This document shows, one piece after another, positions 1-64,000 of a DNA stretch of 64,000 nucleotides (its first letter is position 1; each line of letters opens with the position of its first letter). The notes under the pieces are model-generated. The model did not search any database, was not told where the DNA came from, and worked only from the letters and a program-made list of their open reading frames with translations. Source of the stretch: Acidimicrobiales bacterium (lineage in GTDB: Bacteria; Actinomycetota; Acidimicrobiia; Acidimicrobiales; Iamiaceae); the NCBI GenBank assembly GCA_035547835.1, contig DASZTW010000005.1, positions 372,001-436,000 on the forward strand, in the 5' to 3' direction. The position numbers were made by a program, and so were the translations under genes.

Positions 1-502
1 CCTTCCAGATCGTCAAGATGTGGTTGTCACCCAGCAGGGGTGACAGCACGGCTGCCGTCCGGGGCGGCCAGGCCTGCTGCGCGATGCCGATGAGCATCAC
101 CGTGAGGGCGATGGTCACGACGATCGAGGTCTGGATCGACGAATCGGCGAACGACCGCATGACGCGTTCGAGCACAAGGCCGAGCAGCGGCGCCAGCACG
201 AACACGACGATGAGGAGGGCCGGAACCGTCGGCAGGCCGTGCTGCACCGTCAGCGAGTAATACGCGTAGCCCGCTGCCATCCCCACCGCGCCGTGGGCGA
301 AGTTGAACACGCCCGTCGTGGCGTACGTGAGCACCAGCCCGCTGGCCGCGATCGCGTACACGCACCCTTCGGCCACGCCGATGACCGTGAAGTTGAACAG
401 CTGCCCCATGTCGGGCGCCGTCCAGAAGATGCGGACGAGGTACGCCACCAGCACCACCGCGCCGATGACTTGGGCCCGGGTGCGGGGCACGAAGCGGCTC
501 AT
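1..502 (-). CDS. livH: Branched-chain amino-acid ABC transporter permease (LivH type), 3' part cut by window edge
   Basis: Membrane permease of a LivHMGF-type importer. The 167 visible residues start MSRFVPRTRAQVIG. They contain hydrophobic segments and the LivH-type stretch GVFNFAHGAVGMAAGY, typical of the first half of the family (usually about 290 aa). The ATG overlaps the stop of the upstream binding-protein gene by 4 bp (ATGA), so the two are translationally coupled. The partner permease (LivM) is probably beyond the window edge. The ATPase pair is encoded divergently just to the right. The substrate is inferred from the family and could be another amide or urea. Confidence 0.85.
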   Translation of the reverse strand, partial: MSRFVPRTRAQVIGAVVLVAYLVRIFWTAPDMGQLFNFTVIGVAEGCVYAIAASGLVLTYATTGVFNFAHGAVGMAAGYAYYSLTVQHGLPTVPALLIVVFVLAPLLGLVLERVMRSFADSSIQTSIVVTIALTVMLIGIAQQAWPPRTAAVLSPLLGDNHILTIWK

Positions 503-1947
503 CCGTTGGCGAACCCGCTCGCCGGATAGAGATGGACCCACTTGCCGTTCTTGACACCCACGACGGCGAACGCCTGGCTGGTCGTCTTGTTCGCGGGGTC
601 GCGGTCCGTGAGGATGCCGCCGGCCGTGTAGTGGTGGATGCCCTTCAGCGCGTTGGTGACCTTGGCACGAGTCGGCGCGCCACCGGCTGCCTTCAGGCCT
701 TGCACGCACAGTTCGGCAGCAGTCCAGCCCATGAGCGCGAAGAAGTCGGCGTCGCGGCCGGGTGCGCTGCGGGCGTACCACTGGGCGAAGGTCTGCGTCG
801 CCGCGGTGCCACCTTCGATGATGTCGTAGTTGATGCCGATGATGGTGCCGTTGGCCGCGTCGCCGGCGAGCTTCAGGAACTGCTGACCGTACGCCTGCGC
901 GCCGTAGAACGGGACTTTGAGCTGCTTGACGAACGTGGGGTTGGCTTGGACCGCTCGAGCGAGCTTCGCCATGCCGTTGACCTCGAGCGTCGTGATCAGC
1001 GCATCGGCGCCGCCGCTCTGCATCTTGGACACGTAGCCGGTGTAGTTGGTCTCCGTGATCGGCGCTTCGAGGGTCATCGTCTGCAACCCCGCGGCCTGCG
1101 CGTCGTTGATGTACCCGATCGATCGCTCACGGGCGTCGTTCTGGGCCGGCGTCATGACCGCCACTTTCGTGATGTGATACGTCGACTTCAGGTAGCGCCA
1201 CATGGCGACCGTGCCGTTGGAGTGCGAGGCGACGTTGACCGGGTTCGGTGAGAACCCGTTGGACATCGTGGCCGACGCGTCGCCGATGGTGAGCGCGCAC
1301 ACCGGGATGTCGGTACCGCCGAGCACGCTGGCGGAGCCGTTGTCGACCACGGTCGTGTTGCCGGCGAAGCCGAACACCTGGCCCATGAGCTGCTGCGCCG
1401 CGGCACGGTTGGTGGCCGTGTCGAGGCGATCGTCCGCGGTCACCAGCGAGAGCTTGCGACCACAGACCCCGCCTTGCGTGGCGTTGATGTAGTCGAAGTA
1501 CGCCTTGGCGCCGGCCCGACCGGTCTGGCCGAAGTCGGGAACCGGCCCGGTGATCGTCGAGATGTTGCCGAACTTGATCTCGGTGTCGGACAGCCCCGGC
1601 GCCTTGGTGCCGGCGACGGCCGAGCAGCCGGACCCCCCGCTCTGGGCGGCGCTCGGCCCGCCGGTTCCGCCACCTGATCCACTGGACCCACCAGACCCAC
1701 CGGACCCACCGGTCGCGCCCGAGGTGGAGCCCTGCGCACCGGTGGCGACCGTGGCGGTGGGGCCACCGGCACCTGAGTCCGTCGCGCCTGCGGTGGACTG
1801 GGCGGCACCGCCGCCTCCACCGCCCCCGCCCCCGATCGCGGCGCGCGTCTGGGCCTTGTCCAAGCGGGCTCCACAGCCTGCTGTGGCGACGAGGACCAGC
1901 GCGGCGACGAGTGCGAGGAGCGCGTACCTCCGCGATGCGCGACCCAA
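499..1947 (-). CDS. ABC transporter substrate-binding lipoprotein (LivK / peripla_BP_6 type)
   Basis: Extracytoplasmic receptor that delivers its ligand to the LivH-type permease encoded next. It has 482 aa, with an arginine-led signal sequence and a lipobox ending TAGC (Cys25), so it should be lipid-anchored. Residues about 39-110 form a very long Gly/Ser/Thr linker before the folded receptor begins near SDTEIKFGNISTITGP. The receptor has the usual two-lobe periplasmic-binding-protein length. It is the first gene of a leftward operon. A palindrome lies about 30 bp upstream of its start. Branched-chain amino acids are the default guess for the ligand. Confidence 0.85.
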   Translation of the reverse strand: MGRASRRYALLALVAALVLVATAGCGARLDKAQTRAAIGGGGGGGGGAAQSTAGATDSGAGGPTATVATGAQGSTSGATGGSGGSGGSSGSGGGTGGPSAAQSGGSGCSAVAGTKAPGLSDTEIKFGNISTITGPVPDFGQTGRAGAKAYFDYINATQGGVCGRKLSLVTADDRLDTATNRAAAQQLMGQVFGFAGNTTVVDNGSASVLGGTDIPVCALTIGDASATMSNGFSPNPVNVASHSNGTVAMWRYLKSTYHITKVAVMTPAQNDARERSIGYINDAQAAGLQTMTLEAPITETNYTGYVSKMQSGGADALITTLEVNGMAKLARAVQANPTFVKQLKVPFYGAQAYGQQFLKLAGDAANGTIIGINYDIIEGGTAATQTFAQWYARSAPGRDADFFALMGWTAAELCVQGLKAAGGAPTRAKVTNALKGIHHYTAGGILTDRDPANKTTSQAFAVVGVKNGKWVHLYPASGFANG

Positions 1948-1975
1948 CGCGTTCCTCCCCGAAAGCTGACTCTGG

Positions 1976-1996
1976 TATCTGACCCCCTGTCAGATA
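1976..1996. promoter_or_regulatory. Palindrome in the livK/livG divergent region
   Basis: TATCTGAC, 5-nt spacer CCCCT, GTCAGATA: a perfect 8-bp inverted repeat in the 160-bp gap between the divergent transporter operons. Its position 29 bp upstream of the lipoprotein start suggests an operator for a dimeric regulator. No candidate regulator gene is adjacent. Confidence 0.45.
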
Positions 1997-2107
1997 TCGT
2001 CTTTCACAATTCGACGCAAGACGGGCAGGCACCTTCCACGCCGGCGCCGAACTGCGAGTGAACCACCTGTCACCACCCACCACTGCCGGCCACCCCGGGG
2101 GGAGCCG

Positions 2108-2899
2108 ATGTCCGCGCTGCTCGAAGTTCGCTCGATCAACGTGCACTTCGGCGGGAACTACGCCGTCCGCGATGTCGACCTCGCCGTTGACGCGGGATCG
2201 ATCGTGGGCCTCATCGGGCCCAACGGCGCCGGCAAGACCACCACGTTCAACGTGATCACCGGCTTGCAGGATGCCTCCAGCGGTCACGTCGCGTTCGACG
2301 GGCAAGATCTCACCAACCTCCCGACCCATCAGCGGGCGCGGCGCGGGATCGCCCGCACGTTCCAACGGCTCGAGCTGTTCGGCTCAATGACGGCGTTGGA
2401 AAACGTCCAGACCGCCGCGGAGATCCACCGCACGTGGTCCCGCGATCGCACCGAGCCCCGCGACGCCGCGCTCGCGGCGCTCACCCGCGTCGGCCTGCAC
2501 GCGCAAGCCGATCAGCGCGTCGACGCCATGCCCACCGGCCAGGCACGGCTCGTGGAGCTCGCCCGCGCCCTCGCCACCCAGCCCCGCCTGCTGCTGCTCG
2601 ACGAACCGGCTTCCGGCCAAGACGAAGCCGAGACGGAGTCGTTCGGCGAGCTGCTCGGCGAGCTGGCGGCCGAAGGCATGGCGATCCTGCTGGTGGAGCA
2701 CGACGTGCCGCTGGTGATGCGCGTGTGCGCGCAGGTCTACGTCCTGGACTACGGCGCCATCCTCGCGAGCGGCACGCCCGAGGAGGTCCAGCGCAACCCA
2801 GCTGTGCTCGACGCGTACCTCGGCGCCGCGGTCGAGGATTCGTCGCTCCGGCGGACCGAGGAAGCCCGAGCGCACGAGCTGACGGGCCCGCAGCCATGA
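2108..2899 (+). CDS. livG: Branched-chain amino-acid ABC transporter ATP-binding protein LivG
   Basis: One of two cytoplasmic ATPases that drive the importer. It has 263 aa; Walker A is GPNGAGKTT (residues 37-45) and Walker B is LLLLDEPASG. The LivG-type motif GIARTFQ lies between them. The ABC signature is degenerate (MPTGQARLVELARAL instead of an LSGGQ-like loop; LivG proteins usually read PYGQQRRLEIARAL). A strong Shine-Dalgarno (GGGGGGAG) precedes the chosen ATG. Its stop overlaps the livF start (ATGA). It is divergent from livK-livH. Confidence 0.88.
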   Translation: MSALLEVRSINVHFGGNYAVRDVDLAVDAGSIVGLIGPNGAGKTTTFNVITGLQDASSGHVAFDGQDLTNLPTHQRARRGIARTFQRLELFGSMTALENVQTAAEIHRTWSRDRTEPRDAALAALTRVGLHAQADQRVDAMPTGQARLVELARALATQPRLLLLDEPASGQDEAETESFGELLGELAAEGMAILLVEHDVPLVMRVCAQVYVLDYGAILASGTPEEVQRNPAVLDAYLGAAVEDSSLRRTEEARAHELTGPQP

Positions 2900-3606
2900 C
2901 GGCCACCCCAGCCCTCGAGCTGAAAGGCATCCGGGCCCGGTACGGGTCGATCGAGGTGCTCCACGGTGTCGACCTCGTCGTCCCGGCCGGCTGCGTGGTG
3001 GCGTTGTTGGGACCCAACGGAGGCGGCAAGTCCACGACCTTGAAGGTCGTCAGCGGTGAGATCAAGGCCACCGACGGGTGCGTCCACGTCGCGGGCCGCC
3101 ACGTGAACGGCGCAGGCGCGGCCGAGCTGGTGCGGGCCGGAGTGTGCACGATCCCCGAAGGCCGCGGCATCTTCCCGAACTTGACCGTGCGCGAGAACCT
3201 CCACATGGCGACGTACGCCGGGCGGGGGCTCGCCGAAGTCGAGAGCAGCGCGTACGACCAGTTCCCGCGGCTGAGCGAACGCCGCAGCCAACTCGCCGGG
3301 ACGCTCTCGGGCGGCGAGCAGCAGATGCTCGCGCTGGCCAGGGCACTGAGCACCAACCCGTCGCTGCTGCTGCTCGACGAGCTGTCGATGGGCTTGGCGC
3401 CGTTGATCGTGGCCGAGCTCTACGAGCGGGTGGCCGAGGTCGCCCGCCAAGGCGTGTCGATCCTGGTGGTCGAGCAGTTCGCCCGCACCGTCCTCGGCGT
3501 GGCCGACTACGCCGCGATCATGCTGCACGGCCGGATCGTCGACGTTGGCCAGCCCGCCGACCTCGAAGAAGGCCTGTCGTCCGCCTACCTCGGCTCGACG
3601 ACCTGA
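2896..3606 (+). CDS. livF: Branched-chain amino-acid ABC transporter ATP-binding protein LivF
   Basis: Second ATPase of the importer, 236 aa, normal for LivF. Walker A is GPNGGGKST (residues 39-47). The signature is [15 protein letters not shown], followed by the LivF hallmark [16 protein letters not shown]. The ATG overlaps the livG stop by 4 bp, which decides the start. The codons further upstream in this frame are antisense-like noise inside livG. Confidence 0.9.
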
Positions 3607-3662
3607 GTCACACCAGCACCAGGGCCGGTCCGCCCTCCGGTGCGATCGACGCCGCGCGCCGC

Positions 3663-3668
3663 TACCGT
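3663..3668 (+). promoter_or_regulatory. Candidate -10 of msrB
   Basis: TACCGT lies 8 nt before the msrB ATG with no Shine-Dalgarno between them. This fits a leaderless transcript. No convincing -35 is visible. Confidence 0.4.
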
Positions 3669-3676
3669 CGCGGGCG

Positions 3677-4078
3677 ATGACTGATCGCAAGACCTTTGAC
3701 GACGCCGAGCTGCGCGAGCGGCTGACCGCACTTCAGTACGAAGTCACCCAACGGGCCGGCACCGAGCAGGCGTTCACCGGCGAGTACTGGGACAACCACG
3801 ATCAGGGCGAGTACCGCTGCATCGTGTGCGACACGCCGTTGTTCCGCTCCGACGCCAAGTTCGAGTCGGGCAGCGGTTGGCCCAGCTTCTTCGAGGCCCT
3901 CGACCCCGAGCGGGTCGAGATGGTCGAGGACCGCTCGCACGGCATGGTTCGCACCGAAGTGCGCTGCGCCACCTGCGGCGCCCACCTCGGCCACCGTTTC
4001 CCCGACGGCCCAACGCCAACCGGTCAGCGCTACTGCATGAACTCGGCCAGCCTCTGCTTCATCGGCGACGACAGCTGA
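3677..4078 (+). CDS. msrB: Peptide-methionine (R)-S-oxide reductase MsrB
   Basis: Repairs methionine-R-sulfoxide in oxidised proteins, in the cytoplasm. It has 133 aa, the usual size. Visible are two zinc CxxC pairs (CIVC and CATC), the SGSGWPSFF motif, [10 protein letters not shown], and the catalytic RYCMNS with Cys120. The start at [12 protein letters not shown] is chosen because the family begins here and a -10-like hexamer sits just upstream. It stands alone between livF and the methyltransferase. Confidence 0.95.
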
Positions 4079-4165
4079 CCGTCCCGACGGCCTGCTCGCC
4101 GCGCGCCGGGAGAACCGACGCCTCAGGCGCCGACCGGACCGGCACATCGCGCTCGGGGCGGTCGG

Positions 4166-4171
4166 TAGGGT
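4166..4171 (+). promoter_or_regulatory. Candidate -10 of the methyltransferase-P450 pair
   Basis: TAGGGT ends 6 nt before the ATG at 4178, with no ribosome-binding site in between. This is consistent with leaderless expression. Confidence 0.45.
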
Positions 4172-4177
4172 CACGGC

Positions 4178-5155
4178 ATGGCTGACCGTACCGACGGGGG
4201 GTTCCTCGGCGACGCCCGGCGGGCGGGGCGGCGGGCGCTGCTGCACACCCGCAACCGGCTGCGCCCCACACCGCCCGACCCCGCCGCTTGGCACGCAGGC
4301 TTGTCGGACCGCGCGTTCGTCGACATGGCCTACCAACGGATCCTCCAGCGCCCCGTCGACGAAGGCGGCCGCGCTTCATGGCTCCAACAGCTCTCCGACG
4401 GTCGCACCCGCGCCGAGGTGGAGGCGCTGCTCGAGCACTCGACCGAGGCGGTCGACGGCGCCCGCGCCCGAGCCGCGCTCGAGGCGTTCCACAGCGGTCG
4501 CGTCACGTGGATGCGCAGCCTCCCCCCGGCGAAGCGCATCCTGGACCTCGGCGGCACCGCGCTCGGATCCGACCACGGCGCGCTGCAGGTGATGGGCTAC
4601 CCGTACGACTTCGCCGAGCTGACGATCATCGAGCTTCCCGTCGATGCACGCCACGAGCTGTACCAGGTGCCGGAAATGAAGTCCGTCGACTCGCCACACG
4701 GTCCGGTCCACTACCGGTACCAGTCGATGACCGAGCTGTCGAACCTCGCCGACGGCTCCTACGACCTCATCTGTTCAGGCCAGACGTTCGAGCACATCAC
4801 CGCGGAGGAAGGCCGCGGGCTGCTGCACGACGTTCGTCGGCTGCTCGCACCGGGCGGCTTCCTCGCGCTCGACACACCAAACCGGGCGATCACCGAGATC
4901 GAGTGCCGGCAGACCGGACTTCCGTTCATCAACCCCGATCACAAGATCGAGTACACCCACAGCCAGATGCTCGAGCGGTTCGCCGAGGCGGGCCTCGAAG
5001 TCGTCCGCTCGCACGGCATCGGCTACATGCCCACCACCGCGACCACCGGCGCGTTCGTCCGCGACGAGCTCATCGAGCATCCCACCCTCTACGCCGACAT
5101 CGAGCGCTGCTACACGCTCGCGTATCTCGTACAGGCCAAGCCGGCGACGCAGTGA
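4178..5155 (+). CDS. DUF4214-like domain plus class I SAM-dependent methyltransferase
   Basis: Residues about 45-95 (AYQRILQRPVDEGGRASWL) resemble the DUF4214 module found in surface-layer and glycan-related proteins. The rest is a class I methyltransferase: motif I is RILDLGGTALGS (with GG in place of GxG), and motif IV is near DLICSGQTFEHI, followed by LLAPGGFLALDTPN. It has 325 aa. The substrate is unknown; methyltransferases with this leader are often linked to glycans or small molecules. The stop overlaps the P450 start (GTGA), so the two are probably co-translated and may act on the same molecule. Confidence 0.75.
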   Translation: MADRTDGGFLGDARRAGRRALLHTRNRLRPTPPDPAAWHAGLSDRAFVDMAYQRILQRPVDEGGRASWLQQLSDGRTRAEVEALLEHSTEAVDGARARAALEAFHSGRVTWMRSLPPAKRILDLGGTALGSDHGALQVMGYPYDFAELTIIELPVDARHELYQVPEMKSVDSPHGPVHYRYQSMTELSNLADGSYDLICSGQTFEHITAEEGRGLLHDVRRLLAPGGFLALDTPNRAITEIECRQTGLPFINPDHKIEYTHSQMLERFAEAGLEVVRSHGIGYMPTTATTGAFVRDELIEHPTLYADIERCYTLAYLVQAKPATQ

Positions 5156-6339
5156 CCCAGGCAACCGAGCTCACGTCGCCGCTCGTGACCGACGGCTTCT
5201 TCGCCGGCGACCCGTGGCCGCTGCTCGCCCGCCTCCGGCACGACGCACCGCTCGCGTACAACGACGAGATCGGCGCCTGGTTCGCGTCGACCCACGCCGA
5301 CGTGCACGCCGCGAGCGTCGACAACGCCACGTTCTGCTCCGGCAAAGGCATCCTCACGTTCGAGATCGGCGTCGAATATCCGACGCCGCCGACGATGATG
5401 CACACCGACCCGCCCGAGCACACCCGCTATCGCAAGCTGGTGCAGCCGGCCTTCGGTCCGCGCCAGATGCGCGCCCTCGAGCCGGTGATCCGTGCTCGCA
5501 CCCGTCGGCTGCTCGACGCGCTCCCCTCCGACGAGCCGGTCGACATCGTGCCCGGTCTGGCCGAACCGCTCCCCCTGCAAGTGATCGGGCTCATCTTGGG
5601 CGTCGACGAGGCCGACCACGACCGCTTTCTCGAGTGGTCGGAGGCCGCGATCCCCGGGGCCGCGCCCCTCGAGCCCACCGAGCAACAGCGTCGCATGGCG
5701 GCGATGCACGATTACCTCCTCGAGGTCGCCCGCGACCGCCGGGCCAATCCCCGCGACGACGTCATCACTGCGCTCGCCACCGCGGAGATCGACGCCGACC
5801 GCCTGTCTGACGCCGAGCTCGAGATGTTCCTGGTGCAGCTGCTTGTGGCCGGCAACGAGACCACCCGCCACGCGATCTCGGGCGGGCTGCGGGCACTCGC
5901 CGAACGTCCCGATCAGTGGGCGGCGCTTCGTGAGGACCCCAGCCGCATACCCACCGCCTTCGAAGAAGTTCTGCGCTGGACCACGCCGGTCATCTACTTC
6001 ATGCGGACCGCCACCCGCCACACCGAGCTCAGCGGCACGCCGATCCGCGCCGGCGACCCGGTCGTGCTGTTGTACGCGTCGGCCAACCGCGACGAAACCG
6101 TGTTCGGCGCCGACGCTGGTGAGTTCCGCAGCGACCGCACGCCGAACCCGCACCTCGCCTTCGGCTTCGGCGCGCACTTCTGCCTCGGCGCGGCACTGGC
6201 GCGTCTCGAAGGGCGCGTGCTGCTCGAGGAGATGGTCGACCGCTACGCCACGCTCGAGCCCGTCGGCGACGTCGCCCGCACGCAGAGCCTGGTGATCGCC
6301 GGCATCAGCGCCGCCACCGTCACCCTCCGCCCCGCCTGA
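5152..6339 (+). CDS. Cytochrome P450
   Basis: Soluble bacterial-type monooxygenase, 395 aa. The I-helix oxygen motif is AGNETTR, the ExxR motif is in FEEVLRWTTPV, and the haem-binding loop FGFGAHFCLG has the ligand Cys344. The GTG start is chosen because it overlaps the upstream TGA. The true protein begins VTQATELTSPLVTDGFF. No ferredoxin or ferredoxin reductase gene is nearby, so redox partners must come from elsewhere. The substrate is not deducible. Two hairpin repeats follow its stop. Confidence 0.92.
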   Translation: MTQATELTSPLVTDGFFAGDPWPLLARLRHDAPLAYNDEIGAWFASTHADVHAASVDNATFCSGKGILTFEIGVEYPTPPTMMHTDPPEHTRYRKLVQPAFGPRQMRALEPVIRARTRRLLDALPSDEPVDIVPGLAEPLPLQVIGLILGVDEADHDRFLEWSEAAIPGAAPLEPTEQQRRMAAMHDYLLEVARDRRANPRDDVITALATAEIDADRLSDAELEMFLVQLLVAGNETTRHAISGGLRALAERPDQWAALREDPSRIPTAFEEVLRWTTPVIYFMRTATRHTELSGTPIRAGDPVVLLYASANRDETVFGADAGEFRSDRTPNPHLAFGFGAHFCLGAALARLEGRVLLEEMVDRYATLEPVGDVARTQSLVIAGISAATVTLRPA

Positions 6340-6348
6340 CCTCCCGAG

Positions 6349-6391
6349 CTGTGAGCAGCCAGCCACCTCCCAGGTGGCCAAGTGCTCACAG
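6349..6391. repeat. 43-bp hairpin repeat, copy 1
   Basis: CTGTGAGCA...TGCTCACAG outer arms and GCCACCT-CCC-AGGTGGC inner arms with a 4-nt internal loop, just after the P450 stop. It is identical to copy 2 at 6422 and related to the perfect hairpin at 52960. The flanks GAG and CAGCGGG are also conserved. It may act as a terminator, but there is no T-tract. Confidence 0.8.
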
Positions 6392-6421
6392 CAGCGGGGT
6401 CGGGCGCACCCCAACCTCGAG

Positions 6422-6464
6422 CTGTGAGCAGCCAGCCACCTCCCAGGTGGCCAAGTGCTCACAG
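6422..6464. repeat. 43-bp hairpin repeat, copy 2
   Basis: Exact second copy of the 6349 hairpin, 73 bp downstream, with the same conserved flanks. It lies between the convergent P450 and PIG-L genes, 10 bp from the PIG-L stop. Confidence 0.8.
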
Positions 6465-6474
6465 CAGCGGGTGG

Positions 6475-7230
6475 TCAGATGGCGATGAGCTCGAAGGCGA
6501 CGGCGTGCTCGACGCCGGCGCGCGCGCCGGCCGTGCTCGCCATCGCGCGCAGGAACTCGTCGGGGTCGATCGTGTTGTCCCCCAGACCGGCCAAGTAGGC
6601 GGCGTGGGCGCGCAGCGACGCCACTCCCCGATCGAGGTGACCGGTGATGTCGACCGCGTGACGCGCGTCGGCTGACCCGCTGACCGCCACCCACTGCACA
6701 CCCGTCCACGGTTCCAGCCCCTCTTCGAGGAGATCGGTGAAGATCCAGCGGTTGCCGGCGTCGCGGGCACCGTCGAGCACGGCCAGCCACACGTTGCGGT
6801 GGTCGGCCATGTTCAGCCGGGGGAGCTCCGTGCCCGCACCCCACAGCAGCCCGCCGTTGATCGTGACCACGAGCTCCGGGCGGTGGCGGCGGATCGCTGC
6901 CGCGATGTCGTGGCGCAAGGCCAAGCCGTATTCGACGACGCCATCGGTGTGGCCCATGAACTCGACGTCGGCGACACCCACCTGCGCCGCGCCCGCACGC
7001 TCCTCGCCCTCGCGCAACGGGCCGCACTCGTCAGGGGTCATCCCGTCGATGCCAGCCTCGCCGGACGTCACGAGCGCGTAGCGCACCTGTTTGCCCTCGC
7101 CGGTCCAGCGGGCGACGGCCGACGCCGCGCCGTACTCCAGATCGTCGGGGTGGGCCACGACGCACAGCACCGACGTGAAGTCGTCGGGCATGGGGATCAG
7201 CGGGCGATCAACCGAGGTGAGGTCCGTCAT
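6475..7230 (-). CDS. PIG-L family deacetylase
   Basis: Zinc-dependent deacetylase of the GlcNAc-PI/MshB/LmbE family, 251 aa. The zinc motif AHPDD is at residues 26-30, with a second-shell FMGHTDG and a His-rich end. The start at MTDLTSVDRP is preferred over an in-frame ATG 33 nt upstream because GAGGG lies at proper distance before it. Family members act on mycothiol precursors, sugars or lincomycin-type antibiotics; nothing here tells which. Its start abuts a tandem duplication and the stop of the glutamate dehydrogenase gene. Confidence 0.82.
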   Translation of the reverse strand: MTDLTSVDRPLIPMPDDFTSVLCVVAHPDDLEYGAASAVARWTGEGKQVRYALVTSGEAGIDGMTPDECGPLREGEERAGAAQVGVADVEFMGHTDGVVEYGLALRHDIAAAIRRHRPELVVTINGGLLWGAGTELPRLNMADHRNVWLAVLDGARDAGNRWIFTDLLEEGLEPWTGVQWVAVSGSADARHAVDITGHLDRGVASLRAHAAYLAGLGDNTIDPDEFLRAMASTAGARAGVEHAVAFELIAI

Positions 7231-7260
7231 GGCGACACCCTCGCGCGCCGCGGCGCCCCC

Positions 7261-7294
7261 CATTGGCCTTCGCTCACCATTGGCCTTCGCTCAC
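7261..7294. repeat. 17-bp tandem duplication
   Basis: CATTGGCCTTCGCTCAC is repeated twice head to tail. The second copy contains the stop codon of the glutamate dehydrogenase gene. It looks like a simple slippage event. Confidence 0.7.
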
Positions 7295-10200
7295 TCCAAC
7301 AAGCCCCGGAACGAGCGCACGAGCACGGCGAGGCCGTCGAGCCCCGAGCTGCGGTCGGCTTCGACCTCGCGACGCACGCGGGTGAGGTGCGCGAGCCGAT
7401 CGCCGTTCGCGCGCACCCACGCAGCGACCGCGTCGCCGACCGCCTCGCCAGGAGCGGCGTCGAGCGCCCGGGTGGTGACTGCGTCGCGGACCCGTGCCGC
7501 GTCGGCCAGCAGCACGGCCCGGAAGCTGTGCGACCACCGGCCATCCACTTGCGTGCGGTTCAACCGGTCGCGCAGCCGGGCGAGCCCGAGGTGGTTGGTG
7601 ACTTCGGTGAAGGCGTCGGCGATCTCCGTGGCGGATCGGCCCGTGTGGTCGGCCAGCGCGGCAACGGACGGCACCCACTCGAGGTCGGCGGGATCGTTGG
7701 CCGTCATCGCCAGCTCGGCTGCGACCGCAGCGTCGCGCCCAACGACTCCGGCGATGTCGGCGGTGGATCCGGTCAACAAGTACCGACGCGTCAGGGTCGC
7801 GAACAGGTCGGCGAGCGAGCGGCCGGCGTCCAGCGGCGACTTGCCCCCCGTGAGCGACGACGCGACTTGCCCTACTTGCAGGGCGGTCCACGCAGCTGCG
7901 ACCACCTCGGCCAGTCCAGCACCTGTCTCGTCGGCCAGGCGGTGGACAGTGGCGATGCCGCAACGGTCGACGACTTCGTTGACCACGACGGTGGCGACCA
8001 GCTCGCGCCGCAAGCGGTGCTGGTCGAGATGCCGATCGAAGCGGCGGACGACAGCAGGCGGGAAGTACGACTCCAACGCCGCGCGCAGCGCCGGGTCGTC
8101 GGGCAGTCGCGAGGCCAACACGGCGGCGCGCAGCATGCGTTTGGTGGCCGCGAGCAGCACGCCGAGCTCGGGTCGGGTGAGCCCAGCCCCGGCTTCGTGT
8201 CGGGCGATGAGGTCGTCGTGCGCGGGCAGGGCGTCTTCGTGAAGGTCGAGCAGGTCTCGTTGGACGAGGTCGTCGAGCAGGGTCGTGTACGCGTCGAATG
8301 CCTCGGCGGACTCCGCCTGCGCAATGGTGAGCGCATCGCACTGGCGCCCGGTCGCATCCAACACGTCGGCGACCACGTCGTCGGTCACTTCGTGCAGGAC
8401 CGAAACTCGGCCCGCGTCGTCGAGCTCGCCTGCGTCGACCGCGACGCCCAGGAGGATCTTCAGGTTGACTTCGTGGTCGGACGTGTCGACACCGGCGGAG
8501 TTGTCGATCGCGTCGAGGTTGATGCGCCCGCCCTTGCGGGCGTACTCGACCCGGGCGCGCGGCGTGAAGGCCAAGTTCGCGCCCTCACCGACGACCCGGG
8601 CGCGCAGCGAGGACGCCTCGACGCGCAAGTCGCTGTTCGCGCGGTCGTCGACCATGACGTCGTCCTCGTTCGACGCCCGCACGAACGTGCCGATGCCGCC
8701 GGCGAACAGCAGATCGACTGGCGCCCGCAGGATCGCCTGGATCAGTTCGGGCGGCGTGAGGTGGTCGGCCGCGGTCCGCAGCGCCTCGCGGAGCCGAGGG
8801 TGCAAGTCGATTCGCTTCGCGGTGCGAGGCCAGACGCCGCCGCCCTCGCTGATCAGCGACCGGTCATAGTCGTCCCACGACGACCCGGCCTCGTCGAAAA
8901 GGCGTCGACGCTCGGCATGGCCCATCAGCGGATCGGGGTCAGGGTCGCAGAAGATGTGCCGGTGGTCGAACGCGGCCACCAACTCGATGGCCGACGACTG
9001 CAGCATCCCGTTGCCGAACACGTCGCCCGACATGTCGCCGATGCCCACCACGCGGATCGGCTCGGACTGCACGTCGACGCCAAGGGTCTGAAAGTGCCGC
9101 TGGACCGCGACCCACGCGCCGCGTGCCGTGACCCCCAGCGCCTTGTGGTCGTAACCGTTCGACCCACCGGAAGCGAACGCGTCGCCGAGCCAGAAGCCTC
9201 GCTCGAGCGCGAGCCCGTTGGCGACGTCGGAGAACGCGGCGGTCCCCTTGTCGGCAGCGACGACGAGGTAGGGGTCGTCTCCGTCGTGGCGGCCTTCCAC
9301 CGCTTCGACCGACCCGACGCGAAGGTTGTCGGTGACGTCGAGCAGTCCGGAGATGAACTGCTCGTAGCCCTCCTGCACTTGCACCGGCCGGCGCAACACG
9401 AACCCGCCCTTGGCGCCGGTCGGCACGATCAAGGCGTTCTTCATCACTTGCGTGTGCGCCAAGTCGAGGATCTCGGTGCGGTAGTCGTCGACCCGCTCGC
9501 TCCATCGAATCCCGCCGCGGGCGACCTCTCCGAAGCGCAAGTGGATGCCCTCCACCGCGAGACCGTGCACGAACACCTCTCGATACGGAGTGGGCGTCGG
9601 CATGTCGGGCACGGCTGCCGAGTCGAGTTTGAGGGCCAGCGGACCTGAGGTCCGGCCGAGCACGTTGGTCCGCAAGGTGGCGTCGATCGTGCCGAGTACG
9701 CCGCGCAGGATCCGGTCGTCGTCGAGCCGGGCGAGATCATCACAAGCGGCAACCGCCTCGGCGTGCAGGAGCTCGGCCTTGCTCTCGTCGCTCGACGGCG
9801 TGAAGCGCGCCTCGAAGTAGCGGACCAACAACGCCGAAAGCGCCGGGTTCCCCACCAGCACGTCGTTCACGTAGTCGGCCGAGTACCGGCCCGTGACCTG
9901 ACGCCGGTAGCGGCGGTAGGCCCGCAGGATCGTGACCTGTTCGACGGCCAGCTCGGCCGCGATCACCAGCCGGTTCAACGAGTCGACTTCAGCCTCGCCG
10001 CCGAGCAGTGCCTCCATCGCCGCCGCGAGGCGCGGGCCGTCGGACACCACGTCGAGGCTGCAACCGGCGGGAAGGGAGTCGCCCAGCCGGAGCGCGAAGT
10101 CGTCAACGTGCAGATCGCCGGGCTCGAGGTCCCACGGCACGGCCTCGATCGCCCACAACCCGAGGCTCTCGAACACCGGCACGAGGCGGGACAGCTCCTC

Positions 10201-11871
10201 GCCATCCCCCCGGCTGTACACCCGGCAGCGGTGCGGGCCGTCCGTGCTGGGCACGAAGCGCACTTCCAGACGTCGACCGGACGCTTCGAGGTCGCGCAAC
10301 GCCGCGATGTCGCGGGCGGCGACATCGGGCGCGACCACATCGCGGTACGTCTCCGGGAAGCGAGCACCGAAACGGCGGGCGAGCCGCGCTGCGTTGCCGC
10401 GATCGGGCTCCTGCGCGGCCAACTCGGCTTCGACGCGCTCCTCCCAGGTGCGGCACAAGAAGCGGATCTCATGGGCGATGTCGTCGAAGGGGCCCGGCGG
10501 CACCGGCGCGCCATCGCGGACGCGAACGAGGAAGCGCACCAGCGCTTCGGATCGGTTGCCGATCGAGAGGTCGGTGTCGACCTGATCACCATCGAGCTGC
10601 GCGAGCAGATGAGCTTCGATGCGCCGCCGCAGCGCCTGCGTGTACGTCTCGGTTGGCAGCGCCAACAAGACCGACACCGACCGGCTCGGCTCGTCGGGGC
10701 GGACCAGCACCCGGATCCGGCGGTTGCGGTCATCGCCGAGCAAAGTGCGGATCGTGGCGTCGAGCGACCCGACGTCGGCGCAGAACAGCTCGTCGCGGGG
10801 CAACACGTCGAACAGCGACATGAGGGTCTGCTCGTCGTAGCTCCCGGCCACCGCGTCGTGCCGTTCGAGGATCGCTTCGAGCTTCGTCCGCAACACGGGG
10901 ATCGTGGCGGGCGGTTCACTGTCGGCCGCCCGCGTGAACACGCCGGCGACACGGAAGACCCGCGGCCGCCCGTGATCGGTGATCACCAGGTCGACGCGGT
11001 ACACGGGCGTGCGGCGGTGGACCCGGCTCACCTCGGTGGTGCGCGCCACCAGCACGGGTGGTGCTTCGTCGGGCTCTGGTACGGGATGGCGGAGCGGTCC
11101 GCCGGCCTCGGCCAGCAACCCGAGCCCATGGTCGACCCGCAGGACGGCCCGGTCACCCATGTGGGCGGCTCCCTCGAGCACGAACTCGCAGCAGCCGAGC
11201 GGCACGAAGTGCTCGGACTCCAGCCAGTCGACCAACGCCGCTGCCTCGAACTCGCCGGCCTCGCGCAACGCCTGCGCAGCGGCGTCCATCGCGGCCCGGA
11301 TGGCTCGATGGTCCTCGGTGGCGCGCAACACGTCGTCGAGCACCCCTTTGATGGCATCGACCACGTAGTCAGACCGCGCCGGTTCGACCACCGCATCGAG
11401 CTCCAGCTGCACGATCGACTCGCGATGCGCGGCGGCCCGCGCAGGCACGAGGTCGACGATGGCGTTGGACTCCGCGCGCACCGACCCGAGCACCGGGTGG
11501 AACAGCCGCACGACGCGATAGCCCAAGCGGAACAGCTCCTCGGACACGGAGGTCACGATGAAGCGCCGGTCGTCGGAGAGGATCTCGACGACCGAGCCCT
11601 CCGAGGTGAGCCCGTCGAGCAGCAGCGATCCCGGCTTCGACAACTCCACCAACACGTCGCCCGCCTGGCGCTGGTCGACCCGACCGAACAGCTCCGCGAG
11701 CGATCGTGCGAGCGTCTCGCCGGTGCCGTCGGTGACCACCAACTCGGCACCGCCGAGCTTGCCGAGCAGCAGCTGCGCGAAGCGGGTGGCCAGCGCTGGG
11801 TTCACACCGGTGGCCACGGAGCGCATGGCACGGACGACGCGCGACGCGGCCTTGTCGGGCGTGCGGCTCAT
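7291..11871 (-). CDS. NAD-specific glutamate dehydrogenase, large (GDH-180-like) type
   Basis: Oxidative deamination of glutamate to 2-oxoglutarate with NAD. It has about 1526 aa, matching the roughly 1,500-1,650-aa bacterial large GDH family. The core carries IVPTGAKGGFVLRRP (glutamate/nucleotide region), a GGIRWSERVDDYRTE block and GDMSGDVFGNGML. The N-terminal half holds ACT-like regulatory segments (weakly visible) and the C-terminal part is helical. The start at MSRTPDKAASRVV is a best guess. A GTG 24 nt upstream is possible, and a 17-bp tandem repeat overlies this region. It is divergent from mutM. In other actinobacteria this enzyme serves glutamate catabolism and nitrogen balance. Confidence 0.9.
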   Translation of the reverse strand: MSRTPDKAASRVVRAMRSVATGVNPALATRFAQLLLGKLGGAELVVTDGTGETLARSLAELFGRVDQRQAGDVLVELSKPGSLLLDGLTSEGSVVEILSDDRRFIVTSVSEELFRLGYRVVRLFHPVLGSVRAESNAIVDLVPARAAAHRESIVQLELDAVVEPARSDYVVDAIKGVLDDVLRATEDHRAIRAAMDAAAQALREAGEFEAAALVDWLESEHFVPLGCCEFVLEGAAHMGDRAVLRVDHGLGLLAEAGGPLRHPVPEPDEAPPVLVARTTEVSRVHRRTPVYRVDLVITDHGRPRVFRVAGVFTRAADSEPPATIPVLRTKLEAILERHDAVAGSYDEQTLMSLFDVLPRDELFCADVGSLDATIRTLLGDDRNRRIRVLVRPDEPSRSVSVLLALPTETYTQALRRRIEAHLLAQLDGDQVDTDLSIGNRSEALVRFLVRVRDGAPVPPGPFDDIAHEIRFLCRTWEERVEAELAAQEPDRGNAARLARRFGARFPETYRDVVAPDVAARDIAALRDLEASGRRLEVRFVPSTDGPHRCRVYSRGDGEELSRLVPVFESLGLWAIEAVPWDLEPGDLHVDDFALRLGDSLPAGCSLDVVSDGPRLAAAMEALLGGEAEVDSLNRLVIAAELAVEQVTILRAYRRYRRQVTGRYSADYVNDVLVGNPALSALLVRYFEARFTPSSDESKAELLHAEAVAACDDLARLDDDRILRGVLGTIDATLRTNVLGRTSGPLALKLDSAAVPDMPTPTPYREVFVHGLAVEGIHLRFGEVARGGIRWSERVDDYRTEILDLAHTQVMKNALIVPTGAKGGFVLRRPVQVQEGYEQFISGLLDVTDNLRVGSVEAVEGRHDGDDPYLVVAADKGTAAFSDVANGLALERGFWLGDAFASGGSNGYDHKALGVTARGAWVAVQRHFQTLGVDVQSEPIRVVGIGDMSGDVFGNGMLQSSAIELVAAFDHRHIFCDPDPDPLMGHAERRRLFDEAGSSWDDYDRSLISEGGGVWPRTAKRIDLHPRLREALRTAADHLTPPELIQAILRAPVDLLFAGGIGTFVRASNEDDVMVDDRANSDLRVEASSLRARVVGEGANLAFTPRARVEYARKGGRINLDAIDNSAGVDTSDHEVNLKILLGVAVDAGELDDAGRVSVLHEVTDDVVADVLDATGRQCDALTIAQAESAEAFDAYTTLLDDLVQRDLLDLHEDALPAHDDLIARHEAGAGLTRPELGVLLAATKRMLRAAVLASRLPDDPALRAALESYFPPAVVRRFDRHLDQHRLRRELVATVVVNEVVDRCGIATVHRLADETGAGLAEVVAAAWTALQVGQVASSLTGGKSPLDAGRSLADLFATLTRRYLLTGSTADIAGVVGRDAAVAAELAMTANDPADLEWVPSVAALADHTGRSATEIADAFTEVTNHLGLARLRDRLNRTQVDGRWSHSFRAVLLADAARVRDAVTTRALDAAPGEAVGDAVAAWVRANGDRLAHLTRVRREVEADRSSGLDGLAVLVRSFRGLLE

Positions 11872-11971
11872 CGGTGCGTGCGGCTCATCGGTCACCGTGG
11901 CAGTGAGGACGACGACACCGAGGTCGGGTGCACGCGGTCGATCGTAGTGACCGGATCCCTCGATGACTCGG

Positions 11972-11977
11972 TACCCT
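11972..11977 (+). promoter_or_regulatory. Candidate -10 of mutM
   Basis: TACCCT lies 6 nt before the GTG start of mutM, with a weak TGACCG 18 bp upstream of it. This is a leaderless arrangement. Confidence 0.45.
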
Positions 11978-11983
11978 CGCGCC

Positions 11984-12802
11984 GTGCCCGAGCTGCCCGA
12001 GGTCGAGACCATCCGAGGCCAGCTCGAACCCATGGTGAGCGGCCGTCAGATCGTCGAGAGCTGGGCGTTCCCCAGTGGCAAGTTCACCGACGCCCGCACC
12101 GCCACCGGGGCGGCGATCGAGGGCATCCGGCGGCGCGGCAAGTACTTGTTGGGCGATCTCGACGACGGCCGGGAGCTCATCGTGCACCTCGGCATGACGG
12201 GACAGCTCCGGGTGGTCGAAGCGCACGACCCGATGGCGGGCGACGTCGACGCAGACTCCTTCACGCGTGCGTGGTGGCGCTTCGACGACGGCGACCGTCT
12301 GGTGTTTCGCGACGTACGCCGCTTCGGTCGGATCGCCGTGGTCGACGCGGGCCGCTACGACGGCCTTCCCACCCTCGCCGCGCTGGGGCCCGAGCCGTTC
12401 GACCCGTCGTTCACGGCCGCAGGCCTGCATGCCGCGCTGGCTCGGTCGTCGGTCCGGATCAAGACCCAGCTGCTCGGTCAGCGGGTGGTGGCCGGCGTCG
12501 GCAACATCTACGCCGACGAGGCGTTGTGGGCCGCGAAGATCAACCCGTCGGCCCGCACGTTGTCGCGCCCGCGCGCGGCGGCCCTGCACGCCGCCCTGAT
12601 CGAAGCGTTGTCCGCGGGACTGCGCAACCGCGGCACCACCTTGCGCGACTACCGCGGCGCCGACGGCGAGGCCGGCAGCAACCAGCACGCCCTCAACTGC
12701 TACGGGCGCGCCGGCAAGCCATGCCGACGTTGCGGCGCGCCGTTACGGCGCAAGGTGGTCGACGCGCGCGGCACCACCTGGTGCCCCACTTGCCAACGTT
12801 GA
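11984..12802 (+). CDS. mutM: Formamidopyrimidine-DNA glycosylase MutM/Fpg
   Basis: Base-excision repair enzyme that removes 8-oxoguanine and FaPy lesions. It has 272 aa. It begins (M)PELPEVETIRG, so Pro2 is the nucleophile and Glu3 the acid. This fixes the GTG at 11984 rather than the upstream ATG. The helix-two-turn-helix segment (VVAGVGNIYADEALW) and a C-terminal zinc finger with two CxxC pairs (CRRC, CPTC) are intact. Confidence 0.96.
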   Translation: MPELPEVETIRGQLEPMVSGRQIVESWAFPSGKFTDARTATGAAIEGIRRRGKYLLGDLDDGRELIVHLGMTGQLRVVEAHDPMAGDVDADSFTRAWWRFDDGDRLVFRDVRRFGRIAVVDAGRYDGLPTLAALGPEPFDPSFTAAGLHAALARSSVRIKTQLLGQRVVAGVGNIYADEALWAAKINPSARTLSRPRAAALHAALIEALSAGLRNRGTTLRDYRGADGEAGSNQHALNCYGRAGKPCRRCGAPLRRKVVDARGTTWCPTCQR

Positions 12803-12859
12803 CCACGCGGTAACGTCGCCCGCCACGCCATCAACCACGCGCCGCGCGAGGAGTTGTCG

Positions 12860-13414
12860 GTGCCACACGACCCCGAACCGTGGGTGGGCGAGCCCACGCA
12901 GGCACTACCCCGTCCCACGACCCCCACGACACAACCGGCCGACACCACGACGGTCGCGCCCAGCGGCCCACGGGCTTACGTACCAGCGCCGCCCCCCGGC
13001 GGTGGAGGCGACGACGACGGCTCGGGTGGTGGTGGCGGTGACTGGGGCGACGACGACCAGGGTGGGCCGCAGCGCGACCCGGTCGACCGGGCCCTGATCA
13101 TCGCGGGTCTCGTCGTGTTGGCGATCATCGTCGGGGTCGCCGCGTTCGTGATCGGGCGGAGCTCTGGCGGCGGCTCCAAGCCGGAGCGCACGACCTCCAC
13201 TTCAGAAGCCACCACCACGACCGCGGCCACCAGCACGACGCGCCGCGCCACGACCGTGCCTTCTCAGGAGACGACCTCGCCGCCGACGACACAGCCGCCC
13301 TCGACCACCACCACGGTGCCCGCCACGACGGTGCCACCCCCCAGCACCACCACCGCACCGTCGACCACGGTCGCGTCGAACCCCACGCTGAGCATCCCCG
13401 GCATCGGCCACTGA
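12860..13414 (+). CDS. Thr/Pro-rich single-pass membrane protein, unknown function
   Basis: I do not recognise a family. It has 184 aa: an N-terminal Pro/Thr/Gly/Asp-rich cytoplasmic stretch, then one transmembrane helix (ALIIAGLVVLAIIVGVAAFV). An extracellular tail of nearly pure Thr/Pro/Ser follows, ending SIPGIGH. This is the look of an actinobacterial surface stalk that may be O-mannosylated. The GTG at 12860 is chosen because GAGGAG lies 6 nt before it; the TTG at 12854 would have no spacing. Confidence 0.7.
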   Translation: MPHDPEPWVGEPTQALPRPTTPTTQPADTTTVAPSGPRAYVPAPPPGGGGDDDGSGGGGGDWGDDDQGGPQRDPVDRALIIAGLVVLAIIVGVAAFVIGRSSGGGSKPERTTSTSEATTTTAATSTTRRATTVPSQETTSPPTTQPPSTTTTVPATTVPPPSTTTAPSTTVASNPTLSIPGIGH

Positions 13415-13433
13415 TCCGCGCCGACGGCGGCAC

Positions 13434-14414
13434 TCAGTACGGAGCGACCGGCTCCAAGATGCGGCGCGGCGCCCCGACCAGCATCTGATCGATCTGCGCG
13501 TCGGTGACGCCCCGCTCGCGCAACGCCGGAAGCACATCGTCGTGGATGTGGCGGAAGTTCCAGTTCGGCATCATCATCTTGCGCGCTTCGGTGAGGTCGG
13601 GATCGAACCAGTCGATGAAGCACGACGCGTCGTGGGCCAGCACCATGCGGTCCGCGTAACCCCGCTCGCAGAGCTTGGCCACGGTGTCGACGCGCTGCTC
13701 GAACGGCAAGATCACGTCGGCGCCGAAGCGGTCCATGCCGATCGTCGAGCCGGCGTCCATGAGCTTCATGAGGTAGTCGAGGTCGGCGGTGTCGCCGCTG
13801 TGGCCGATCACGACGTTGCGCAGGTCGACGCCCTCCTCGAGGAAGATCCGCTGCTGATCGAGGCCGCGCTCGGTGCCCGCGTGGGTGTGCGTGGTGATCG
13901 GCACGCCCGTGCGGCGGTGCGCCCCGGCGACCGCGCGCAGCACCCGCTCGATCGCGGGCGTCACCCCGTTCTCCTCGGTGGCGCACTTGATGATCCCCGC
14001 CTTGACGCCGGTCCCCGCGATGCCCTCGGTGATGTCCTTCACGAAGTAGTCGACGATCGGATCGTGGTCGCCGCCGGTCAGCGCGGCCGAGCGGAAGTGG
14101 AAGTAGAAGGGCATGTCGCCGTACGTGTAGATGCCGGTCGCGGCCACGATCTGCACGTCGACCTGCTCGGCGATCCGCTGGATGCGCGGGATGTAGCGAC
14201 CCAGCCCGATGCAGGTCGGGTCGACGATGGTGTCGACGCCGATCTCGCGGAACACCCCGAGCTGCTCGATCGCGTCGGCGACGCGTGCTTCCTCATCCCA
14301 GTTGGGGTCGTTCTCGAGGAACTCGCTGTTGAGCACGAAGACGTGCTCGTGCATGAGCGTCACGCCGATCGTGGCGCTGTCGATGGGTCCCCGGACAGTC
14401 TGGATCTCGGTCAT
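13434..14414 (-). CDS. Phosphotriesterase-family metal-dependent hydrolase
   Basis: Amidohydrolase-superfamily TIM barrel of the PTE/PLL group, 326 aa. Visible metal ligands are the first HxH (LMHEHVFV), the bridging Lys in AGIIKCATEE, His in THTHAG and in VIGHSGD, and Asp in VLAHDASCF. Members are organophosphate hydrolases or, more often, lactonases (including quorum-quenching acyl-homoserine lactonases). The real substrate is not deducible. The start at MTEIQTVRGPID matches the family. The upstream in-frame extension is Arg-rich noise. Confidence 0.85.
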   Translation of the reverse strand: MTEIQTVRGPIDSATIGVTLMHEHVFVLNSEFLENDPNWDEEARVADAIEQLGVFREIGVDTIVDPTCIGLGRYIPRIQRIAEQVDVQIVAATGIYTYGDMPFYFHFRSAALTGGDHDPIVDYFVKDITEGIAGTGVKAGIIKCATEENGVTPAIERVLRAVAGAHRRTGVPITTHTHAGTERGLDQQRIFLEEGVDLRNVVIGHSGDTADLDYLMKLMDAGSTIGMDRFGADVILPFEQRVDTVAKLCERGYADRMVLAHDASCFIDWFDPDLTEARKMMMPNWNFRHIHDDVLPALRERGVTDAQIDQMLVGAPRRILEPVAPY

Positions 14415-14469
14415 GTGCTGCACTCTGCCATGCCGCCTCGGGCCATGACGGGTGGTCCACATAACGGAG

Positions 14470-14475
14470 TACCTT
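14470..14475 (+). promoter_or_regulatory. Candidate -10 of the 819-aa secreted protein gene
   Basis: TACCTT lies 7 nt before the ATG at 14483. No Shine-Dalgarno is present. Confidence 0.4.
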
Positions 14476-14482
14476 CTCCGGT

Positions 14483-16942
14483 ATGCGCCGTCACACGACC
14501 TTGCCGATCGCCGCGCTGGCCGTCGCCGCCTTGCTCGCGGTGGTGCCCGGCACCTCGTCGGCAGCCACCCGAGCGACGCCCGGATCCGCGAGCAGTGGAC
14601 CAGTCACCGTGGCCGGCGACGACTTCACGACCCAGGCACCAGGCCTTGCGCCCGGCCAACTGGAGCTGACCACGATCTCCACGCGGCCCGCGCTGGTGTC
14701 CGGGCCCGAGGCGAGGACCGAGCTGCGCGGGGTCGACCCCACCGACCAGGTGACCGTCACCCGCGACGGCACCGACGTGACTGCGGCGTTCGTGCCGGTG
14801 CCCGGACGCGCCGGCGTGTTGCAAGGCCTCGTCGACGGACTGCACCTCGGCGACAACCTGCTCGAGGCCACGGCCACCGGGTCCCGCTACGGCACACGCA
14901 CCGTGCGGCTCGTGATCACCGACCACTCCCTGCAAGGTCCGGTCATCTCGGGTCCGCACCAGTATCCGTTCGTCTGCCACACCGCGCAGTCGGGCCTCGG
15001 GCCGCCACAGAGCCGCGATTGCGTGGTCCCGACCCAGGTCCACTGGTTCGCAGCCGACGCGCTCGGCAACTTCACCCAGCTTGCCGACCCGTACGCGCCC
15101 TATCCCTCCGGGACGGCCACCACGAAGGTCGATGGTCGCACGGTGCCGCTGGTCGTGCGGGTGGAGTCGATCGTGATCAACCGCGGCATCGCCCGCCTCG
15201 CCGTGCTCGACGACCCGGCCAAGCGCGGGCCGCACGCGCCGTTCACCGCGTCGGAGTGGAACCACAAGCTGCTGTGGCACTTCGGCGAGTCGTGCGGCAC
15301 GGGCTTCAATCAGGGCGCCAGCCACGAGACCGACGTCTTCGGCCAGCTCACCAGCATCAGCACCGAGAACTTGGCGGGACCGCTGATGGACCTGAGCAGC
15401 CGGCTACGCGACGGCTGGATGATCGGCCAGTCGTCGCTGACCACGTTCGGCGTCCACTGCAACCAGGTGCTGTCGGCCGAGACGCTGATGATGACCAAGG
15501 AGCACGTGGTCGACGAATACGGGCCCGTCCGGCACACGGTCGGTGCGGGCGCGTCGGGCGGCGCGATCCAGCAGTACACGATCGGCGACCAGTACCCCGG
15601 CCTGCTCGACGCGGGGACGCCGATCCTGTCGTTCCCCGACGTGTTGACCACGGCGATGACCGTCCACGACTGCGTCTTGTTCCAGCGCGTGTTCCGCAAC
15701 GACCCGAACCGGTGGACGGCCACCAAGCAGATCGCCGTCACCGGACTGGCCACCCCGCAGGTCTGCAACGACTGGGTCGACCTGTTCGGCGACAACTTGA
15801 AGCCGGACAACTGCCCGGGTGAGATCCCCGACGCCGACCGCTACGACAAGGTGAAGAACCCCGATGGCGTGCGCTGCGACCTGCAAGACGATCTGGTGAA
15901 CGTGGTGGGCCGCGACCCGACCACCGGGATGGCCAACCGGCCGGTCGACAACGAAGGCGTGCAGTACGGCCTCGTTGCGCTCCGCGACGGCGTCATCACG
16001 CCCGACGACTTCGTCACGTTGAACCAGCAGATGGGCGGCATCGACCTCGACGGCAACCACCAGGCCGCTCGCACCACCATGTCGCCGGCCGTCGCAGCCA
16101 ACGCCTACCGCAACGGCTTCGTGACCGGCCACGGCGCCATCACCGAGATGCCGGTGATCGACCAGGCGGTCCCGGTGAGCGACGTCGTCCCCGCGCTCGA
16201 CATCCACGACCAGATCCGGCCGTACGAGACACAAGCGCGGCTGGTCGCGAGGTCCGGGTCGCACGGATCCCAGGCCATCTGGAACGGGGTGCCGTATCCC
16301 GGCAACGCGATCGTGACGGCCGACCAATGGCTCGACCGACTCGACGCCGTGCTGCAGGCGAACCCCCTGCTCAGCCGGGCACAAGCCGTGGCCGAGTCGG
16401 CGCCAGCCGACGCCGTCAACCAGTGCCGGCTGGTGGTCGCGGGCGTCCCCGTCGCCTGCAACCAAGGGGTGCTGCGCCACTCCGGTCCCCGCCAGGCAGC
16501 CGGGGGGCCGTTCACCGAGGACGACATCTTGTGCCGGCGCCAACCGGTGACCGCGGCCACCGAGCCGGCCGCGCTGTCGCCCGCCCAGGTCGACGCGCTG
16601 CGCAAGCTGTTCCCCGACGGCGTGTGCGACTGGTCGAAGCCATCGGTGGGCTACACCCCGGCGGCGCTCACGTGGCAGCGCTACACCACACCCGGCAAGT
16701 CGGTGACGGTGCCGTACACCCTCGCCCGCTCGCAAGTGCCGGGGCCGGGCGGCGCCGCGCAGGGCGCCGAACGATCGAACCCCGACGCGGGGTCAACGCC
16801 GAGCCGCACACCATCGGGCACGCTGGCGTTCACCGGCGACGACACGGCCCACCGTTGGTGGCTCGGTGCGGTCCTGCTCGGCGCCGCCGCGCTGGTCGGG
16901 CTCAGCCGGAGATGGCTGGGTCGAGCCAAGGGAGCGGGTTGA
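14483..16942 (+). CDS. Secreted DUF6351-like protein with LAxTG-type cell-wall sorting signal
   Basis: Large exported protein, 819 aa. The N-terminus is a signal peptide (MRRHTTLPIAALAVAALLAV). The body contains ISGPHQYPFVCHT, TKVDGRTVPLVVRVES, LLWHFGESCGTGFNQG and paired cysteines. I associate this pattern with the DUF6351 family, whose activity is not established; an alpha/beta-hydrolase-like fold is possible. The C-terminus is LAFTG followed by a hydrophobic helix and basic tail, a class E-like sortase signal. No sortase gene is in the window. Its 3' end overlaps the convergent M23 gene by 41 bp. Confidence 0.7.
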   Translation: MRRHTTLPIAALAVAALLAVVPGTSSAATRATPGSASSGPVTVAGDDFTTQAPGLAPGQLELTTISTRPALVSGPEARTELRGVDPTDQVTVTRDGTDVTAAFVPVPGRAGVLQGLVDGLHLGDNLLEATATGSRYGTRTVRLVITDHSLQGPVISGPHQYPFVCHTAQSGLGPPQSRDCVVPTQVHWFAADALGNFTQLADPYAPYPSGTATTKVDGRTVPLVVRVESIVINRGIARLAVLDDPAKRGPHAPFTASEWNHKLLWHFGESCGTGFNQGASHETDVFGQLTSISTENLAGPLMDLSSRLRDGWMIGQSSLTTFGVHCNQVLSAETLMMTKEHVVDEYGPVRHTVGAGASGGAIQQYTIGDQYPGLLDAGTPILSFPDVLTTAMTVHDCVLFQRVFRNDPNRWTATKQIAVTGLATPQVCNDWVDLFGDNLKPDNCPGEIPDADRYDKVKNPDGVRCDLQDDLVNVVGRDPTTGMANRPVDNEGVQYGLVALRDGVITPDDFVTLNQQMGGIDLDGNHQAARTTMSPAVAANAYRNGFVTGHGAITEMPVIDQAVPVSDVVPALDIHDQIRPYETQARLVARSGSHGSQAIWNGVPYPGNAIVTADQWLDRLDAVLQANPLLSRAQAVAESAPADAVNQCRLVVAGVPVACNQGVLRHSGPRQAAGGPFTEDDILCRRQPVTAATEPAALSPAQVDALRKLFPDGVCDWSKPSVGYTPAALTWQRYTTPGKSVTVPYTLARSQVPGPGGAAQGAERSNPDAGSTPSRTPSGTLAFTGDDTAHRWWLGAVLLGAAALVGLSRRWLGRAKGAG

Positions 16943-18311
16943 CCGGCTTGCCCAGCACCCGCACCTCGAAGTGGAGGTGCGGCCCCGTCGACTTGCCGGT
17001 GGACCCTACGTAACCGATCACCTCGCCGCGCTTCACCTCGTCGCCCGGGCGCACGATGATCGCCGACTGGTGGCCGTACAACGTGGCGAGCGCGTTGCCG
17101 TGATCGATGACCGTGCAGTTCCCATAACCCGATTCGGGCCCGGCGATCACGACGGTACCGTTCGCCGGTGCCCGGATGGGCGTGCCCGTGGGCTGTGGGA
17201 AGTCGACACCGGCGTGGAACGCGGTCCAACCGTGCACCGGATCGGTGCGGAAGCCGAACGGCGAACCCGGATGCATGACCGCCAACGGCCACGCGAACCA
17301 CGGTCCGATCGGCGGCGGGAGCTGGCCGGCCTCCCGGGCGGCGAGCAGCGAACCGATGCTGCCGCCATTTGACTGCACGAGCGCGCCGAGATTGACCTGC
17401 TGGCGCAACGAGTCGATCTGGCCTTGCGAGCTCTGCAACGCGGTTTCGGTGCGGGTGCGCTCTTCGACGATCTGGTCGCGCTCGGTCGTGGCGCCTTGGA
17501 GTTGACGGCGAGTCGTGTCGCGCTCGCGAACGGCGCTCCGGTAAGCACGCGAAGCAGAGGTGTAGTGCTGTTGGGCGCTGTCGACCGTGACCTGCTCCAG
17601 CGCAGCTTCCCGGCTGAACTCGGAGGTGTCGCGCCCACGGAGCACGTCGGCCACCCGCTCGATGCCGCTCTGGCCACCGTCGACGTAGCGAGCCAACGCC
17701 AACGCCCGGACCTGGTCGGCTGCCGCGTCGCGCTGGCGGCCCAACTCGTCGACATGCCGGGCGGCGAGCTGCTCGCGCACGGTGCTGGCGGCGACCTGAC
17801 GGTTCGCGGTGATGATCTCGCCGTCGAGTCGTTGCAACGCTGCTTGCAGGACTCCCGTGCTCTGCACGGCGTCGACCAGCGTGTTCGCCGCGTCGGCGGT
17901 GGCCGGATCGACGCCGTCGGGCAGGTCGGGCGCGCCGGACGCAGCCGAAAGGGTGGCGCTGCTCGGCGCGTTGGCGGTGGGCGACGCGGCGGTGGTGCTC
18001 GTGGACTTGGGCGTGGTGACCGTGCGTGGGGCGGATGTCGGGGGCGCGGTGGTGGGCGGCGCCGTGGTCGAGGTCGTGGTCGGAGGCGTCGAGGTGGTCG
18101 TGGTGCCTTCTGCGGCAGGCGGGGCGCTCTGCGCCCACGTGGCGGGCGTTGACGAACCGGCCACGGCGAGGCCGCCCGCCGCGACCGTCGCAGCGGCGAC
18201 CGCCATGAACTTCCGCCGCCGCGTTCCAGACGTGCTGGCGCGCCCGCGACCCGACGAAAAGGGAGACATCATCACCAGAGGGGTCAGATCAGAACCGGAC
18301 AAGCTTGCCAT
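16902..18311 (-). CDS. M23 family peptidoglycan endopeptidase with coiled coil
   Basis: Murein hydrolase or EnvC-like activator exported to the cell wall, up to 469 aa. A signal anchor (FMAVAAATVAAGGLAVAG) is followed by a Thr/Pro stretch. A long coiled coil comes next (about residues 130-320, rich in Gln/Arg/Glu heptads). The C-terminal LytM domain has HAGVDFPQPTGTPI, the GNCTVIDHG core and HLHFEVR. All the zinc-ligand motifs appear intact, so it may be catalytic. Starts at 18272 or 18269 (MMSPFSSGRG) are equally plausible. Typical role: daughter-cell separation. Confidence 0.85.
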   Translation of the reverse strand: MASLSGSDLTPLVMMSPFSSGRGRASTSGTRRRKFMAVAAATVAAGGLAVAGSSTPATWAQSAPPAAEGTTTTSTPPTTTSTTAPPTTAPPTSAPRTVTTPKSTSTTAASPTANAPSSATLSAASGAPDLPDGVDPATADAANTLVDAVQSTGVLQAALQRLDGEIITANRQVAASTVREQLAARHVDELGRQRDAAADQVRALALARYVDGGQSGIERVADVLRGRDTSEFSREAALEQVTVDSAQQHYTSASRAYRSAVRERDTTRRQLQGATTERDQIVEERTRTETALQSSQGQIDSLRQQVNLGALVQSNGGSIGSLLAAREAGQLPPPIGPWFAWPLAVMHPGSPFGFRTDPVHGWTAFHAGVDFPQPTGTPIRAPANGTVVIAGPESGYGNCTVIDHGNALATLYGHQSAIIVRPGDEVKRGEVIGYVGSTGKSTGPHLHFEVRVLGKPVNPLPWLDPAISG

Positions 18312-18327
18312 GCGCCCGGACCCGTGA

Positions 18328-19335
18328 TCAGCCCAGCAGCTCCTTGGCGAGCAGCTCGTACGAGCGGCAGCGCGCCTCGTGATCGTGGGTGATCGTCACC
18401 ACCATCAACTCGTCGACCTCCGCTTCAGCGGCGATCTGCGCGAGCCGCTCCACCACGACCCCGGGCCGGCCGTACACATAGCGGGGCCAGTCCGCCTGGC
18501 CGTCGGGCATCGGCTTGGGCTCCTGGCCGAGCTCGACGATGGCATCGTCGGGGCTCGGGATCGGTCCGCGGCGACCGTGGGTGATCCGATGGCGGAGCGC
18601 CCGCGACGACATCATCAGGCGTGCCGCTTCCTCGTCGGTGTCGGCCACCACCGCGCCGAGGGCGAGCATCGCCACGGGTTTGGGCCCTCCTCCGGCCCCG
18701 ATGTCGTAGCGCTCGCGGTACGCGGCGAGGCAGGCGCGGGCCGGGTCGGGGTTGATGAACCCCGCGAAGCAGTACGGCAGCGCCAGTTGTGCCGCCGCGG
18801 CGGCGCTCCACGGGCTCGACCCGAGCAACCAGACCGCAGGCGCGGACTCCGTGGTGGGCGCCAGCTCGATGCGCGAGTACGGGTGGGTCGACGGGAAGCC
18901 GTCGCCCAGCCACGCGAGCAGTTCGACGAGCTGCGAAGCGAAGTCGTCGTGGACCGGCCCGTCGGTCCGGGTGCGCTGCAACGCGTGGCTGACCAGCGGC
19001 GTGGTGCCGGGCGCGCGGCCGATGCCGAGGTCGATGCGGCCGGGGTACAGCGCTTCGAGCACTTGGAACGCCTCGGCCACCTTGAACGGGCTGTAGTGGG
19101 GCAACATCACCCCGCCGCTACCCAGGCGGATGCGCTCGGTCTCGGCCGCCAGCCGCGCGATGAGCACTTCCGGAGCGGGCCCGGCCAACATCTCGCTGGC
19201 ATGGTGCTCCGCCAGCCAGTAGCGGGTGTAGCCCCAGGCGTCGCACCGGCGGGCGAGGTCGATGCTGTTCGCCAACGCTCGCGCCGGGCTCGATCCTTCC
19301 GAGACGGGTGACTGGTCGACGACGGACAGACGCAT
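18328..19335 (-). CDS. LLM class flavin-dependent oxidoreductase
   Basis: Bacterial-luciferase-like monooxygenase, 335 aa, using FMN or F420. The N-terminus MRLSVVDQSPVSEGSSP, the WLAEHHASEMLAGPAPEV block and the GRIDLGIGRAPGT loop identify the alkanal-monooxygenase-like subgroup. Nothing visible tells the substrate. It lies 18 bp downstream of the aldo/keto reductase gene and runs in the same direction, so they may be one transcript. Confidence 0.85.
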   Translation of the reverse strand: MRLSVVDQSPVSEGSSPARALANSIDLARRCDAWGYTRYWLAEHHASEMLAGPAPEVLIARLAAETERIRLGSGGVMLPHYSPFKVAEAFQVLEALYPGRIDLGIGRAPGTTPLVSHALQRTRTDGPVHDDFASQLVELLAWLGDGFPSTHPYSRIELAPTTESAPAVWLLGSSPWSAAAAAQLALPYCFAGFINPDPARACLAAYRERYDIGAGGGPKPVAMLALGAVVADTDEEAARLMMSSRALRHRITHGRRGPIPSPDDAIVELGQEPKPMPDGQADWPRYVYGRPGVVVERLAQIAAEAEVDELMVVTITHDHEARCRSYELLAKELLG

Positions 19336-19353
19336 GGCGCGAACGAGCCCGCG

Positions 19354-20319
19354 TCAGCGGACGATCGACTGCATCTCGGCAAGGACTTCGTCGTCGAGCC
19401 GGTCCAGCACGTCGAGCGCCTTCAGGTTCTCATGCACCTGCTCGACCCGCGAGGCGCCCGTGATCACCGTCGACACGTGCGGGTTGGCGGCGCACCATGC
19501 GATGGCGAGTTGCGACAGCGTGCAGTCGAGCCGGTCGGCGACCTTGGCGAGGTCCTGGACTCTGGCGTTGCGGACGGGGTCGGTCACCAGGTCGCGCAGC
19601 CACTCGTAGCCCGGCAACGCAGCCCGGCTGCCTTCGGGCACACCGTTGTTGTACTTGCCGGTGAGCAGGCCCGAGGCCAACGGGCTCCATGTGGTGAGAC
19701 CGAGGCCGATCTCGTCGTACAAGCGGGCGTAGTCGCGCTCGACGCGGCGCCGCTCGAACAAGTTGTACTGCGGCTGTTCCATGAGCGGCTTGTGCAAGTG
19801 GTGGCGCTCGGCGATCTCCCACGCGCCGCGGATGTCCGCCGCGCTCCACTCCGAAGTGCCCCAGTAGAGGGTCTCGCCGCGCTCGACCATGTCGTGCATG
19901 GCCCACACCGTCTCCTCCAGCGGGGTGTCCGGATCGGGTCGGTGGCAGAACACCAAATCGACGTAGTCGAGGCCGAACCGTTCGAGCGACCCGGCGATGG
20001 CCTGACGCAAGTACTTGCGGTTCAAGGTGTTGCGCATGTTCGGCGCGTCGTTGAGCCCCCAGAACAGCTTCGTGGACACCACATAGGACCAACGCGGCCA
20101 GCCGAGCTGGCGGATCGCGTCGCCCATGATCCGCTCGGACTCGCCGCCGGCGTACGCCTCGGCATTGTCGAAGAAGTTCACGCCACCCTCGTAGGCCGCG
20201 CCGAGGCACTCGGCGGCCTTCCCGACGTCGAGCTGGGGGCCGAAGCTCACCCACGACCCGAACGACAGCACGCTCACTTGCAGACCGGAACGACCGAGAC
20301 GGCGATATGGCATGTCCAT
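19354..20319 (-). CDS. Aldo/keto reductase (Kv-beta / YghZ-like)
   Basis: NADPH-dependent oxidoreductase, 321 aa. The N-terminus [21 protein letters not shown], the catalytic Asp/Tyr block [15 protein letters not shown], the Lys in VVSTKLFWG and the His in [14 protein letters not shown] form the expected tetrad. The resemblance is to voltage-gated K-channel beta-subunit-like AKRs. A -10-like TAGTCT 7 nt before the ATG at 20319 supports this start over the ATG at 20313. It is divergent from hrpB. Confidence 0.88.
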
Positions 20320-20326
20320 GGCGGTG

Positions 20327-20332
20327 AGACTA
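20327..20332 (-). promoter_or_regulatory. Candidate -10 of the aldo/keto reductase gene
   Basis: On the minus strand TAGTCT lies 7 nt before the ATG at 20319, a leaderless arrangement. Confidence 0.4.
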
Positions 20333-20380
20333 CGGGTGCGGGGACCGGTTCACGACGCCCGACGCGCCAGACTCGTCGCC

Positions 20381-22864
20381 GTGCCCGCGCCGCCACCGCT
20401 CACCGACCTACCTGTCGAGGACGTGGTGACCGACGTGCGCGCCGCGCTGGCCGATCCCGGGCTGGCCGTCCTCGAGGCGCCACCGGGCGCGGGCAAGACC
20501 ACGATCATCCCGCTGCGCCTGCTCGACGAGCCCTGGTTGGCCGGGCAGCGGACCGTGGTGCTGGAGCCCCGCCGGGTGGCGGCGCGCGCCGCCGCCCGGC
20601 GCATGTCCACGCTCGTGGGCGACGAGCCGGGCGGCCTGGTCGGGTGGCGCACCCGGATCGACCGGTCCGTCAGCGACCGCACCCGCGTCGAGGTCGTCAC
20701 CGAAGGGATCGTCACCCGCCGCCTGCAGCACGACCCGGCGCTCGCGGGCGTCGGGCTGCTCGTGTTCGACGAGTTCCACGAACGGAACTTGCAGGCTGAC
20801 CTCGGGCTGGCGCTCGCGCTCGAAGCCCGCGCCACGGTGCGCCCGGACCTGCGGATCCTCGTCATGTCCGCGACCCTCGACGGCGGCCGGGTCGCGACGC
20901 TGCTCGGCGGATCCGGACCCGCCGCGCCCGTGATCGTGAGCGAAGGCCGCACCCACCCTGTCGAGATCCGCTGGCTGCCGCGCCACCGCAATGACCGCCT
21001 CGAAGACGCCATGGCAGCTGCCATCGGCACCGCCGTGCGTGAGCGCACCGACGGCGTCCTGGCGTTCCTGCCCGGGGCCGGGGAGATCCGCCGCGTGGCC
21101 GACCGTCTCTCGGGCTCCGAGCTCCCGCCCGGCATCGAGGTGCATCCTCTGTACGGCGCCCTGCCCGCCGTCGAACAGGACGCCGCGCTGGCGCCGCCGT
21201 CGCCCGGCATCCGCAAAGTCGTGCTGGCCACCGACCTCGCCGAGTCGAGCCTGACGGTCGAGGGCATCGGCGTCGTCATCGACAGCGGGCTGGCCCGCGC
21301 GCCCCGGTTCGATCCCCGCAGCGGCATGACCCGGCTCACGACCATCTCGATCTCCCGGGCATCCGCCGATCAGCGCGCCGGCCGAGCCGGGCGCACCGGA
21401 CCCGGCATCGCGTGGCGCTTGTGGTCCAAGGTCGAGCACGCCGCGCGCCGTCCCCACCGCGATCCCGAGATCGCCCAAGTCGACTTGGCCGGCCTCGCCC
21501 TCGAGCTGGCGGCATGGGGTACGCCCGTGGAGCAACTCGGGTTCTTGGATCCGCCGCCGGCCCGGGCCTTGACCGAAGCGCGCAACCTGCTGCGGGAGCT
21601 CGACGCCCTCGACCCCGACGGGAAGGTCACCGCGGCCGGCAAAGCGATGGCCGACCTGCCGCTCCACCCACGGCTGGCCCACATGGTGCAGGCGGCAGCG
21701 CCCGACGACCGCTGGCTGGCTTGCGTGCTGGCGTCGCTGCTCGACGACCGAGACGTGCTGCGCGGCCGCGTCGACGAGCTCCCCGCCGACCTCGAGCTCC
21801 GCGTCGCCCTGCTCGACGATCCGAGCCGCTCACATCCCGCGCTCGACGGACGCAGCGTGCGGGCGGCGCGCGACCGCGCCCACGATGTCGCTCGCCGGCT
21901 CGGCGTGATCCCCCACCCACTCCACGATCCCCTCGGCCGGACCGGCCGGGTACTGGCGCTCGCGTACCCCGACCGCGTCGCACAACGGCGAGGCAGCCCG
22001 GGCCGCTTCCGCCTCCGCAGCGGGCCAGGTGCCTGGGTACCGCCCACCGACCCGTTGGCCGCCCACGAGCTCGTGGTGGCCGCCGACCTCGACGGCAAGC
22101 GCAGGGACGCGCGCATCCGTCTCGGTGCCGCGCTCGACCCCGGCGACCTCGATGGCCTGTTCGGCGACCAGATCGAGACCCGCGAGGTGCTCACCTGGGA
22201 CCGGGACCGCGACGATCTGGTGGTGCGGACGGATCGCCGCCTCGGCTCCCTCCAGCTTGCCGCCACCGAACGCAAGCCGACGCCTGGGCCGACGACCGTC
22301 GAGGCGCTCGTGGGGCGGGTGCGCGCCACGCGCCTCGCAGCGCTCCATTGGACCGACGACGCCCGCAGCGTGCAACAACGCGTCGCGTTCCTGCGCCGCA
22401 CCTTCGACACCGACTGGCCCGACCTCGACGACCGGGAGCTGCTGCGCCGCCTCGACGACTGGTTGGCGCCGTTCCTCCAGCACGCCACGGGCCGCCGCGA
22501 CCTCGATGTGCTCGACATCGGGCTCGCGTTGCGCACGTTGCTGCCGTTCGACCAGCAGCTCCAGCTCGACGATCTCGCCCCCACCCGTCTCACCCTGCCC
22601 AACGGCCGCACCGCCACGATCGATTACGCGGGTGAACGGCCCATGGCGTCGGCCCGGGTGCAGGCGTTCTTCGGCTCGGGTGACCAGCCGACCGTGGCAG
22701 GTGGCCGGGTCCCCGTGGTGCTGCAGCTGCTGTCGCCGGCCGACCGACCGATCCAGACCACCAGCGATCTCGCCGGGTTCTGGTCCGGCTCGTGGGCCGA
22801 GGTCCGCAAAGACATGGCGGGCCGCTACCCCAAGCACGACTGGCCTGAGCACCCAGGCCCCTGA
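20381..22864 (+). CDS. hrpB: ATP-dependent RNA helicase HrpB
   Basis: DEAH-box helicase of the HrpB family, 827 aa from the GTG at 20381. Walker A is PPGAGKTT (34-41), the DExH box is FDEFHERN, SAT is in LVMSATLDGG, and motif VI is QRAGRAGRTGPG. The HA2-like region and the HrpB C-terminal domain (through FFGSGDQPTVAGG) are present. An earlier ATG at 20312 would overlap the divergent reductase gene and gives an Arg-rich, family-atypical leader. In bacteria HrpB acts in RNA metabolism; its exact target is not settled. Confidence 0.92.
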   Translation: MPAPPPLTDLPVEDVVTDVRAALADPGLAVLEAPPGAGKTTIIPLRLLDEPWLAGQRTVVLEPRRVAARAAARRMSTLVGDEPGGLVGWRTRIDRSVSDRTRVEVVTEGIVTRRLQHDPALAGVGLLVFDEFHERNLQADLGLALALEARATVRPDLRILVMSATLDGGRVATLLGGSGPAAPVIVSEGRTHPVEIRWLPRHRNDRLEDAMAAAIGTAVRERTDGVLAFLPGAGEIRRVADRLSGSELPPGIEVHPLYGALPAVEQDAALAPPSPGIRKVVLATDLAESSLTVEGIGVVIDSGLARAPRFDPRSGMTRLTTISISRASADQRAGRAGRTGPGIAWRLWSKVEHAARRPHRDPEIAQVDLAGLALELAAWGTPVEQLGFLDPPPARALTEARNLLRELDALDPDGKVTAAGKAMADLPLHPRLAHMVQAAAPDDRWLACVLASLLDDRDVLRGRVDELPADLELRVALLDDPSRSHPALDGRSVRAARDRAHDVARRLGVIPHPLHDPLGRTGRVLALAYPDRVAQRRGSPGRFRLRSGPGAWVPPTDPLAAHELVVAADLDGKRRDARIRLGAALDPGDLDGLFGDQIETREVLTWDRDRDDLVVRTDRRLGSLQLAATERKPTPGPTTVEALVGRVRATRLAALHWTDDARSVQQRVAFLRRTFDTDWPDLDDRELLRRLDDWLAPFLQHATGRRDLDVLDIGLALRTLLPFDQQLQLDDLAPTRLTLPNGRTATIDYAGERPMASARVQAFFGSGDQPTVAGGRVPVVLQLLSPADRPIQTTSDLAGFWSGSWAEVRKDMAGRYPKHDWPEHPGP

Positions 22865-22883
22865 GGCGGCGGGACGCGGAGCG

Positions 22884-23699
22884 TCAGCCCTCCGGGTCGA
22901 CCAACCCGCGCAACCCGTCCGCGCCGAACACAGGCTCCAGCGCCGCCCGCAGATCGGGGCCACGGCGGACGGTGTGGCCGCCGTCGACGGCGATGTTCTG
23001 ACCGGTCACCCACTCGGACTCGGTCCCGAGCAGGAACAGCGCCGCAGCCGCGATGTCGGCGGGCTTGCCGACCCGCGACACCGGCATGCACTCCAGGTAG
23101 TCCTCGAGCACGGGCCCGCCGACCGTGATGAACGACACCAGATCGGTGTCGACCAGGCCGGGCTGGATGGAGTTCACCCGCACGCCGCTCGCACCCAGCT
23201 CGTCGGCAGCCGCGCGACACAAGTGGTCGATGCCGGCCTTGGCCGGGCCGTACGCGCCGAACCAGCGGTGCGTCAACGGCGACGCGATCGACGAGATGCC
23301 GACGAACGACCCGCTGCCTTGGCGAGCCATCTGGCGCCCGGCGTGCTTCAACGTGAGGAACGTGCCCGTGACGTTCAAGTCGAGCGTGCGACGGAAGGCC
23401 TCCACGTCGATCTGCGTGATCGGACCGATCGTCTCAGACCCCCCGGCCGACGCGACCACACCGTCGAGCCGGCCCGTCGCCGCGGTGGCGGCCGCCACCG
23501 CGGCGACCACCGAAGCTTCATCGGTGACGTCCACGACCACGTGCCGTGCGCCGATGCGCTCCCCCGCTTCGACCAGCCTCGACTCGGTGCGACCGCCGAT
23601 GGTGACCGTCGCTCCGGCGGCGACCAGCGCTTCGGCACAGCCCAAGCCGATCCCGCTGCCGCCGCCCGTGACCAACACGTTGAGTCCGTTCACTCCCAT
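22884..23699 (-). CDS. SDR family NAD(P)-dependent oxidoreductase
   Basis: Classical short-chain dehydrogenase/reductase, 271 aa. The cofactor loop is TGGGSGIG (11-18). VVASAGGSETIG takes the place of NNAG, the catalytic Ser lies in the IVGISSIASP-like strand, and YGPAK gives Tyr-x3-Lys, followed by VNSIQPGLVDTDL. It is probably an alcohol or 3-ketoacyl-type oxidoreductase of unknown substrate. It is divergent from the MFS-TetR gene, 63 bp away, and could be under that regulator's control. Confidence 0.88.
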   Translation of the reverse strand: MGVNGLNVLVTGGGSGIGLGCAEALVAAGATVTIGGRTESRLVEAGERIGARHVVVDVTDEASVVAAVAAATAATGRLDGVVASAGGSETIGPITQIDVEAFRRTLDLNVTGTFLTLKHAGRQMARQGSGSFVGISSIASPLTHRWFGAYGPAKAGIDHLCRAAADELGASGVRVNSIQPGLVDTDLVSFITVGGPVLEDYLECMPVSRVGKPADIAAAALFLLGTESEWVTGQNIAVDGGHTVRRGPDLRAALEPVFGADGLRGLVDPEG

Positions 23700-23762
23700 G
23701 GGTCGTGCACGGTAGCTCGATCATCACCGGCACCCCACCGCTCGGGCTGGTTGACTCGGGCC

Positions 23763-25916
23763 ATGTCAGACGCAGCTGTCACGCCTGATCCGCGGCGCTG
23801 GTGGATCCTGGCCGTGCTGTGCGTGAGCCTGCTGATCGTCGGCATCGACGGCACGATCGTCAACGTCGCGCTGCCGTCGTTCGTCCGCGAGCTCGGCGCC
23901 GGGTCGAGCGCGCTGCAATGGATCGTCGACGCGTACACGCTCGTCTTCGCCAGCTTCCTGCTCCTTGCAGGCAGCCTCGGCGACCGCTTCGGTCGCAAGA
24001 CGGCGCTCACGGCGGGCCTTGTCTTGTTCGCGGCGGGCTCGCTCGCGTCGGCCTGGGCGGGCACGCCAGGCGTCTTGATCACCACCCGTGCGCTGCAAGG
24101 TTTCGGCGCCGCGTTCATCATGCCGTCGACCTTGTCGATCCTGACGAACTCGTTCGACGCGCAAGAGCGCGGGCGGGCGATCGGGATCTGGGCCGGGGTA
24201 TCGGGCCTCGGCGTGGCGATCGGCCCGATCACCGGCGGCTGGCTGTTGGGCCACTTCTGGTGGGGCTCCGTCTTCATGGTGAACATCCCGGTCATCGCCA
24301 TTGCCTTGGTGGCCGGAGCGCTCCTCGTCCCGAACTCCCGAGACCCCGACGCGCCACCGATCGACTACGCGGGCGCGCTGTTGTCGGTCCTGATGCTGCT
24401 CGCGCTGCTGTTCGGGATCATCGAAGGACCGAGCAAGGGCTGGACGGCACCGTCGATCGTGGCGGCCTTCGCAGCAGGAGCCGTGCTGCTGGCCGTGTTC
24501 GCCTGGTGGGAGCAGCACGTCGAGCACCCGCTGCTCGACGTGTCGTTCTTCGCGGACGCCAGGTTCTCGGCCGCGTCGATCGCCGTCACCTTGGTCTTCT
24601 TCGCCATGTTCGGGTCGATGTTCTTCCTCACCCAGTACTTGCAGTTCGTGCTCTCGTACGACGCGCTGCAGTCCGGCATCCGGCTGTTGCCGATCGCCGG
24701 CGCGCTCATGGTCGCCGCGCCGCTGAGCTCGCGGCTGGTCGCCCTCGCCGGCACCAAGATCGTGGTGACGTTCGGCCTGCTGCTCGTGGCAGCCGCCATG
24801 GCGATCATGTCGCTGGCCACGACATCGAGCGGGTTCGGCCTCGTCGCCATCGTCTTGGTGGTGATCGGCCTCGGCATGGGGTTCGCGATGGCCCCCGCCA
24901 CCGACTCGATCATGGGCTCGCTGCCACCCGAGAAGGCCGGCGTCGGCAGCGCCGTCAACGACACCACACGCGAAGTCGGCGGCGCGCTCGGCGTGGCGAT
25001 CCTGGGCTCCATCACGGCCGGCGTGTACCGCCACAAGGTCACGGAGTCACCGATCTTCGCCGTGGCGCAAAAGCAGTCGCCGGCGGGCGCGGCGGCCATC
25101 AAGGACTCGGTCGGCGCGGCAGCCGAAGTGGCCAAGCACCTCCCGGCCAGCGCTGCCAGAGTGCTCACGGACGCCACCAACGCGGCTTTCGTGCACGCGC
25201 TCGACCGCACCGTGCTGGTGGGAGCCGGCGTCGCGGTGCTCGGGGCGATCGTGGCGGCGGTGTTCCTTCCCGCTCGTCCGGCCATCGAAGCGACCGGCGA
25301 GGAAGCGTACGGCGAGCTGATCGCCCAGACCGCCCGCCACTTGCACGCCGACCCTCGACGACGGCGCGACGTGCTCGGCGCCGTGCTCCAAGCCCTCACC
25401 GAAGCGGGGTTCTCGAGCCTCACGTTCCATGGTGTGGCCACTCGAGCCGGCATCAGCACCGAGTCGATCGACCGCTACTGGGGATCGAAGGTCGACCTGG
25501 TGGTCGACGCGCTCACCTCGATCGTGGCCGACCGATCCGTCCCCGACACCGGCACGTTCCGCGGCGACTGCACGCAGTACCTGCGCGAGCTCGCGGCCGG
25601 CCTCACCGATCCGCGCCTCGCTCCCGCCATCGCCGGGCTCATCGGCGAAGCGTCCCGCGACCCGGAGCTCGCGCACGAGTTGCGGGAGCGGCTGGTCGGA
25701 CCTCGCCGGCGCGACATCATGACGATGATCGACCGCGCCGACGCGCGCGGCGAGATCATCACCCCCGTCGACCGCACCGTGTTCGCCGACATGTTGTTGG
25801 CGCCGCTCGTCTACCGCAGCATCATCGCCGGAGAACCCCTCGGCACGGTGGTGGCCGACGACATCATCGACGTCGCGCTGTCGGGCACCGTCCGCACCAC
25901 CCCATCCAGCCCCTGA
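23763..25916 (+). CDS. EmrB/QacA-type (DHA2) MFS efflux transporter fused to a C-terminal TetR regulator
   Basis: A 717-aa protein. Residues 1 to about 505 are a drug:H+ antiporter with about 14 helices; motifs VNVALPSF, GDRFGRK (motif A) and a motif C-like GPITGGWLLG are visible. Without any stop or gap the frame continues into residues about 515-717. That part contains a TetR-type helix-turn-helix (VLGAVLQALTEAGFSS, GVATRAGISTESIDRYW) and a TetR-like ligand/dimer domain. Such a product would be a membrane-tethered repressor that could sense the pumped drug. The alternative is a sequencing or stop-loss fusion of two once-separate genes. The ATG at 23763 has no clear Shine-Dalgarno. Confidence 0.85.
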   Translation: MSDAAVTPDPRRWWILAVLCVSLLIVGIDGTIVNVALPSFVRELGAGSSALQWIVDAYTLVFASFLLLAGSLGDRFGRKTALTAGLVLFAAGSLASAWAGTPGVLITTRALQGFGAAFIMPSTLSILTNSFDAQERGRAIGIWAGVSGLGVAIGPITGGWLLGHFWWGSVFMVNIPVIAIALVAGALLVPNSRDPDAPPIDYAGALLSVLMLLALLFGIIEGPSKGWTAPSIVAAFAAGAVLLAVFAWWEQHVEHPLLDVSFFADARFSAASIAVTLVFFAMFGSMFFLTQYLQFVLSYDALQSGIRLLPIAGALMVAAPLSSRLVALAGTKIVVTFGLLLVAAAMAIMSLATTSSGFGLVAIVLVVIGLGMGFAMAPATDSIMGSLPPEKAGVGSAVNDTTREVGGALGVAILGSITAGVYRHKVTESPIFAVAQKQSPAGAAAIKDSVGAAAEVAKHLPASAARVLTDATNAAFVHALDRTVLVGAGVAVLGAIVAAVFLPARPAIEATGEEAYGELIAQTARHLHADPRRRRDVLGAVLQALTEAGFSSLTFHGVATRAGISTESIDRYWGSKVDLVVDALTSIVADRSVPDTGTFRGDCTQYLRELAAGLTDPRLAPAIAGLIGEASRDPELAHELRERLVGPRRRDIMTMIDRADARGEIITPVDRTVFADMLLAPLVYRSIIAGEPLGTVVADDIIDVALSGTVRTTPSSP

Positions 25917-25944
25917 CCCCACCCCACCTCCGCGGCTCCCTGTT

Positions 25945-26006
25945 CGTTCTGGACGCCTGACCGTCCCCCATGAGGCACGCAGAAGCACGCTGGGGTGCCC
26001 AGAACG
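25945..26006. repeat. Interrupted inverted repeat CGTTCTGG...CCAGAACG
   Basis: Outer arms CGTTCTGG and CCAGAACG (8 bp, perfect) enclose an inner CCCCA/TGGGG pair. It lies between the MFS-TetR stop and the hydrolase start. It shares its outer arms with the hairpin at 37102-37151. It may be a terminator or a small repeat family. Confidence 0.45.
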
Positions 26007-26030
26007 TGGGTCGAGGGCCAGACTGCGGGG

Positions 26031-26930
26031 ATGGAGCGCATCGACTACGACGAGTTCGGCTTGTTCCACGAGAACGCCGAGGAGTTCGGCCTGCCCTACG
26101 ACGGGCCGCCGACGGTGGCCCGGACCGCCGTCGAGGTCGAGTCCGGCCGCGAGGTGAGCGCGCTGGTCTGGGGCGACGGCCCGCCGGAGCTCGTGCTGCT
26201 GCACGGCGGCGCCCAGAACGCCCACACCTGGGACACCGTGGCGATGGCGCTCGACCGCCCACTGCTCGCGGTCGACCTCCCCGGACACGGCCACTCCGAC
26301 GCGGGGCGCGAAGGCAGCCTCGACGTCACCACGCTGGCGGCCGACGTGGCGACCACGATCGGCGAGCTCGCCCCGCAAGCCGCCGCGGTCGTGGGGATGT
26401 CGCTCGGCGGCATGACCGCCGTCGCGCTCACGGGAGCCGCACCCGAGCTGGTGCGTCGCCTGGTCCTCGTCGACATCACCCCGGGAGTGAACGAGCACAA
26501 GGCCGGGGCCATCACTGCGTTCGTCGACGGCCCCGAGTCGTTCGAGCGGTTCGACGACCTGCTGGCCCGCACGATCGAGCACAACCCGACGCGGTCCGAG
26601 TCCTCGCTGCGGCGTGGGATCCTCCACAACGCCGTGCAGCGCCCCGACGGCACGTGGGTGTGGCGCTACCGGCGCTTCACCGAGCGCAACCCGCGTGGAG
26701 CGCCCGACTTCGGTGCGCTGTGGGACATCATCGGCGACTCCGACACGCCGCTCCTGCTGGTGCGGGGAATGCGGCCGCAGTCCGTCGTCGACGACGCCGA
26801 CGAAGCCGAGCTCGTCCGGCGCCGGCCCGACGCCACCGTCGTCCACGTGGAGAACGCAGGCCACAGCGTCCAAGGCGACGCGCCGGTCGAGCTGGCACGG
26901 ATCCTCGACGAGTTCATCCCCCGACCGTGA
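26031..26930 (+). CDS. Alpha/beta hydrolase
   Basis: Hydrolase of 299 aa. The oxyanion strand is LVLLHGGAQNAHTWD, the nucleophile elbow GMSLGG (Ser124), then VDLPGHGHSD. The acid is probably in the MRPQSVVDD region and the His is in VENAGHSVQGD. The substrate is unknown; the architecture fits esterases and C-C hydrolases. The start MERIDYDEFG follows GGGG and is preferred to an ATG 36 nt upstream. The stop overlaps the next gene (TGATG), so it is likely co-expressed with the diadenylate-cyclase-domain protein. Confidence 0.85.
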   Translation: MERIDYDEFGLFHENAEEFGLPYDGPPTVARTAVEVESGREVSALVWGDGPPELVLLHGGAQNAHTWDTVAMALDRPLLAVDLPGHGHSDAGREGSLDVTTLAADVATTIGELAPQAAAVVGMSLGGMTAVALTGAAPELVRRLVLVDITPGVNEHKAGAITAFVDGPESFERFDDLLARTIEHNPTRSESSLRRGILHNAVQRPDGTWVWRYRRFTERNPRGAPDFGALWDIIGDSDTPLLLVRGMRPQSVVDDADEAELVRRRPDATVVHVENAGHSVQGDAPVELARILDEFIPRP

Positions 26931-27955
26931 TGCACCAACGCCGCGTGAGCCCCAGCCAACTCCGCCGCCTCGCCGAGGAGCTGGCCGAAGTCGGGTTCAC
27001 GCTCGACGGCCGTGAGCCGTGGCACGCCCTGGCCCTCGAGGAGATCGACTACGCGCTCCGTCCCCGCGTGCACGAGCGGCGCGTGCCCAGCGTCGGCGCG
27101 CTGATCGAACCCACCATGGCGCACACCTCCTGGGAGGAGTCGACCAACCTGCAGATCGACCGGCGGCCGGTCGGCGACCGCTCGATCGACTCCGCTCGGC
27201 TGTACGCCGACGGCGCCTCGACCTGGTTGATCCGCCGACTCAACCACCGCGACGAGTGGGCGGTGTTCAACCGCCCAGCCGGCTCGGAGCGAGATCTCGT
27301 GGTGTTGGCCGAAGCGCTCGGCGCGGTGGTCGTGCAGCGGCACCGCTCGGGGCTGGTGCGGATCGTCGGCGCGTTCGGCGTCTTCCGTTGGGACGGGCTG
27401 CGCTGGCACCACGAACCGCTGGTGTCGTCGTGGATGGACGCGGTGGTCGACGAGTGCACCGGCGGCAGCGACCGCGCGGTCTTGGAGATGTTGTTGGAGT
27501 TCGCCGTCCACGATCTCGGGTCGCGCGGAACCGGCGCGATCTTGGTGTACCGGGCGCAGGACGACCTGCAGACCAACCGCGAGCCACGGATGATGCTGCC
27601 GCCCGAGCTCGACTTGCGCCGGCCCTTCGACCTGGCTCCCCTCCACCACGTGCTGTCACAGACCGACGGCGCCGCGCTGGTCGACGAGACCGGTGTCCTG
27701 CGCGAGATCGGCGTCCGCCTGGTGCCGAGCCCCGAAGCAGAACAAGGCGTCGAGGGCTTCCGCGGGATGCGCCACACGGCAGGGCGGCGCTACAGCTTCG
27801 ACGACCCGACCGCCACCGTCATCGTTGTGAGCGAGGACGGCCCGGTCACCGTGCTGCGCGGCGGCAGGATCCTCGGAGCGTCCGCCCCCGTCCCCGATGA
27901 GGACGACGACCCGATCGTCGACGACGAGCCACTGCCACCGCCCGCTGCGGGGTGA
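26930..27955 (+). CDS. Diadenylate-cyclase (DisA_N/DAC) domain protein, divergent
   Basis: 341 aa. Residues about 180-312 match the DAC nucleotide-binding domain that makes cyclic di-AMP. Present are a helix leading to GSRGTGAILVYRA, the DGA motif (246-248) in TDGAALVDETGVLREIGVRL, and the final strand pair TATVIVVSEDGPVTVLRGG. The RHR motif of active enzymes is altered to RHT (281-283, RHTAGRRYSF). Residues 1-170 form an N-terminal domain I do not recognise, with no membrane helix, unlike CdaA. An acidic tail follows. It could be a c-di-AMP synthase, a related dinucleotide cyclase or a binding-only protein. It is translationally coupled to the preceding hydrolase gene. Confidence 0.7.
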   Translation: MHQRRVSPSQLRRLAEELAEVGFTLDGREPWHALALEEIDYALRPRVHERRVPSVGALIEPTMAHTSWEESTNLQIDRRPVGDRSIDSARLYADGASTWLIRRLNHRDEWAVFNRPAGSERDLVVLAEALGAVVVQRHRSGLVRIVGAFGVFRWDGLRWHHEPLVSSWMDAVVDECTGGSDRAVLEMLLEFAVHDLGSRGTGAILVYRAQDDLQTNREPRMMLPPELDLRRPFDLAPLHHVLSQTDGAALVDETGVLREIGVRLVPSPEAEQGVEGFRGMRHTAGRRYSFDDPTATVIVVSEDGPVTVLRGGRILGASAPVPDEDDDPIVDDEPLPPPAAG

Positions 27956-27970
27956 CGCCGTCGGCGGGAG

Positions 27971-28624
27971 TCAGCCGTGGCGCGCCCGGAAGCCCTCCGC
28001 CCCAGCGACGACCACTTGGTGCGCAGCCCGCGCCAGGCGAGCACCCCACACCGAGCGCGGCCCGCCATACGGCTCGGTGCCACCGGGCAGGCAGCTCACG
28101 ACGACGGCGTCCGACGCGGTGCCGGTTCCTGGGATGCCGACTTCGGCGAGCGCTTGCGACTTGGCCTCGGTCACGGTCATGACGGCGTTCACCATGGCCG
28201 CGGGCGACAAGGGCGCGGGCACGTAGGCCACCAGGTTGATCGTGCCGGGCAACCACGGCGACCACGTCCCGTCCGGGCCGGCCGCCCACGTCGGCACGCT
28301 CACCCCCACCGTCCCCACGCACTCCGCACCTTCGTCGCGGGCCGTGACGTACTGGGTGACCTCTGCCGCCGTGAGCAGTCCAACCCCCTCGCCCTCCGGC
28401 AACCCCAACTCGGCAGCGATGGCTCCGACGTGGCGCGCGGGATCGGGCTCGTCGTAGTCGAGCGGCACTTGCGCGTTGACGATCCAGCGGCGCACGCCGA
28501 GCCCGCCGCCCAACAAGCCCGAGGTCACCGCCACCGTGCCCGCGGGGAGCCGCCACACCAGCGCTGGTCGAGCGCGACCGTCCGGGCCGGCATACGACAC
28601 GACCTCGGTGACCAACTCGCTCAA
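27971..28624 (-). CDS. cbiZ: Adenosylcobinamide amidohydrolase CbiZ
   Basis: Cleaves the nucleotide loop side of adenosylcobinamide or pseudo-B12 to adenosylcobyric acid, letting cells remodel scavenged corrinoids. It has 217 aa. The family motif GTGTASDAVVVSCLPGG and the preceding VNAVMTVTEAKSQAL are clear. It is the last gene of the riboswitch-led cobalamin cluster, 13 bp after cobO. Its presence implies that incomplete or foreign corrinoids are imported and rebuilt. Confidence 0.88.
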   Translation of the reverse strand: MSELVTEVVSYAGPDGRARPALVWRLPAGTVAVTSGLLGGGLGVRRWIVNAQVPLDYDEPDPARHVGAIAAELGLPEGEGVGLLTAAEVTQYVTARDEGAECVGTVGVSVPTWAAGPDGTWSPWLPGTINLVAYVPAPLSPAAMVNAVMTVTEAKSQALAEVGIPGTGTASDAVVVSCLPGGTEPYGGPRSVWGARLARAAHQVVVAGAEGFRARHG

Positions 28625-28637
28625 CGGTCGACGTCCG

Positions 28638-29213
28638 TCAATAGTCGATGCCTTTCTTCGCGATGACGCCCCGGTCGTACGCGTGCTTGACGTTGCGCAT
28701 CTCGGTGACGGTGTCGGCGAGATCGATCAGCTCCGCCGGTGCGTCGCGGCCTGTGCACACGATGTTGACGTGCTCGGGCCGCGCTGCGATCGCCCGGAGC
28801 ACGTCGTCCCGCCCGATCCATCCCCACGCGATCGGATACGTCACCTCGTCGAGCACGACGAGGTGGTGGTCGCCGGCCGCGATCAACTCGGCCGCCCTCC
28901 TCCACGCCTCCGCGGCGACCGCCTGGTCCTCGCTGAGGTCTTCGGAATCCCACGTGAAGCCCTCACCGATCGAGCACCACTCCACCCCGAGTTCCCGGCA
29001 CACCTTCTCCTCGCCGACATGCCACTTACCGGACTTGAGGAACTGCACGACCACCACGTTCCAGCCGCGGGCCACCGCGCGCAGGGCGGTGCCGAAGGCC
29101 GCGGTCGACTTCCCTTTGCCGTCGCCGGTGTTGACCAGCACCAAGCTCGGGGCCCGGCGGCGCGGCGCGGGGTGATGGTGCTCGGTGGGCACGCCGTCGG
29201 CGTTGCGGGTCAT
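28638..29213 (-). CDS. cobO: Cob(I)yrinic acid a,c-diamide adenosyltransferase CobO
   Basis: Transfers the 5'-deoxyadenosyl group of ATP to cob(I)alamin or its precursors, giving the coenzyme form needed by nrdJ nearby. It has 191 aa of the CobA/CobO fold. The P-loop GDGKGKSTAAFG, the switch LKSGKWHVGE and the Walker-B-like VVLDEVTYPI are visible. The ATG overlaps the stop of the ABC ATPase gene (ATGA). Confidence 0.94.
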   Translation of the reverse strand: MTRNADGVPTEHHHPAPRRRAPSLVLVNTGDGKGKSTAAFGTALRAVARGWNVVVVQFLKSGKWHVGEEKVCRELGVEWCSIGEGFTWDSEDLSEDQAVAAEAWRRAAELIAAGDHHLVVLDEVTYPIAWGWIGRDDVLRAIAARPEHVNIVCTGRDAPAELIDLADTVTEMRNVKHAYDRGVIAKKGIDY

Positions 29214-29995
29214 GGTCGCTCCTCTCGGACCGGCAACACGATGGGCCGTCCACTGTCGTCGTCGATGATGCGCACGGTCGCGCCGTAGAAACGGCTGAGG
29301 TTCGCCTCGGTCAGGACCTCGGCCGGCGACCCGTCGACCACCACCGAACCCCGGTCGACCAGCACCAACCGCTCGGCGTACTGCCCCGCGAGCGTGAGGT
29401 CGTGCATGGTGGTGATCACGGTCAGGTCGCGCTCGTGACGCAAGTCGTCGATCAACTCGAGCACTTGTTGCTGGTGGCCGACGTCGAGCGCCGTGGTCGG
29501 CTCGTCGAGCAGGACGATCGGTGACTCCTGGGCCAGCGCGCGGGCGAGCAGGACCCGTTGGCGCTCGCCGCCCGAGAGCGTCGTGACGACGCGGTCGGTC
29601 AGGTCCGCGAGGTCGAGCAGCTTGAGTGCGTCGCGGACCTGCACGAGGTCGTGTACGCCTTCCACACCCAAGGGGCGGATGTGGGGCGTGCGACCGAGCA
29701 GCACGTAGTCGATCACCCGGATCCCCTCAGGGATCAACGGCACCTGCGGCACCATGGCCACCACCCGCGCCCGGTCGCGGCGCGACAGCGCGGCGGCGGG
29801 CCGGTCGTCGATCACGACCTCCCCGGCCGCGGCGGCCAGACCGGCGAGGACGCGCAACAGCGTGGTCTTGCCCGCCCCGTTGGGACCGACGATCGCCACC
29901 CACTCGCCGGTCGTCACCGACAAGTCGACGTCGTCGAGCAGCCGGCGATCGCCGGCAGTGACCGTGACGCCCCGACAACCGATCGCGACGGTCAC
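29210..29995 (-). CDS. btuD: Cobalamin ABC importer ATP-binding protein BtuD
   Basis: Cytoplasmic ATPase of the B12 importer, 261 aa. Walker A is GPNGAGKTT (37-45), the signature LSGGERQRVLLARAL, Walker B IVLLDEPTTALD, and the switch His is in TTMHDLTLAG. The GTG start overlaps the btuC stop (GTGA). By sequence alone it could serve iron-siderophore or haem uptake; the riboswitch and cob neighbours decide for B12. Confidence 0.9.
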   Translation of the reverse strand: MTVAIGCRGVTVTAGDRRLLDDVDLSVTTGEWVAIVGPNGAGKTTLLRVLAGLAAAAGEVVIDDRPAAALSRRDRARVVAMVPQVPLIPEGIRVIDYVLLGRTPHIRPLGVEGVHDLVQVRDALKLLDLADLTDRVVTTLSGGERQRVLLARALAQESPIVLLDEPTTALDVGHQQQVLELIDDLRHERDLTVITTMHDLTLAGQYAERLVLVDRGSVVVDGSPAEVLTEANLSRFYGATVRIIDDDSGRPIVLPVREERP

Positions 29996-31035
29996 AACAT
30001 CCCCCGCGACCGCCGTAGCACCAGCACGAAGAACGGCGCACCGAAGAACGCGGTGACGACGCCGATCGGCACTTCGGCCGGCGACGCCACGGTCCGGGCC
30101 AACAAGTCGGTACTGCACAAGAACGCGGCGCCGAACAGGATCGACAGCGGCAGCAGCAACCGATGGCTCCCACCGACCAGCAACCGGATCGTGTGCGGCA
30201 CGATGATGCCGACGAACCCGATCAGGCCCGACACCGACACCGCCGCGGCCGTGCCGAGCGACGCAGCAATCACCACGATGAGCCGCGCGCGCCGGGCGTT
30301 GACACCAAGCGTCGACGCTTCGTCGTCGCCGACCGCCAGCACGTCGAGCACCCGCCGGTAGGCCAGCAGCACCCCGCACGTGAGCACCGCATACGGCAGG
30401 AGCAGCCACACCTCGTGCCAGCCGGCGGTCGACAGTCGACCCAGGATCCAGCTGTAGACCTGCTGGATCGTGTCCTGGTTCTGCTGCTGCACGTACGTCT
30501 GCACGGCCGTCAGGAAGCTGGCCACGGCGACGCCGGCCAGGATCAGCGCGCCGGTAGAAGGCCGCCGACCCCGCGTCGCGCCCAGGCTGTACGTGAGCCC
30601 CACGGCCACCAGCGCGCCCACGAACGCCGCCAGCGGCGTCGACAGCGGCGTCGATCCACCGTGCGCCGAAGTCGCGATCACCACGGTCACCCCGAGCCCG
30701 GCGCCGGCCGCAGCACCGAGCAGATACGGGTCGGCGAGCGGGTTGCGGAACACGCCCTGGTAGCCGGCGCCGGACACCGCGAGCGTGGCGCCGACGAGCA
30801 GCCCGAGCACCACCCGAGGGAGGCGGATCTGCTCGACGATCGCCACTTGTTGGGCATCGAGGGTCGAGTGGAGCCCCACGAGATGCCGCAAGACCTCCAC
30901 GGGCGACAGACCAGCCGGGCCGACGATCAGCCCGGCCAGGCCCGCCACCACCACGGCGATCACCCCCGCGACCAACCAAGCTGGCCGGAGCCGAACGGAT
31001 TCCGCCGGCCTCGGGTCGCGGGAGAGCAACGCCAC
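29992..31035 (-). CDS. btuC: Cobalamin ABC importer permease BtuC (FecCD family)
   Basis: Inner-membrane channel, 347 aa with about ten helices. Diagnostic stretches are RLPRVVLGLLVGATLAVSGA, GYQGVFRNPLADPYLLGAA and GFVGIIVPHTIRLLVG, which form the FecCD family core and the ATPase-docking loop. It lies 12 bp downstream of btuF and is coupled to btuD by a 4-bp overlap. Confidence 0.92.
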   Translation of the reverse strand: MALLSRDPRPAESVRLRPAWLVAGVIAVVVAGLAGLIVGPAGLSPVEVLRHLVGLHSTLDAQQVAIVEQIRLPRVVLGLLVGATLAVSGAGYQGVFRNPLADPYLLGAAAGAGLGVTVVIATSAHGGSTPLSTPLAAFVGALVAVGLTYSLGATRGRRPSTGALILAGVAVASFLTAVQTYVQQQNQDTIQQVYSWILGRLSTAGWHEVWLLLPYAVLTCGVLLAYRRVLDVLAVGDDEASTLGVNARRARLIVVIAASLGTAAAVSVSGLIGFVGIIVPHTIRLLVGGSHRLLLPLSILFGAAFLCSTDLLARTVASPAEVPIGVVTAFFGAPFFVLVLRRSRGML

Positions 31036-31047
31036 GACGAACTCCGA

Positions 31048-31950
31048 TCAGGCCGCTGGGGCGGCGTTGGCCGCGTCGACGATCCGGTCGAGCAGGTCGA
31101 CGATACGGGGTCCCCAGCGGCTGGCGATGTCGTCGTCCAGCGTGATGACCTGATGGTCGGTCACCGCCTTCATCGTGTCGAAACCGGGCCGCGCGCCGAA
31201 GGTCTTTTCGTCTTGGCCGCAGCACTTCGAGTCGGCCAGGAACACGAGATCGGGGTTGGCCTTCACCAGGAACTCCGCCGACAACTGGGGGTAGCCGCCG
31301 CTCTTGCCATCGGCGTCGGCCGGGTCCGCGACGTTGTCGAGCTTCGCCATCGTGAACAGCGAGCCGACGAAGGTCTTCGACGTCACGGTGTACAGCGTGT
31401 TGTCGAGCTCGTAGTAGTACGTCAATGGTTTCGTGCGCGGCTCGAGCCGGGCCACGGCCTTGGCGAGGCCGGACTTGATCCGGGTCACCAGCGCCGCCGC
31501 CGCCTTCGGCCGACCGGTCACGTCGCCGAGCTCGGCGATCTGGTGGTACGTGTCGTCGACCGTCACCGCCGCCGGCAGCTGCAGCACGCGGATCTCGAGC
31601 TTCTGCAGCCCTGCCTTCAGACCCTTGGTGTCGGTGGCGAACACGACGAGGTCAGGGTGGTACTTGGCGATGGCCTCGACGTTGGGCTCGTACGCCGAGA
31701 GCTTGGTCTTCGGTGCGCGGGCCGGGTAGTCGGACTGGCTGTCGACGGCCACTACGCGGTGGTCGGCGCCGAGGGCGAACAACATCTCGGTAGCCGTCGA
31801 CGACAACGACACGATGCGGTGCGCCGTCGGGCCGGAGGCTGGTGACGAGGTCGACGGTGAAGCCGACTTCGTCGGCGAGGAGCTGCCGCAGCCAACGAGC
31901 CCGGCGAGCAGGAGTGACACGGCGAGCACGCCGAGCAAGGACTTCTTCAC
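31048..31950 (-). CDS. btuF: Cobalamin-binding lipoprotein BtuF
   Basis: Extracellular corrinoid receptor, 300 aa. The signal sequence VKKSLLGVLAVSLLLAGLVGC has a lipobox Cys21. The body is the helical-backbone metal/B12 receptor fold (IVSLSSTATEMLFALG, LVVFATDTKG). The GTG start is chosen because GGGAG lies 7-8 nt upstream and the signal peptide begins there. The leader contains the cobalamin riboswitch, so this gene opens the B12 operon. Confidence 0.9.
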   Translation of the reverse strand: MKKSLLGVLAVSLLLAGLVGCGSSSPTKSASPSTSSPASGPTAHRIVSLSSTATEMLFALGADHRVVAVDSQSDYPARAPKTKLSAYEPNVEAIAKYHPDLVVFATDTKGLKAGLQKLEIRVLQLPAAVTVDDTYHQIAELGDVTGRPKAAAALVTRIKSGLAKAVARLEPRTKPLTYYYELDNTLYTVTSKTFVGSLFTMAKLDNVADPADADGKSGGYPQLSAEFLVKANPDLVFLADSKCCGQDEKTFGARPGFDTMKAVTDHQVITLDDDIASRWGPRIVDLLDRIVDAANAAPAA

Positions 31951-32039
31951 AGTTGGTCTCCCTTCGGTCGAGGGTGGGGTGCTCGACGACAACTGGAGAC
32001 CTGCCGTGCGAACCGGGCCCTTTCCTCGAGGCTGGTTCG

Positions 32040-32185
32040 TCACGCCGTGGCAGCAGGCGACCTGGCTTCCCCGAAGGGACACAGTTGCGGGACAGCGCCG
32101 GATTCACACCGGACTTCGCTGCGACCGCGGCAGACGGCTGCAGGGTACGCCCAGCGAACCGGCGGTGCCAGTTACGCACCAGAAC
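32040..32185 (-). ncRNA. Cobalamin riboswitch
   Basis: On the minus strand, about 90-235 nt before the btuF start, the AdoCbl riboswitch core can be read: AGTCCGGTGTGAATCCGG, then CGCTGTCCCGCAACTGT (B12 box region), a variable stem, and GAAGCCAGGTCGCCTGC. The order and spacing match the family. It should lower btuFCD-cobO-cbiZ expression when adenosylcobalamin is plentiful. The outer boundaries are estimated. Confidence 0.9.
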
Positions 32186-32333
32186 TCGACTCGCTGCGCC
32201 CGGACGACCACCAGCACCGCCGTGACCGCGGGCGCATTGTTCTGGAACTACTTGCGCGCTCTCGCCGGTTCACGCCTGGCCGGCCCGTCTCGTCGTCCAC
32301 CCTCTCCCGGCCTGAGCGCCGCACGGGCGCGCA

Positions 32334-32361
32334 ACGACCCCGGGGGTGTGCCCGGGGTCGT
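32334..32361 (-). terminator. Hairpin terminator of nrdJ
   Basis: ACGACCCCGGG and CCCGGGGTCGT form a perfect 11-bp stem around a 6-nt loop, 30 nt after the nrdJ stop. No T-run follows, as is common in high-GC actinomycetes. Confidence 0.65.
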
Positions 32362-32391
32362 CGGCGGTGGTGGCTGGAAGGTGCGGTCGGG

Positions 32392-35268
32392 TCAGCTGCA
32401 GCCGCTGGTGCTGCCGCAGCTCGGGCAGGCGTGGCACGAGCCCGCCCGCACCATCTGGACGCCGCACTGCATGCAGTACGGAGCATCGGAGCCGACGACC
32501 TTGGGCTCGGGCGTGGCAGGCGGCGCGGCCGCGGTCGACTCGACCGGCGCGGCGGGCTGGTAGCCGTCGGCATCGGCCTCGAGCCGGGCAGCGAGCGCCG
32601 AAGCGGACTCGATCGATGGCGGGTCGGCGAGCACGTCGTGACCTTGCACGGTCTCGACGGCGGTCTCCTCCACCCCCGGCAAGGTGGGTTGCGTGCGCTC
32701 GCCCACCGTCAAGATGCCGAGCTCGGCGCGCTCCTCGAAGCTCAGGTAGTCGACCGCCAGGCGGCGGAAGATGTAGTCGAGCAGCGAGGTGGCGAAACGG
32801 ATGTCGGGATCATCGGTCATGCCGGCGGGCTCGAAGCGCATGTTGGTGAACGCCTCGACGAACGCCCGCAGCGGCACCCCGTACTGCAGCCCGTAGCTCA
32901 CCGACACGGCGAACGAGTCCATGATGCCGGCGAGGGTCGAACCCTGCTTCGACACGTTGAGCCAGATCTCGCCGGGCCGACCGTCGTCGTACTCGCCGAC
33001 CGTCACGAAGCCCTTGCAGTCGGCCACTCGGAACTGGAACGTGCGGCTCGTGCGGGTGCGGGGCAGCTTCTGGCGCACCGGTTCTTTGACCGTGACGATC
33101 TTCTCCACGATCTTTTCGACGATCTGCGCCGGCGCGGCGGTTGCTGCGTCCGCTTCCTCGTCCGCACCCTCCTTCTTGGCCATCGCGAGCGGCTGGGCGA
33201 CCTTGCAGTTGTCGCGGTAGATGGCAATGGCCTTCACGCCGAGCCGCCAGGCGTCGATGTGAAGCTGCTCGACGTCCTCGACCGTGACCTCCTGCGGCAT
33301 GTTCACGGTCTTGGAGATGGCCCCCGAGATGAACGGTTGGACCGCGCCCATCATCGTGACGTGGCCGAGGTAGTGGATGGCGTTGTCGCCCATCGAGCAG
33401 GCGAACACGTCGACGTGCTCGGACGCCAGGTGCGGCGCGCCGAGGATCGACTTGTGCTCGTCGATGTAGGCGACGATGTCGTCGACTTGGGCATCGGTGT
33501 AGCCGAGGCGCCGCAGCGCGCGGGGCACCGTCTGGTTGACGATCTGCATCGTGCCGCCACCGACGAGCTTCTTCATCTTGCACAGGCCGAGGTCGGGCTC
33601 GATGCCGGTGGTGTCGCAGTCCATCATCAGGCCGATGGTGCCGGTGGGCGCCAACACCGAGGCCTGCGAGTTGCGTACCCCGTGCGCCTCGCCGAGCTCG
33701 CATGCCTCGTCCCACGCCTCTTGCGCGGCGGAGAGCAGCTGTGCGGGGACGAGCTCCTCGTCGATCTCGGCGGCCGCGGCGCGGTGCTGGCCGAGCACGC
33801 GCAACATGTGCTCGCGGTTCTCCTCGTAGCCCGCGAACGGCCCCATCCGCGCCGCGGTCCGGCCCGACGTGGCGTACGCGTGGCCGGTCATCAAGGCGGT
33901 GATGGCGGCTGCCCACGAGCGGCCGGCGTCGGAGTCATACGGCAGACCCAACGCCATCAGCAGCGCGCCCAGGTTGGCGTAGCCGAGGCCGAGCTGGCGG
34001 AACTTGCGGGAGTTCTCCCCGATCGGGCCGGTCGGGTAGTCCGCACGGCCGACGAGGATCTCCTGCGCCGTGAACACCACCTCGACGGCCTGGCGGAAGC
34101 CGTCGATGTCGAACACGTCGCCGCCGGCACCATCGTCGGCGAGGAACTTCAACACGTTGATCGAGGCCAGGTTGCAGGCCGAGTTGTCGACGTGCATGTA
34201 CTCCGAGCACGGGTTGGAGCCGTTGATCCGGCCGCTGTTGCACGCGGTGTGCCAGTGGTTGATGGTCGTGTCGAACTGCATGCCGGGGTCGGCACACTCC
34301 CAGGTGGCCTGGGCGAGCTGGCGCAGGAGGTCGCGCGCCCGGACGGTCTTGACGACTTCACCGTTGGTGACAGCCCGCAAGTGCCAGTCGGCGTCGTCGA
34401 CGACGGCCTGCATGAACTCATCGGTGACCCGCACCGAGTTGTTGGCGTTCTGGTACTGGATCGAGTGCGAGTCGACGCCGTCGAGATCCATGTCGAACCC
34501 GGCGTCGCGCAGCACCCGCGCCTTGCGTTCCTCACGGGCCTTGCACCAGATGAACTCCTCGACATCGGGGTGGTCGATGTCGAGGATCACCATCTTGGCG
34601 GCGCGCCGGGTCTTGCCACCGGACTTGATGGTGCCGGCCGACGCGTCGGCGCCCCGCATGAAGCTGACCGGACCCGACGCCGTGCCGCCGCCGCGCAGCA
34701 GCTCGACCGACGAACGGATCCGCGACAAGTTGACGCCGGCGCCGGAACCGCCCTTGAAGATCACGCCCTCTTCCCGATACCAGTTCAGGATCGAGTCCAT
34801 CGAGTCGTCGACCGACAAGATGAAGCAGGCGCTGGCCTGCTGTGGCACGCCGGGCACCCCGATGTTGAACCACACCGGCGAGTTGAACGCCGCCTTCTGG
34901 GTGACCATCAGGTGCTTGAGCTCGGCCCGGAAGGCCTCGGCCTCCTCGTCGTCGACGAAGTAGCCGCCCTCCACCCCCCACGTGGTGATCGTGTCGCACA
35001 CCCGGTCGACGACCTGGCGCAGCGACGACTCGCGCTCGGCGGTGCCCGGGGTACCGCGGAAGTACTTCTGGGCAACGATGTTGGTGGCGTTCAGCGACCA
35101 CGTGGTGGGGAACTCGACCCCGAGCTGTTCGAAGGCGACCGACCCGTCGCGGAAGTTGGTGATGCGCGCGTCGCGCCGCTCCCACGTGAGCTCGTCGTAC
35201 GGATGCACGTCTGGGCTGGTGAACCAACGACGGATACCGATGCCGGTCTGCTCGGGTGCGAGAGCCAT
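32392..35268 (-). CDS. nrdJ: Adenosylcobalamin-dependent (class II) ribonucleoside-diphosphate reductase NrdJ
   Basis: Makes deoxyribonucleotides by B12 radical chemistry without oxygen. It has 958 aa. The start MALAPEQTGIGIRRWF has AAGGAG 6 nt upstream. Visible are the substrate/catalytic NPCSEYMHVDNSACNLASIN, the dimer-domain GGSGAGVNLSRIRS, the late catalytic PTGTIGLMMDCDTTGIEPD, and a C-terminal Cys-rich tail (CMQC, CPSC) for re-reduction by thioredoxin. It sits beside the B12 uptake operon and has a promoter with two NrdR boxes. No class I or III reductase gene is in the window. Confidence 0.96.
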   Translation of the reverse strand: MALAPEQTGIGIRRWFTSPDVHPYDELTWERRDARITNFRDGSVAFEQLGVEFPTTWSLNATNIVAQKYFRGTPGTAERESSLRQVVDRVCDTITTWGVEGGYFVDDEEAEAFRAELKHLMVTQKAAFNSPVWFNIGVPGVPQQASACFILSVDDSMDSILNWYREEGVIFKGGSGAGVNLSRIRSSVELLRGGGTASGPVSFMRGADASAGTIKSGGKTRRAAKMVILDIDHPDVEEFIWCKAREERKARVLRDAGFDMDLDGVDSHSIQYQNANNSVRVTDEFMQAVVDDADWHLRAVTNGEVVKTVRARDLLRQLAQATWECADPGMQFDTTINHWHTACNSGRINGSNPCSEYMHVDNSACNLASINVLKFLADDGAGGDVFDIDGFRQAVEVVFTAQEILVGRADYPTGPIGENSRKFRQLGLGYANLGALLMALGLPYDSDAGRSWAAAITALMTGHAYATSGRTAARMGPFAGYEENREHMLRVLGQHRAAAAEIDEELVPAQLLSAAQEAWDEACELGEAHGVRNSQASVLAPTGTIGLMMDCDTTGIEPDLGLCKMKKLVGGGTMQIVNQTVPRALRRLGYTDAQVDDIVAYIDEHKSILGAPHLASEHVDVFACSMGDNAIHYLGHVTMMGAVQPFISGAISKTVNMPQEVTVEDVEQLHIDAWRLGVKAIAIYRDNCKVAQPLAMAKKEGADEEADAATAAPAQIVEKIVEKIVTVKEPVRQKLPRTRTSRTFQFRVADCKGFVTVGEYDDGRPGEIWLNVSKQGSTLAGIMDSFAVSVSYGLQYGVPLRAFVEAFTNMRFEPAGMTDDPDIRFATSLLDYIFRRLAVDYLSFEERAELGILTVGERTQPTLPGVEETAVETVQGHDVLADPPSIESASALAARLEADADGYQPAAPVESTAAAPPATPEPKVVGSDAPYCMQCGVQMVRAGSCHACPSCGSTSGCS

Positions 35269-35330
35269 GGACACTCCTTGTCGGGTCGACGCTGGTCGTC
35301 GTGGCGGGTGGATGATCGAGATCGTGTGAG

Positions 35331-35346
35331 CCACAGCATCTTGTGG
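35331..35346. promoter_or_regulatory. NrdR box, proximal
   Basis: CCACAGCATCTTGTGG, an imperfect 16-bp palindrome in the nrdJ leader. It is paired with the box at 35373; centres are 42 bp apart (four helical turns), as expected for cooperative NrdR binding. Confidence 0.75.
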
Positions 35347-35372
35347 TGGCCCTGGTCCCCACGACGGCCTGC

Positions 35373-35388
35373 CCACAAGATGTAGTGC
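35373..35388. promoter_or_regulatory. NrdR box, distal
   Basis: CCACAAGATGTAGTGC, a relative of the box at 35331 in inverted sense. It lies immediately downstream of the nrdJ -10 and so covers the likely transcription start. Confidence 0.75.
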
Positions 35389-35391
35389 TCG

Positions 35392-35421
35392 ATTACACCA
35401 CTGTAATTACGGGCCTGTCAA
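35392..35421 (-). promoter_or_regulatory. nrdJ promoter
   Basis: On the minus strand a perfect TTGACA (35416-35421), an 18-bp spacer and TGTAAT (35392-35397). Transcription would start near 35385 inside the distal NrdR box, leaving a leader of about 115 nt that also holds the second box. Confidence 0.7.
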
Positions 35422-35773
35422 GGGTGGCGCGGCGGTGCGCTCCGCATTGCGATGGCGGGCACGGACAACCAGGTCCGAGGCGGTCTCCCCCATTGCCGGA
35501 ACCCGACGTTGGGCGACCACGAACCGCGCTCAGGCGTCCCGGCCACCATGACCCAGCTACGCACCAACTGTTCCGGTTGCCCGTACCCTGCCGTCGCTTC
35601 TTGGGCACCCTACGAACTCCCGCCTGTGGAACGTAAGGGGTACAACGCGTGAATTTCTGTGGATTACGAGCCTCGTCGCGGTGGATGAACGAGCCCGTCA
35701 TCCACAGCCCGGTGGACGATCGAGCGGCCCACCACCACTGCCTGTAGCAGCAACAGTCGGAGCGTTCGGACAG
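35422..35773. other. Intergenic stretch without recognised gene
   Basis: Between the nrdJ promoter and the marR promoter. Base composition is lower in GC than the flanks. Only a 66-codon frame (35452-35652) is open, without a family, ribosome-binding site or clear promoter. I see no tRNA or riboswitch fold. Confidence 0.5.
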
Positions 35774-35801
35774 TTGCACGCGACAACATCGCCCGTAAGC
35801 T
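35774..35801 (+). promoter_or_regulatory. marR promoter (leaderless)
   Basis: TTGCAC (35774-35779), a 16-bp spacer and TAAGCT (35796-35801), which ends 6 nt before the ATG at 35808. This is one of the best promoter calls in the window, and it leaves no room for a Shine-Dalgarno. Confidence 0.6.
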
Positions 35802-35807
35802 CGCAAC

Positions 35808-36335
35808 ATGCCCTCCACCCACGCCATGACCCCGGCCGCGGGGGCCAACGACACCGGAGCTGCCGCGCCCGACCCGCTCGATGACGGGCGGCTCACGACC
35901 ATGGGCCTGCTGGTCGAGACGTACGCCGGTCTCATGGCGCAGATGGAGCCAGAGATGGAGCGGGCCGCCTTGGGCCGCTCCGAGTTCGACGTGCTGCTCC
36001 GCCTGGCGCGCTCGCCCGACGCGCAGCTGCGGATGACCGACCTGGCGGCCCAGGTCGCCATGTCGACCTCGGGTCTCACCCGCCTCGTCGACCGTCTGGT
36101 GCGCGACGGCCTGGTGGAACGGGCGGCCTGCCCGACCGACCGCCGCGGCTCGTTCGCCACCTTGACGGTCGAGGGCCGGAAGAAGATCGAGGCCGCGATC
36201 GAGCCGCACTTGGCGCTCATCGACCAGTGGCTCATCGAACCACTCGAACCGGAAGAGCTCGCCGCGTTCGCCGGCGCGCTGCGCAAGCTCCGCGATCGGG
36301 TGCGCCCAGGGTCGGTGGCCGGTGCCCATGCGTGA
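35808..36335 (+). CDS. MarR family transcriptional regulator
   Basis: Winged-helix DNA-binding protein, 175 aa. The pattern MTDLAAQVAMSTSGLTRLVDRLVRDGLVER is the recognition helix and its lead-in. The wing is ACPTDRRGSFATLTVEGRKK, and dimerisation helices flank it at both ends. It is probably a repressor sensing a small phenolic or oxidant. Its stop overlaps the next gene by a few bases, so it is co-transcribed with the reductase gene. The first codons may be dispensable (a second ATG at residue 7). Confidence 0.9.
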   Translation: MPSTHAMTPAAGANDTGAAAPDPLDDGRLTTMGLLVETYAGLMAQMEPEMERAALGRSEFDVLLRLARSPDAQLRMTDLAAQVAMSTSGLTRLVDRLVRDGLVERAACPTDRRGSFATLTVEGRKKIEAAIEPHLALIDQWLIEPLEPEELAAFAGALRKLRDRVRPGSVAGAHA

Positions 36336-37113
36336 GTTGTTCCCCAACCCCGCAGACGACGTCGACCCAGTCGCACGATACGAATCCGACCATCGCCCCC
36401 CGCCCGCCGACCGGCCCTGGCTGCTGGTGAACATGGTGACCAGCGTCGACGGCGCCACCGCCGTGGACGGGCGCTCCGGTGCCCTCGGCAGCGCCGGCGA
36501 CCATCTCGTGTTCCACACGCTGCGCGCCGTGGCCGACGTGGTGTTGGCCGGTGCGGGAACCGTGCGCGCCGAGCAGTACGGGCCTCCACGCACCGACGCG
36601 GCTGCGCAGCAACGACGTGCGGCCCGCGGCCAGGCCCCACACCCTCGCCTCGCCGTGCTCACCGGCCGCCTCGACCTCGACCTCGGCACCGAGCTGTTCG
36701 CCGCCACGCCGAGTCGACCGATCATCATCACCACCTCCGCCGTGCCCGCGGCGCGACGTCGCGAGGCGGCCGAAGTGGCTGACGTGATCGAGGCGGGCGA
36801 CCAGCGCGTCGACGTGGCCTTGGCCGTCCGGCTGCTCGGGGAGCTGGGTGTCTCGGTGGTCACGTGTGAAGGCGGACCGACCATCAACGGGGAGCTGCTG
36901 GCCGCGGACCTCGTCGACGAGTGGTGCCAGACCTTGTCCGCGGTGGGCGCCGGGGGCACCTCTGCCCGGGCGGCCGCCGGACCCGACGCCGGACTGCGCA
37001 CCTTCACGCTCGACCGAGCGCTGCTCGACGGCGACACGTTGCTCCTCCGCTACCTTCGCTCCCTTCGCTCCCTCCCCTCCCGCCGCCCCCTCCCCTCTTC
37101 CGTTCTGGGCTGA
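36328..37113 (+). CDS. RibD C-terminal-like (pyrimidine/dihydrofolate reductase fold) protein
   Basis: NADPH-dependent reductase of the RibD_C family, 261 aa. Visible are [41 protein letters not shown] and VVTCEGGPTINGELL. No deaminase domain is attached. In riboflavin synthesis this fold reduces the ribosyl side chain, but stand-alone members are often of unknown role. The ATG at 36328 or the GTG at 36322 are both possible; both overlap the marR stop. The last 25 codons are an unusual pyrimidine-rich tract, and the stop lies inside a hairpin. Confidence 0.78.
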   Translation: MRELFPNPADDVDPVARYESDHRPPPADRPWLLVNMVTSVDGATAVDGRSGALGSAGDHLVFHTLRAVADVVLAGAGTVRAEQYGPPRTDAAAQQRRAARGQAPHPRLAVLTGRLDLDLGTELFAATPSRPIIITTSAVPAARRREAAEVADVIEAGDQRVDVALAVRLLGELGVSVVTCEGGPTINGELLAADLVDEWCQTLSAVGAGGTSARAAAGPDAGLRTFTLDRALLDGDTLLLRYLRSLRSLPSRRPLPSSVLG

Positions 37114-37151
37114 AAATGACGCGTCCCAGCGCGTAAAAATCAGCCCAGAAC
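37102..37151. terminator. Hairpin between convergent genes
   Basis: GTTCTGGGCTG and CAGCCCAGAAC form an 11-bp perfect outer stem. Inside is ACGCG-TCCCAG-CGCGT, separated by an A/T-rich internal loop. It lies between the convergent RibD-like and nrdR genes, so it can serve as a bidirectional terminator. The outer arms resemble those at 25945-26006. Confidence 0.6.
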
Positions 37152-37174
37152 CGATCGTGGGGGCGGGTGTTGGG

Positions 37175-37645
37175 TCAGTGGCGCTTGGGTGCGGTGCCCT
37201 TGGTGAGCAGGCGTAGCTCGCGGGCGAAATCGGCGGGCTCTTCGAACACCTTGTAGACGCTGGCGAAACGGAGGTAGGCGACTTCGTCGAGATCGCGCAG
37301 CCGCTCGAGGACCTGTAGCCCGATCGACTCGGTGGACACCACCTCGCGTCCCTCGACCCGAAGCCGCTCCTCGATCGCGGCGGCGAGGTCGACGAGCTGT
37401 TGATCGGCAACCGGACGGTTCTTGGCCGCGGCGCGGAGGCCACCGACGATCTTGTCGCGATCGAACGGGATGCGGTCGCCGGAGCGTTTGACGACGGTGA
37501 TCGGCGACTCCTCGATCCGTTCGAAGGTGGTGAAGCGCCGACCGCATCCCACGCACTCCCGGCGACGCCGGATGCTCGTGCCGTCCTCCGCCATGCGCGA
37601 GTCGACCACCTTGTCGTCCACACCGGTGCAGGTCGGGCAGCGCAC
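37175..37645 (-). CDS. nrdR: Transcriptional repressor NrdR
   Basis: ATP/dATP-sensing repressor of ribonucleotide reductase genes. It has 156 aa. It begins (M)RCPTC with a zinc ribbon (CPTC and CVGC) and continues into an ATP cone (VVKRSGDRIPFDRDKIVGGL). The GTG start is set by the family N-terminus and a -10-like TAGCGT 7 nt before it. Its predicted sites lie before nrdJ, about 2.2 kb away. The order nrdR, LysM protein, lexA equals Rv2718c-Rv2719c-Rv2720. Confidence 0.95.
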   Translation of the reverse strand: MRCPTCTGVDDKVVDSRMAEDGTSIRRRRECVGCGRRFTTFERIEESPITVVKRSGDRIPFDRDKIVGGLRAAAKNRPVADQQLVDLAAAIEERLRVEGREVVSTESIGLQVLERLRDLDEVAYLRFASVYKVFEEPADFARELRLLTKGTAPKRH

Positions 37646-37652
37646 GAGGCGG

Positions 37653-37658
37653 ACGCTA
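37653..37658 (-). promoter_or_regulatory. Candidate -10 of nrdR
   Basis: On the minus strand TAGCGT lies 7 nt before the GTG at 37645, consistent with leaderless transcription. Confidence 0.45.
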
Positions 37659-37724
37659 TCGCCCGCGCGATCGGCCCCGAGATCGTCATCGGGCGCTCGC
37701 GCACCGGGACCGGAGCCGGCGAGC

Positions 37725-38138
37725 TCAGCCGGCGATGGTGATGCGTTCCCCGGGTTGCAGCGGACCAGGGCCGTGCGCCCGCGCCAAGCGGTCGACCACC
37801 GCACGGATGTCGCCGCTCGGGTGGAGCTGCGCGGCGATCGACCACAACGTGTCGCCGGGCTGGACCACCACGACGCGGCTGGCGGCCGGGGTGACCGCTG
37901 CCGGCGCGACACCGGCGGTCGGCGACCACACGCCGGCCAGTGCGCTGGCGGCGCGGAGCGCACCGAACGTGAGCAGTGCGACAGCGACCACGCCGAGCGC
38001 GAGGGTGACGCCGCGCCGGCGGCGGTAGACGCGCTGCAGGCGGGGCGAGCGACCCCCCTCGATCACGCGCAGCGTGGGGCGAGACGACGGCCGGGCGAGC
38101 GGGCCTTGGTGGTTGGGTGCTTGAACGATGGCAGCCAT
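37725..38138 (-). CDS. LysM-domain membrane protein, candidate SOS cell-division suppressor
   Basis: 137 aa. A disordered basic N-terminus (residues 1-45) precedes one membrane helix (GVTLALGVVAVALLTFGAL), a short linker and a C-terminal LysM domain (VVQPGDTLWSIAAQLHPSGDI to LQPGERITIAG). The architecture and position between nrdR and lexA match Rv2719c (ChiZ) of Mycobacterium and, in function, DivS and YneA. These are DNA-damage-induced inhibitors of septation. The start MAAIVQAPNHQ follows a conserved damage-type motif present twice upstream. The function is inferred from context. Confidence 0.8.
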   Translation of the reverse strand: MAAIVQAPNHQGPLARPSSRPTLRVIEGGRSPRLQRVYRRRRGVTLALGVVAVALLTFGALRAASALAGVWSPTAGVAPAAVTPAASRVVVVQPGDTLWSIAAQLHPSGDIRAVVDRLARAHGPGPLQPGERITIAG

Positions 38139-38145
38139 GTCGATC

Positions 38146-38168
38146 AGTTTCCTCAGGGGGTGTGACAG
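38146..38168 (-). promoter_or_regulatory. Candidate damage-inducible promoter of the LysM gene (15-mer copy A)
   Basis: On the minus strand CTGTCACAC (38160-38168), 8 nt, then GAAACT (38146-38151), which ends 7 nt before the ATG. The shared 15-mer CTGTCACACCCCCTG covers 38154-38168. Spacing equals the RecA-NDp layout (TTGTCRGTG-N8-TAnnnT), but the bases match only in part. Confidence 0.5.
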
Positions 38169-38175
38169 TGAGCGC

Positions 38176-38190
38176 CAGGGGGTGTGACAG
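38176..38190 (-). promoter_or_regulatory. Second copy of the damage-type 15-mer (copy B)
   Basis: CTGTCACACCCCCTG again, 22 bp upstream of copy A (two helical turns). No -10-like hexamer follows this one, so it may be an extra activator site. Confidence 0.5.
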
Positions 38191-38276
38191 CCAGCGCCCG
38201 AAGCGAGGGCGTACAGGTGTTCGTCGTACGCTTGTTCGTAGCGAACCATCGAACGCGGCCGCTGTCAACCGCTCTT

Positions 38277-38290
38277 CGAACAAATGTTTG
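38277..38290. promoter_or_regulatory. LexA box 1
   Basis: CGAACAAATGTTTG, near-perfect palindrome of the actinobacterial type CGAAC-N4-GTTCG. It lies between the divergent LysM and lexA genes, 54 bp before the lexA ATG. Confidence 0.8.
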
Positions 38291-38321
38291 TCACCGTCCA
38301 CGCCGGTTGCTACCCTCGTTG

Positions 38322-38335
38322 CAAACACACGTTCG
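38322..38335. promoter_or_regulatory. LexA box 2
   Basis: CAAACACACGTTCG, one change from CGAAC-N4-GTTCG. It overlaps the lexA leader just downstream of a TACCCT -10-like hexamer (38311-38316), giving autorepression. Confidence 0.7.
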
Positions 38336-38343
38336 GAGTCGCC

Positions 38344-38979
38344 ATGCCCCCGCACAAGCTCACTGCCCGGCAACGACAGATCCTCGACGTCATCGAAGAA
38401 TCGATGCGCACGCGGGGCTACCCGCCCTCGGTGCGCGAGATCGGCGAGGCTGTCGGCCTCACCTCGCCGTCGAGCGTCCACGCACAACTCGCCACCCTCC
38501 AGCGCAACGGCTACCTGCGACGCGACCCAACCAAACCCCGGGCCATCGAGGTCAGCTTCGACCCCACCTCGGGTGCGGTGGCCGAGCGTCGGCCGGTCCG
38601 CCATGTCCCGCTCGTCGGCGACGTGGCCGCGGGTACCGACGTGCTGGCGCAGGAGAACATCGGCGAGGTGCTCCCCGTGGCGGCCGACCTCACCGGCGAC
38701 GGCGACCTGTTCATGCTGCGCGTCCGGGGCGATTCCATGATCGAGGCCGGCATCCTCGACGGCGACTACGTCGTCGTTCGCAGCCAGCCTTCGGCCGACC
38801 AGGGCGAGATCGTGGTCGCGGGGATCCCGGGCGAGGAAGCCACCGTCAAGCACTATCGCCGAGCCAAGGGCAAAGTCATCCTCGAGCCGCGCAACCCGCG
38901 TCTCGAGCCCATGGAGTTCGACGCCGACGACGTGCACGTGTACGGCAAGGTCGTCACCGTCATGCGCCGCGTGAGCTAG
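38344..38979 (+). CDS. lexA: LexA repressor
   Basis: Master SOS repressor, 211 aa. The N-terminal winged helix (LTARQRQILDVIEESMRTRG to HAQLATLQRNGYL) ends near residue 65. The self-cleavage bond is Ala96-Gly97 (VAAGTD), with catalytic Ser131 (GDSM) and Lys169 (TVKHY). Two LexA boxes precede it. It starts at MPPHKLTARQ; the in-frame ATG at 38284 lies within the operator and can be excluded. Confidence 0.97.
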   Translation: MPPHKLTARQRQILDVIEESMRTRGYPPSVREIGEAVGLTSPSSVHAQLATLQRNGYLRRDPTKPRAIEVSFDPTSGAVAERRPVRHVPLVGDVAAGTDVLAQENIGEVLPVAADLTGDGDLFMLRVRGDSMIEAGILDGDYVVVRSQPSADQGEIVVAGIPGEEATVKHYRRAKGKVILEPRNPRLEPMEFDADDVHVYGKVVTVMRRVS

Positions 38980-39046
38980 CGCGCTGACCTGAGCCGCGAC
39001 ACCCCGCGGCACCATCTGGCCACCGCGCGAGGCGCGGCGGCCCTCG

Positions 39047-40345
39047 ATGACGAACAATGGAGGCATGCGACGAGCCGCCACCTCCCTCTTGCTCGTCGTG
39101 ATGTGCACCGCGCTGCTGGGCGCGCGGCCTGCTGGCGCGGTCCGCCAGGCCCCCGCGATCAACGACCCGGCGTACGACCAGGGCCTCCAGTGGAACTTGG
39201 CGATGATCCACGCCGAGCAGGGCTGGGCCATGGGTCGCGGGCGCGGCGTCACCATCGCCGTGATCGATTCGGGCATCGACTTGGCCCACCAGGACCTCGC
39301 CGCGAACATCGTCGGCTCGGTCGCCTGCATCGGCACCGGGGGTGACGCCGGCCTGTGCACCGGGTCGGGAGCCGACGACGACGGGCACGGAACGCACGTG
39401 GCCGGGATCGCCGCCGCGGTCGCGAACAACGGCGTCGGCATCACCGGCGTCGCACCCGAAGCCAAACTGCTCGGCGTCCGGGTGCTCACCGACCACTGCC
39501 AGCAGTCCAGCTCGTGCTCCGCGGAGGGCGACTCCGCCGACGTCGCGGCCGGCGTGCGCTGGGCCGTGGCCCGGGGCGCGCGGGTGATCAACCTGTCGCT
39601 CGGTAGCGATGCCAGCCCGCTGGCCAACAGCACCTTGGCGACGTCGTTGCGCGAAGCATGGGCGCGCGGCGCCGTGGTCGTGATCGCCTCGGGCAACGCC
39701 ACCGACCACCAACTCGACGTCGGCGACCTGCCCGTGGTCGTCGTGACGGCCGTCAACCGCCAAGGCGTGCGCGCCGACTACGCGAATGCCGTTGGCAACG
39801 CTCGCTGGAGCCTCGCGGCGCCCGGCGGCGAGCCCGGCGACGACGAGACGACCTGCCGCACTGGCGGCCAGCCCCGCGGTGTGCTGTCCACGTACTGGGA
39901 CCCCAAGCTCGGTGCCAACCAGTACGCCTGCCTGTCAGGTACGTCGATGGCTGCCCCGCACGTCTCCGGGGCGCTCGCCATCCTGCTCGGCGCGGGCTTC
40001 ACTCCCCGCCAAGCCGTCGAGCGCCTGCTGTCCACTGCGGACCCCATCGTGGGCGGTTCGCCGACGACCACCGGTGCCGGCCTGGTCGATGTCGGCCGGG
40101 CAGCCGCGGCCGGCCCACCCCCGAAAGTGACCCGCGCGGCACCGGCGCCGACGGCGACGTCCACCCCTCAAACGGCGGCCAAGGCGGCAGCCGGCCAACC
40201 CGCCACGCCGCTCGTGACGGGTCGCACGCCGAGCGCGACCGGCGGCTCGTCCCGCCCGCTGTTCCCGGCGCTGGCGGCCGCGATCCTCATCGCGGCGATC
40301 GCGTTGGCGCAGATGCTCGAAGCGCGCCGCCGCGACACGGCCTGA
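39047..40345 (+). CDS. S8 (subtilisin/mycosin-like) serine protease, membrane-anchored
   Basis: 432 aa. It has a signal peptide (MRRAATSLLLVVMCTALLG), catalytic Asp74 in VIDSGID, His117 in GHGTHVAGIAA, the oxyanion Asn in IASGNAT and Ser300 in LSGTSMAAPHVSG. An Ala/Pro/Thr linker and a C-terminal helix (FPALAAAILIAAIALAQML) with a basic tail follow, so the protease domain faces outward. This layout resembles mycosins, but no ESX/type VII genes are in the window. The start could also be the ATG at 39065. Confidence 0.9.
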   Translation: MTNNGGMRRAATSLLLVVMCTALLGARPAGAVRQAPAINDPAYDQGLQWNLAMIHAEQGWAMGRGRGVTIAVIDSGIDLAHQDLAANIVGSVACIGTGGDAGLCTGSGADDDGHGTHVAGIAAAVANNGVGITGVAPEAKLLGVRVLTDHCQQSSSCSAEGDSADVAAGVRWAVARGARVINLSLGSDASPLANSTLATSLREAWARGAVVVIASGNATDHQLDVGDLPVVVVTAVNRQGVRADYANAVGNARWSLAAPGGEPGDDETTCRTGGQPRGVLSTYWDPKLGANQYACLSGTSMAAPHVSGALAILLGAGFTPRQAVERLLSTADPIVGGSPTTTGAGLVDVGRAAAAGPPPKVTRAAPAPTATSTPQTAAKAAAGQPATPLVTGRTPSATGGSSRPLFPALAAAILIAAIALAQMLEARRRDTA

Positions 40346-40374
40346 CCTACGCACGGGCCGCGCCTCCCGGCTGG

Positions 40375-41487
40375 TCAGAGGCCCTGGGAGAGCAAGGCTC
40401 GCAGGACGCGGAACGTCCACTCGAGCGGCTCACGTTCGAGGCGCTCCTCCGCCGTGTGGGCCAACGTGGAGTCGCCCGGCCCGAAGTTCGCGGCCGGGAC
40501 GCCGCGGGCGGCGAAGCGAGCCACGTCGGTCCAGCCCAGCTTTGCCACCACACCCAGGTCTGCACGCCCCACGAAGGCGGCCAGCAGCGGGTTGTCGAGC
40601 GCCGGCGGCGCAGCCGCGGCGACGTCGAGCACCTCGAGGGTGTCGCCGTCTTCGAGCGCGGGGGCCAGGACCTCGCGCACGTGGGCTTCGGCTTCGACGG
40701 CCGATCGATCGGGCGCGAACCGGTGGTTGATGCGCACGGTGGCCAAGTCGGGCACCACGTTGCCCGCCACCCCGCCTTCGATCGCCACGGCCTGGAGCGC
40801 TTCGCGGTACACGCAGCCCTGGAGGTCGGGCTGGCGGCCTTCGTACGCATCGACGATGGCCAGCAGCCGTCCCATGCGGTGGATGGCATTGCGGCCCATC
40901 CACGGTCGCGCGGTGTGGGCGCGGCGCCCGCGCAACGTGGCTTCGAGGCGCATGGTTCCCTGGCAGCCGGCCTCGAGCTGACCGGCTGTCGGCTCACCGA
41001 TCAGGGCGAGGTCGCCGGCCAGCAGTTCGGGGCGCTCGCGGAACAGCTCGCCGAGCCCGTTCGCGGCTGCCTCGATCTCTTCGCAGGCGTAGAACACGTA
41101 CGTGACGTCGATCGCCGACGCCGCCATCGTCCGGGCCAGCTCGAGCTGGATGGCGAGCCCGCCTTTCATGTCGGCAGCGCCGAGACCCCACAACGTGTCG
41201 CCGTCGATCCGGGCGCGCTCGTTGCCGTTGGCCGGCACGGTGTCGAGGTGCCCGACCAGCAGTACCCGCCGCTCGCGGCCCTGGTCCGTGCGGGCCACCA
41301 CGTTGTCAGCGACGCGATCAACGGTGAGCCAGGCGTGGGCGCGCAGCTCGGCCTCGACCAGGTCGGCGAGCGCCGCTTCGCTCCGGCTCACCGACGGGAC
41401 GTCGATCAGCGCCGCGGTACGGGCCAACAAGTCGCACGGCAACGGGTCGTGGGCAGATGCGGCCGGGACGGGCGCGTCGGCGGACAT
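40375..41487 (-). CDS. dapE: Succinyl-diaminopimelate desuccinylase DapE
   Basis: M20 zinc aminoacylase of lysine/meso-DAP synthesis, 370 aa. Metal and catalytic motifs LVGHLDTVP, GLGAADMKGGLA, YACEEIE and LALIGEPT are intact, and the dimer domain (GRRAHTARPWMGRNAIH) is present. It lies downstream of dapC and dapD in the same direction. A TACCGT 7 nt before its ATG suggests it also has its own promoter. Confidence 0.9.
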   Translation of the reverse strand: MSADAPVPAASAHDPLPCDLLARTAALIDVPSVSRSEAALADLVEAELRAHAWLTVDRVADNVVARTDQGRERRVLLVGHLDTVPANGNERARIDGDTLWGLGAADMKGGLAIQLELARTMAASAIDVTYVFYACEEIEAAANGLGELFRERPELLAGDLALIGEPTAGQLEAGCQGTMRLEATLRGRRAHTARPWMGRNAIHRMGRLLAIVDAYEGRQPDLQGCVYREALQAVAIEGGVAGNVVPDLATVRINHRFAPDRSAVEAEAHVREVLAPALEDGDTLEVLDVAAAAPPALDNPLLAAFVGRADLGVVAKLGWTDVARFAARGVPAANFGPGDSTLAHTAEERLEREPLEWTFRVLRALLSQGL

Positions 41488-41494
41488 CGACCCG

Positions 41495-41500
41495 ACGGTA
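41495..41500 (-). promoter_or_regulatory. Candidate -10 of dapE
   Basis: On the minus strand TACCGT lies 7 nt before the dapE ATG. Confidence 0.45.
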
Positions 41501-41550
41501 GTGGGCGATGATGCCCGCGGCGCGCCGGGAATCGGCCGGCCTGCCGCTGG

Positions 41551-42657
41551 TCAGGCGACGCGCGACAACGCCAGCTCGAGGCGTTCGTCGGGCTGCACGA
41601 CCGCGACCCGCACGTGGTCGCTCCCCGCCGCGCCGTAGAACTCACCTGGACTCACCAACACGCCCGCCCGTTCGGCCAGCTCGCGTGCGAGCGCCCAGGC
41701 GTCGCCGTCGGGCGCAGCTGCCCACAAGTAGAACGATCCCTGCGGCAACGCCGCGTCGATCCCGAACGCGCCCAGGAGTCGCTGCGCCAAGGTCAGACGC
41801 CGTGCGTACCGGTCACGCTGCGCGTCGACGTGGGTGTCGTCGCCGAACGCGACCGCGCCGGCCGCTTGCACGGGGCCGGGCACCATGAAACCGGCGTGTT
41901 TGCGAACCTCGGAGAGGTAGTGGACGAGCGCGGGGTCGCCGGCATAGAAGCCCACGCGGGCGCCGGCGAAGTTGGAGCGCTTGGACAGCGAGTGCACCGC
42001 GAGCACCCCGTCGACGCCACCCGACAGGATCGTGCGCGGTGGCCCGTCCCACGTGAACTCCACGTAGCACTCGTCGGAAAGGACCGGTATCCCCCGGTCA
42101 CGTCCCCAGGCCGCGGCGGCGTCGAGATCGTCGAGGCCCCCGGCGGGGTTCCCGGGGGTGTTGACCCACAGGCACAGCGCCCGGGCCGCGTCGGCGGGGT
42201 CGATGGCCGAGAGGTCGATGCGCCAGTGGTCGTCGACCGTCACCGGCACGGCCCGGCACCCCGCGAGCGTGGCGCCCATGGCGTACGTCGGGTAGCTGAT
42301 CGCCGGGTACAAGACGGTGTCGCGCTCGGGCGTTCGCAATCGCAGCCATTGCGGCAGGCCGGCCACCAGCTCCTTGGTGCCCACGCACGCGGCGAGCTCC
42401 GAGCGCGGGTCGACCGTCACGCCGATCCGCCGCGCCAACCACCCGGCAGCCGCGTCGCGGTACGCGTCGGTGCCGATCGAGGGCGGATATCCCCGCGCCG
42501 CGACGGGATCCGCGAGCGCGGACATGGCCGCGGCCGGCGGCGGGTCGCACGGCGTGCCGATCGACAGGTCGATCACACCGCCGCGGTGGCGGTCGGCCGC
42601 CTCGCGCAACGGCACGAGCCGGTCGTAGGGATACGGCGGAGGGGTGAACCCGGCCAT
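41551..42657 (-). CDS. dapC: Succinyldiaminopimelate transaminase DapC
   Basis: PLP-dependent class I aminotransferase, 368 aa, of the actinobacterial DapC type. Visible are LSIGTPCDPPP at the N-terminus, SYPTYAMGATLAG, the WVNTPGNPAGG loop, DECYVEFTWDG, and the Schiff-base Lys in VHSLSKRSNFAGARVGF. It is flanked by dapD (5 bp upstream) and dapE, completing the succinylase branch. Confidence 0.88.
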   Translation of the reverse strand: MAGFTPPPYPYDRLVPLREAADRHRGGVIDLSIGTPCDPPPAAAMSALADPVAARGYPPSIGTDAYRDAAAGWLARRIGVTVDPRSELAACVGTKELVAGLPQWLRLRTPERDTVLYPAISYPTYAMGATLAGCRAVPVTVDDHWRIDLSAIDPADAARALCLWVNTPGNPAGGLDDLDAAAAWGRDRGIPVLSDECYVEFTWDGPPRTILSGGVDGVLAVHSLSKRSNFAGARVGFYAGDPALVHYLSEVRKHAGFMVPGPVQAAGAVAFGDDTHVDAQRDRYARRLTLAQRLLGAFGIDAALPQGSFYLWAAAPDGDAWALARELAERAGVLVSPGEFYGAAGSDHVRVAVVQPDERLELALSRVA

Positions 42658-42662
42658 CGGGC

Positions 42663-43652
42663 CTAGTCGTTGGCGTGGAGCTCGGCGTTGAGCGAGCCCC
42701 AGTCGACGGTGGTCGACAGCACTTCGACCCGCCCTGACTGCGAGTTCCGCCGGAACAGCAGCCCAGACTGGCCCGACAGCTCCCGGGCCTTGACGACTTG
42801 GCCGTCGGGCATGGCGACCAACGTGCCGGCCGTGACGTACAAGCCGGCCTCGACGGTGCAGTCGTCACCGAGCGCGATGCCGAGCCCGGCCTCCGATCCG
42901 ATCAGGCAGCGCTCACCCACCGACACGCGCTCCTTGCCGCCGCCGGAGAGAGTGCCCATGGTGGTGGCACCACCGCCGAGGTCGGACCCGTTGCCGATCA
43001 CCACCCCCTGGCTGATCCGCCCTTCGACCATCGACTCGCCGAGCGTGCCGGCGTTGAAGTTGCAGTAGCCCTCGTGCATGACGGTCGTGCCCGGAGCGAG
43101 GTGGGCACCGAGGCGCACTCGGTCGGCGTCGGCGATCCGCACCCCCGCCGGCACCACGTAGTCGACCATCCGGGGGAACTTGTCGATCCCGTACACCGTG
43201 GGCACCCGACCGGCCGCCCGCAACCGCAGCCGGGTGGCCTCGAAACCGTCGACCGCGCACGGCCCGGCCGCCGTCCACACCACGTTGTTGAGCAGACCGA
43301 AGATGCCGTCGAGGTTGCAGCCGTTGGGCGGCACGAGGCAGTGCGAGAGCAAGTGCAGGCGCAGATAGACGTCGTGCGTGTCGACGGGCGGGTCGTCGAG
43401 ATCCGCGATCGACGTGGCGACCGCCACCACTTCGACCCCACGCACGTCGTCGCTCCCGAGCACGGCGGCAGCTTCGTCGCCGAGTTGGCCGGTCACCGCA
43501 GCACCGTCGAGCCGCCGGGTTCCGGCGGGTTGGTCGGTGCCCAACTGCGGCGCGGGGTACCAGGTGTCGAGCACTTGGCCGTCCGGCGCGATCGTGGCGA
43601 GCCCGGCGCCGAACGCGCCCGGCTGCGCAGGGGAATCAGCAGCGTTGGTCAC
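42663..43652 (-). CDS. dapD: Tetrahydrodipicolinate N-succinyltransferase DapD
   Basis: Commits tetrahydrodipicolinate to the succinylase route of lysine and cell-wall DAP. It has 329 aa, the larger actinobacterial form. The left-handed beta-helix hexapeptide repeats run from about residue 170 ([19 protein letters not shown]) to 290. [20 protein letters not shown] is the active-site region. The GTG at 43652 (MTNAADSP) is preferred over the GTG at 43661 because TACGGT lies 7 nt before it. Confidence 0.92.
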
Positions 43653-43659
43653 GGGCGAC

Positions 43660-43665
43660 ACCGTA
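43660..43665 (-). promoter_or_regulatory. Candidate -10 of dapD
   Basis: On the minus strand TACGGT lies 7 nt before the GTG at 43652. It overlaps the alternative GTG at 43661, arguing against that one. Confidence 0.45.
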
Positions 43666-43706
43666 CGCGCCGGGCCGGGGCAGGCCGACGCCCCGGCGAG
43701 CGGACT

Positions 43707-45107
43707 TCAGACCACGAACTCATGCAGGCGACCCGTGGCGGCGTCGTCGAGACGAGCCCGCAGCCGCAGCGACGACTCGCCGGCCAGCTCGGAGATGACC
43801 TCGCCTTCGCGGTGCACAGTGGCGATGATGTCGCCCCGGTCCCACGGAACGTCGAGCTCGACCACTGCGGTGGCGGCGCGGAGGCGGTCGCCGATGGCCA
43901 GCAGCAGGTCGTCGACGCCTTCGCCGGTGCGAGCCGAGATGGCCACCGACCCCGCGTGCGTCGACAAGATGCGCTTGACCCCGTCGAGGCGACCGAACTC
44001 CTCGGCCAGGTCGACCTTGTTGACGCACACCAACTCGGGCACGTCACCCGCGCCGATCTCGACCAGCACCTCGTGCACGGCCCGGATCTGCCCCTCAGGG
44101 TCAAGGGCCGAGCCATCGACCACATGCACCAACAAGTCGGCGGTCGTCGCCACTTCGAGGGTGGACTTGAACGCTTCGACGAGTCCGTGGGGCAGTTTGC
44201 GGATGAACCCGACCGTGTCGGTGAGCAACACCGACTCGCCGCCGGGGAGCTGCAGGCGGCGCGTGGTCGCGTCGAGCGTGGCGAACAATCGGTCCTCGAC
44301 GAGCACCCCCGCGTCGGTGAGCCGGTTCAACAGCGTGCTCTTGCCGGCGTTCGTGTAACCGACGATCACGGCCTGGTGGTACCGGCTGCGTGAGCGCTGC
44401 TTGCGCTGCGTGTCGCGGTGCGAGGCCACGGTCCGCAACTCGGCCTCGAGCTTGTGGATTCGGCGGGTGATGCGGCGCCGGTCGACTTCGAGCTTCGTCT
44501 CACCGGGACCACGGGTTCCCACCCGCGCCCCGCCGGCCGACATACCGCCCGCCTGCTGTGACAGCCCCTTGCCCTTGCCGCGGATGCGGGGTTGGAGGTA
44601 GCGGAGCTGGGCGAGCTCGACTTGCGCCTTGCCCTCGGTGCTGTGCGCGTTCTGGGCGAAGATGTCGAGGATCACCGCGGTGCGGTCGAGCGCGGTACGA
44701 CCGAGGGCCTTCTCCAAGTTGAACTGCTGCGCCGGGGTGAGCTCGTCATCGAACACGACGGTGTCGCAGTCGGTGGCTTCGGCCACGGCCTTCAGCTCGG
44801 CGACCTTGCCCTTGCCGAGGTACGTGGCCGGGTCGGGTCGATCACGCCGCTGCACGACCCGGCCCACCGGATCGGCCCCCGCCGTGTCGACCAGCAACGC
44901 CAGCTCGTCGAGCTCGGCATCGACGTCATCGGGGGATCGGCCGTCGGTGGCCACGCCGACCAAGACGATGCGCTCCCGGAACGAGCGCTCGATCAGGCCG
45001 CCGGACTCGCCGCCGAACTCGCCGAACGCGCCGCGGTGGGCGCGGTCGTCGGCCACGTCGTCGCCCGCGGGATCTTCGTGCACGTCGGGGCCGGTGGGAT
45101 CGGTCAT
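43707..45107 (-). CDS. hflX: Ribosome-associated GTPase HflX
   Basis: Splits stalled 70S/100S ribosomes under stress. It has 466 aa. The HflX N-terminal domain (ATYLGKGKVAELK, VVFDDELTPAQQFNLEK) is followed by a coiled arm (GPGETKLEVDRRRI) and the G domain. In the G domain, G1 is GYTNAGKST, G3 is DTVGF and G4 is NKVD. The ATG overlaps the dapF stop (ATGA), so it is translated from the dapF-hflX transcript. Confidence 0.94.
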   Translation of the reverse strand: MTDPTGPDVHEDPAGDDVADDRAHRGAFGEFGGESGGLIERSFRERIVLVGVATDGRSPDDVDAELDELALLVDTAGADPVGRVVQRRDRPDPATYLGKGKVAELKAVAEATDCDTVVFDDELTPAQQFNLEKALGRTALDRTAVILDIFAQNAHSTEGKAQVELAQLRYLQPRIRGKGKGLSQQAGGMSAGGARVGTRGPGETKLEVDRRRITRRIHKLEAELRTVASHRDTQRKQRSRSRYHQAVIVGYTNAGKSTLLNRLTDAGVLVEDRLFATLDATTRRLQLPGGESVLLTDTVGFIRKLPHGLVEAFKSTLEVATTADLLVHVVDGSALDPEGQIRAVHEVLVEIGAGDVPELVCVNKVDLAEEFGRLDGVKRILSTHAGSVAISARTGEGVDDLLLAIGDRLRAATAVVELDVPWDRGDIIATVHREGEVISELAGESSLRLRARLDDAATGRLHEFVV

Positions 45108-46003
45108 GCGCGCACCCGCCCGCAGGGCACCTCGACGTCGGCGATCCAGCTGGACGGTCCCGTGAGGTGGATCGGCTCGCCCAGCGCGACCTGCACGTCG
45201 CCGCCCGGCATGGTGACCCCGACGTGGTCGCCGACCAGCCCCCATCGGTGGGCGGCATGGGCCGAAGCCGCGGCACCGGTGCCGCACGCCTCGGTCAGCC
45301 CGGCGCCGCGCTCCCAGGTGTGCACCGCGAGAGAGGAGCCGTCGGCCGACGGCGCCACGAAGTGGACGTTGATCCCGTGGGAGTATCGGGCTTCCCAGGC
45401 CGGGCCCACCGCCGCCCGATCAACCGCCGCCGGGTCATCCACGAGCAGCACGAGGTGGGGGTTGCCGAGCTCAACCTCGGCTTGGCGAATGGGCGCCGTG
45501 CCGGCCGGCGCCGCGCCCGCCGCGTGGCCACCCGCGGGGCCGGGCGCGCCGGTGTCAGGGGCCGGGCCGGCCGCGGCGGTCCCCATGTCGACCGTGGCCA
45601 CGATGCTGCGGGGATCCCCGTCGGGTGCGGGGCCGAAGTCGACCGTGCGCAGCCCGGCGTCGGTCTGCACGGCCAGCTCGCCTTCCTCCATCCCCGCGTC
45701 GCGGGCGACGGCGTGGACGAAGCAGCGGATGCCGTTGCCGCTCATCTCGGCCCGCGAGCCGTCGGCGTTGTGCAGCACCATCGTCAGCGGGCCGCCGGCA
45801 ACGTCGGATGGCGTGCCGACCAGCAGACCGTCGGCGCCCACCCCACGATGGCGGTCGCACACCTGTCGAGCGAGCGCGGCGAGATCGACGGCGTCGGCCG
45901 TCGATCGGTCGGTCAACCAGACGAGGAAGTCGTTCCCCAGCCCGTGGTACTTGCCGAGGTGGAGATGCCCGGTCGTCGGCGGGCGCGGCGCAGCGAGGGT
46001 CAT
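45104..46003 (-). CDS. dapF: Diaminopimelate epimerase DapF with Ser in place of the first catalytic Cys
   Basis: Converts LL-DAP to meso-DAP for lysine and peptidoglycan. It has 299 aa. Conserved blocks are KYHGLGNDFLVW, HNADGSRAEM, IRCFVHA, NPHLV and the second catalytic Cys240 in TEACGTGAAA. The first catalytic Cys (Cys73 in E. coli, in the CGNG motif) is Ser88 here (MSGNG), read directly as codon AGC. An Ala/Gly/Pro insert occupies residues 145-170. It lies between miaA and hflX. Activity could persist with Ser as base partner, or another epimerase may exist. Confidence 0.9.
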   Translation of the reverse strand: MTLAAPRPPTTGHLHLGKYHGLGNDFLVWLTDRSTADAVDLAALARQVCDRHRGVGADGLLVGTPSDVAGGPLTMVLHNADGSRAEMSGNGIRCFVHAVARDAGMEEGELAVQTDAGLRTVDFGPAPDGDPRSIVATVDMGTAAAGPAPDTGAPGPAGGHAAGAAPAGTAPIRQAEVELGNPHLVLLVDDPAAVDRAAVGPAWEARYSHGINVHFVAPSADGSSLAVHTWERGAGLTEACGTGAAASAHAAHRWGLVGDHVGVTMPGGDVQVALGEPIHLTGPSSWIADVEVPCGRVRA

Positions 46004-46047
46004 GGTCGTGCCAGTCTCGCAGGCGACCGCCGGGGTGCCACCTGATT

Positions 46048-46986
46048 TCAGCTCTTGCGCGACCAGCGGTCGACCAGCACCGGGACGGCGGACAGCGGAT
46101 CGTCGCCGGTGTCGATCCACGAGATGCGCGGGTCGCGCCGGAACCAGGCGCGTTGGCGGCGGGCGAACGCACGGGTGCGGCGGATCGCGAGGTCGACGGC
46201 GGCGTCGAGGGTCGCCGCGCCCGCGAGGTGGTCGAGCAGCTCGCGGTAACCGAGCGCCTGACCGGCGGTGCGACTGAGCGACCGGCCGACGGGCGGGTCG
46301 GCAAGGACGCGCACCTCGTCGAGGAAGCCAGCCGCGAGCTGCTCCCGGTAGCGCTCCGCGATCCGCCCGGCCAACACCTCCGGCGGCACCCGCAGCCCCA
46401 CCAGGTCGAACCGGGTCGGCGGGTACGCCCCCAGGCCCGGGCCGAACGACGAGAAGGGCCGACCACTGCCCAGCGTGACCTCGAGCGCCCGCACCACGCG
46501 CCGACGGTTCGTCGGTTCCATGCGCTCGGCGGCCGCCGGGTCGAGGTCGGCCAGCCGACCGTGGAGTGCCACCGTGTCGGCGTCGGCCTCCAACTCGGCG
46601 CGCACCGCGGGCCAGCGCCCCGGGATGTCGAGGCCGTCGACGATCGCCTGGACGTACAGACCCGTTCCGCCCACGAGCAGCGCCCGGCGGCCCCGCGCCT
46701 CGATGTCGGCCAACGCGGCCTGCACGACGGCCTGGTGGTCTCGCACCGTGAACTCGTCCCACGGGTCGACCAGGTCGATCGCGTGGTGGGGCACCTCGGC
46801 GCGCTCCGATGCGGTTGGCTTGGCGGTGCCGACGTCCATCCCGCGGTACACCTGCATCGAGTCCACCGCCACGAGCTCGACATCGCCGAGCAGCCGTGCC
46901 AGAGCCATGGCCACGGCGGACTTCCCTGAAGCCGTCGGCCCCACGATCGCCAGGTGGGCTGCGGCCCCTTGGCTCGACGACGTCAC
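46048..46986 (-). CDS. miaA: tRNA dimethylallyltransferase MiaA
   Basis: Adds the isopentenyl group to A37 of tRNAs reading UNN codons; MiaB (51603) then methylthiolates it. It has 312 aa. The P-loop is GPTASGKS (16-23). DSMQVYRGMDVGTAKPT, HHAIDLVDP, LVGGTGLYVQA and the C-terminal FARRQRAWFRRD are present. The GTG start overlaps the preceding gene's stop (GTGA), which decides it. Confidence 0.95.
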   Translation of the reverse strand: MTSSSQGAAAHLAIVGPTASGKSAVAMALARLLGDVELVAVDSMQVYRGMDVGTAKPTASERAEVPHHAIDLVDPWDEFTVRDHQAVVQAALADIEARGRRALLVGGTGLYVQAIVDGLDIPGRWPAVRAELEADADTVALHGRLADLDPAAAERMEPTNRRRVVRALEVTLGSGRPFSSFGPGLGAYPPTRFDLVGLRVPPEVLAGRIAERYREQLAAGFLDEVRVLADPPVGRSLSRTAGQALGYRELLDHLAGAATLDAAVDLAIRRTRAFARRQRAWFRRDPRISWIDTGDDPLSAVPVLVDRWSRKS

Positions 46987-47795
46987 CGGAACTGATCGAG
47001 CAGCGAGTAGAACTCCAGCCGCAGCGGGTCGGGCTCCTCGAACCCGTACGCGGCGAGAAACCGTGGCAGGCACTCGCCCCCGAAGTGCGTCACCAGCGAC
47101 CGGGCGGCCGTGGCGAGGTCGAGGTGGCGGTCGCCCACTCCCAGGCCTGCCCAGTCGACCACCCCGGTCACCGCGCGGGTGTCGGGCCGCACGATCACGT
47201 TCCCGACCGAGAAGTCGCCGTGCACCACCACGCGGTCGGCCCCGTCGGGATCGGCGGCCACCAGCGCCCGGGCGTGGCCGAGCAGCTCGTGGGGTGAGTA
47301 CCGCTGGTTGGCGGCGTGGAACTTCGACGAGTCCACCAGCCCCGCGGCCACCCGCTCCTCCGCCGCCGCGATCAGCGCGGAGGGGGCTGCCTCGAACGGG
47401 CAACGGTCGACCGGGAGCGCGTGGACCGCCCGCAACGTCGAGCCGAGGAGGTCGGCGACGTCAGGCGGGTCGAGGAACCAGTGCAGCTCCGGCACCCCTT
47501 CCGCCGCGGCCGACACGATCGCCGCCGGTTGGTGCGCCCCGGGGTCCGCTGCCTGATGGCCGAGCACCGCCGGCACCGGCAGCTGGCCGAGATCCGTGGC
47601 CTCGAGCCACTCCCATCGGGCGAGCTCGTCGGTGATCGCGGCGGCCACACCCGGCTCGGCGCCGGCCTTGACGAACACCGACCTCCCGTCTTCGAGCTCC
47701 ACTTGCCACACCGTTGCCGTGCTCGTGCCCGGCACCGCGAGCCACGCCCCGCCGTCGACCAGGCCACGGAGCTCGGGACTCAGGGTCGCCTCCAC
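46983..47795 (-). CDS. APH-family (aminoglycoside phosphotransferase-like) kinase
   Basis: Small-molecule kinase fold, 270 aa. The ATP-binding Lys is in RSVFVKAGAEP, the catalytic loop is VVHGDFSVGNVIV and the metal Asp is in GVVDWAGLGVGD. The family includes antibiotic kinases, homoserine/choline kinases and many enzymes of unknown substrate; nothing here suggests resistance. The GTG at 47795 is chosen because TAGCGT lies 7 nt before it. The longer frame to 47888 begins with Arg-rich noise. It is coupled to miaA. Confidence 0.78.
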   Translation of the reverse strand: MEATLSPELRGLVDGGAWLAVPGTSTATVWQVELEDGRSVFVKAGAEPGVAAAITDELARWEWLEATDLGQLPVPAVLGHQAADPGAHQPAAIVSAAAEGVPELHWFLDPPDVADLLGSTLRAVHALPVDRCPFEAAPSALIAAAEERVAAGLVDSSKFHAANQRYSPHELLGHARALVAADPDGADRVVVHGDFSVGNVIVRPDTRAVTGVVDWAGLGVGDRHLDLATAARSLVTHFGGECLPRFLAAYGFEEPDPLRLEFYSLLDQFR

Positions 47796-47802
47796 GCCAT
47801 CG

Positions 47803-47808
47803 ACGCTA
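47803..47808 (-). promoter_or_regulatory. Candidate -10 of the APH-miaA operon
   Basis: On the minus strand TAGCGT lies 7 nt before the GTG at 47795, a leaderless arrangement. Confidence 0.45.
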
Positions 47809-47924
47809 TCTGAGGGCCACCCCGGGCCCCGGTGGCGCCTGGCGCGGGCGAGAAGGAGATCGTTACGGAGGGTTCGCATTCCTCGCACGTTCCCGCAAAG
47901 AGGTGCTCATACGGTCGCAGCACG

Positions 47925-48032
47925 ATGGACACGAACACGGTGTTGCTGCACCTCCTCGTGGTGCTGGCCGCCGCCAAAGTCGCCGCGCTCGACCGGACCG
48001 GCCGCGTCGCGGCATCGGCAGGGCGCTCATAG
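47925..48032 (+). pseudogene. Possible remnant: first residues of a CPA2 cation/proton antiporter
   Basis: A 35-codon frame begins MDTNTVLLHLLVVLAAAKVA, which looks like the first helix of Kef/CPA2 Na+/H+ antiporters (these continue with ...AELAxRLxxPxVVGEI). After this the match stops abruptly (ALDRTGRVAASAGRS) and the frame ends just before the ABC gene. A TACGGT -10-like hexamer lies 9 nt before the ATG. Best read as a deletion remnant. A short functional membrane peptide cannot be excluded. Confidence 0.4.
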
Positions 48033-48035
48033 GGT
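48030..48035 (+). promoter_or_regulatory. Candidate -10 of the ABC exporter operon
   Basis: TAGGGT lies 7 nt before the GTG at 48043. Its first base is the last base of the remnant frame's stop codon. Confidence 0.45.
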
Positions 48036-48042
48036 GGGCGGC

Positions 48043-48960
48043 GTGTTGCAGTTGGACGACCTCCACCGGAGGTACGGCGACGTCCAGGCGCTGGCGGGCC
48101 TCTCGTTCTCGGTGGCGCGGGGGCAGGTCGTGGGGTTCGTCGGACGCAACGGCGCAGGCAAGACGACTGCGATGCGGATCGCGCTCGGACTCACCCGAGC
48201 GGACCGCGGGTCGGTCACTTGGGACGGCCGACCCGTCGAGCCCGACCAGCGGCGCACGCTCTTCGGCTACCTGCCCGAGGAGCGAGGCCTCTATCCGAAG
48301 ATGTGGGTGATCGATCAGCTCCGCTACTTCGGTGAACTCCACGGCCTCAGCCGTGTCGAGGCCACGAGCCGCGCCGAGCGCTGGCTCGACGACCTGGGCC
48401 TCGGCGACCGCCGGCGTGCGATGGTCGATGACCTGTCGCTGGGCAACCAGCAGCGCGTGCAGCTCGTGGCCGCGCTCCTCCACGGGCCCGAGGCGCTGGT
48501 CCTCGACGAGCCATTCAGCGGCCTCGACCCCGTCGGCGTCGACGCGCTGGCCGGTGCGCTCGCCGGACAAGTCGACCGGGGCGCGGCCGTCGTGTTCTCC
48601 AGCCACCAGCTCGAGCTGGTGGAGCGATTGTGCGACTCGGTGGTGATCATCGACGCGGGCCGCCTGGTGGCCAGCGGCACGATCGACGAGGTCCGCCGGC
48701 GCCATGCGGGACGCCGGATCGAGGTGGTGTTCGCGCCGACGGGCGCGGGCACCGCCGTCGCCCCGACCGACGGCCGTTGGCTCGAGGGGCTGCTGGGCGT
48801 GCAGCGAGCCGAGCACATCGCCGGCGCGTGGCGAGTCGACCTCGCGGAGGACGCCGACGACCAGGTGGTGCTCGACGCCGCCCGGCACGTCGGCGCCGTC
48901 GAGCGGTTTGGCCCCGTGGTGGCGACCCTCAGCGACCTGTTCCGCGAAGTCGTCCACTGA
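48043..48960 (+). CDS. ABC transporter ATP-binding protein (NatA/YhaQ-like)
   Basis: ATPase of an exporter, 305 aa. Walker A is GRNGAGKTT (34-42), the signature LSLGNQQRVQLVAALL and Walker B ALVLDEPFSGLDPVGVD. The C-terminal extension (about 225-305) is the DUF4162-like domain of NatA-type ATPases. The GTG at 48043 (VLQLDDLHRRYG) is supported by a -10-like hexamer 7 nt upstream. The stop overlaps the permease ATG (TGATG). Confidence 0.88.
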   Translation: MLQLDDLHRRYGDVQALAGLSFSVARGQVVGFVGRNGAGKTTAMRIALGLTRADRGSVTWDGRPVEPDQRRTLFGYLPEERGLYPKMWVIDQLRYFGELHGLSRVEATSRAERWLDDLGLGDRRRAMVDDLSLGNQQRVQLVAALLHGPEALVLDEPFSGLDPVGVDALAGALAGQVDRGAAVVFSSHQLELVERLCDSVVIIDAGRLVASGTIDEVRRRHAGRRIEVVFAPTGAGTAVAPTDGRWLEGLLGVQRAEHIAGAWRVDLAEDADDQVVLDAARHVGAVERFGPVVATLSDLFREVVH

Positions 48961-50156
48961 TGCGACGCGGTGGGTCGGCCGGGCGCGACGTGGGCCTCAT
49001 CGCCCGCCGGGAGATCGACGCGCGGTTGCGCCAGAAGGGCTTCCTCATCGGTTCCGCGATCGGGATCGCGGTGGTCCTCGTGGCGGCGATCCTGCCTGGT
49101 GTGCTCCACCGCAAGACGACCACGCACTACCGCGTGGCGGTCGTCGGCACCGACGCGGCGGCGTTGGCGGCCTCGATCCGCGACGTCGCCGATCGCGTCG
49201 ACGTGCCCACCACCGTCGACGTTCGGGTGCTCACCGATCGGTCGCGTGCCCGCGCCGAGGTGCGCGGCGGAGAGATCGACGCAGCGCTGATCGACGGCAC
49301 GACGGTGGTCGACAAGTCCCTGGCCCCCGAGCTCGCCGTGGTGCTCGACGGCGCGTTGCGGGTGCGGGCCATCGACCAGGCGGTTGCATCCGGTGAGTTG
49401 CAGCGTCGAGCCGCGGCAGCGCTCACGTCCGCCGGCCTGACGAACGTCACGACGTTGCGCCGGGCAGATTCCGCCTCGGAACGCCGCAAGAACCTGATGT
49501 TCATCGGCACGATCCTGTTGTACGGGCAGATCCTCACGTACGGCATCTGGGTGGCGGTCGGGTTGGTCGAAGAGAAGTCGTCGCGGGTGATCGAAGTGCT
49601 GCTCTCGACGGTGCGGCCGCGTCGCCTCCTGGCGGGGAAGATCCTCGGGATCGGTGCGCTCGGGATCGGCCAGCTCCTGGCCATGGCCGCGGTCGGACTG
49701 ATCGGCGCCAGCGCCGCCGGCACCGTCGCGCTCCCGCCGGGTTGGCCGCTGACGCTCGGCACGCTGGTCGGCTGGTTCGTGCTGGGCTACCTCATCTATG
49801 CGTGCGGGTTCGCGGTGGCCGCGTCGCTCGTGTCGCGCCAAGAGGAGATGCAGGGGGTCCAGCTGCCGGTGACGTTGCTGGCGGTGCTGTCGTTCCTGGC
49901 CGCCACCATCGCGTTCCAACATCCCGACGGTGGCCTCGCCGTCGCATCGACGTTCTTCCCGCCGACTGCGCCGTTCGTGGTTCCGCTGCGCATGGCGGCC
50001 GACGCCTGCCCGTGGTGGCAGGCCGGCGCGGCCCTCGCGCTCACCGTCGCCGCATGCGCCGCCATGGTGACCGTGGCGGCGCGGATCTACGCCGGTGCGG
50101 CGCTGCGAACGCGGGGACGCACACGGCTGCGCACCGCGTGGCGTGGGGCGGAGTGA
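48960..50156 (+). CDS. ABC transporter permease (NatB / ABC-2 type)
   Basis: Membrane partner of the preceding ATPase, 398 aa. The first helix (IGIAVVLVAAILPGVL) is followed by a large extracytoplasmic domain (about 50-165). Five or so further helices come next, with the hallmark GLVEEKSSRVIEVLLSTVRPRRLLAGKILGIG. NatAB-like exporters move sodium, peptides or toxic compounds; the substrate is not deducible. Confidence 0.87.
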   Translation: MRRGGSAGRDVGLIARREIDARLRQKGFLIGSAIGIAVVLVAAILPGVLHRKTTTHYRVAVVGTDAAALAASIRDVADRVDVPTTVDVRVLTDRSRARAEVRGGEIDAALIDGTTVVDKSLAPELAVVLDGALRVRAIDQAVASGELQRRAAAALTSAGLTNVTTLRRADSASERRKNLMFIGTILLYGQILTYGIWVAVGLVEEKSSRVIEVLLSTVRPRRLLAGKILGIGALGIGQLLAMAAVGLIGASAAGTVALPPGWPLTLGTLVGWFVLGYLIYACGFAVAASLVSRQEEMQGVQLPVTLLAVLSFLAATIAFQHPDGGLAVASTFFPPTAPFVVPLRMAADACPWWQAGAALALTVAACAAMVTVAARIYAGAALRTRGRTRLRTAWRGAE

Positions 50157-50169
50157 TCCACCGCGATCG

Positions 50170-51603
50170 TCAACCGGCGACGACCGGGATGCGGGTGCGG
50201 TGCCGCGCCGGCTCGACCACTTCGACGAGCGAGCCACGCAGGAAATGGGGGGCCGCCCCGGTGACGCGGACCGTGGCGTACGTGCCCGGGCGCAGCCGCG
50301 CAGTCGAGGCGAAGTGCACCAGCTTGTTCTGGCGCGTGCGGCCAGTGGTCATCGACGCGTCGCGCTTGGACGGACCTTCCACCAGCACTTCTTCGGTACG
50401 CCCGACACGCGCTTCGTGGCGGGCCAGCCCGGACCGCTCCACGACGACCCGCAGACGGTCGAAGCGATCGCGCACGACGGTGGGGTCGACGCACTGGTCC
50501 ACCCGTTCGGCCGCCTCCGTGCCGGGACGCGGCGAGTAGATGAACGTGTACGCACTGTCGTAGTCGGCTACCGCGGCCACCTCGAGCGTGCGCTCGAAGT
50601 CGTCGTCGGTCTCGCCCGGGAAGCCGACGATGATGTCGGTGGTCACGGCCAGGTCGGGGATCGCGGCCCGAGCCGCTGCCAGCTTCTCGAGATAGCGCTG
50701 GCCGGTGTAACCACGGTGCATCAGGGCGAGCACGCGGTCGCTGCCGGACTGGAGCGGCAAGTGGAGGTGCTCGCACACTGAGGGTGTCTCGGCCATGGCT
50801 GCGATGGTCTCGGGCCGGAGATCCTTGGGGTGGGGGCTCGTGTAGCGGACACGCCGGATGCCATCGACGTCGCCGACCGCCCTCAGCAGCTCCGAGAACA
50901 GCGGCCGGATCCGTACGTCATCACCCGCCCGGCGGCGAGCCACCGCCAGATCGCGGCCGTATGAGTTGACGTTCTGACCGAGGAGGGTGACCTCGGAGAC
51001 GCCGTCGGCCGCCAGCCGTTCGACTTCGGCCACGATCTCGTCGAACCCCCGGCTGATCTCGGGTCCCCGCACCGCCGGCACGATGCAGAACGCACAGTGG
51101 TTGTCGCACCCGATCTGGATCGTGACCCAAGCGGCGTGCCCCTGCTCGCGCCGCGCGGGCAGCGCGGACGGGAACAGCTCGTGATCCTCGGCGACGGTCT
51201 CGGACAAGATCTCGGTGACGGGACCCGAATCCCTGGCCACGTGCAACAGGTCGGCTGCCCGGTGCACGTTGTGGGTGCCGAAGACGACATCGACGTGCGG
51301 GGCGCGTTCACGGATGCGCTCCTGGTCCTTTTGCGCCAGGCAGCCGCCCACCATGATCTCGAGATCGGGGCGTTCGGCCTTGCGAGCTTTGAGGTGCCCC
51401 AGCGCGCCATACAGCTTGTTGTCGGCGTTCTCGCGGATGCAGCACGTGTTGAGCACCAACACGTCGGCGTCGTCGGGCGACGCGGCACGGACCAGACCGT
51501 CGGCCTCCAAGAGCCCGGCGATCCGCTCCGAGTCGTGCTCGTTCATCTGACACCCGTACGTCTGGACGTGGTACGTGCGGGCAGGGGTGGGATCCGCAGA
51601 CAT
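50170..51603 (-). CDS. miaB: tRNA-2-methylthio-N6-dimethylallyladenosine synthase MiaB
   Basis: Radical-SAM methylthiotransferase acting on i6A37 of tRNA after MiaA. It has 477 aa. The N-terminal UPF0004 cluster cysteines include TYGCQMN and NTCCIREN. The radical SAM motif GCDNHCAFCIVP and a C-terminal TRAM domain (about 415-477) are present. The TRAM lacks obvious oddities. The order spoVS-miaB is shared with Bacillus, where both sit near recA. Confidence 0.95.
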   Translation of the reverse strand: MSADPTPARTYHVQTYGCQMNEHDSERIAGLLEADGLVRAASPDDADVLVLNTCCIRENADNKLYGALGHLKARKAERPDLEIMVGGCLAQKDQERIRERAPHVDVVFGTHNVHRAADLLHVARDSGPVTEILSETVAEDHELFPSALPARREQGHAAWVTIQIGCDNHCAFCIVPAVRGPEISRGFDEIVAEVERLAADGVSEVTLLGQNVNSYGRDLAVARRRAGDDVRIRPLFSELLRAVGDVDGIRRVRYTSPHPKDLRPETIAAMAETPSVCEHLHLPLQSGSDRVLALMHRGYTGQRYLEKLAAARAAIPDLAVTTDIIVGFPGETDDDFERTLEVAAVADYDSAYTFIYSPRPGTEAAERVDQCVDPTVVRDRFDRLRVVVERSGLARHEARVGRTEEVLVEGPSKRDASMTTGRTRQNKLVHFASTARLRPGTYATVRVTGAAPHFLRGSLVEVVEPARHRTRIPVVAG

Positions 51604-51661
51604 GGCGGCACGAGTCTACGAGCAGCGGCCCGGCCCCCCGGAAGCGATGCGGCGCGTGCGG

Positions 51662-51982
51662 TCAGGCGTGGTGCGGTACGAGCAGGCTGTCGTCGAGCTC
51701 CACGCCGCCGTCCGCCGTGTCGGGCCGGCCCTCGATCGAGAGGCGGATGGCCGTCCGACGCTGCCCGTCGATCTCGATGTCGGCGAAGCTCGGCGCGCAG
51801 ACGAGGTCGAGATGCGAGTCGTGCAGGAATCCCCGTGCGATCGCCACCGCTTTGATCGCCTGGTTGAGCGCCCCCGCTCCGACGACCTGGACCTCGACCG
51901 TGCCGATGTCACGGACGATCCCGGCCATCGCGCCAGCCACCGCGTTGGGGTTCGAGCGAGTCGAAACCTTGAGTGTTTCCAA
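51662..51982 (-). CDS. spoVS: Stage V sporulation protein S (SpoVS) family protein
   Basis: Small Alba-like nucleic-acid-binding-fold protein, 106 aa. It begins (M)ETLKVSTRSNPNAVAGAMAG and continues VQVVGAGALNQAIKAVAIA and DIEIDGQRRTAIRL, the SpoVS family throughout. The TTG at 51982 is chosen because it restores the usual MExLKVS start and has GGGGAG 6 nt upstream. A TTG 24 nt earlier is inferior. About 20 residues of C-terminal tail (DTADGGVELDDSLLVPHHA) exceed the usual 86 aa. It affects sporulation in Bacillus. The role in non-sporulating actinobacteria is unknown. Confidence 0.85.
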   Translation of the reverse strand: METLKVSTRSNPNAVAGAMAGIVRDIGTVEVQVVGAGALNQAIKAVAIARGFLHDSHLDLVCAPSFADIEIDGQRRTAIRLSIEGRPDTADGGVELDDSLLVPHHA

Positions 51983-52096
51983 CGCCAGCTCCCCAACTGT
52001 CGCCAATGTGCAGGCATGGCCGCAACGACCCGGCCACGTGGATCACCTTTCGACGGAGCAGGGGTCGGTTCCTGCACCTCTGTCCGATTTGTCCCG

Positions 52097-52124
52097 TTGA
52101 CGAGCGGCACGCGGCCCGTAGAGT
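52097..52124 (+). promoter_or_regulatory. Promoter of the SPFH gene (leaderless)
   Basis: TTGACG (52097-52102), a 16-bp spacer and TAGAGT (52119-52124), ending 7 nt before the GTG at 52132. This supports that start over the GTG at 52123. Confidence 0.55.
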
Positions 52125-52131
52125 GCGGGCC

Positions 52132-52965
52132 GTGGCCGCCGTCATCGTGATCATCGTCGTCGTCGTGTTGCTGCTCCTGGCCGTGATGTCGCTGCGGATC
52201 GTCCAGGAGTATGAGCGAGGCGTCATCTTCCGTCTCGGCCGCTGTGTCGGCGCCAAGGGACCCGGCCTGTTCGTGATCGTGCCGTTCATCGACAAGATCG
52301 TGAAGGTCAATCTGCAGGAGATGGCCGTCCCGGTGCAGCCCCAGCAGGTCATCACCATGGACAACGTCACGCTCTCGCTCGACGCGGTGGTCTTCTTGCG
52401 GGTGACCAGCCCGGAAGCGTCGGTGATCCGGGTGCAGAGCTGGTACAACGCGTCATCGCTGCTCGCCCAGACGGCACTGCGGTCGGTGGTGGGCCAGCAC
52501 GACCTCGACGAGCTGCTCAACAACCGCCAGCAGATCGACGGCGAGATCAAGGAGCTGCTCGACCAGCAGACCGAGGAGTGGGGGGTCGAGGTGCGCCGGG
52601 TCGAACTGCGCGACATCGACCTCCCCGAGCAGATCCAGCGGGCGATGAGCCGTCAGGCCGAAGCCGAGCGTGACCGACGTGCCAAAGTGATCGCCGCCGA
52701 AGGCGAGCTGCAGGCCTCGGTCAAGCTGTCCGAAGCCGCCACTGCGATGTCGGCCGCCCCTGGCACGTTCCAACTGCGCACATTGCAGACGATGGCCGAG
52801 ATCTCCACGGAGAACTCGTCGACCATCATCTTCCCGATCCCGACCGAGGTCATGGAGGCCTTCCGGGTCTTCGCCCACAGCGGCAGCGAGCTTCCACGCG
52901 TGGTCACGCCCCCGCCGCCGCCCACGGCCCCCACCGACGCCCCGCCGAACCCCAGCGAGCTGTGA
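52132..52965 (+). CDS. SPFH/stomatin-like (slipin) membrane protein
   Basis: 277 aa. An N-terminal hydrophobic anchor (AAVIVIIVVVVLLLLAVMSL) precedes the slipin-type SPFH domain. That domain carries RIVQEYERGVIFRLGR, GPGLFVIVPFID, ALRSVVGQHDLDELL and ELRDIDLPEQIQRAM. A coiled coil (AEAERDRRAKVIAAEGE) and a Pro-rich tail follow. Slipins scaffold membrane microdomains. The usual NfeD partner gene is not adjacent. Its stop codon lies inside the 52960 hairpin repeat. Confidence 0.88.
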   Translation: MAAVIVIIVVVVLLLLAVMSLRIVQEYERGVIFRLGRCVGAKGPGLFVIVPFIDKIVKVNLQEMAVPVQPQQVITMDNVTLSLDAVVFLRVTSPEASVIRVQSWYNASSLLAQTALRSVVGQHDLDELLNNRQQIDGEIKELLDQQTEEWGVEVRRVELRDIDLPEQIQRAMSRQAEAERDRRAKVIAAEGELQASVKLSEAATAMSAAPGTFQLRTLQTMAEISTENSSTIIFPIPTEVMEAFRVFAHSGSELPRVVTPPPPPTAPTDAPPNPSEL

Positions 52966-53002
52966 GCACTTGACCACCTACCAGGTGGTCAAGTGCTCAC
53001 AG
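52960..53002. repeat. 43-bp hairpin repeat, copy 3 (perfect palindrome)
   Basis: CTGTGAGCACTTGACCACCT, loop ACC, and its exact complement: a 20-bp perfect stem. It shares outer arms and flanks (GAG..., ...CAGCGGG) with the copies at 6349 and 6422. It overlaps the SPFH stop and ends 20 bp from the recA stop, so it could terminate both convergent genes. Confidence 0.85.
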
Positions 53003-53021
53003 CAGCGGGATGCGGCGAGCG

Positions 53022-54107
53022 TCAGTCGTCGAGCGTGATCGGCTCGTCGTCGCGCTCGGTCATGACATCGGCCGAACCGCCGGGGTCGGCCGACAGCAGG
53101 TCGTCGGCCGCGCCGTCGACGTCGTCATCGACCCCGACCTCCTTGCGGATCTGCTCGGAGATCTCGACCATCAGCTCGGGGTTCTCGGTGAGGAACGACT
53201 TGGCGTTCTCGCGGCCCTGACCGAGCTGCTCACCCTCGTAGGTGTACCAGGCACCCGACTTCTTCACGACGCCGAGGTCGACCCCGATGTCGAGCAGCGA
53301 GCCTTCACGACTGATCCCCGTGCCGTACATGATGTCGAACTCGGCCTGGCGGAAGGGCGGGGCCACCTTGTTCTTCACCACCTTGACGCGAGTGCGGTTG
53401 CCGACCACCTCGACCCCGTCCTTGATCGCCTCGATGCGGCGGATGTCGAGCCGGACCGACGAGTAGAACTTCAGCGCCCGCCCACCGGGCGTGGTCTCGG
53501 GCGACCCGAACATCACGCCGATCTTCTCGCGCAGCTGGTTGATGAAGATGCAGATGGTCTGGGTCTTGTTCAACGTGCCGGTGAGCTTGCGGAGCGCCTG
53601 CGACATCAGGCGGGCCTGCAGGCCGACGTGGCTGTCGCCCATCTCGCCTTCGATCTCGGCTCGTGGAGTGAGCGCGGCGACGGAGTCGATCACCACCACG
53701 TCGAGCGCGCCCGAGCGGATCAACATGTCGGCGATCTCGAGGGCCTGCTCGCCGGTGTCGGGCTGCGAGATGAACAGCTCGTCGACGTCGACCCCGATGG
53801 CCCGCGCGTACACCGGATCCATGGCGTGCTCGGCGTCAATGTAGGCGCAGATCCCACCGTTGCGCTGTGCCTCCGCCACGACGTGCATGGCCAAGGTGGA
53901 CTTGCCGGAGGACTCGGGGCCGTAGATCTCGACCACCCGGCCCCGGGGAAGGCCGCCCACCCCGAGCGCCAGGTCGAGCGCCAGCGCGCCTGTGGGGATG
54001 GCCTCCACCTTCATGGTGGTCTTCTCGCCCATCTTCATGACCGAGCCCTTGCCGTACTGCTTCTCGATGCTGCCCAATGCCACTTCGAGTGCCTTGAGAC
54101 GATCCAC
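53022..54107 (-). CDS. recA: Recombinase RecA
   Basis: Strand exchange and SOS co-protease, 361 aa. The start (M)[20 protein letters not shown] is at a GTG with AAAGGA 7 nt upstream. Walker A is GPESSGKST (63-71). IDAEHAMDP, the L1/L2 region ([13 protein letters not shown]) and an acidic tail are present. Two promoters are visible upstream, one with a LexA box and one with a damage-type 15-mer. No recX follows; the convergent SPFH gene does. No intein interrupts it. Confidence 0.97.
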
Positions 54108-54192
54108 GTCGTGTCCTTTCCTTCGCCGGTTCGCAACCGGCAGCGTGTTGTCGTTCGGAGGCTGCATGGCCGCAGCGATCAACTCGGTCTCG

Positions 54193-54215
54193 ACGCTACG
54201 CAGGGGGTGTGACAG
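54193..54215 (-). promoter_or_regulatory. Candidate LexA-independent recA promoter (15-mer copy C)
   Basis: On the minus strand CTGTCACAC (54207-54215), 8 nt, then TAGCGT (54193-54198). The layout equals RecA-NDp promoters activated by PafBC in mycobacteria (TTGTCRGTG-N8-TAnnnT). The 15-mer (54201-54215) is identical to the two copies before the LysM gene. Expected leader about 80 nt. Confidence 0.6.
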
Positions 54216-54216
54216 T

Positions 54217-54232
54217 GCCGGGGATCCCCGGC
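54217..54232. repeat. 16-bp perfect palindrome in the recA leader
   Basis: GCCGGGGATCCCCGGC lies directly upstream of the 15-mer and downstream of the LexA-controlled promoter. In the longer transcript it could fold into a stem; it may also be a protein site. Confidence 0.4.
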
Positions 54233-54260
54233 GAGGTGCCGCTCCTGCGAGAACGACATC

Positions 54261-54290
54261 AGCGTAATTCACGAACGCCCGTTCGATCAA
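54261..54290 (-). promoter_or_regulatory. LexA-controlled recA promoter
   Basis: On the minus strand TTGATC (54285-54290), an 18-bp spacer and TACGCT (54261-54266). The LexA box occupies most of the spacer, so repressor and polymerase would exclude each other. The leader to the GTG is about 145 nt. Confidence 0.6.
54272..54285. promoter_or_regulatory. LexA box of recA
   Basis: CGAACGCCCGTTCG, a perfect match to CGAAC-N4-GTTCG, placed between the -35 and -10 of recA. Confidence 0.85.
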
Positions 54291-54368
54291 GCCTTCTGCG
54301 GCGCCCGCCGGTGAGCGCCCGCACGACCGCCCCGGTGACCGCCCGGACGGCTGCTCGGCCCGTGCCGG

Positions 54369-55361
54369 TCAGCGGTCGAGGTCGGCTTCGGTGACCTCGT
54401 GGAGGAGGGGTTCGCCGGCCTGGTAGCGGCGCAAGTTCTCGCAGAACAGCTCGGCGGCCCGCACGCGCCGCCCGTCGCCGGACGCCGAGTTGTGGGGTGT
54501 GAGCACCAGTCGCGGATGGGTCCACATCCACGAGTCGGCCGGTACCGGTTCGACCGCCATCACGTCGAGCGCGGCACGGGCCGGAACGCCCCGATCGAGC
54601 GCGGCGTGGAGCGCGTCCTCGTCGACCACTGCACCGCGGCCCACGTTCACGAGCAACGACCCGGGCTTCATCGCCGCCAGGAACCGGGCATCCACCAGGC
54701 CCGCCGTCGTCGAGTTCGCCGGCACGCTGAGCACGACGACGTCGACCTCGCCGAGCACGGTGTGCACCTCGGCCAGCCCCACCGCGCGGTCGACCGGGTC
54801 GCCGGGCTGGGGATGGCGCCGAACGCCGATCACCTCCGCGCCGAACACCCGCGCCCGTTCGGCGACCGCGCCGCCGATCGCGCCGAGCCCGACGACGAGC
54901 CACGTCGTGCCGCGCACCTCGCGGAACTGGTGCACCCGCCACTCCCCTGCGGCCTGCGCGGCGCGCCAGCGCTCGGCCTGTTGGAAGTGGTCGAGCGCAG
55001 CGCGGATCACGTACTCGGAGATGCTGACGTAGTTGACGTGCGAAGTGGTGAGTCGGGTACCGCGTCGCACGACTTCGGCGAAGACGGGCTCGTCGGTGCC
55101 CGCGGCCGACGACTGGAACCACTTCAGCGACGTGCCGTAGCGCACCATGCCCATGAACTTGCGGATCGGCCCGCCTTCGTCGAACAGGTCGGACGTGAGC
55201 CAGGCGATGTCGGGCGCCGCGTCGTCGCGGGCCACCACACAGCCGTCGTCGTCGACCAGCGAGGCGTCGTCCTGCATGCGCAGCAGCCGGATGTCGGGCG
55301 CCACCGCCCGGATGCGGTCGCCGAAGCGCGCCGCGGCCAGCTCCGAGATCAGCACCTCCAC
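54369..55361 (-). CDS. D-2-hydroxyacid dehydrogenase
   Basis: NAD(P)-dependent enzyme of the D-isomer family, 330 aa. The Rossmann motif is VVGLGAIGGAVAERARVFGAEVIGV, followed by LLVNVGRGAVVDEDAL, ALDVMAVEPVP and TPHNSASGDG, where His-Asn replaces the usual His-x-x-Gly-Ala. It resembles glyoxylate/hydroxypyruvate reductase-like members. The GTG at 55361 has TACCCT 7 nt before it; upstream codons in this frame are Arg-rich noise. Confidence 0.86.
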   Translation of the reverse strand: MEVLISELAAARFGDRIRAVAPDIRLLRMQDDASLVDDDGCVVARDDAAPDIAWLTSDLFDEGGPIRKFMGMVRYGTSLKWFQSSAAGTDEPVFAEVVRRGTRLTTSHVNYVSISEYVIRAALDHFQQAERWRAAQAAGEWRVHQFREVRGTTWLVVGLGAIGGAVAERARVFGAEVIGVRRHPQPGDPVDRAVGLAEVHTVLGEVDVVVLSVPANSTTAGLVDARFLAAMKPGSLLVNVGRGAVVDEDALHAALDRGVPARAALDVMAVEPVPADSWMWTHPRLVLTPHNSASGDGRRVRAAELFCENLRRYQAGEPLLHEVTEADLDR

Positions 55362-55368
55362 CGCCCGG

Positions 55369-55374
55369 AGGGTA
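55369..55374 (-). promoter_or_regulatory. Candidate -10 of the hydroxyacid dehydrogenase gene
   Basis: On the minus strand TACCCT lies 7 nt before the GTG at 55361, a leaderless arrangement. Confidence 0.45.
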
Positions 55375-55441
55375 CCGGCGCAGGACCCGGGAGATCTCCG
55401 ACCCGCGGTAGAGTTATTCGTGGCCGCCGGAAGGGGGAACC

Positions 55442-56341
55442 GTGAGCGCCGATGAACCGACCCTCCACCACCACGACGTGATCCTCGGGCAGCTCGACCC
55501 GGACGCCGACATGGGGTTCGGAAAGGACAGCACACTGCGCAAGGTCGTGTCCGAACCGGTCTGCGGCCTGTTCGCGCAACGGGCCTTGGTGATGGACGTC
55601 GCCCACCCGAAGGTCGGCGCAGGCGTCCGCGACCACAGCCGCTTCCAGCACCTCCCGGTGCGGCGGCTGTGGGGCACGATGGACCTCGGCACCCAGCTGG
55701 TCTTCGGCGACGTCGACATCTCGCGGGCCGCCGCCCGCCGCATCTACGCCTTCCACGACCACGTGAACGGGCACGTGGCCGAGCCGCCGGTGCCCGATGA
55801 CGATGCGCACCGCTACACCGCGCATGACGCCACGCTCCTGCGGTGGGTGTGGGCCACGATCATCGACAGCGTCGAGGTCGCGTTCACCCGCTGGGTCCGC
55901 CCGTTCGCCGACGGTGAGGCCGACGCGTTCTATGCCGACGCCTGCTCGTTCGCGCGGTTCTTCGGCATCCCGGCCGAGCTCCTCCCTCCCGACCGAGGAG
56001 CCTTCGCCGAGTATCTCGACGAGGTGTTGTCGAGCGACCTGCTGGGCTCGACACCCACGAGCCAGGCGATGGTCCACGACGTGCTGTGGCACCCGATGGT
56101 GCCCGGCCCGCTCGCCCGCACCCCGCGCGTGATGGCCATCGGGCTGCTCGACCCCCGCCTCGCCAAGCGCCTCGACCTCGAGCTGAGCCCGGCCGACCAG
56201 CGCCTGTTCGACCGCCTCGACCGGCGGCTCGCCCGCTGGTACCACCGGCTCCCCGCCGTGCGCACCAAGGGGATCGACGCTTACCTGTTCTTGCGCCGCC
56301 CCACGATCGGGTTGAAGGAGCGGCTCACGCCCGGGCGATGA
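55442..56341 (+). CDS. Oxygenase MpaB family (DUF2236) protein
   Basis: 299 aa, all-alpha. The pattern QRALVMDVAHPKVGAGV, RRIYAFHDHVNGHV, HDATLLRWVWATIIDSVEV and AYLFLRR belongs to the DUF2236/MpaB group, whose members include haem-binding latex-clearing-type oxygenases. The substrate is unknown. The GTG start has AAGGGGG about 5 nt upstream. Its 3' end overlaps the convergent TSUP gene by 17 bp. Confidence 0.82.
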   Translation: MSADEPTLHHHDVILGQLDPDADMGFGKDSTLRKVVSEPVCGLFAQRALVMDVAHPKVGAGVRDHSRFQHLPVRRLWGTMDLGTQLVFGDVDISRAAARRIYAFHDHVNGHVAEPPVPDDDAHRYTAHDATLLRWVWATIIDSVEVAFTRWVRPFADGEADAFYADACSFARFFGIPAELLPPDRGAFAEYLDEVLSSDLLGSTPTSQAMVHDVLWHPMVPGPLARTPRVMAIGLLDPRLAKRLDLELSPADQRLFDRLDRRLARWYHRLPAVRTKGIDAYLFLRRPTIGLKERLTPGR

Positions 56342-57077
56342 GGAAGGCGATCCCGAGCACGGCCAGCACGGCCCCGTAGATCCGCTCGAGTCGCACCGAC
56401 TCGGTCCGCAGGGCCACCCGAGCCCCCAGCGCCGACAGCGGTACTGACGCCACCGCGAACACACCGACGACCGACCAGTCGAGGTGACCGAGCGCGGCGT
56501 GCACGATCGTGCCGGGCACGGCCAGCATCGACGCCACCGCGAGTGACGACCCGAACGCCGGCTTCATCGGCATGCGCAGCACGGCGACGTACAGCGGCGC
56601 CAGCAAGAACCCCCCGCTGTTGGCGAGCAGGCCGGCTGAGACCCCGACGACCGCCGCGACCGCGATGGTGCGCCCGGTCAGGTGCGGCACGTCGCGCACC
56701 GCCTCTGTGCTGCCAGGACGCAGCAGGAAGCGGATCCCGAGGGCGGCCACCACCACGTCGGTCACCCCCACCAGGAACCCGCCGCTGATCCAGTTGGTCG
56801 CGACCGCGCCGATCACGGTGGCCGGCAGACCGACGATCAGGCTCCACTTGACGGTCGGCCGGTCGACGAAGCCCAGCTTCCAGTAGGGACGCAGCGCGCT
56901 CAACGTGCCCGGCACGGTGGCGGGCAGCGGTGCGGCCACCGCAACGATCGGCGGAACGCCCACCGCCGCCAGCATCGGCGTGGCGATGGCCGAGCCGCCC
57001 TTGCCGAACAGCCCGCCGAGGAAGCCCACGCCGGCGCCGATGGCGAGGATCGGGAGCCAGTGGAGGACGAAGTGCAC
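56325..57077 (-). CDS. Sulfite exporter TauE/SafE (TSUP) family permease
   Basis: Membrane protein of 250 aa with about eight helices. The family repeat GVGFLGGLFGKGGSAIATPML occurs at the N-terminus and a related AGLLANSGGFLLAPL in the second half. Substrates in the family are sulfite, sulfonates or other organic anions. It is divergent from the LysR gene across a 70-bp gap with a candidate operator, suggesting LysR control. Confidence 0.88.
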   Translation of the reverse strand: MHFVLHWLPILAIGAGVGFLGGLFGKGGSAIATPMLAAVGVPPIVAVAAPLPATVPGTLSALRPYWKLGFVDRPTVKWSLIVGLPATVIGAVATNWISGGFLVGVTDVVVAALGIRFLLRPGSTEAVRDVPHLTGRTIAVAAVVGVSAGLLANSGGFLLAPLYVAVLRMPMKPAFGSSLAVASMLAVPGTIVHAALGHLDWSVVGVFAVASVPLSALGARVALRTESVRLERIYGAVLAVLGIAFLIARA

Positions 57078-57115
57078 GACCTCAGGGAAGCAGGAACCTG
57101 TTCATTCGTCCAAGA

Positions 57116-57139
57116 CATATGTCAAATGATTCCCATATG
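57116..57139. promoter_or_regulatory. Candidate LysR operator
   Basis: Two CATATG palindromes, 57116-57121 and 57134-57139, with centres 18 bp apart in an A/T-rich patch between the divergent TSUP and LysR genes. This fits ATAT-N-ATAT half-sites for an autoregulating LysR protein. Confidence 0.45.
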
Positions 57140-57141
57140 CT
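57136..57141 (+). promoter_or_regulatory. Candidate -10 of the LysR gene
   Basis: TATGCT lies 6 nt before the ATG at 57148. It overlaps the right half-site of the candidate operator. Confidence 0.45.
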
Positions 57142-57147
57142 TTCCCT

Positions 57148-58020
57148 ATGGAACTGCGCCAAGTCGAATACGTGGTAGCCGCCGTCGACGAGGGGGGTTT
57201 CACGAAGGCCGCCGAGGCGATACCGGTCAGCCAACCGTCGCTGTCGGTCGGCATCCGGTCGCTCGAGCGCGAGCTGGGCGTCGCCTTGTTCGACCGGGTG
57301 GGACGGGGCGTGCAGCTCACCGCGGCGGGTGAGGCGTTCCTCGTCCCGGCCCGTCAGCTGCTGCGCGACGCGGCCACCGCCCGCGAGGCGGTGGCGGCAG
57401 TGGCCGGCGTCGCGGCCGGCCACCTCGACCTGGTGTGTCTGCCGACGTTGGCCGTGGAACCGCTTGCCGGGCTCCTCGGCGAGTTCCGCCGCCACCACCC
57501 CGGGGTGCAGGTGCGGGTCGTCGATCCGGTCGACGTGGCCGACGCGCTCGACGCCGTGCGCACGGGTCGGTGCGAGCTGGGGTTGGTCGAGCTGCCCGCC
57601 GCGGACGACTTGGTCGAGCAGCGGTTGCTCGATCAGGAGGTCTACGCGGTGCAGCCGCCCGACGCCGGCGACCATGGACGGGTGGCCCGCAGGCGCCTGC
57701 CGGTCGCGTCGCTCGCCGACCTGCCGATCGTCACCACGCCGATGGGCACGTCGATGCGCGGCCTCATCGACGACGCGCTCGAACACGCCGGCCTCGCACC
57801 GAACATCGCCGTCGAGACCGCGCACCGCGAGGCACTCCTGCCGCTGGTGCTCGCCGGAGCCGGCACGGCGTTCCTCCCCGAGCCGATGGCCCGCCGTGCG
57901 ACCGACGCCGGGGCGGTGGTGTCGCGCCTCGAGCCCGCGGTGGTCCGGACCGTCGGGCTGGTGTACCGGCCCGGCCCGGTGTCCCCCGCCGCCGCGGCGT
58001 TCCTGGCACTCCAACCGTGA
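57148..58020 (+). CDS. LysR family transcriptional regulator
   Basis: 290 aa. The N-terminal winged helix MELRQVEYVVAAVDEGGFTKAAEAIPVSQPSLSVGIRSLERELG is classic. The C-terminal co-inducer domain (about 90-290) is a periplasmic-binding-like fold (LDLVCLPTLAVEPLAGLLG). It probably controls the divergent TSUP permease gene and itself. The effector is unknown. Confidence 0.92.
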   Translation: MELRQVEYVVAAVDEGGFTKAAEAIPVSQPSLSVGIRSLERELGVALFDRVGRGVQLTAAGEAFLVPARQLLRDAATAREAVAAVAGVAAGHLDLVCLPTLAVEPLAGLLGEFRRHHPGVQVRVVDPVDVADALDAVRTGRCELGLVELPAADDLVEQRLLDQEVYAVQPPDAGDHGRVARRRLPVASLADLPIVTTPMGTSMRGLIDDALEHAGLAPNIAVETAHREALLPLVLAGAGTAFLPEPMARRATDAGAVVSRLEPAVVRTVGLVYRPGPVSPAAAAFLALQP

Positions 58021-58070
58021 CCGCTCGCCGGAAGGACCGGGGCCATGCGCCGCTCGGCCATGATCATGGG

Positions 58071-58775
58071 GTGAGCGACACACCTGAGGAGACCGAGGCC
58101 GAGTTCCGCCAGCCTGCATTCGAGCCGCCGCCCGGGGCCGCGCAGCTGCTGCTGGTGCGCCACGGCGAGTCCGCGCCGTACCGCCACGGCGAACCGTTCC
58201 CGCTGGTCGGTGGGCAGGGCGACCCGCCGTTGCACCCCGTCGGCGAGGAACAGGCCGAGCGGGTGGGCGAGCGGTTGGCCCACGAGGACCTCGCCGCGAT
58301 CTACGTCACCACGCTCCAGCGCACGGCGCAGACCGCCGCGCCGCTCGCGGAACGACTCGGGTTGATCCCGGTGGTGGAGGCCGATCTGCGGGAGGTGCAT
58401 CTCGGCGAGTGGGAGGGCGGCGAGTTCCGCAAGCACGTCGCCCACGGGCACCCCGCCGCCCTCGCCGCGTTCGAGGCCGGCTCGTGGGACCCGATCCCCG
58501 GCGCCGAGCAGGCCGTCGATCTCGAAGCGCGGGTGCGGGCTGCCGTCAACCGGATCGCGGCCGCCCACGCCGATCAGTGCGTGGCCGTGTTCAGCCACGG
58601 CGGGGTCATCAGCCAGATCGCCGCGATCGCCACCGGCGGCCGCCCGTTCTCGTTCCTCACGGACAACGCAGCCGTGTCGCACCTCGTGGTCGACGCCGAT
58701 CAGCGGTGGCTGCTGCGCACGTACAACGACACCACCCACCTCCACCCCGGGCTCACCCGCCGCACCCCCCGCTGA
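58071..58775 (+). CDS. Histidine phosphatase (phosphoglycerate-mutase-like)
   Basis: Branch 1 histidine phosphatase, 234 aa. The phospho-accepting His is in LLVRHGESAPY. LQRTAQTAAPLAERLGL, VEADLREVHLGEWEGG and VAVFSHGGVISQI (second His) complete the site. A 20-residue acidic leader precedes it. The GTG at 58071 begins VSDTPEETEAEF; CATGAT 6 nt before it may be a -10. The substrate could be a phosphorylated sugar, nucleotide or alpha-ribazole phosphate (CobC-like), the last of interest given the B12 genes, but nothing here proves it. Confidence 0.83.
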   Translation: MSDTPEETEAEFRQPAFEPPPGAAQLLLVRHGESAPYRHGEPFPLVGGQGDPPLHPVGEEQAERVGERLAHEDLAAIYVTTLQRTAQTAAPLAERLGLIPVVEADLREVHLGEWEGGEFRKHVAHGHPAALAAFEAGSWDPIPGAEQAVDLEARVRAAVNRIAAAHADQCVAVFSHGGVISQIAAIATGGRPFSFLTDNAAVSHLVVDADQRWLLRTYNDTTHLHPGLTRRTPR

Positions 58776-58795
58776 AGATCCCCGAGGGTGGGAGG

Positions 58796-60094
58796 TCAGG
58801 CGCCGAAGACCTTGGGGGCGGTGGGGGCCTCGCCGCGGGCGTCGGCCAGCAAGCGATGGCGGAGCAAGTCGAGCGCGGTGATCACCGTGAACTGGCGGAC
58901 GCGGTCGCGATCGCCGGGCAGGGTCAGGCGGCGGGACACGACGTCGTCGTCGGCCATCGCCAGCCCCACGAAGACCGTGCCGGGACGTTCGCCGTCTTGC
59001 TCGTCGGGCCCGGCCACACCGGTCACGGCCAGGCCGATGTCGGCACCCACCACCCGGCGCGCCCCCGTCGCCATGGCCTCGACGGCGGAAGCGGACACGA
59101 CGGGCCCGGCGGGGACGTCGAGCAAGTCGTGCTTCACCTCGCTGGCGTACGACACCACGCCACCCACGAACGACCGGCTGGCGCCCGCCACGTTGGTGAT
59201 CCGGGCGCCGATCAGGCCACCAGTGAGCGACTCGGCCAACGCGAGCGTGGCTCCGCGATCGCGGAGCAGGCGGAGCACGGCGTACTCCATGGTCTCGTCG
59301 TCGACGCCGAACACGAGGTCGCCGAGCAGCTGCCGGAGCGTCGCCTCCTCTGGCTCGACGATCGAGCGGGCCGCCGCTTCGGTCTCCGCCTTCGCCGTGA
59401 TCCGGACTTTGATGCCCTCCATGCCACTCGCGAGGAACGCGAGGGTGGGCGTACCGATCGAATCGAGCTCCTCGACGCGGCCCGCCAGCCGCTCGGCCAA
59501 CCCCGACTCGCTGTCACCCCAGGTGCGCAGCGTGCGGCTCACGATCGTGGCGGTCACCCCGGCGCGACGTTTGAGGTCGGGCAGGACCGCCCGCTCGATC
59601 ATCTCGTACAGCTCGTACGGCACGCCCGGCACCGCGTAGATGACCTTCGGGCTGTCGTCGCCCCCGTCGCCCACCGGGCAGATCAGGCCGGGCGCGGTGC
59701 CGCGGGCCTGCGGGATGATCGTGGCGCCGTCGGGCACGTCGGCTTGGCGCAGGTTGTTCTCGGGCATCGGCCGGTTGCGCGACGAGAACATGGCGCCGAT
59801 CACGTCGACCAGCGCCGGGTCGCGATGCAGATCGACGCCCATCACCTGGGCGATCGCGTCGCGGGTGATGTCGTCCTGGGTCGGCCCGAGGCCGCCGCAC
59901 ACGATGACCGCGTCGCTGCGATCGAGCGCGGCGGTGAGCACGGCGACGATGCGGTCGAGGTTGTCACCGACCTTGGTCTGCTGCAGGCAATCGATGCCGG
60001 CCAGCGCCAGCTGCTCACCGAGCCAGGATGAGTTGGTGTCGACGATCTGCCCGAGGAGCAGCTCGGTGCCGACCGCCACGACCTCGCAGCGCAT
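58796..60094 (-). CDS. cinA: CinA family protein (nicotinamide-nucleotide amidohydrolase)
   Basis: 432 aa. The N-terminal MoCF-like domain (MRCEVVAVGTELLLGQIVDTN, VIVCGGLGPTQDDITRDA) is about 170 residues. The C-terminal PncC domain (ATLALAESLTGGLIGARIT, VVSYASEVKHDLLDV, GLAVTGVAGPDEQDGERP) recycles NMN. The N-domain relates to ADP-ribose hydrolysis in other species. It lies 4 bp after pgsA in the rimO-pgsA-cinA operon; pgsA-cinA-recA is a common bacterial order, but here recA is 5 kb away. Confidence 0.93.
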   Translation of the reverse strand: MRCEVVAVGTELLLGQIVDTNSSWLGEQLALAGIDCLQQTKVGDNLDRIVAVLTAALDRSDAVIVCGGLGPTQDDITRDAIAQVMGVDLHRDPALVDVIGAMFSSRNRPMPENNLRQADVPDGATIIPQARGTAPGLICPVGDGGDDSPKVIYAVPGVPYELYEMIERAVLPDLKRRAGVTATIVSRTLRTWGDSESGLAERLAGRVEELDSIGTPTLAFLASGMEGIKVRITAKAETEAAARSIVEPEEATLRQLLGDLVFGVDDETMEYAVLRLLRDRGATLALAESLTGGLIGARITNVAGASRSFVGGVVSYASEVKHDLLDVPAGPVVSASAVEAMATGARRVVGADIGLAVTGVAGPDEQDGERPGTVFVGLAMADDDVVSRRLTLPGDRDRVRQFTVITALDLLRHRLLADARGEAPTAPKVFGA

Positions 60095-60098
60095 GTGG

Positions 60099-60692
60099 CT
60101 ACGCGGTGCGGGTCTCGGCCATCGAGGTGGCGGCCGCCCGCCCGTCGAGGACGTACTGGAGGCCCGACACCACCGTCATGGCCACGGCGACCCACAGGAC
60201 GGTGATGCCGATGCCGGGATGCCCGGCCGTGAGCGGCGCCAGCACCAACCCGACGGCAAGCTCCTGCACGAAGGTCTTGGCCTTGGCTGAACGGCGGGCG
60301 GGAACAGCCAACCCCCGGCGGCCCCAGTACGACCGGTACGCGCTGATGCCGAGCTCGCGGGCGCAGATGATCGCCACCGGCACCCACGAAAAGACGTCCT
60401 GGTGGACGAGGGTGAACAGTGCGCCCAACACCAGGAACTTGTCGGCCAGCGGATCGAGGAACGCACCGGACCGGGTGGCGCCGTGACGCCGGGCGATGAT
60501 CCCGTCGAGCCCGTCGGACCCGGCGAGGATGAACGCCAGCAGGAACGTGGACCACGCGACCCGGTTCTGGACCATGGCCAGGATCAACAGCGGCACGCCC
60601 GCGATCCGGGCGAGCGTGATGCAGTTGGCCCACGTGAGCAACGCAGAGGCGCCGTACCGCCAGGTTCGGCTCGTCGTGGTCACGTCGGTCAT
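60099..60692 (-). CDS. pgsA: CDP-diacylglycerol--glycerol-3-phosphate 3-phosphatidyltransferase PgsA
   Basis: Makes phosphatidylglycerol phosphate, the precursor of PG and cardiolipin, in the membrane. It has 197 aa. The CDP-alcohol phosphotransferase motif runs DGLDGIIARRHGATRSGAFL followed by DPLAD (residues 60-84), with all four Asp. Between AR and the next Gly there are seven residues rather than the usual eight. Helices follow. The ATG overlaps the rimO stop (ATGA). Confidence 0.9.
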   Translation of the reverse strand: MTDVTTTSRTWRYGASALLTWANCITLARIAGVPLLILAMVQNRVAWSTFLLAFILAGSDGLDGIIARRHGATRSGAFLDPLADKFLVLGALFTLVHQDVFSWVPVAIICARELGISAYRSYWGRRGLAVPARRSAKAKTFVQELAVGLVLAPLTAGHPGIGITVLWVAVAMTVVSGLQYVLDGRAAATSMAETRTA

Positions 60693-62095
60693 GGGTCCCC
60701 CGGCTCCCGTTCGAGGTCCGCGGCGAGGTCGGGACCCGCCGCCCCGACCACCCGCAACGTATGAAAGCTACCGGGCCGGAGCGACGGTGGCACTCGGACC
60801 ACGCCATCGATCTCCGGTGCTTCCCGGTGTGTCCTACCCACGCCGGGTGAGTCCACGAGCACTTCGACCCGTGCACCGAGCATTTCGTCACGTTTTCGTG
60901 CGGTGATCTCGTCCTGCAGTTCGGTCAGCTCGGCCATCCGCTCCTCGACCAGCGCCGGGGGGACCTGACCGTCGAGGTCGTACGCGTACGTCCCCTCCTC
61001 CGCTGAGTACCGGAAGAAGCCACACCAGTCGACTTGCGCCTCCGCCACGAACTGCAGCAGCGCGTCGTGGTCGGCCTCCGTCTCACCCGGGTAGCCGACG
61101 ATGAAGTTCGAACGGAATGCGGCGTCCGGCGCCTGGGCGCGGATGTCGGCGATGCGGTCGAGGAAGCGCTCGCCGTCGCCCCAGCGGCGCATTCGCCGCA
61201 CCAGCGGGCGCGACACGTGCTGGAGCGACAAGTCGAAGTACGGCACGCCGGTGGCCAGCACCGCGTCGACCAGCGCGTCGGTCAGATCCGACGGATACAG
61301 GTAGAGCAGCCGTGTGCGGGGGACCCGGGCCGCCACCGCCTGCACCAACGGCACGATCGAGCGTTCGCCGCGGCCCTGGTCGCGCCCGAACGACGCCAGG
61401 TCCTGGGCCACGAGCACGATCTCTTGGGCGGCGAGCTGGTCGACCTCGGCGAGGATCGTGTCGATCGAGCGTGAGCGTTGCGGGCCACGGAAGCTCGGGA
61501 TGGCACAGAACCCGCATGCCCGGTCGCACCCCTCGGCCACCTTCACGTACGCCCACGGAACTTCCGATGCCGGCCGCGGCAGGTTCAACAGGTCAAAGTC
61601 GGGGACGGCGGCCGACCGGGCGGCGGGCCGGGCCCCGATCGTGACGGCGACGCCCTCGGGCGCCGGGTCCACCGCGCCGGCGTTCGGCGCCAGCAGGTTG
61701 ACGGACTGCCCGAAACCGGCCACGAGGTCGACTTCGGGCAGCTCTGCGGCCAACTCGTCGCCGTAGCGTTCGGCGAGGCAGCCAGTGACCACCAGGCGGG
61801 CGCCGTCGCGCCGGGCGCCGGCCGCGGCGAGGATCGCCTCGACCGACTCTTCGCGCGCCGCGTCGATGAACGCGCAGGTGTTGACCACCACCAGGTCGGC
61901 GTCCTCCACCGACGCCGCCGCGGTGAGCCCGTCGGCCTGCAAGGTGCCGGTGAGCTTGTCGGAGTCGACCTGGTTCTTCGGGCAACCCAGCGTGGTGACG
62001 TGGAAGGACCCGGTGTGCGACCCCCCGTCCCGGCGTCGGGGTGAGGTGCGCGGTGACCGGCTCGACGACGGACTCGACGACATGGTGGTGCTCAT
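60689..62095 (-). CDS. rimO: Ribosomal protein S12 methylthiotransferase RimO
   Basis: Radical-SAM enzyme that methylthiolates an Asp of ribosomal protein S12. It has 468 aa. HVTTLGCPKNQVDSDKLTG is the RimO-type N-terminus, NTCAFIDAA holds another cluster Cys, and the SAM motif is EGCDRACGFCAIP. YLYPSDLT and a TRAM-like tail follow. The Ser-rich leader (about 25 residues) is extra. The first ATG directly abuts GGGAGG, so the ATG at 62083 may be the true start. Confidence 0.93.
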   Translation of the reverse strand: MSTTMSSSPSSSRSPRTSPRRRDGGSHTGSFHVTTLGCPKNQVDSDKLTGTLQADGLTAAASVEDADLVVVNTCAFIDAAREESVEAILAAAGARRDGARLVVTGCLAERYGDELAAELPEVDLVAGFGQSVNLLAPNAGAVDPAPEGVAVTIGARPAARSAAVPDFDLLNLPRPASEVPWAYVKVAEGCDRACGFCAIPSFRGPQRSRSIDTILAEVDQLAAQEIVLVAQDLASFGRDQGRGERSIVPLVQAVAARVPRTRLLYLYPSDLTDALVDAVLATGVPYFDLSLQHVSRPLVRRMRRWGDGERFLDRIADIRAQAPDAAFRSNFIVGYPGETEADHDALLQFVAEAQVDWCGFFRYSAEEGTYAYDLDGQVPPALVEERMAELTELQDEITARKRDEMLGARVEVLVDSPGVGRTHREAPEIDGVVRVPPSLRPGSFHTLRVVGAAGPDLAADLEREPGDP

Positions 62096-62180
62096 CCTCC
62101 CATGCCTGTCCGCCCCACCCCAGCCGGGACCCGGGTCACCAAGCGACGAAATGGGTGACCGGAACCCGTGACGCGGTCGT

Positions 62181-62186
62181 TAGTGT
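62181..62186 (+). promoter_or_regulatory. Candidate -10 of the second ABC exporter
   Basis: TAGTGT lies 8 nt before the GTG at 62195. No ribosome-binding site is seen. Confidence 0.4.
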
Positions 62187-62194
62187 CGTGCGCC

Positions 62195-63145
62195 GTGTCG
62201 GGGTCGAGTGCCGTGCCGGGGGCACCTCTGTTGATCGAAGCCCGCGGGCTCACCAAGAGGTTCGGGTCGTTCGTCGCGGTCGACGCGATCGACTTCGGCG
62301 TCCGGCCCGGCGAAGCGTTCGGGTTCCTCGGCCCGAACGGCGCCGGCAAGTCGTCGACCATGCGAATGCTCGGCACGGTCTCGCCGGTCACCGAGGGCAC
62401 GTTGCGGATCCTCGGCCTCGATCCAGCCTCCGACGGCGCCGCCATCCGGGCCCGGCTCGGCGTCGTGCCCCAAGAGGACACCCTCGACATGGAGCTCACG
62501 GTCGAGGACAACCTCTACATCTACGGCCGCTACTTCGGGCTGGCGAAAGCGCGCATCCGCGAGCGCACCGACGAGTTGCTCGACTTCGTGCAGCTCACCG
62601 AGCGGCGCGACTCCAAGGTCGACCCGCTGTCGGGAGGCATGAAGCGCCGACTCACGATCGCCCGCGCGCTGATCAACGATCCCGAGATCGTGTTGCTCGA
62701 CGAACCGACCACCGGCCTCGACCCGCAGGCCCGGCATCTCGTGTGGGACCGGCTCTACCGGCTCAAGCAGCAGGGCGTCACGCTCGTGCTCACCACCCAC
62801 TACATGGACGAGGCCGAACAGCTCTGTGACCGGCTGGTGGTGATGGACCAGGCCAAGATCGTGGCCGAAGGGTCGCCGCGAGGGCTGATCGAGCAGTGGT
62901 GTGAGCGCGAAGTCGTCGAGCTGCGCTTCGCCATCGACACCAACGAAGCCGCGGCCGACAAGCTCGAGGGGGTGGCCGCCCGCATCGAGGTGCTGCCCGA
63001 CCGCGTGCTCCTGTCCGCCGACGACGGCGACGCCACCCTCGCAGAAGTCGAACGGCGCGGGTTGCAGCCGCTCGGCGCGGTGGTGCGCCGGTCGTCGCTC
63101 GAAGACGTGTTCCTCCGGCTGACCGGCCGGACGCTGGTCGACTGA
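62195..63145 (+). CDS. ABC transporter ATP-binding protein (NodI/DrrA-like)
   Basis: ATPase of an ABC-2 exporter, 316 aa. Walker A is GPNGAGKSS (46-54), the Q-loop VVPQEDTLDMELTVEDN, the signature LSGGMKRRLTIARAL, Walker B IVLLDEPTTGLD and the switch TTHYMDEAEQ. The NodI-like VDPLSGGMKRRL block and the C-terminal domain (RRSSLEDVFLRLTGR) are typical. The GTG at 62195 is preferred over the ATG at 62168 because of the promoter position. Confidence 0.88.
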   Translation: MSGSSAVPGAPLLIEARGLTKRFGSFVAVDAIDFGVRPGEAFGFLGPNGAGKSSTMRMLGTVSPVTEGTLRILGLDPASDGAAIRARLGVVPQEDTLDMELTVEDNLYIYGRYFGLAKARIRERTDELLDFVQLTERRDSKVDPLSGGMKRRLTIARALINDPEIVLLDEPTTGLDPQARHLVWDRLYRLKQQGVTLVLTTHYMDEAEQLCDRLVVMDQAKIVAEGSPRGLIEQWCEREVVELRFAIDTNEAAADKLEGVAARIEVLPDRVLLSADDGDATLAEVERRGLQPLGAVVRRSSLEDVFLRLTGRTLVD

Positions 63146-63152
63146 AGCCCAC

Positions 63153-64000
63153 ATGGCTGCCGTCGCTGCCCCCGTCCCGGCCGGAGACGCCGCACCCTCC
63201 GGCGAGCTGCGACCGCTCGCCGCTCCCGCCCGCCCCTGGCGAGGCGTGTTCGGTTACTACCTCGTCGCCTACAAGCGCACGTGGCGGGCGTCGCTGTTCA
63301 GCAGCTTCGGCAACCCGATCCTGTACCTGCTGGCGCTCGGCTACGGGTTGGGCGACCTGGTCGACAAGGGCCACGCCACCGGCGCGTCGGCATCACTCCC
63401 CCATGGGGTGGGCTATCTCGCCTACCTGGCGCCGGGGCTGCTGGCCGCCACGATGATGCAGACCGCGGCGAACGAGTGCACGTATCCCGTGTTCGCCGCC
63501 ATCAAGTGGCTCCACATCTATGACGGCATGCTGGCGAGCCCGATCGGTGTCCGGGCGGTGGTCACGGGCGAGCAGCTCTGGGTGGCGGCCCGCCTCACCA
63601 TGAACAGCGCGGTGTTCGTGGCCGTGATGGCGGCGTTCGGCGCGGCCCACTCACCGTGGTTGCTCGCCGCGCTCCCCGCGTCGGTGCTGACCGGTCTCGC
63701 CTTCACGTCGCCGATCGCGGCGTTCAGCGCGGCGCAGGAGAACGACTCGAACTTCTCGGCCCTGTTCCGCTTCGGCGTCATGCCGATGTTCTTGTTCTCC
63801 GGCACGTTCTTCCCGGTCGACCAGTTGCCCGCCGCGCTCCGGCCACTCGCCTGGATCACGCCGCTGTGGCATGGCGTCGACCTCTGTCGCACACTCGCGC
63901 TCGGCACCGCACACCTCGGCATGACCGCGTTGCACGTCGCCTACTTGCTGGCCTGGTTCGCCGCCGGGTTCGCCATGGCGTTGCGCACGTTCCGCAAGCG
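63153..64000 (+). CDS. ABC-2 type permease (NodJ-like), cut by window end
   Basis: Partner permease of the preceding ATPase; 282 residues are visible and the frame is still open at the window end. It begins MAAVAAPVPAGDAAP. After a Pro/Ala leader come YYLVAYKRTWRASLFSSFGNPILYLL and about six helices, with FRFGVMPMFLFSGTFFPVDQLP, characteristic of NodJ/DrrB permeases. It starts 7 bp after the ATPase stop. The substrate is unknown (lipid-like or glycan in relatives). Confidence 0.88.
   Translation, partial: MAAVAAPVPAGDAAPSGELRPLAAPARPWRGVFGYYLVAYKRTWRASLFSSFGNPILYLLALGYGLGDLVDKGHATGASASLPHGVGYLAYLAPGLLAATMMQTAANECTYPVFAAIKWLHIYDGMLASPIGVRAVVTGEQLWVAARLTMNSAVFVAVMAAFGAAHSPWLLAALPASVLTGLAFTSPIAAFSAAQENDSNFSALFRFGVMPMFLFSGTFFPVDQLPAALRPLAWITPLWHGVDLCRTLALGTAHLGMTALHVAYLLAWFAAGFAMALRTFRK

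Follow-up and report, generated by a model that had tools for sequence, protein, structure and literature searches.

An in-frame fusion of a DHA2-type drug exporter with a TetR-like domain that has probably lost DNA binding

Drug:H+ antiporters of the 14-helix DHA2 type, among them QacA, EmrB and LfrA, carry to our knowledge no TetR domain, and the regulators QacR and LfrR are encoded by separate genes. Where a TetR repressor controls a drug pump, its ligands are often substrates of that pump. Membrane-bound regulators of the HigX, BcrR and CadC type join a DNA-binding-type fold to membrane helices; in these proteins the membrane part anchors the regulator or acts as its sensor, and the fold still binds DNA. 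The kinase CbrA carries an SLC5-type transporter part. The protein described here shares with QacA, EmrB and LfrA the fold and length of the whole exporter half, and with the TetR_C_11 regulators found beside MFS pumps the ligand domain family, gene neighbourhood and phylogeny; unlike those free regulators, the fused form lacks the recognition-helix Lys/Arg, the Tyr and the operator. In contrast to the HigX, BcrR and CadC type, its membrane part is a complete exporter and, judging from the residues present, its DNA contacts are lost. Like CbrA it holds transport and signalling parts in one chain, but the transporter family and the regulator are different and no signalling output is evident. 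We found no earlier report of an MFS-TetR fusion in the literature searched, a scope outside which preprints and most subscription journals fell.

The fused gene lies in a 64,000-nucleotide stretch of an Acidimicrobiales genome (contig DASZTW010000005.1), the whole of which we call the window. It runs in a single stop-free frame on the forward strand from an ATG at 23763 to a TGA at 25914-25916, and its 717-residue product begins with an intact DHA2/QacA-EmrB-like exporter of 14 helices and ends with a complete TetR-like domain. The features are as follows.

23700-23762, no strand: gap to the divergent SDR gene, without the 22-bp palindrome discussed below (operator scan, palindrome against shuffles)
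23763-25262, plus strand: exporter half, residues 1-500, MFS antiporter of DHA2 / EmrB-QacA type (MFS_1, TIGR00711, QacA fold)
25263-25370, plus strand: linker past the last membrane helix, residues 501-536 (AF2 model, start-codon scan)
25371-25517, plus strand: TetR_N-like helix-turn-helix region, residues 537-585 (Pfam TetR_N, AF2 helices)
25449-25490, plus strand: recognition segment GISTESIDRYWGSK, residues 563-576 (comparison with free relatives)
25458-25460, plus strand: codon of T566, which replaces the helix-start Lys/Arg (alignment with free relatives)
25470-25472, plus strand: codon of D570, which replaces the recognition-helix Tyr (alignment with free relatives)
25539-25874, plus strand: TetR_C_11 ligand-binding / dimerisation domain, residues 593-704 (Pfam, AF2 model)

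Over residues 16-498 the exporter half matched TIGR00711 (NCBIfam, EmrB/DHA2) at 286 bits, above the curated cut-off of 230, and over residues 19-410 it matched Pfam MFS_1 at 183 bits; its best-scoring NCBIfam match was LfrA, though far under the LfrA cut-off. The AF2 model (pLDDT 89.9) shows 14 membrane helices with the QacA fold, Foldseek returned QacA as the best match (TMt 0.87), with QacA 7y58 as the nearest solved structure, and the characteristic exporter motifs GIDGTIVNVALP, GSLGDRFGRK and GVAIGPITGG appeared intact by eye. By family score and predicted fold, the exporter half is a DHA2 (14-helix) MFS drug exporter of the EmrB/QacA type. The preliminary description of this locus had read it in the same way, as one unbroken polypeptide over 23763-25916 in which a complete TetR helix-turn-helix and ligand domain follow a 14-helix DHA2/EmrB-type exporter, and on these points our results agree with it.

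Within the TetR half, the TetR_C_11 domain (residues 593-704) scored 101 bits against a cut-off of 32 and was modelled with pLDDT mostly about 90, keeping the TetR fold; the closest solved chains are 2zb9 and 2fq4. TetR_N was barely recognised at residues 542-581, with 25.0 bits against a cut-off of 24, a weakness that proved informative; in the AF2 model this region has helices at residues 555-562 and 566-572, and pLDDT is about 60-85 over the helix-turn-helix. In the sequence and the AF2 model alike, this helix-turn-helix fold is covalently joined to the 14 membrane helices in one frame. Measured against the TetR family, the window protein has both TetR_N (marginally) and TetR_C above the Pfam cut-offs and lacks the recognition-helix Tyr and the basic helix-start residue, and no ancestral-type operator lies upstream of the pump at the window locus. 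Residues 508-523 of the linker have pLDDT below 50. Internal initiation yielding a free repressor was rejected, as the linker holds no in-frame start with a ribosome site that is conserved across the fusions, and two of the fused genes (L086 and L087) have none beyond residue 516.

The same one-frame architecture occurs at L084/L004, L086/L114, L087/L115 and L117. Counting a further copy split over two contigs, the fusion is present in the window and in five other genomes of the same class, six genomes in total. A family search found L004/L084 (genome G011) to be 54% identical to the window protein over residues 8-706, and a junction search of named genomes placed L086 in the Acidimicrobiia MAG Chersky_534 and L087 in the Actinomycetes MAG RYN_53. 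In genome G006 the fusion is broken by a contig end, with one fragment (L036) stopping within the MFS part and a second (L085) beginning in the last helix and continuing into TetR. A junction profile run over 395 genomes of the class returned G913 and G870, which are the L086 and L087 sequences again, and the sixth fusion, G788/L117; 396 genomes sampled from the phylum were searched with a profile at E<=1e-28 and yielded no junction-spanning fusion beyond the window's own. The fusion is rare and, as far as sampled, restricted to this class. Two plasmid candidates were set aside: in H1 (S. chartreusis), the strongest of those on plasmids, the pump and TetR parts lie in different frames, and H14 likewise carries no fusion.

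The junction might be an assembly or sequencing artefact, as most of the related genomes are metagenome-assembled and fragmentary, and the unfused pump and TetR genes are very closely spaced. We rejected this explanation, which we regard as extremely unlikely, because the same in-frame fusion occurs in independent assemblies at 60-64% identity and thus in six genomes. The preliminary description had proposed a search for the same two-domain architecture elsewhere and had named, as evidence against the fusion, a stop or frameshift at the junction or separate genes in close relatives; neither a stop nor a frameshift was found in any of the six fusions, and the architecture is present in the five other genomes, in one of them split over two contigs.

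It had further supposed that pump and regulator are normally separate, divergent genes. Separate they are, but the unfused relatives we scanned are mostly co-directional, with the TetR gene just downstream of the pump in 52 loci and divergent in only 7, and in many tandem pairs the TetR start lies no more than tens of bases from where the pump gene stops. The fused rows group together as a single clade in the MFS-half tree (SH-aLRT 99 for five rows; FastTree 0.96 for six), as they do in the TetR-half tree (0.99, six rows), and the branching is largely similar between the two. On this phylogeny the fusion is of single origin, joining a DHA2-type exporter gene to a TetR_C_11-type repressor gene directly downstream in an ancestral operon, and a single event within the tandem pair, either stop-loss or a deletion, would explain it most simply. 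At L118-L123, L033 and L136, an in-frame TAG that is conserved across several species of one genus separates an unfused pump from its TetR gene, and readthrough would yield the fused architecture. We rejected these loci as stop-codon readthrough intermediates and treat them as ordinary tandem genes, as a TetR start follows shortly past the TAG and the recognition helix is canonical. The window's own genome also holds an ordinary tandem MFS-TetR pair (L056, C5 774977-779518) with a canonical recognition helix and, at -89, a candidate operator scoring 24.5 bits; this pair is a ready-made internal control.

A search for palindromic motifs in the 220 nt ahead of the pump gene at 43 tandem loci, evaluated by four-fold cross-validation against a 99% shuffled null, recovered a common 22-bp palindrome, TACGAAACGGTACCGTTTCGTA, upstream of unfused pumps. 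It was present in 40 of 43 held-out tandem promoters (median score 19.0 vs a 99% null of 9.7) and in none of the six fused promoters, which scored -7.6 to -0.6, the sequence available for L117 being only 162 nt long; the window pump scored at best -0.6 in its 220 nt upstream (99% null 9.7). Unfused sister pumps at L061-L063 keep the palindrome at 21-24 bits, which places the loss of the operator on the fused branch. Those three loci have no relative of the tandem TetR downstream of the pump, and in L061 and L062 its upstream side holds an SDR gene together with a different TetR gene. The palindrome also stands upstream of the MFS gene in L064, L066, L071, L106 and most other tandem loci, and the 40 of 43 loci that carry it span Actinomycetota and one Chloroflexota MAG. 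It is probably an autoregulatory site shared by a large group of regulators, and this 22-bp candidate operator offers a way into the regulon of a large and apparently unstudied set of actinobacterial pump-repressor pairs.

At the DNA-binding surface, 88 of 88 distinct free relatives have the recognition-helix Tyr and none of the six fusions does; E takes its place in four, D in the window and Q in one. At the helix start, 84 of 88 free relatives carry Lys/Arg, and every one of the six fusions carries Thr. Across the 14 residues of the recognition segment the fusions have a net charge of 0 to +1, as compared to a mean of +3.8 (range +2 to +5) for 51 free relatives, and the fused clade conserves a new motif, G[IV][SG]Txx[LI][EDQ]xxWxS[KR]V. 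The two changed positions are equivalent to R44 and Y48 of the TetR protein MtrR, in which R44A leaves DNA binding undetectable and Y48F abolishes specific DNA binding (PMC8053128). Both Y48D and R44Q are named among clinical MtrR substitutions, Y48D also among resistance alleles (PMC8053128). The corresponding residues of CprB contact bases, but there single Ala mutants left DNA binding almost unaffected and only the double mutant was affected (PMC4150764). Collectively, these comparisons suggest that the fused TetR domain probably no longer binds DNA. Because the six fusions form one clade, the residue loss and the operator loss each amount to effectively a single evolutionary observation.

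The TetR half has nonetheless been retained. Between L086 and L087, the closest fused pair and the only one for which pN/pS is informative (other fused pairs being near saturation), pN/pS was 0.21 for the MFS part, 0.18 for the helix-turn-helix and 0.39 for TetR_C. Between the window and the other fusions, identity is 31-40% in the TetR half vs about 60-64% in the pump half. By these substitution ratios the TetR domain is retained under constraint, and in the closest fused pair the constraint on the helix-turn-helix region matches that on the pump. A domain retained without its ancestral operator would therefore be kept for something other than that operator.

We consider it reasonably likely that a downstream repressor was fused once into the pump and now acts as a non-DNA-binding, cytosolic accessory module of the exporter. 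The C-terminus of a 14-helix DHA2 exporter is cytosolic, so the TetR domain would hang on the cytosolic face by its short linker, and a TetR domain supplies a dimer interface and a ligand pocket. In the proposed sequence of events, an exporter gene and the repressor gene downstream of it in an ancestral tandem operon merged into one frame, the former repressor stopped binding its operator in the fused clade, and it came to work as a module of the pump. In its most likely role, the ligand pocket would sense a cytosolic substrate or capture it and hand it over; in addition or instead, the dimer interface may pair two exporters. Since contacts and DNA site are lost yet the domain is conserved, it probably serves the pump itself. 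More tentatively, the repressor may have become a built-in, non-DNA-binding substrate sensor, with transcriptional control giving way to direct allosteric control of transport or to substrate hand-over. If true, this would be a natural case in which control left gene expression and passed to the transporter, and the fused clade would provide a directly testable model of regulator co-option. Against the accessory-module reading stand the tolerance of CprB for single Ala changes at the same two positions (PMC4150764), a different DNA target that could exist elsewhere in the genome, and the strong helix-turn-helix conservation, which can also be read as retained but changed DNA binding.

That last reading would make the fusion a specificity switch, in which the acidic residue and Thr recognise a new operator at another genomic site and the pump may act as the sensor. 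The constraint on the helix-turn-helix region, equal to that on the pump in the closest fused pair, and the conserved new motif are both consistent with it. We nevertheless find it unlikely: no palindrome common to the six upstream regions was found, and an acidic residue in place of a DNA-contacting Tyr is unfavourable, MtrR Y48D being among the resistance alleles (PMC8053128). The preliminary description had instead envisaged a membrane-tethered repressor whose binding to nearby DNA, perhaps at the 23699-23763 gap before the SDR gene, would make transcription depend on the occupancy of the pump. Membrane-bound one-component regulators such as HigX and BcrR do exist (PMC13384398), the fused clade keeps the helix-turn-helix fold and conserves its sequence, and CprB tolerates single changes at these positions (PMC4150764). 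This proposal nevertheless fared poorly, and we judge it quite unlikely, as both key DNA-contact residues and the 22-bp ancestral operator are gone in six of six fusions, the charge of the recognition segment has fallen from about +4 to 0 or +1, and the 23700-23762 gap holds no palindrome above chance (56 of 60 shuffles were as good). The SDR gene is not a neighbour at the other fused loci read, and regulation of that divergent gene was rejected on this ground. A decaying passenger, in which loss of a stop codon fused the genes and a useless repressor drifts, kept only because its loss destabilises the pump, would account for the faster evolution of the TetR half. Such drift is quite improbable in view of a frame open in six lineages across several families, the low pN/pS of the closest pair in both TetR regions, and replacements that are concerted and conserved rather than random; the accessory-module reading remains the one we favour.

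Gene neighbourhoods, named here from reading translations and not from a family search, share no neighbour among the window, L084 and L086/L087 surroundings. The window gene is flanked by the divergent SDR gene and an alpha/beta hydrolase gene, and L084 (genome G011) by a ParA-like gene and by another, distinct DHA2 pump gene (L084:2953-4587), which starts 6 nt past the stop of the fusion. At L086 and L087 the neighbours are leuC-leuD and a small gene; the fused gene (2519-4672 in both) lies about 58 nt downstream of this group in the same direction, an arrangement in which it may be co-transcribed with the leuCD genes of leucine biosynthesis.
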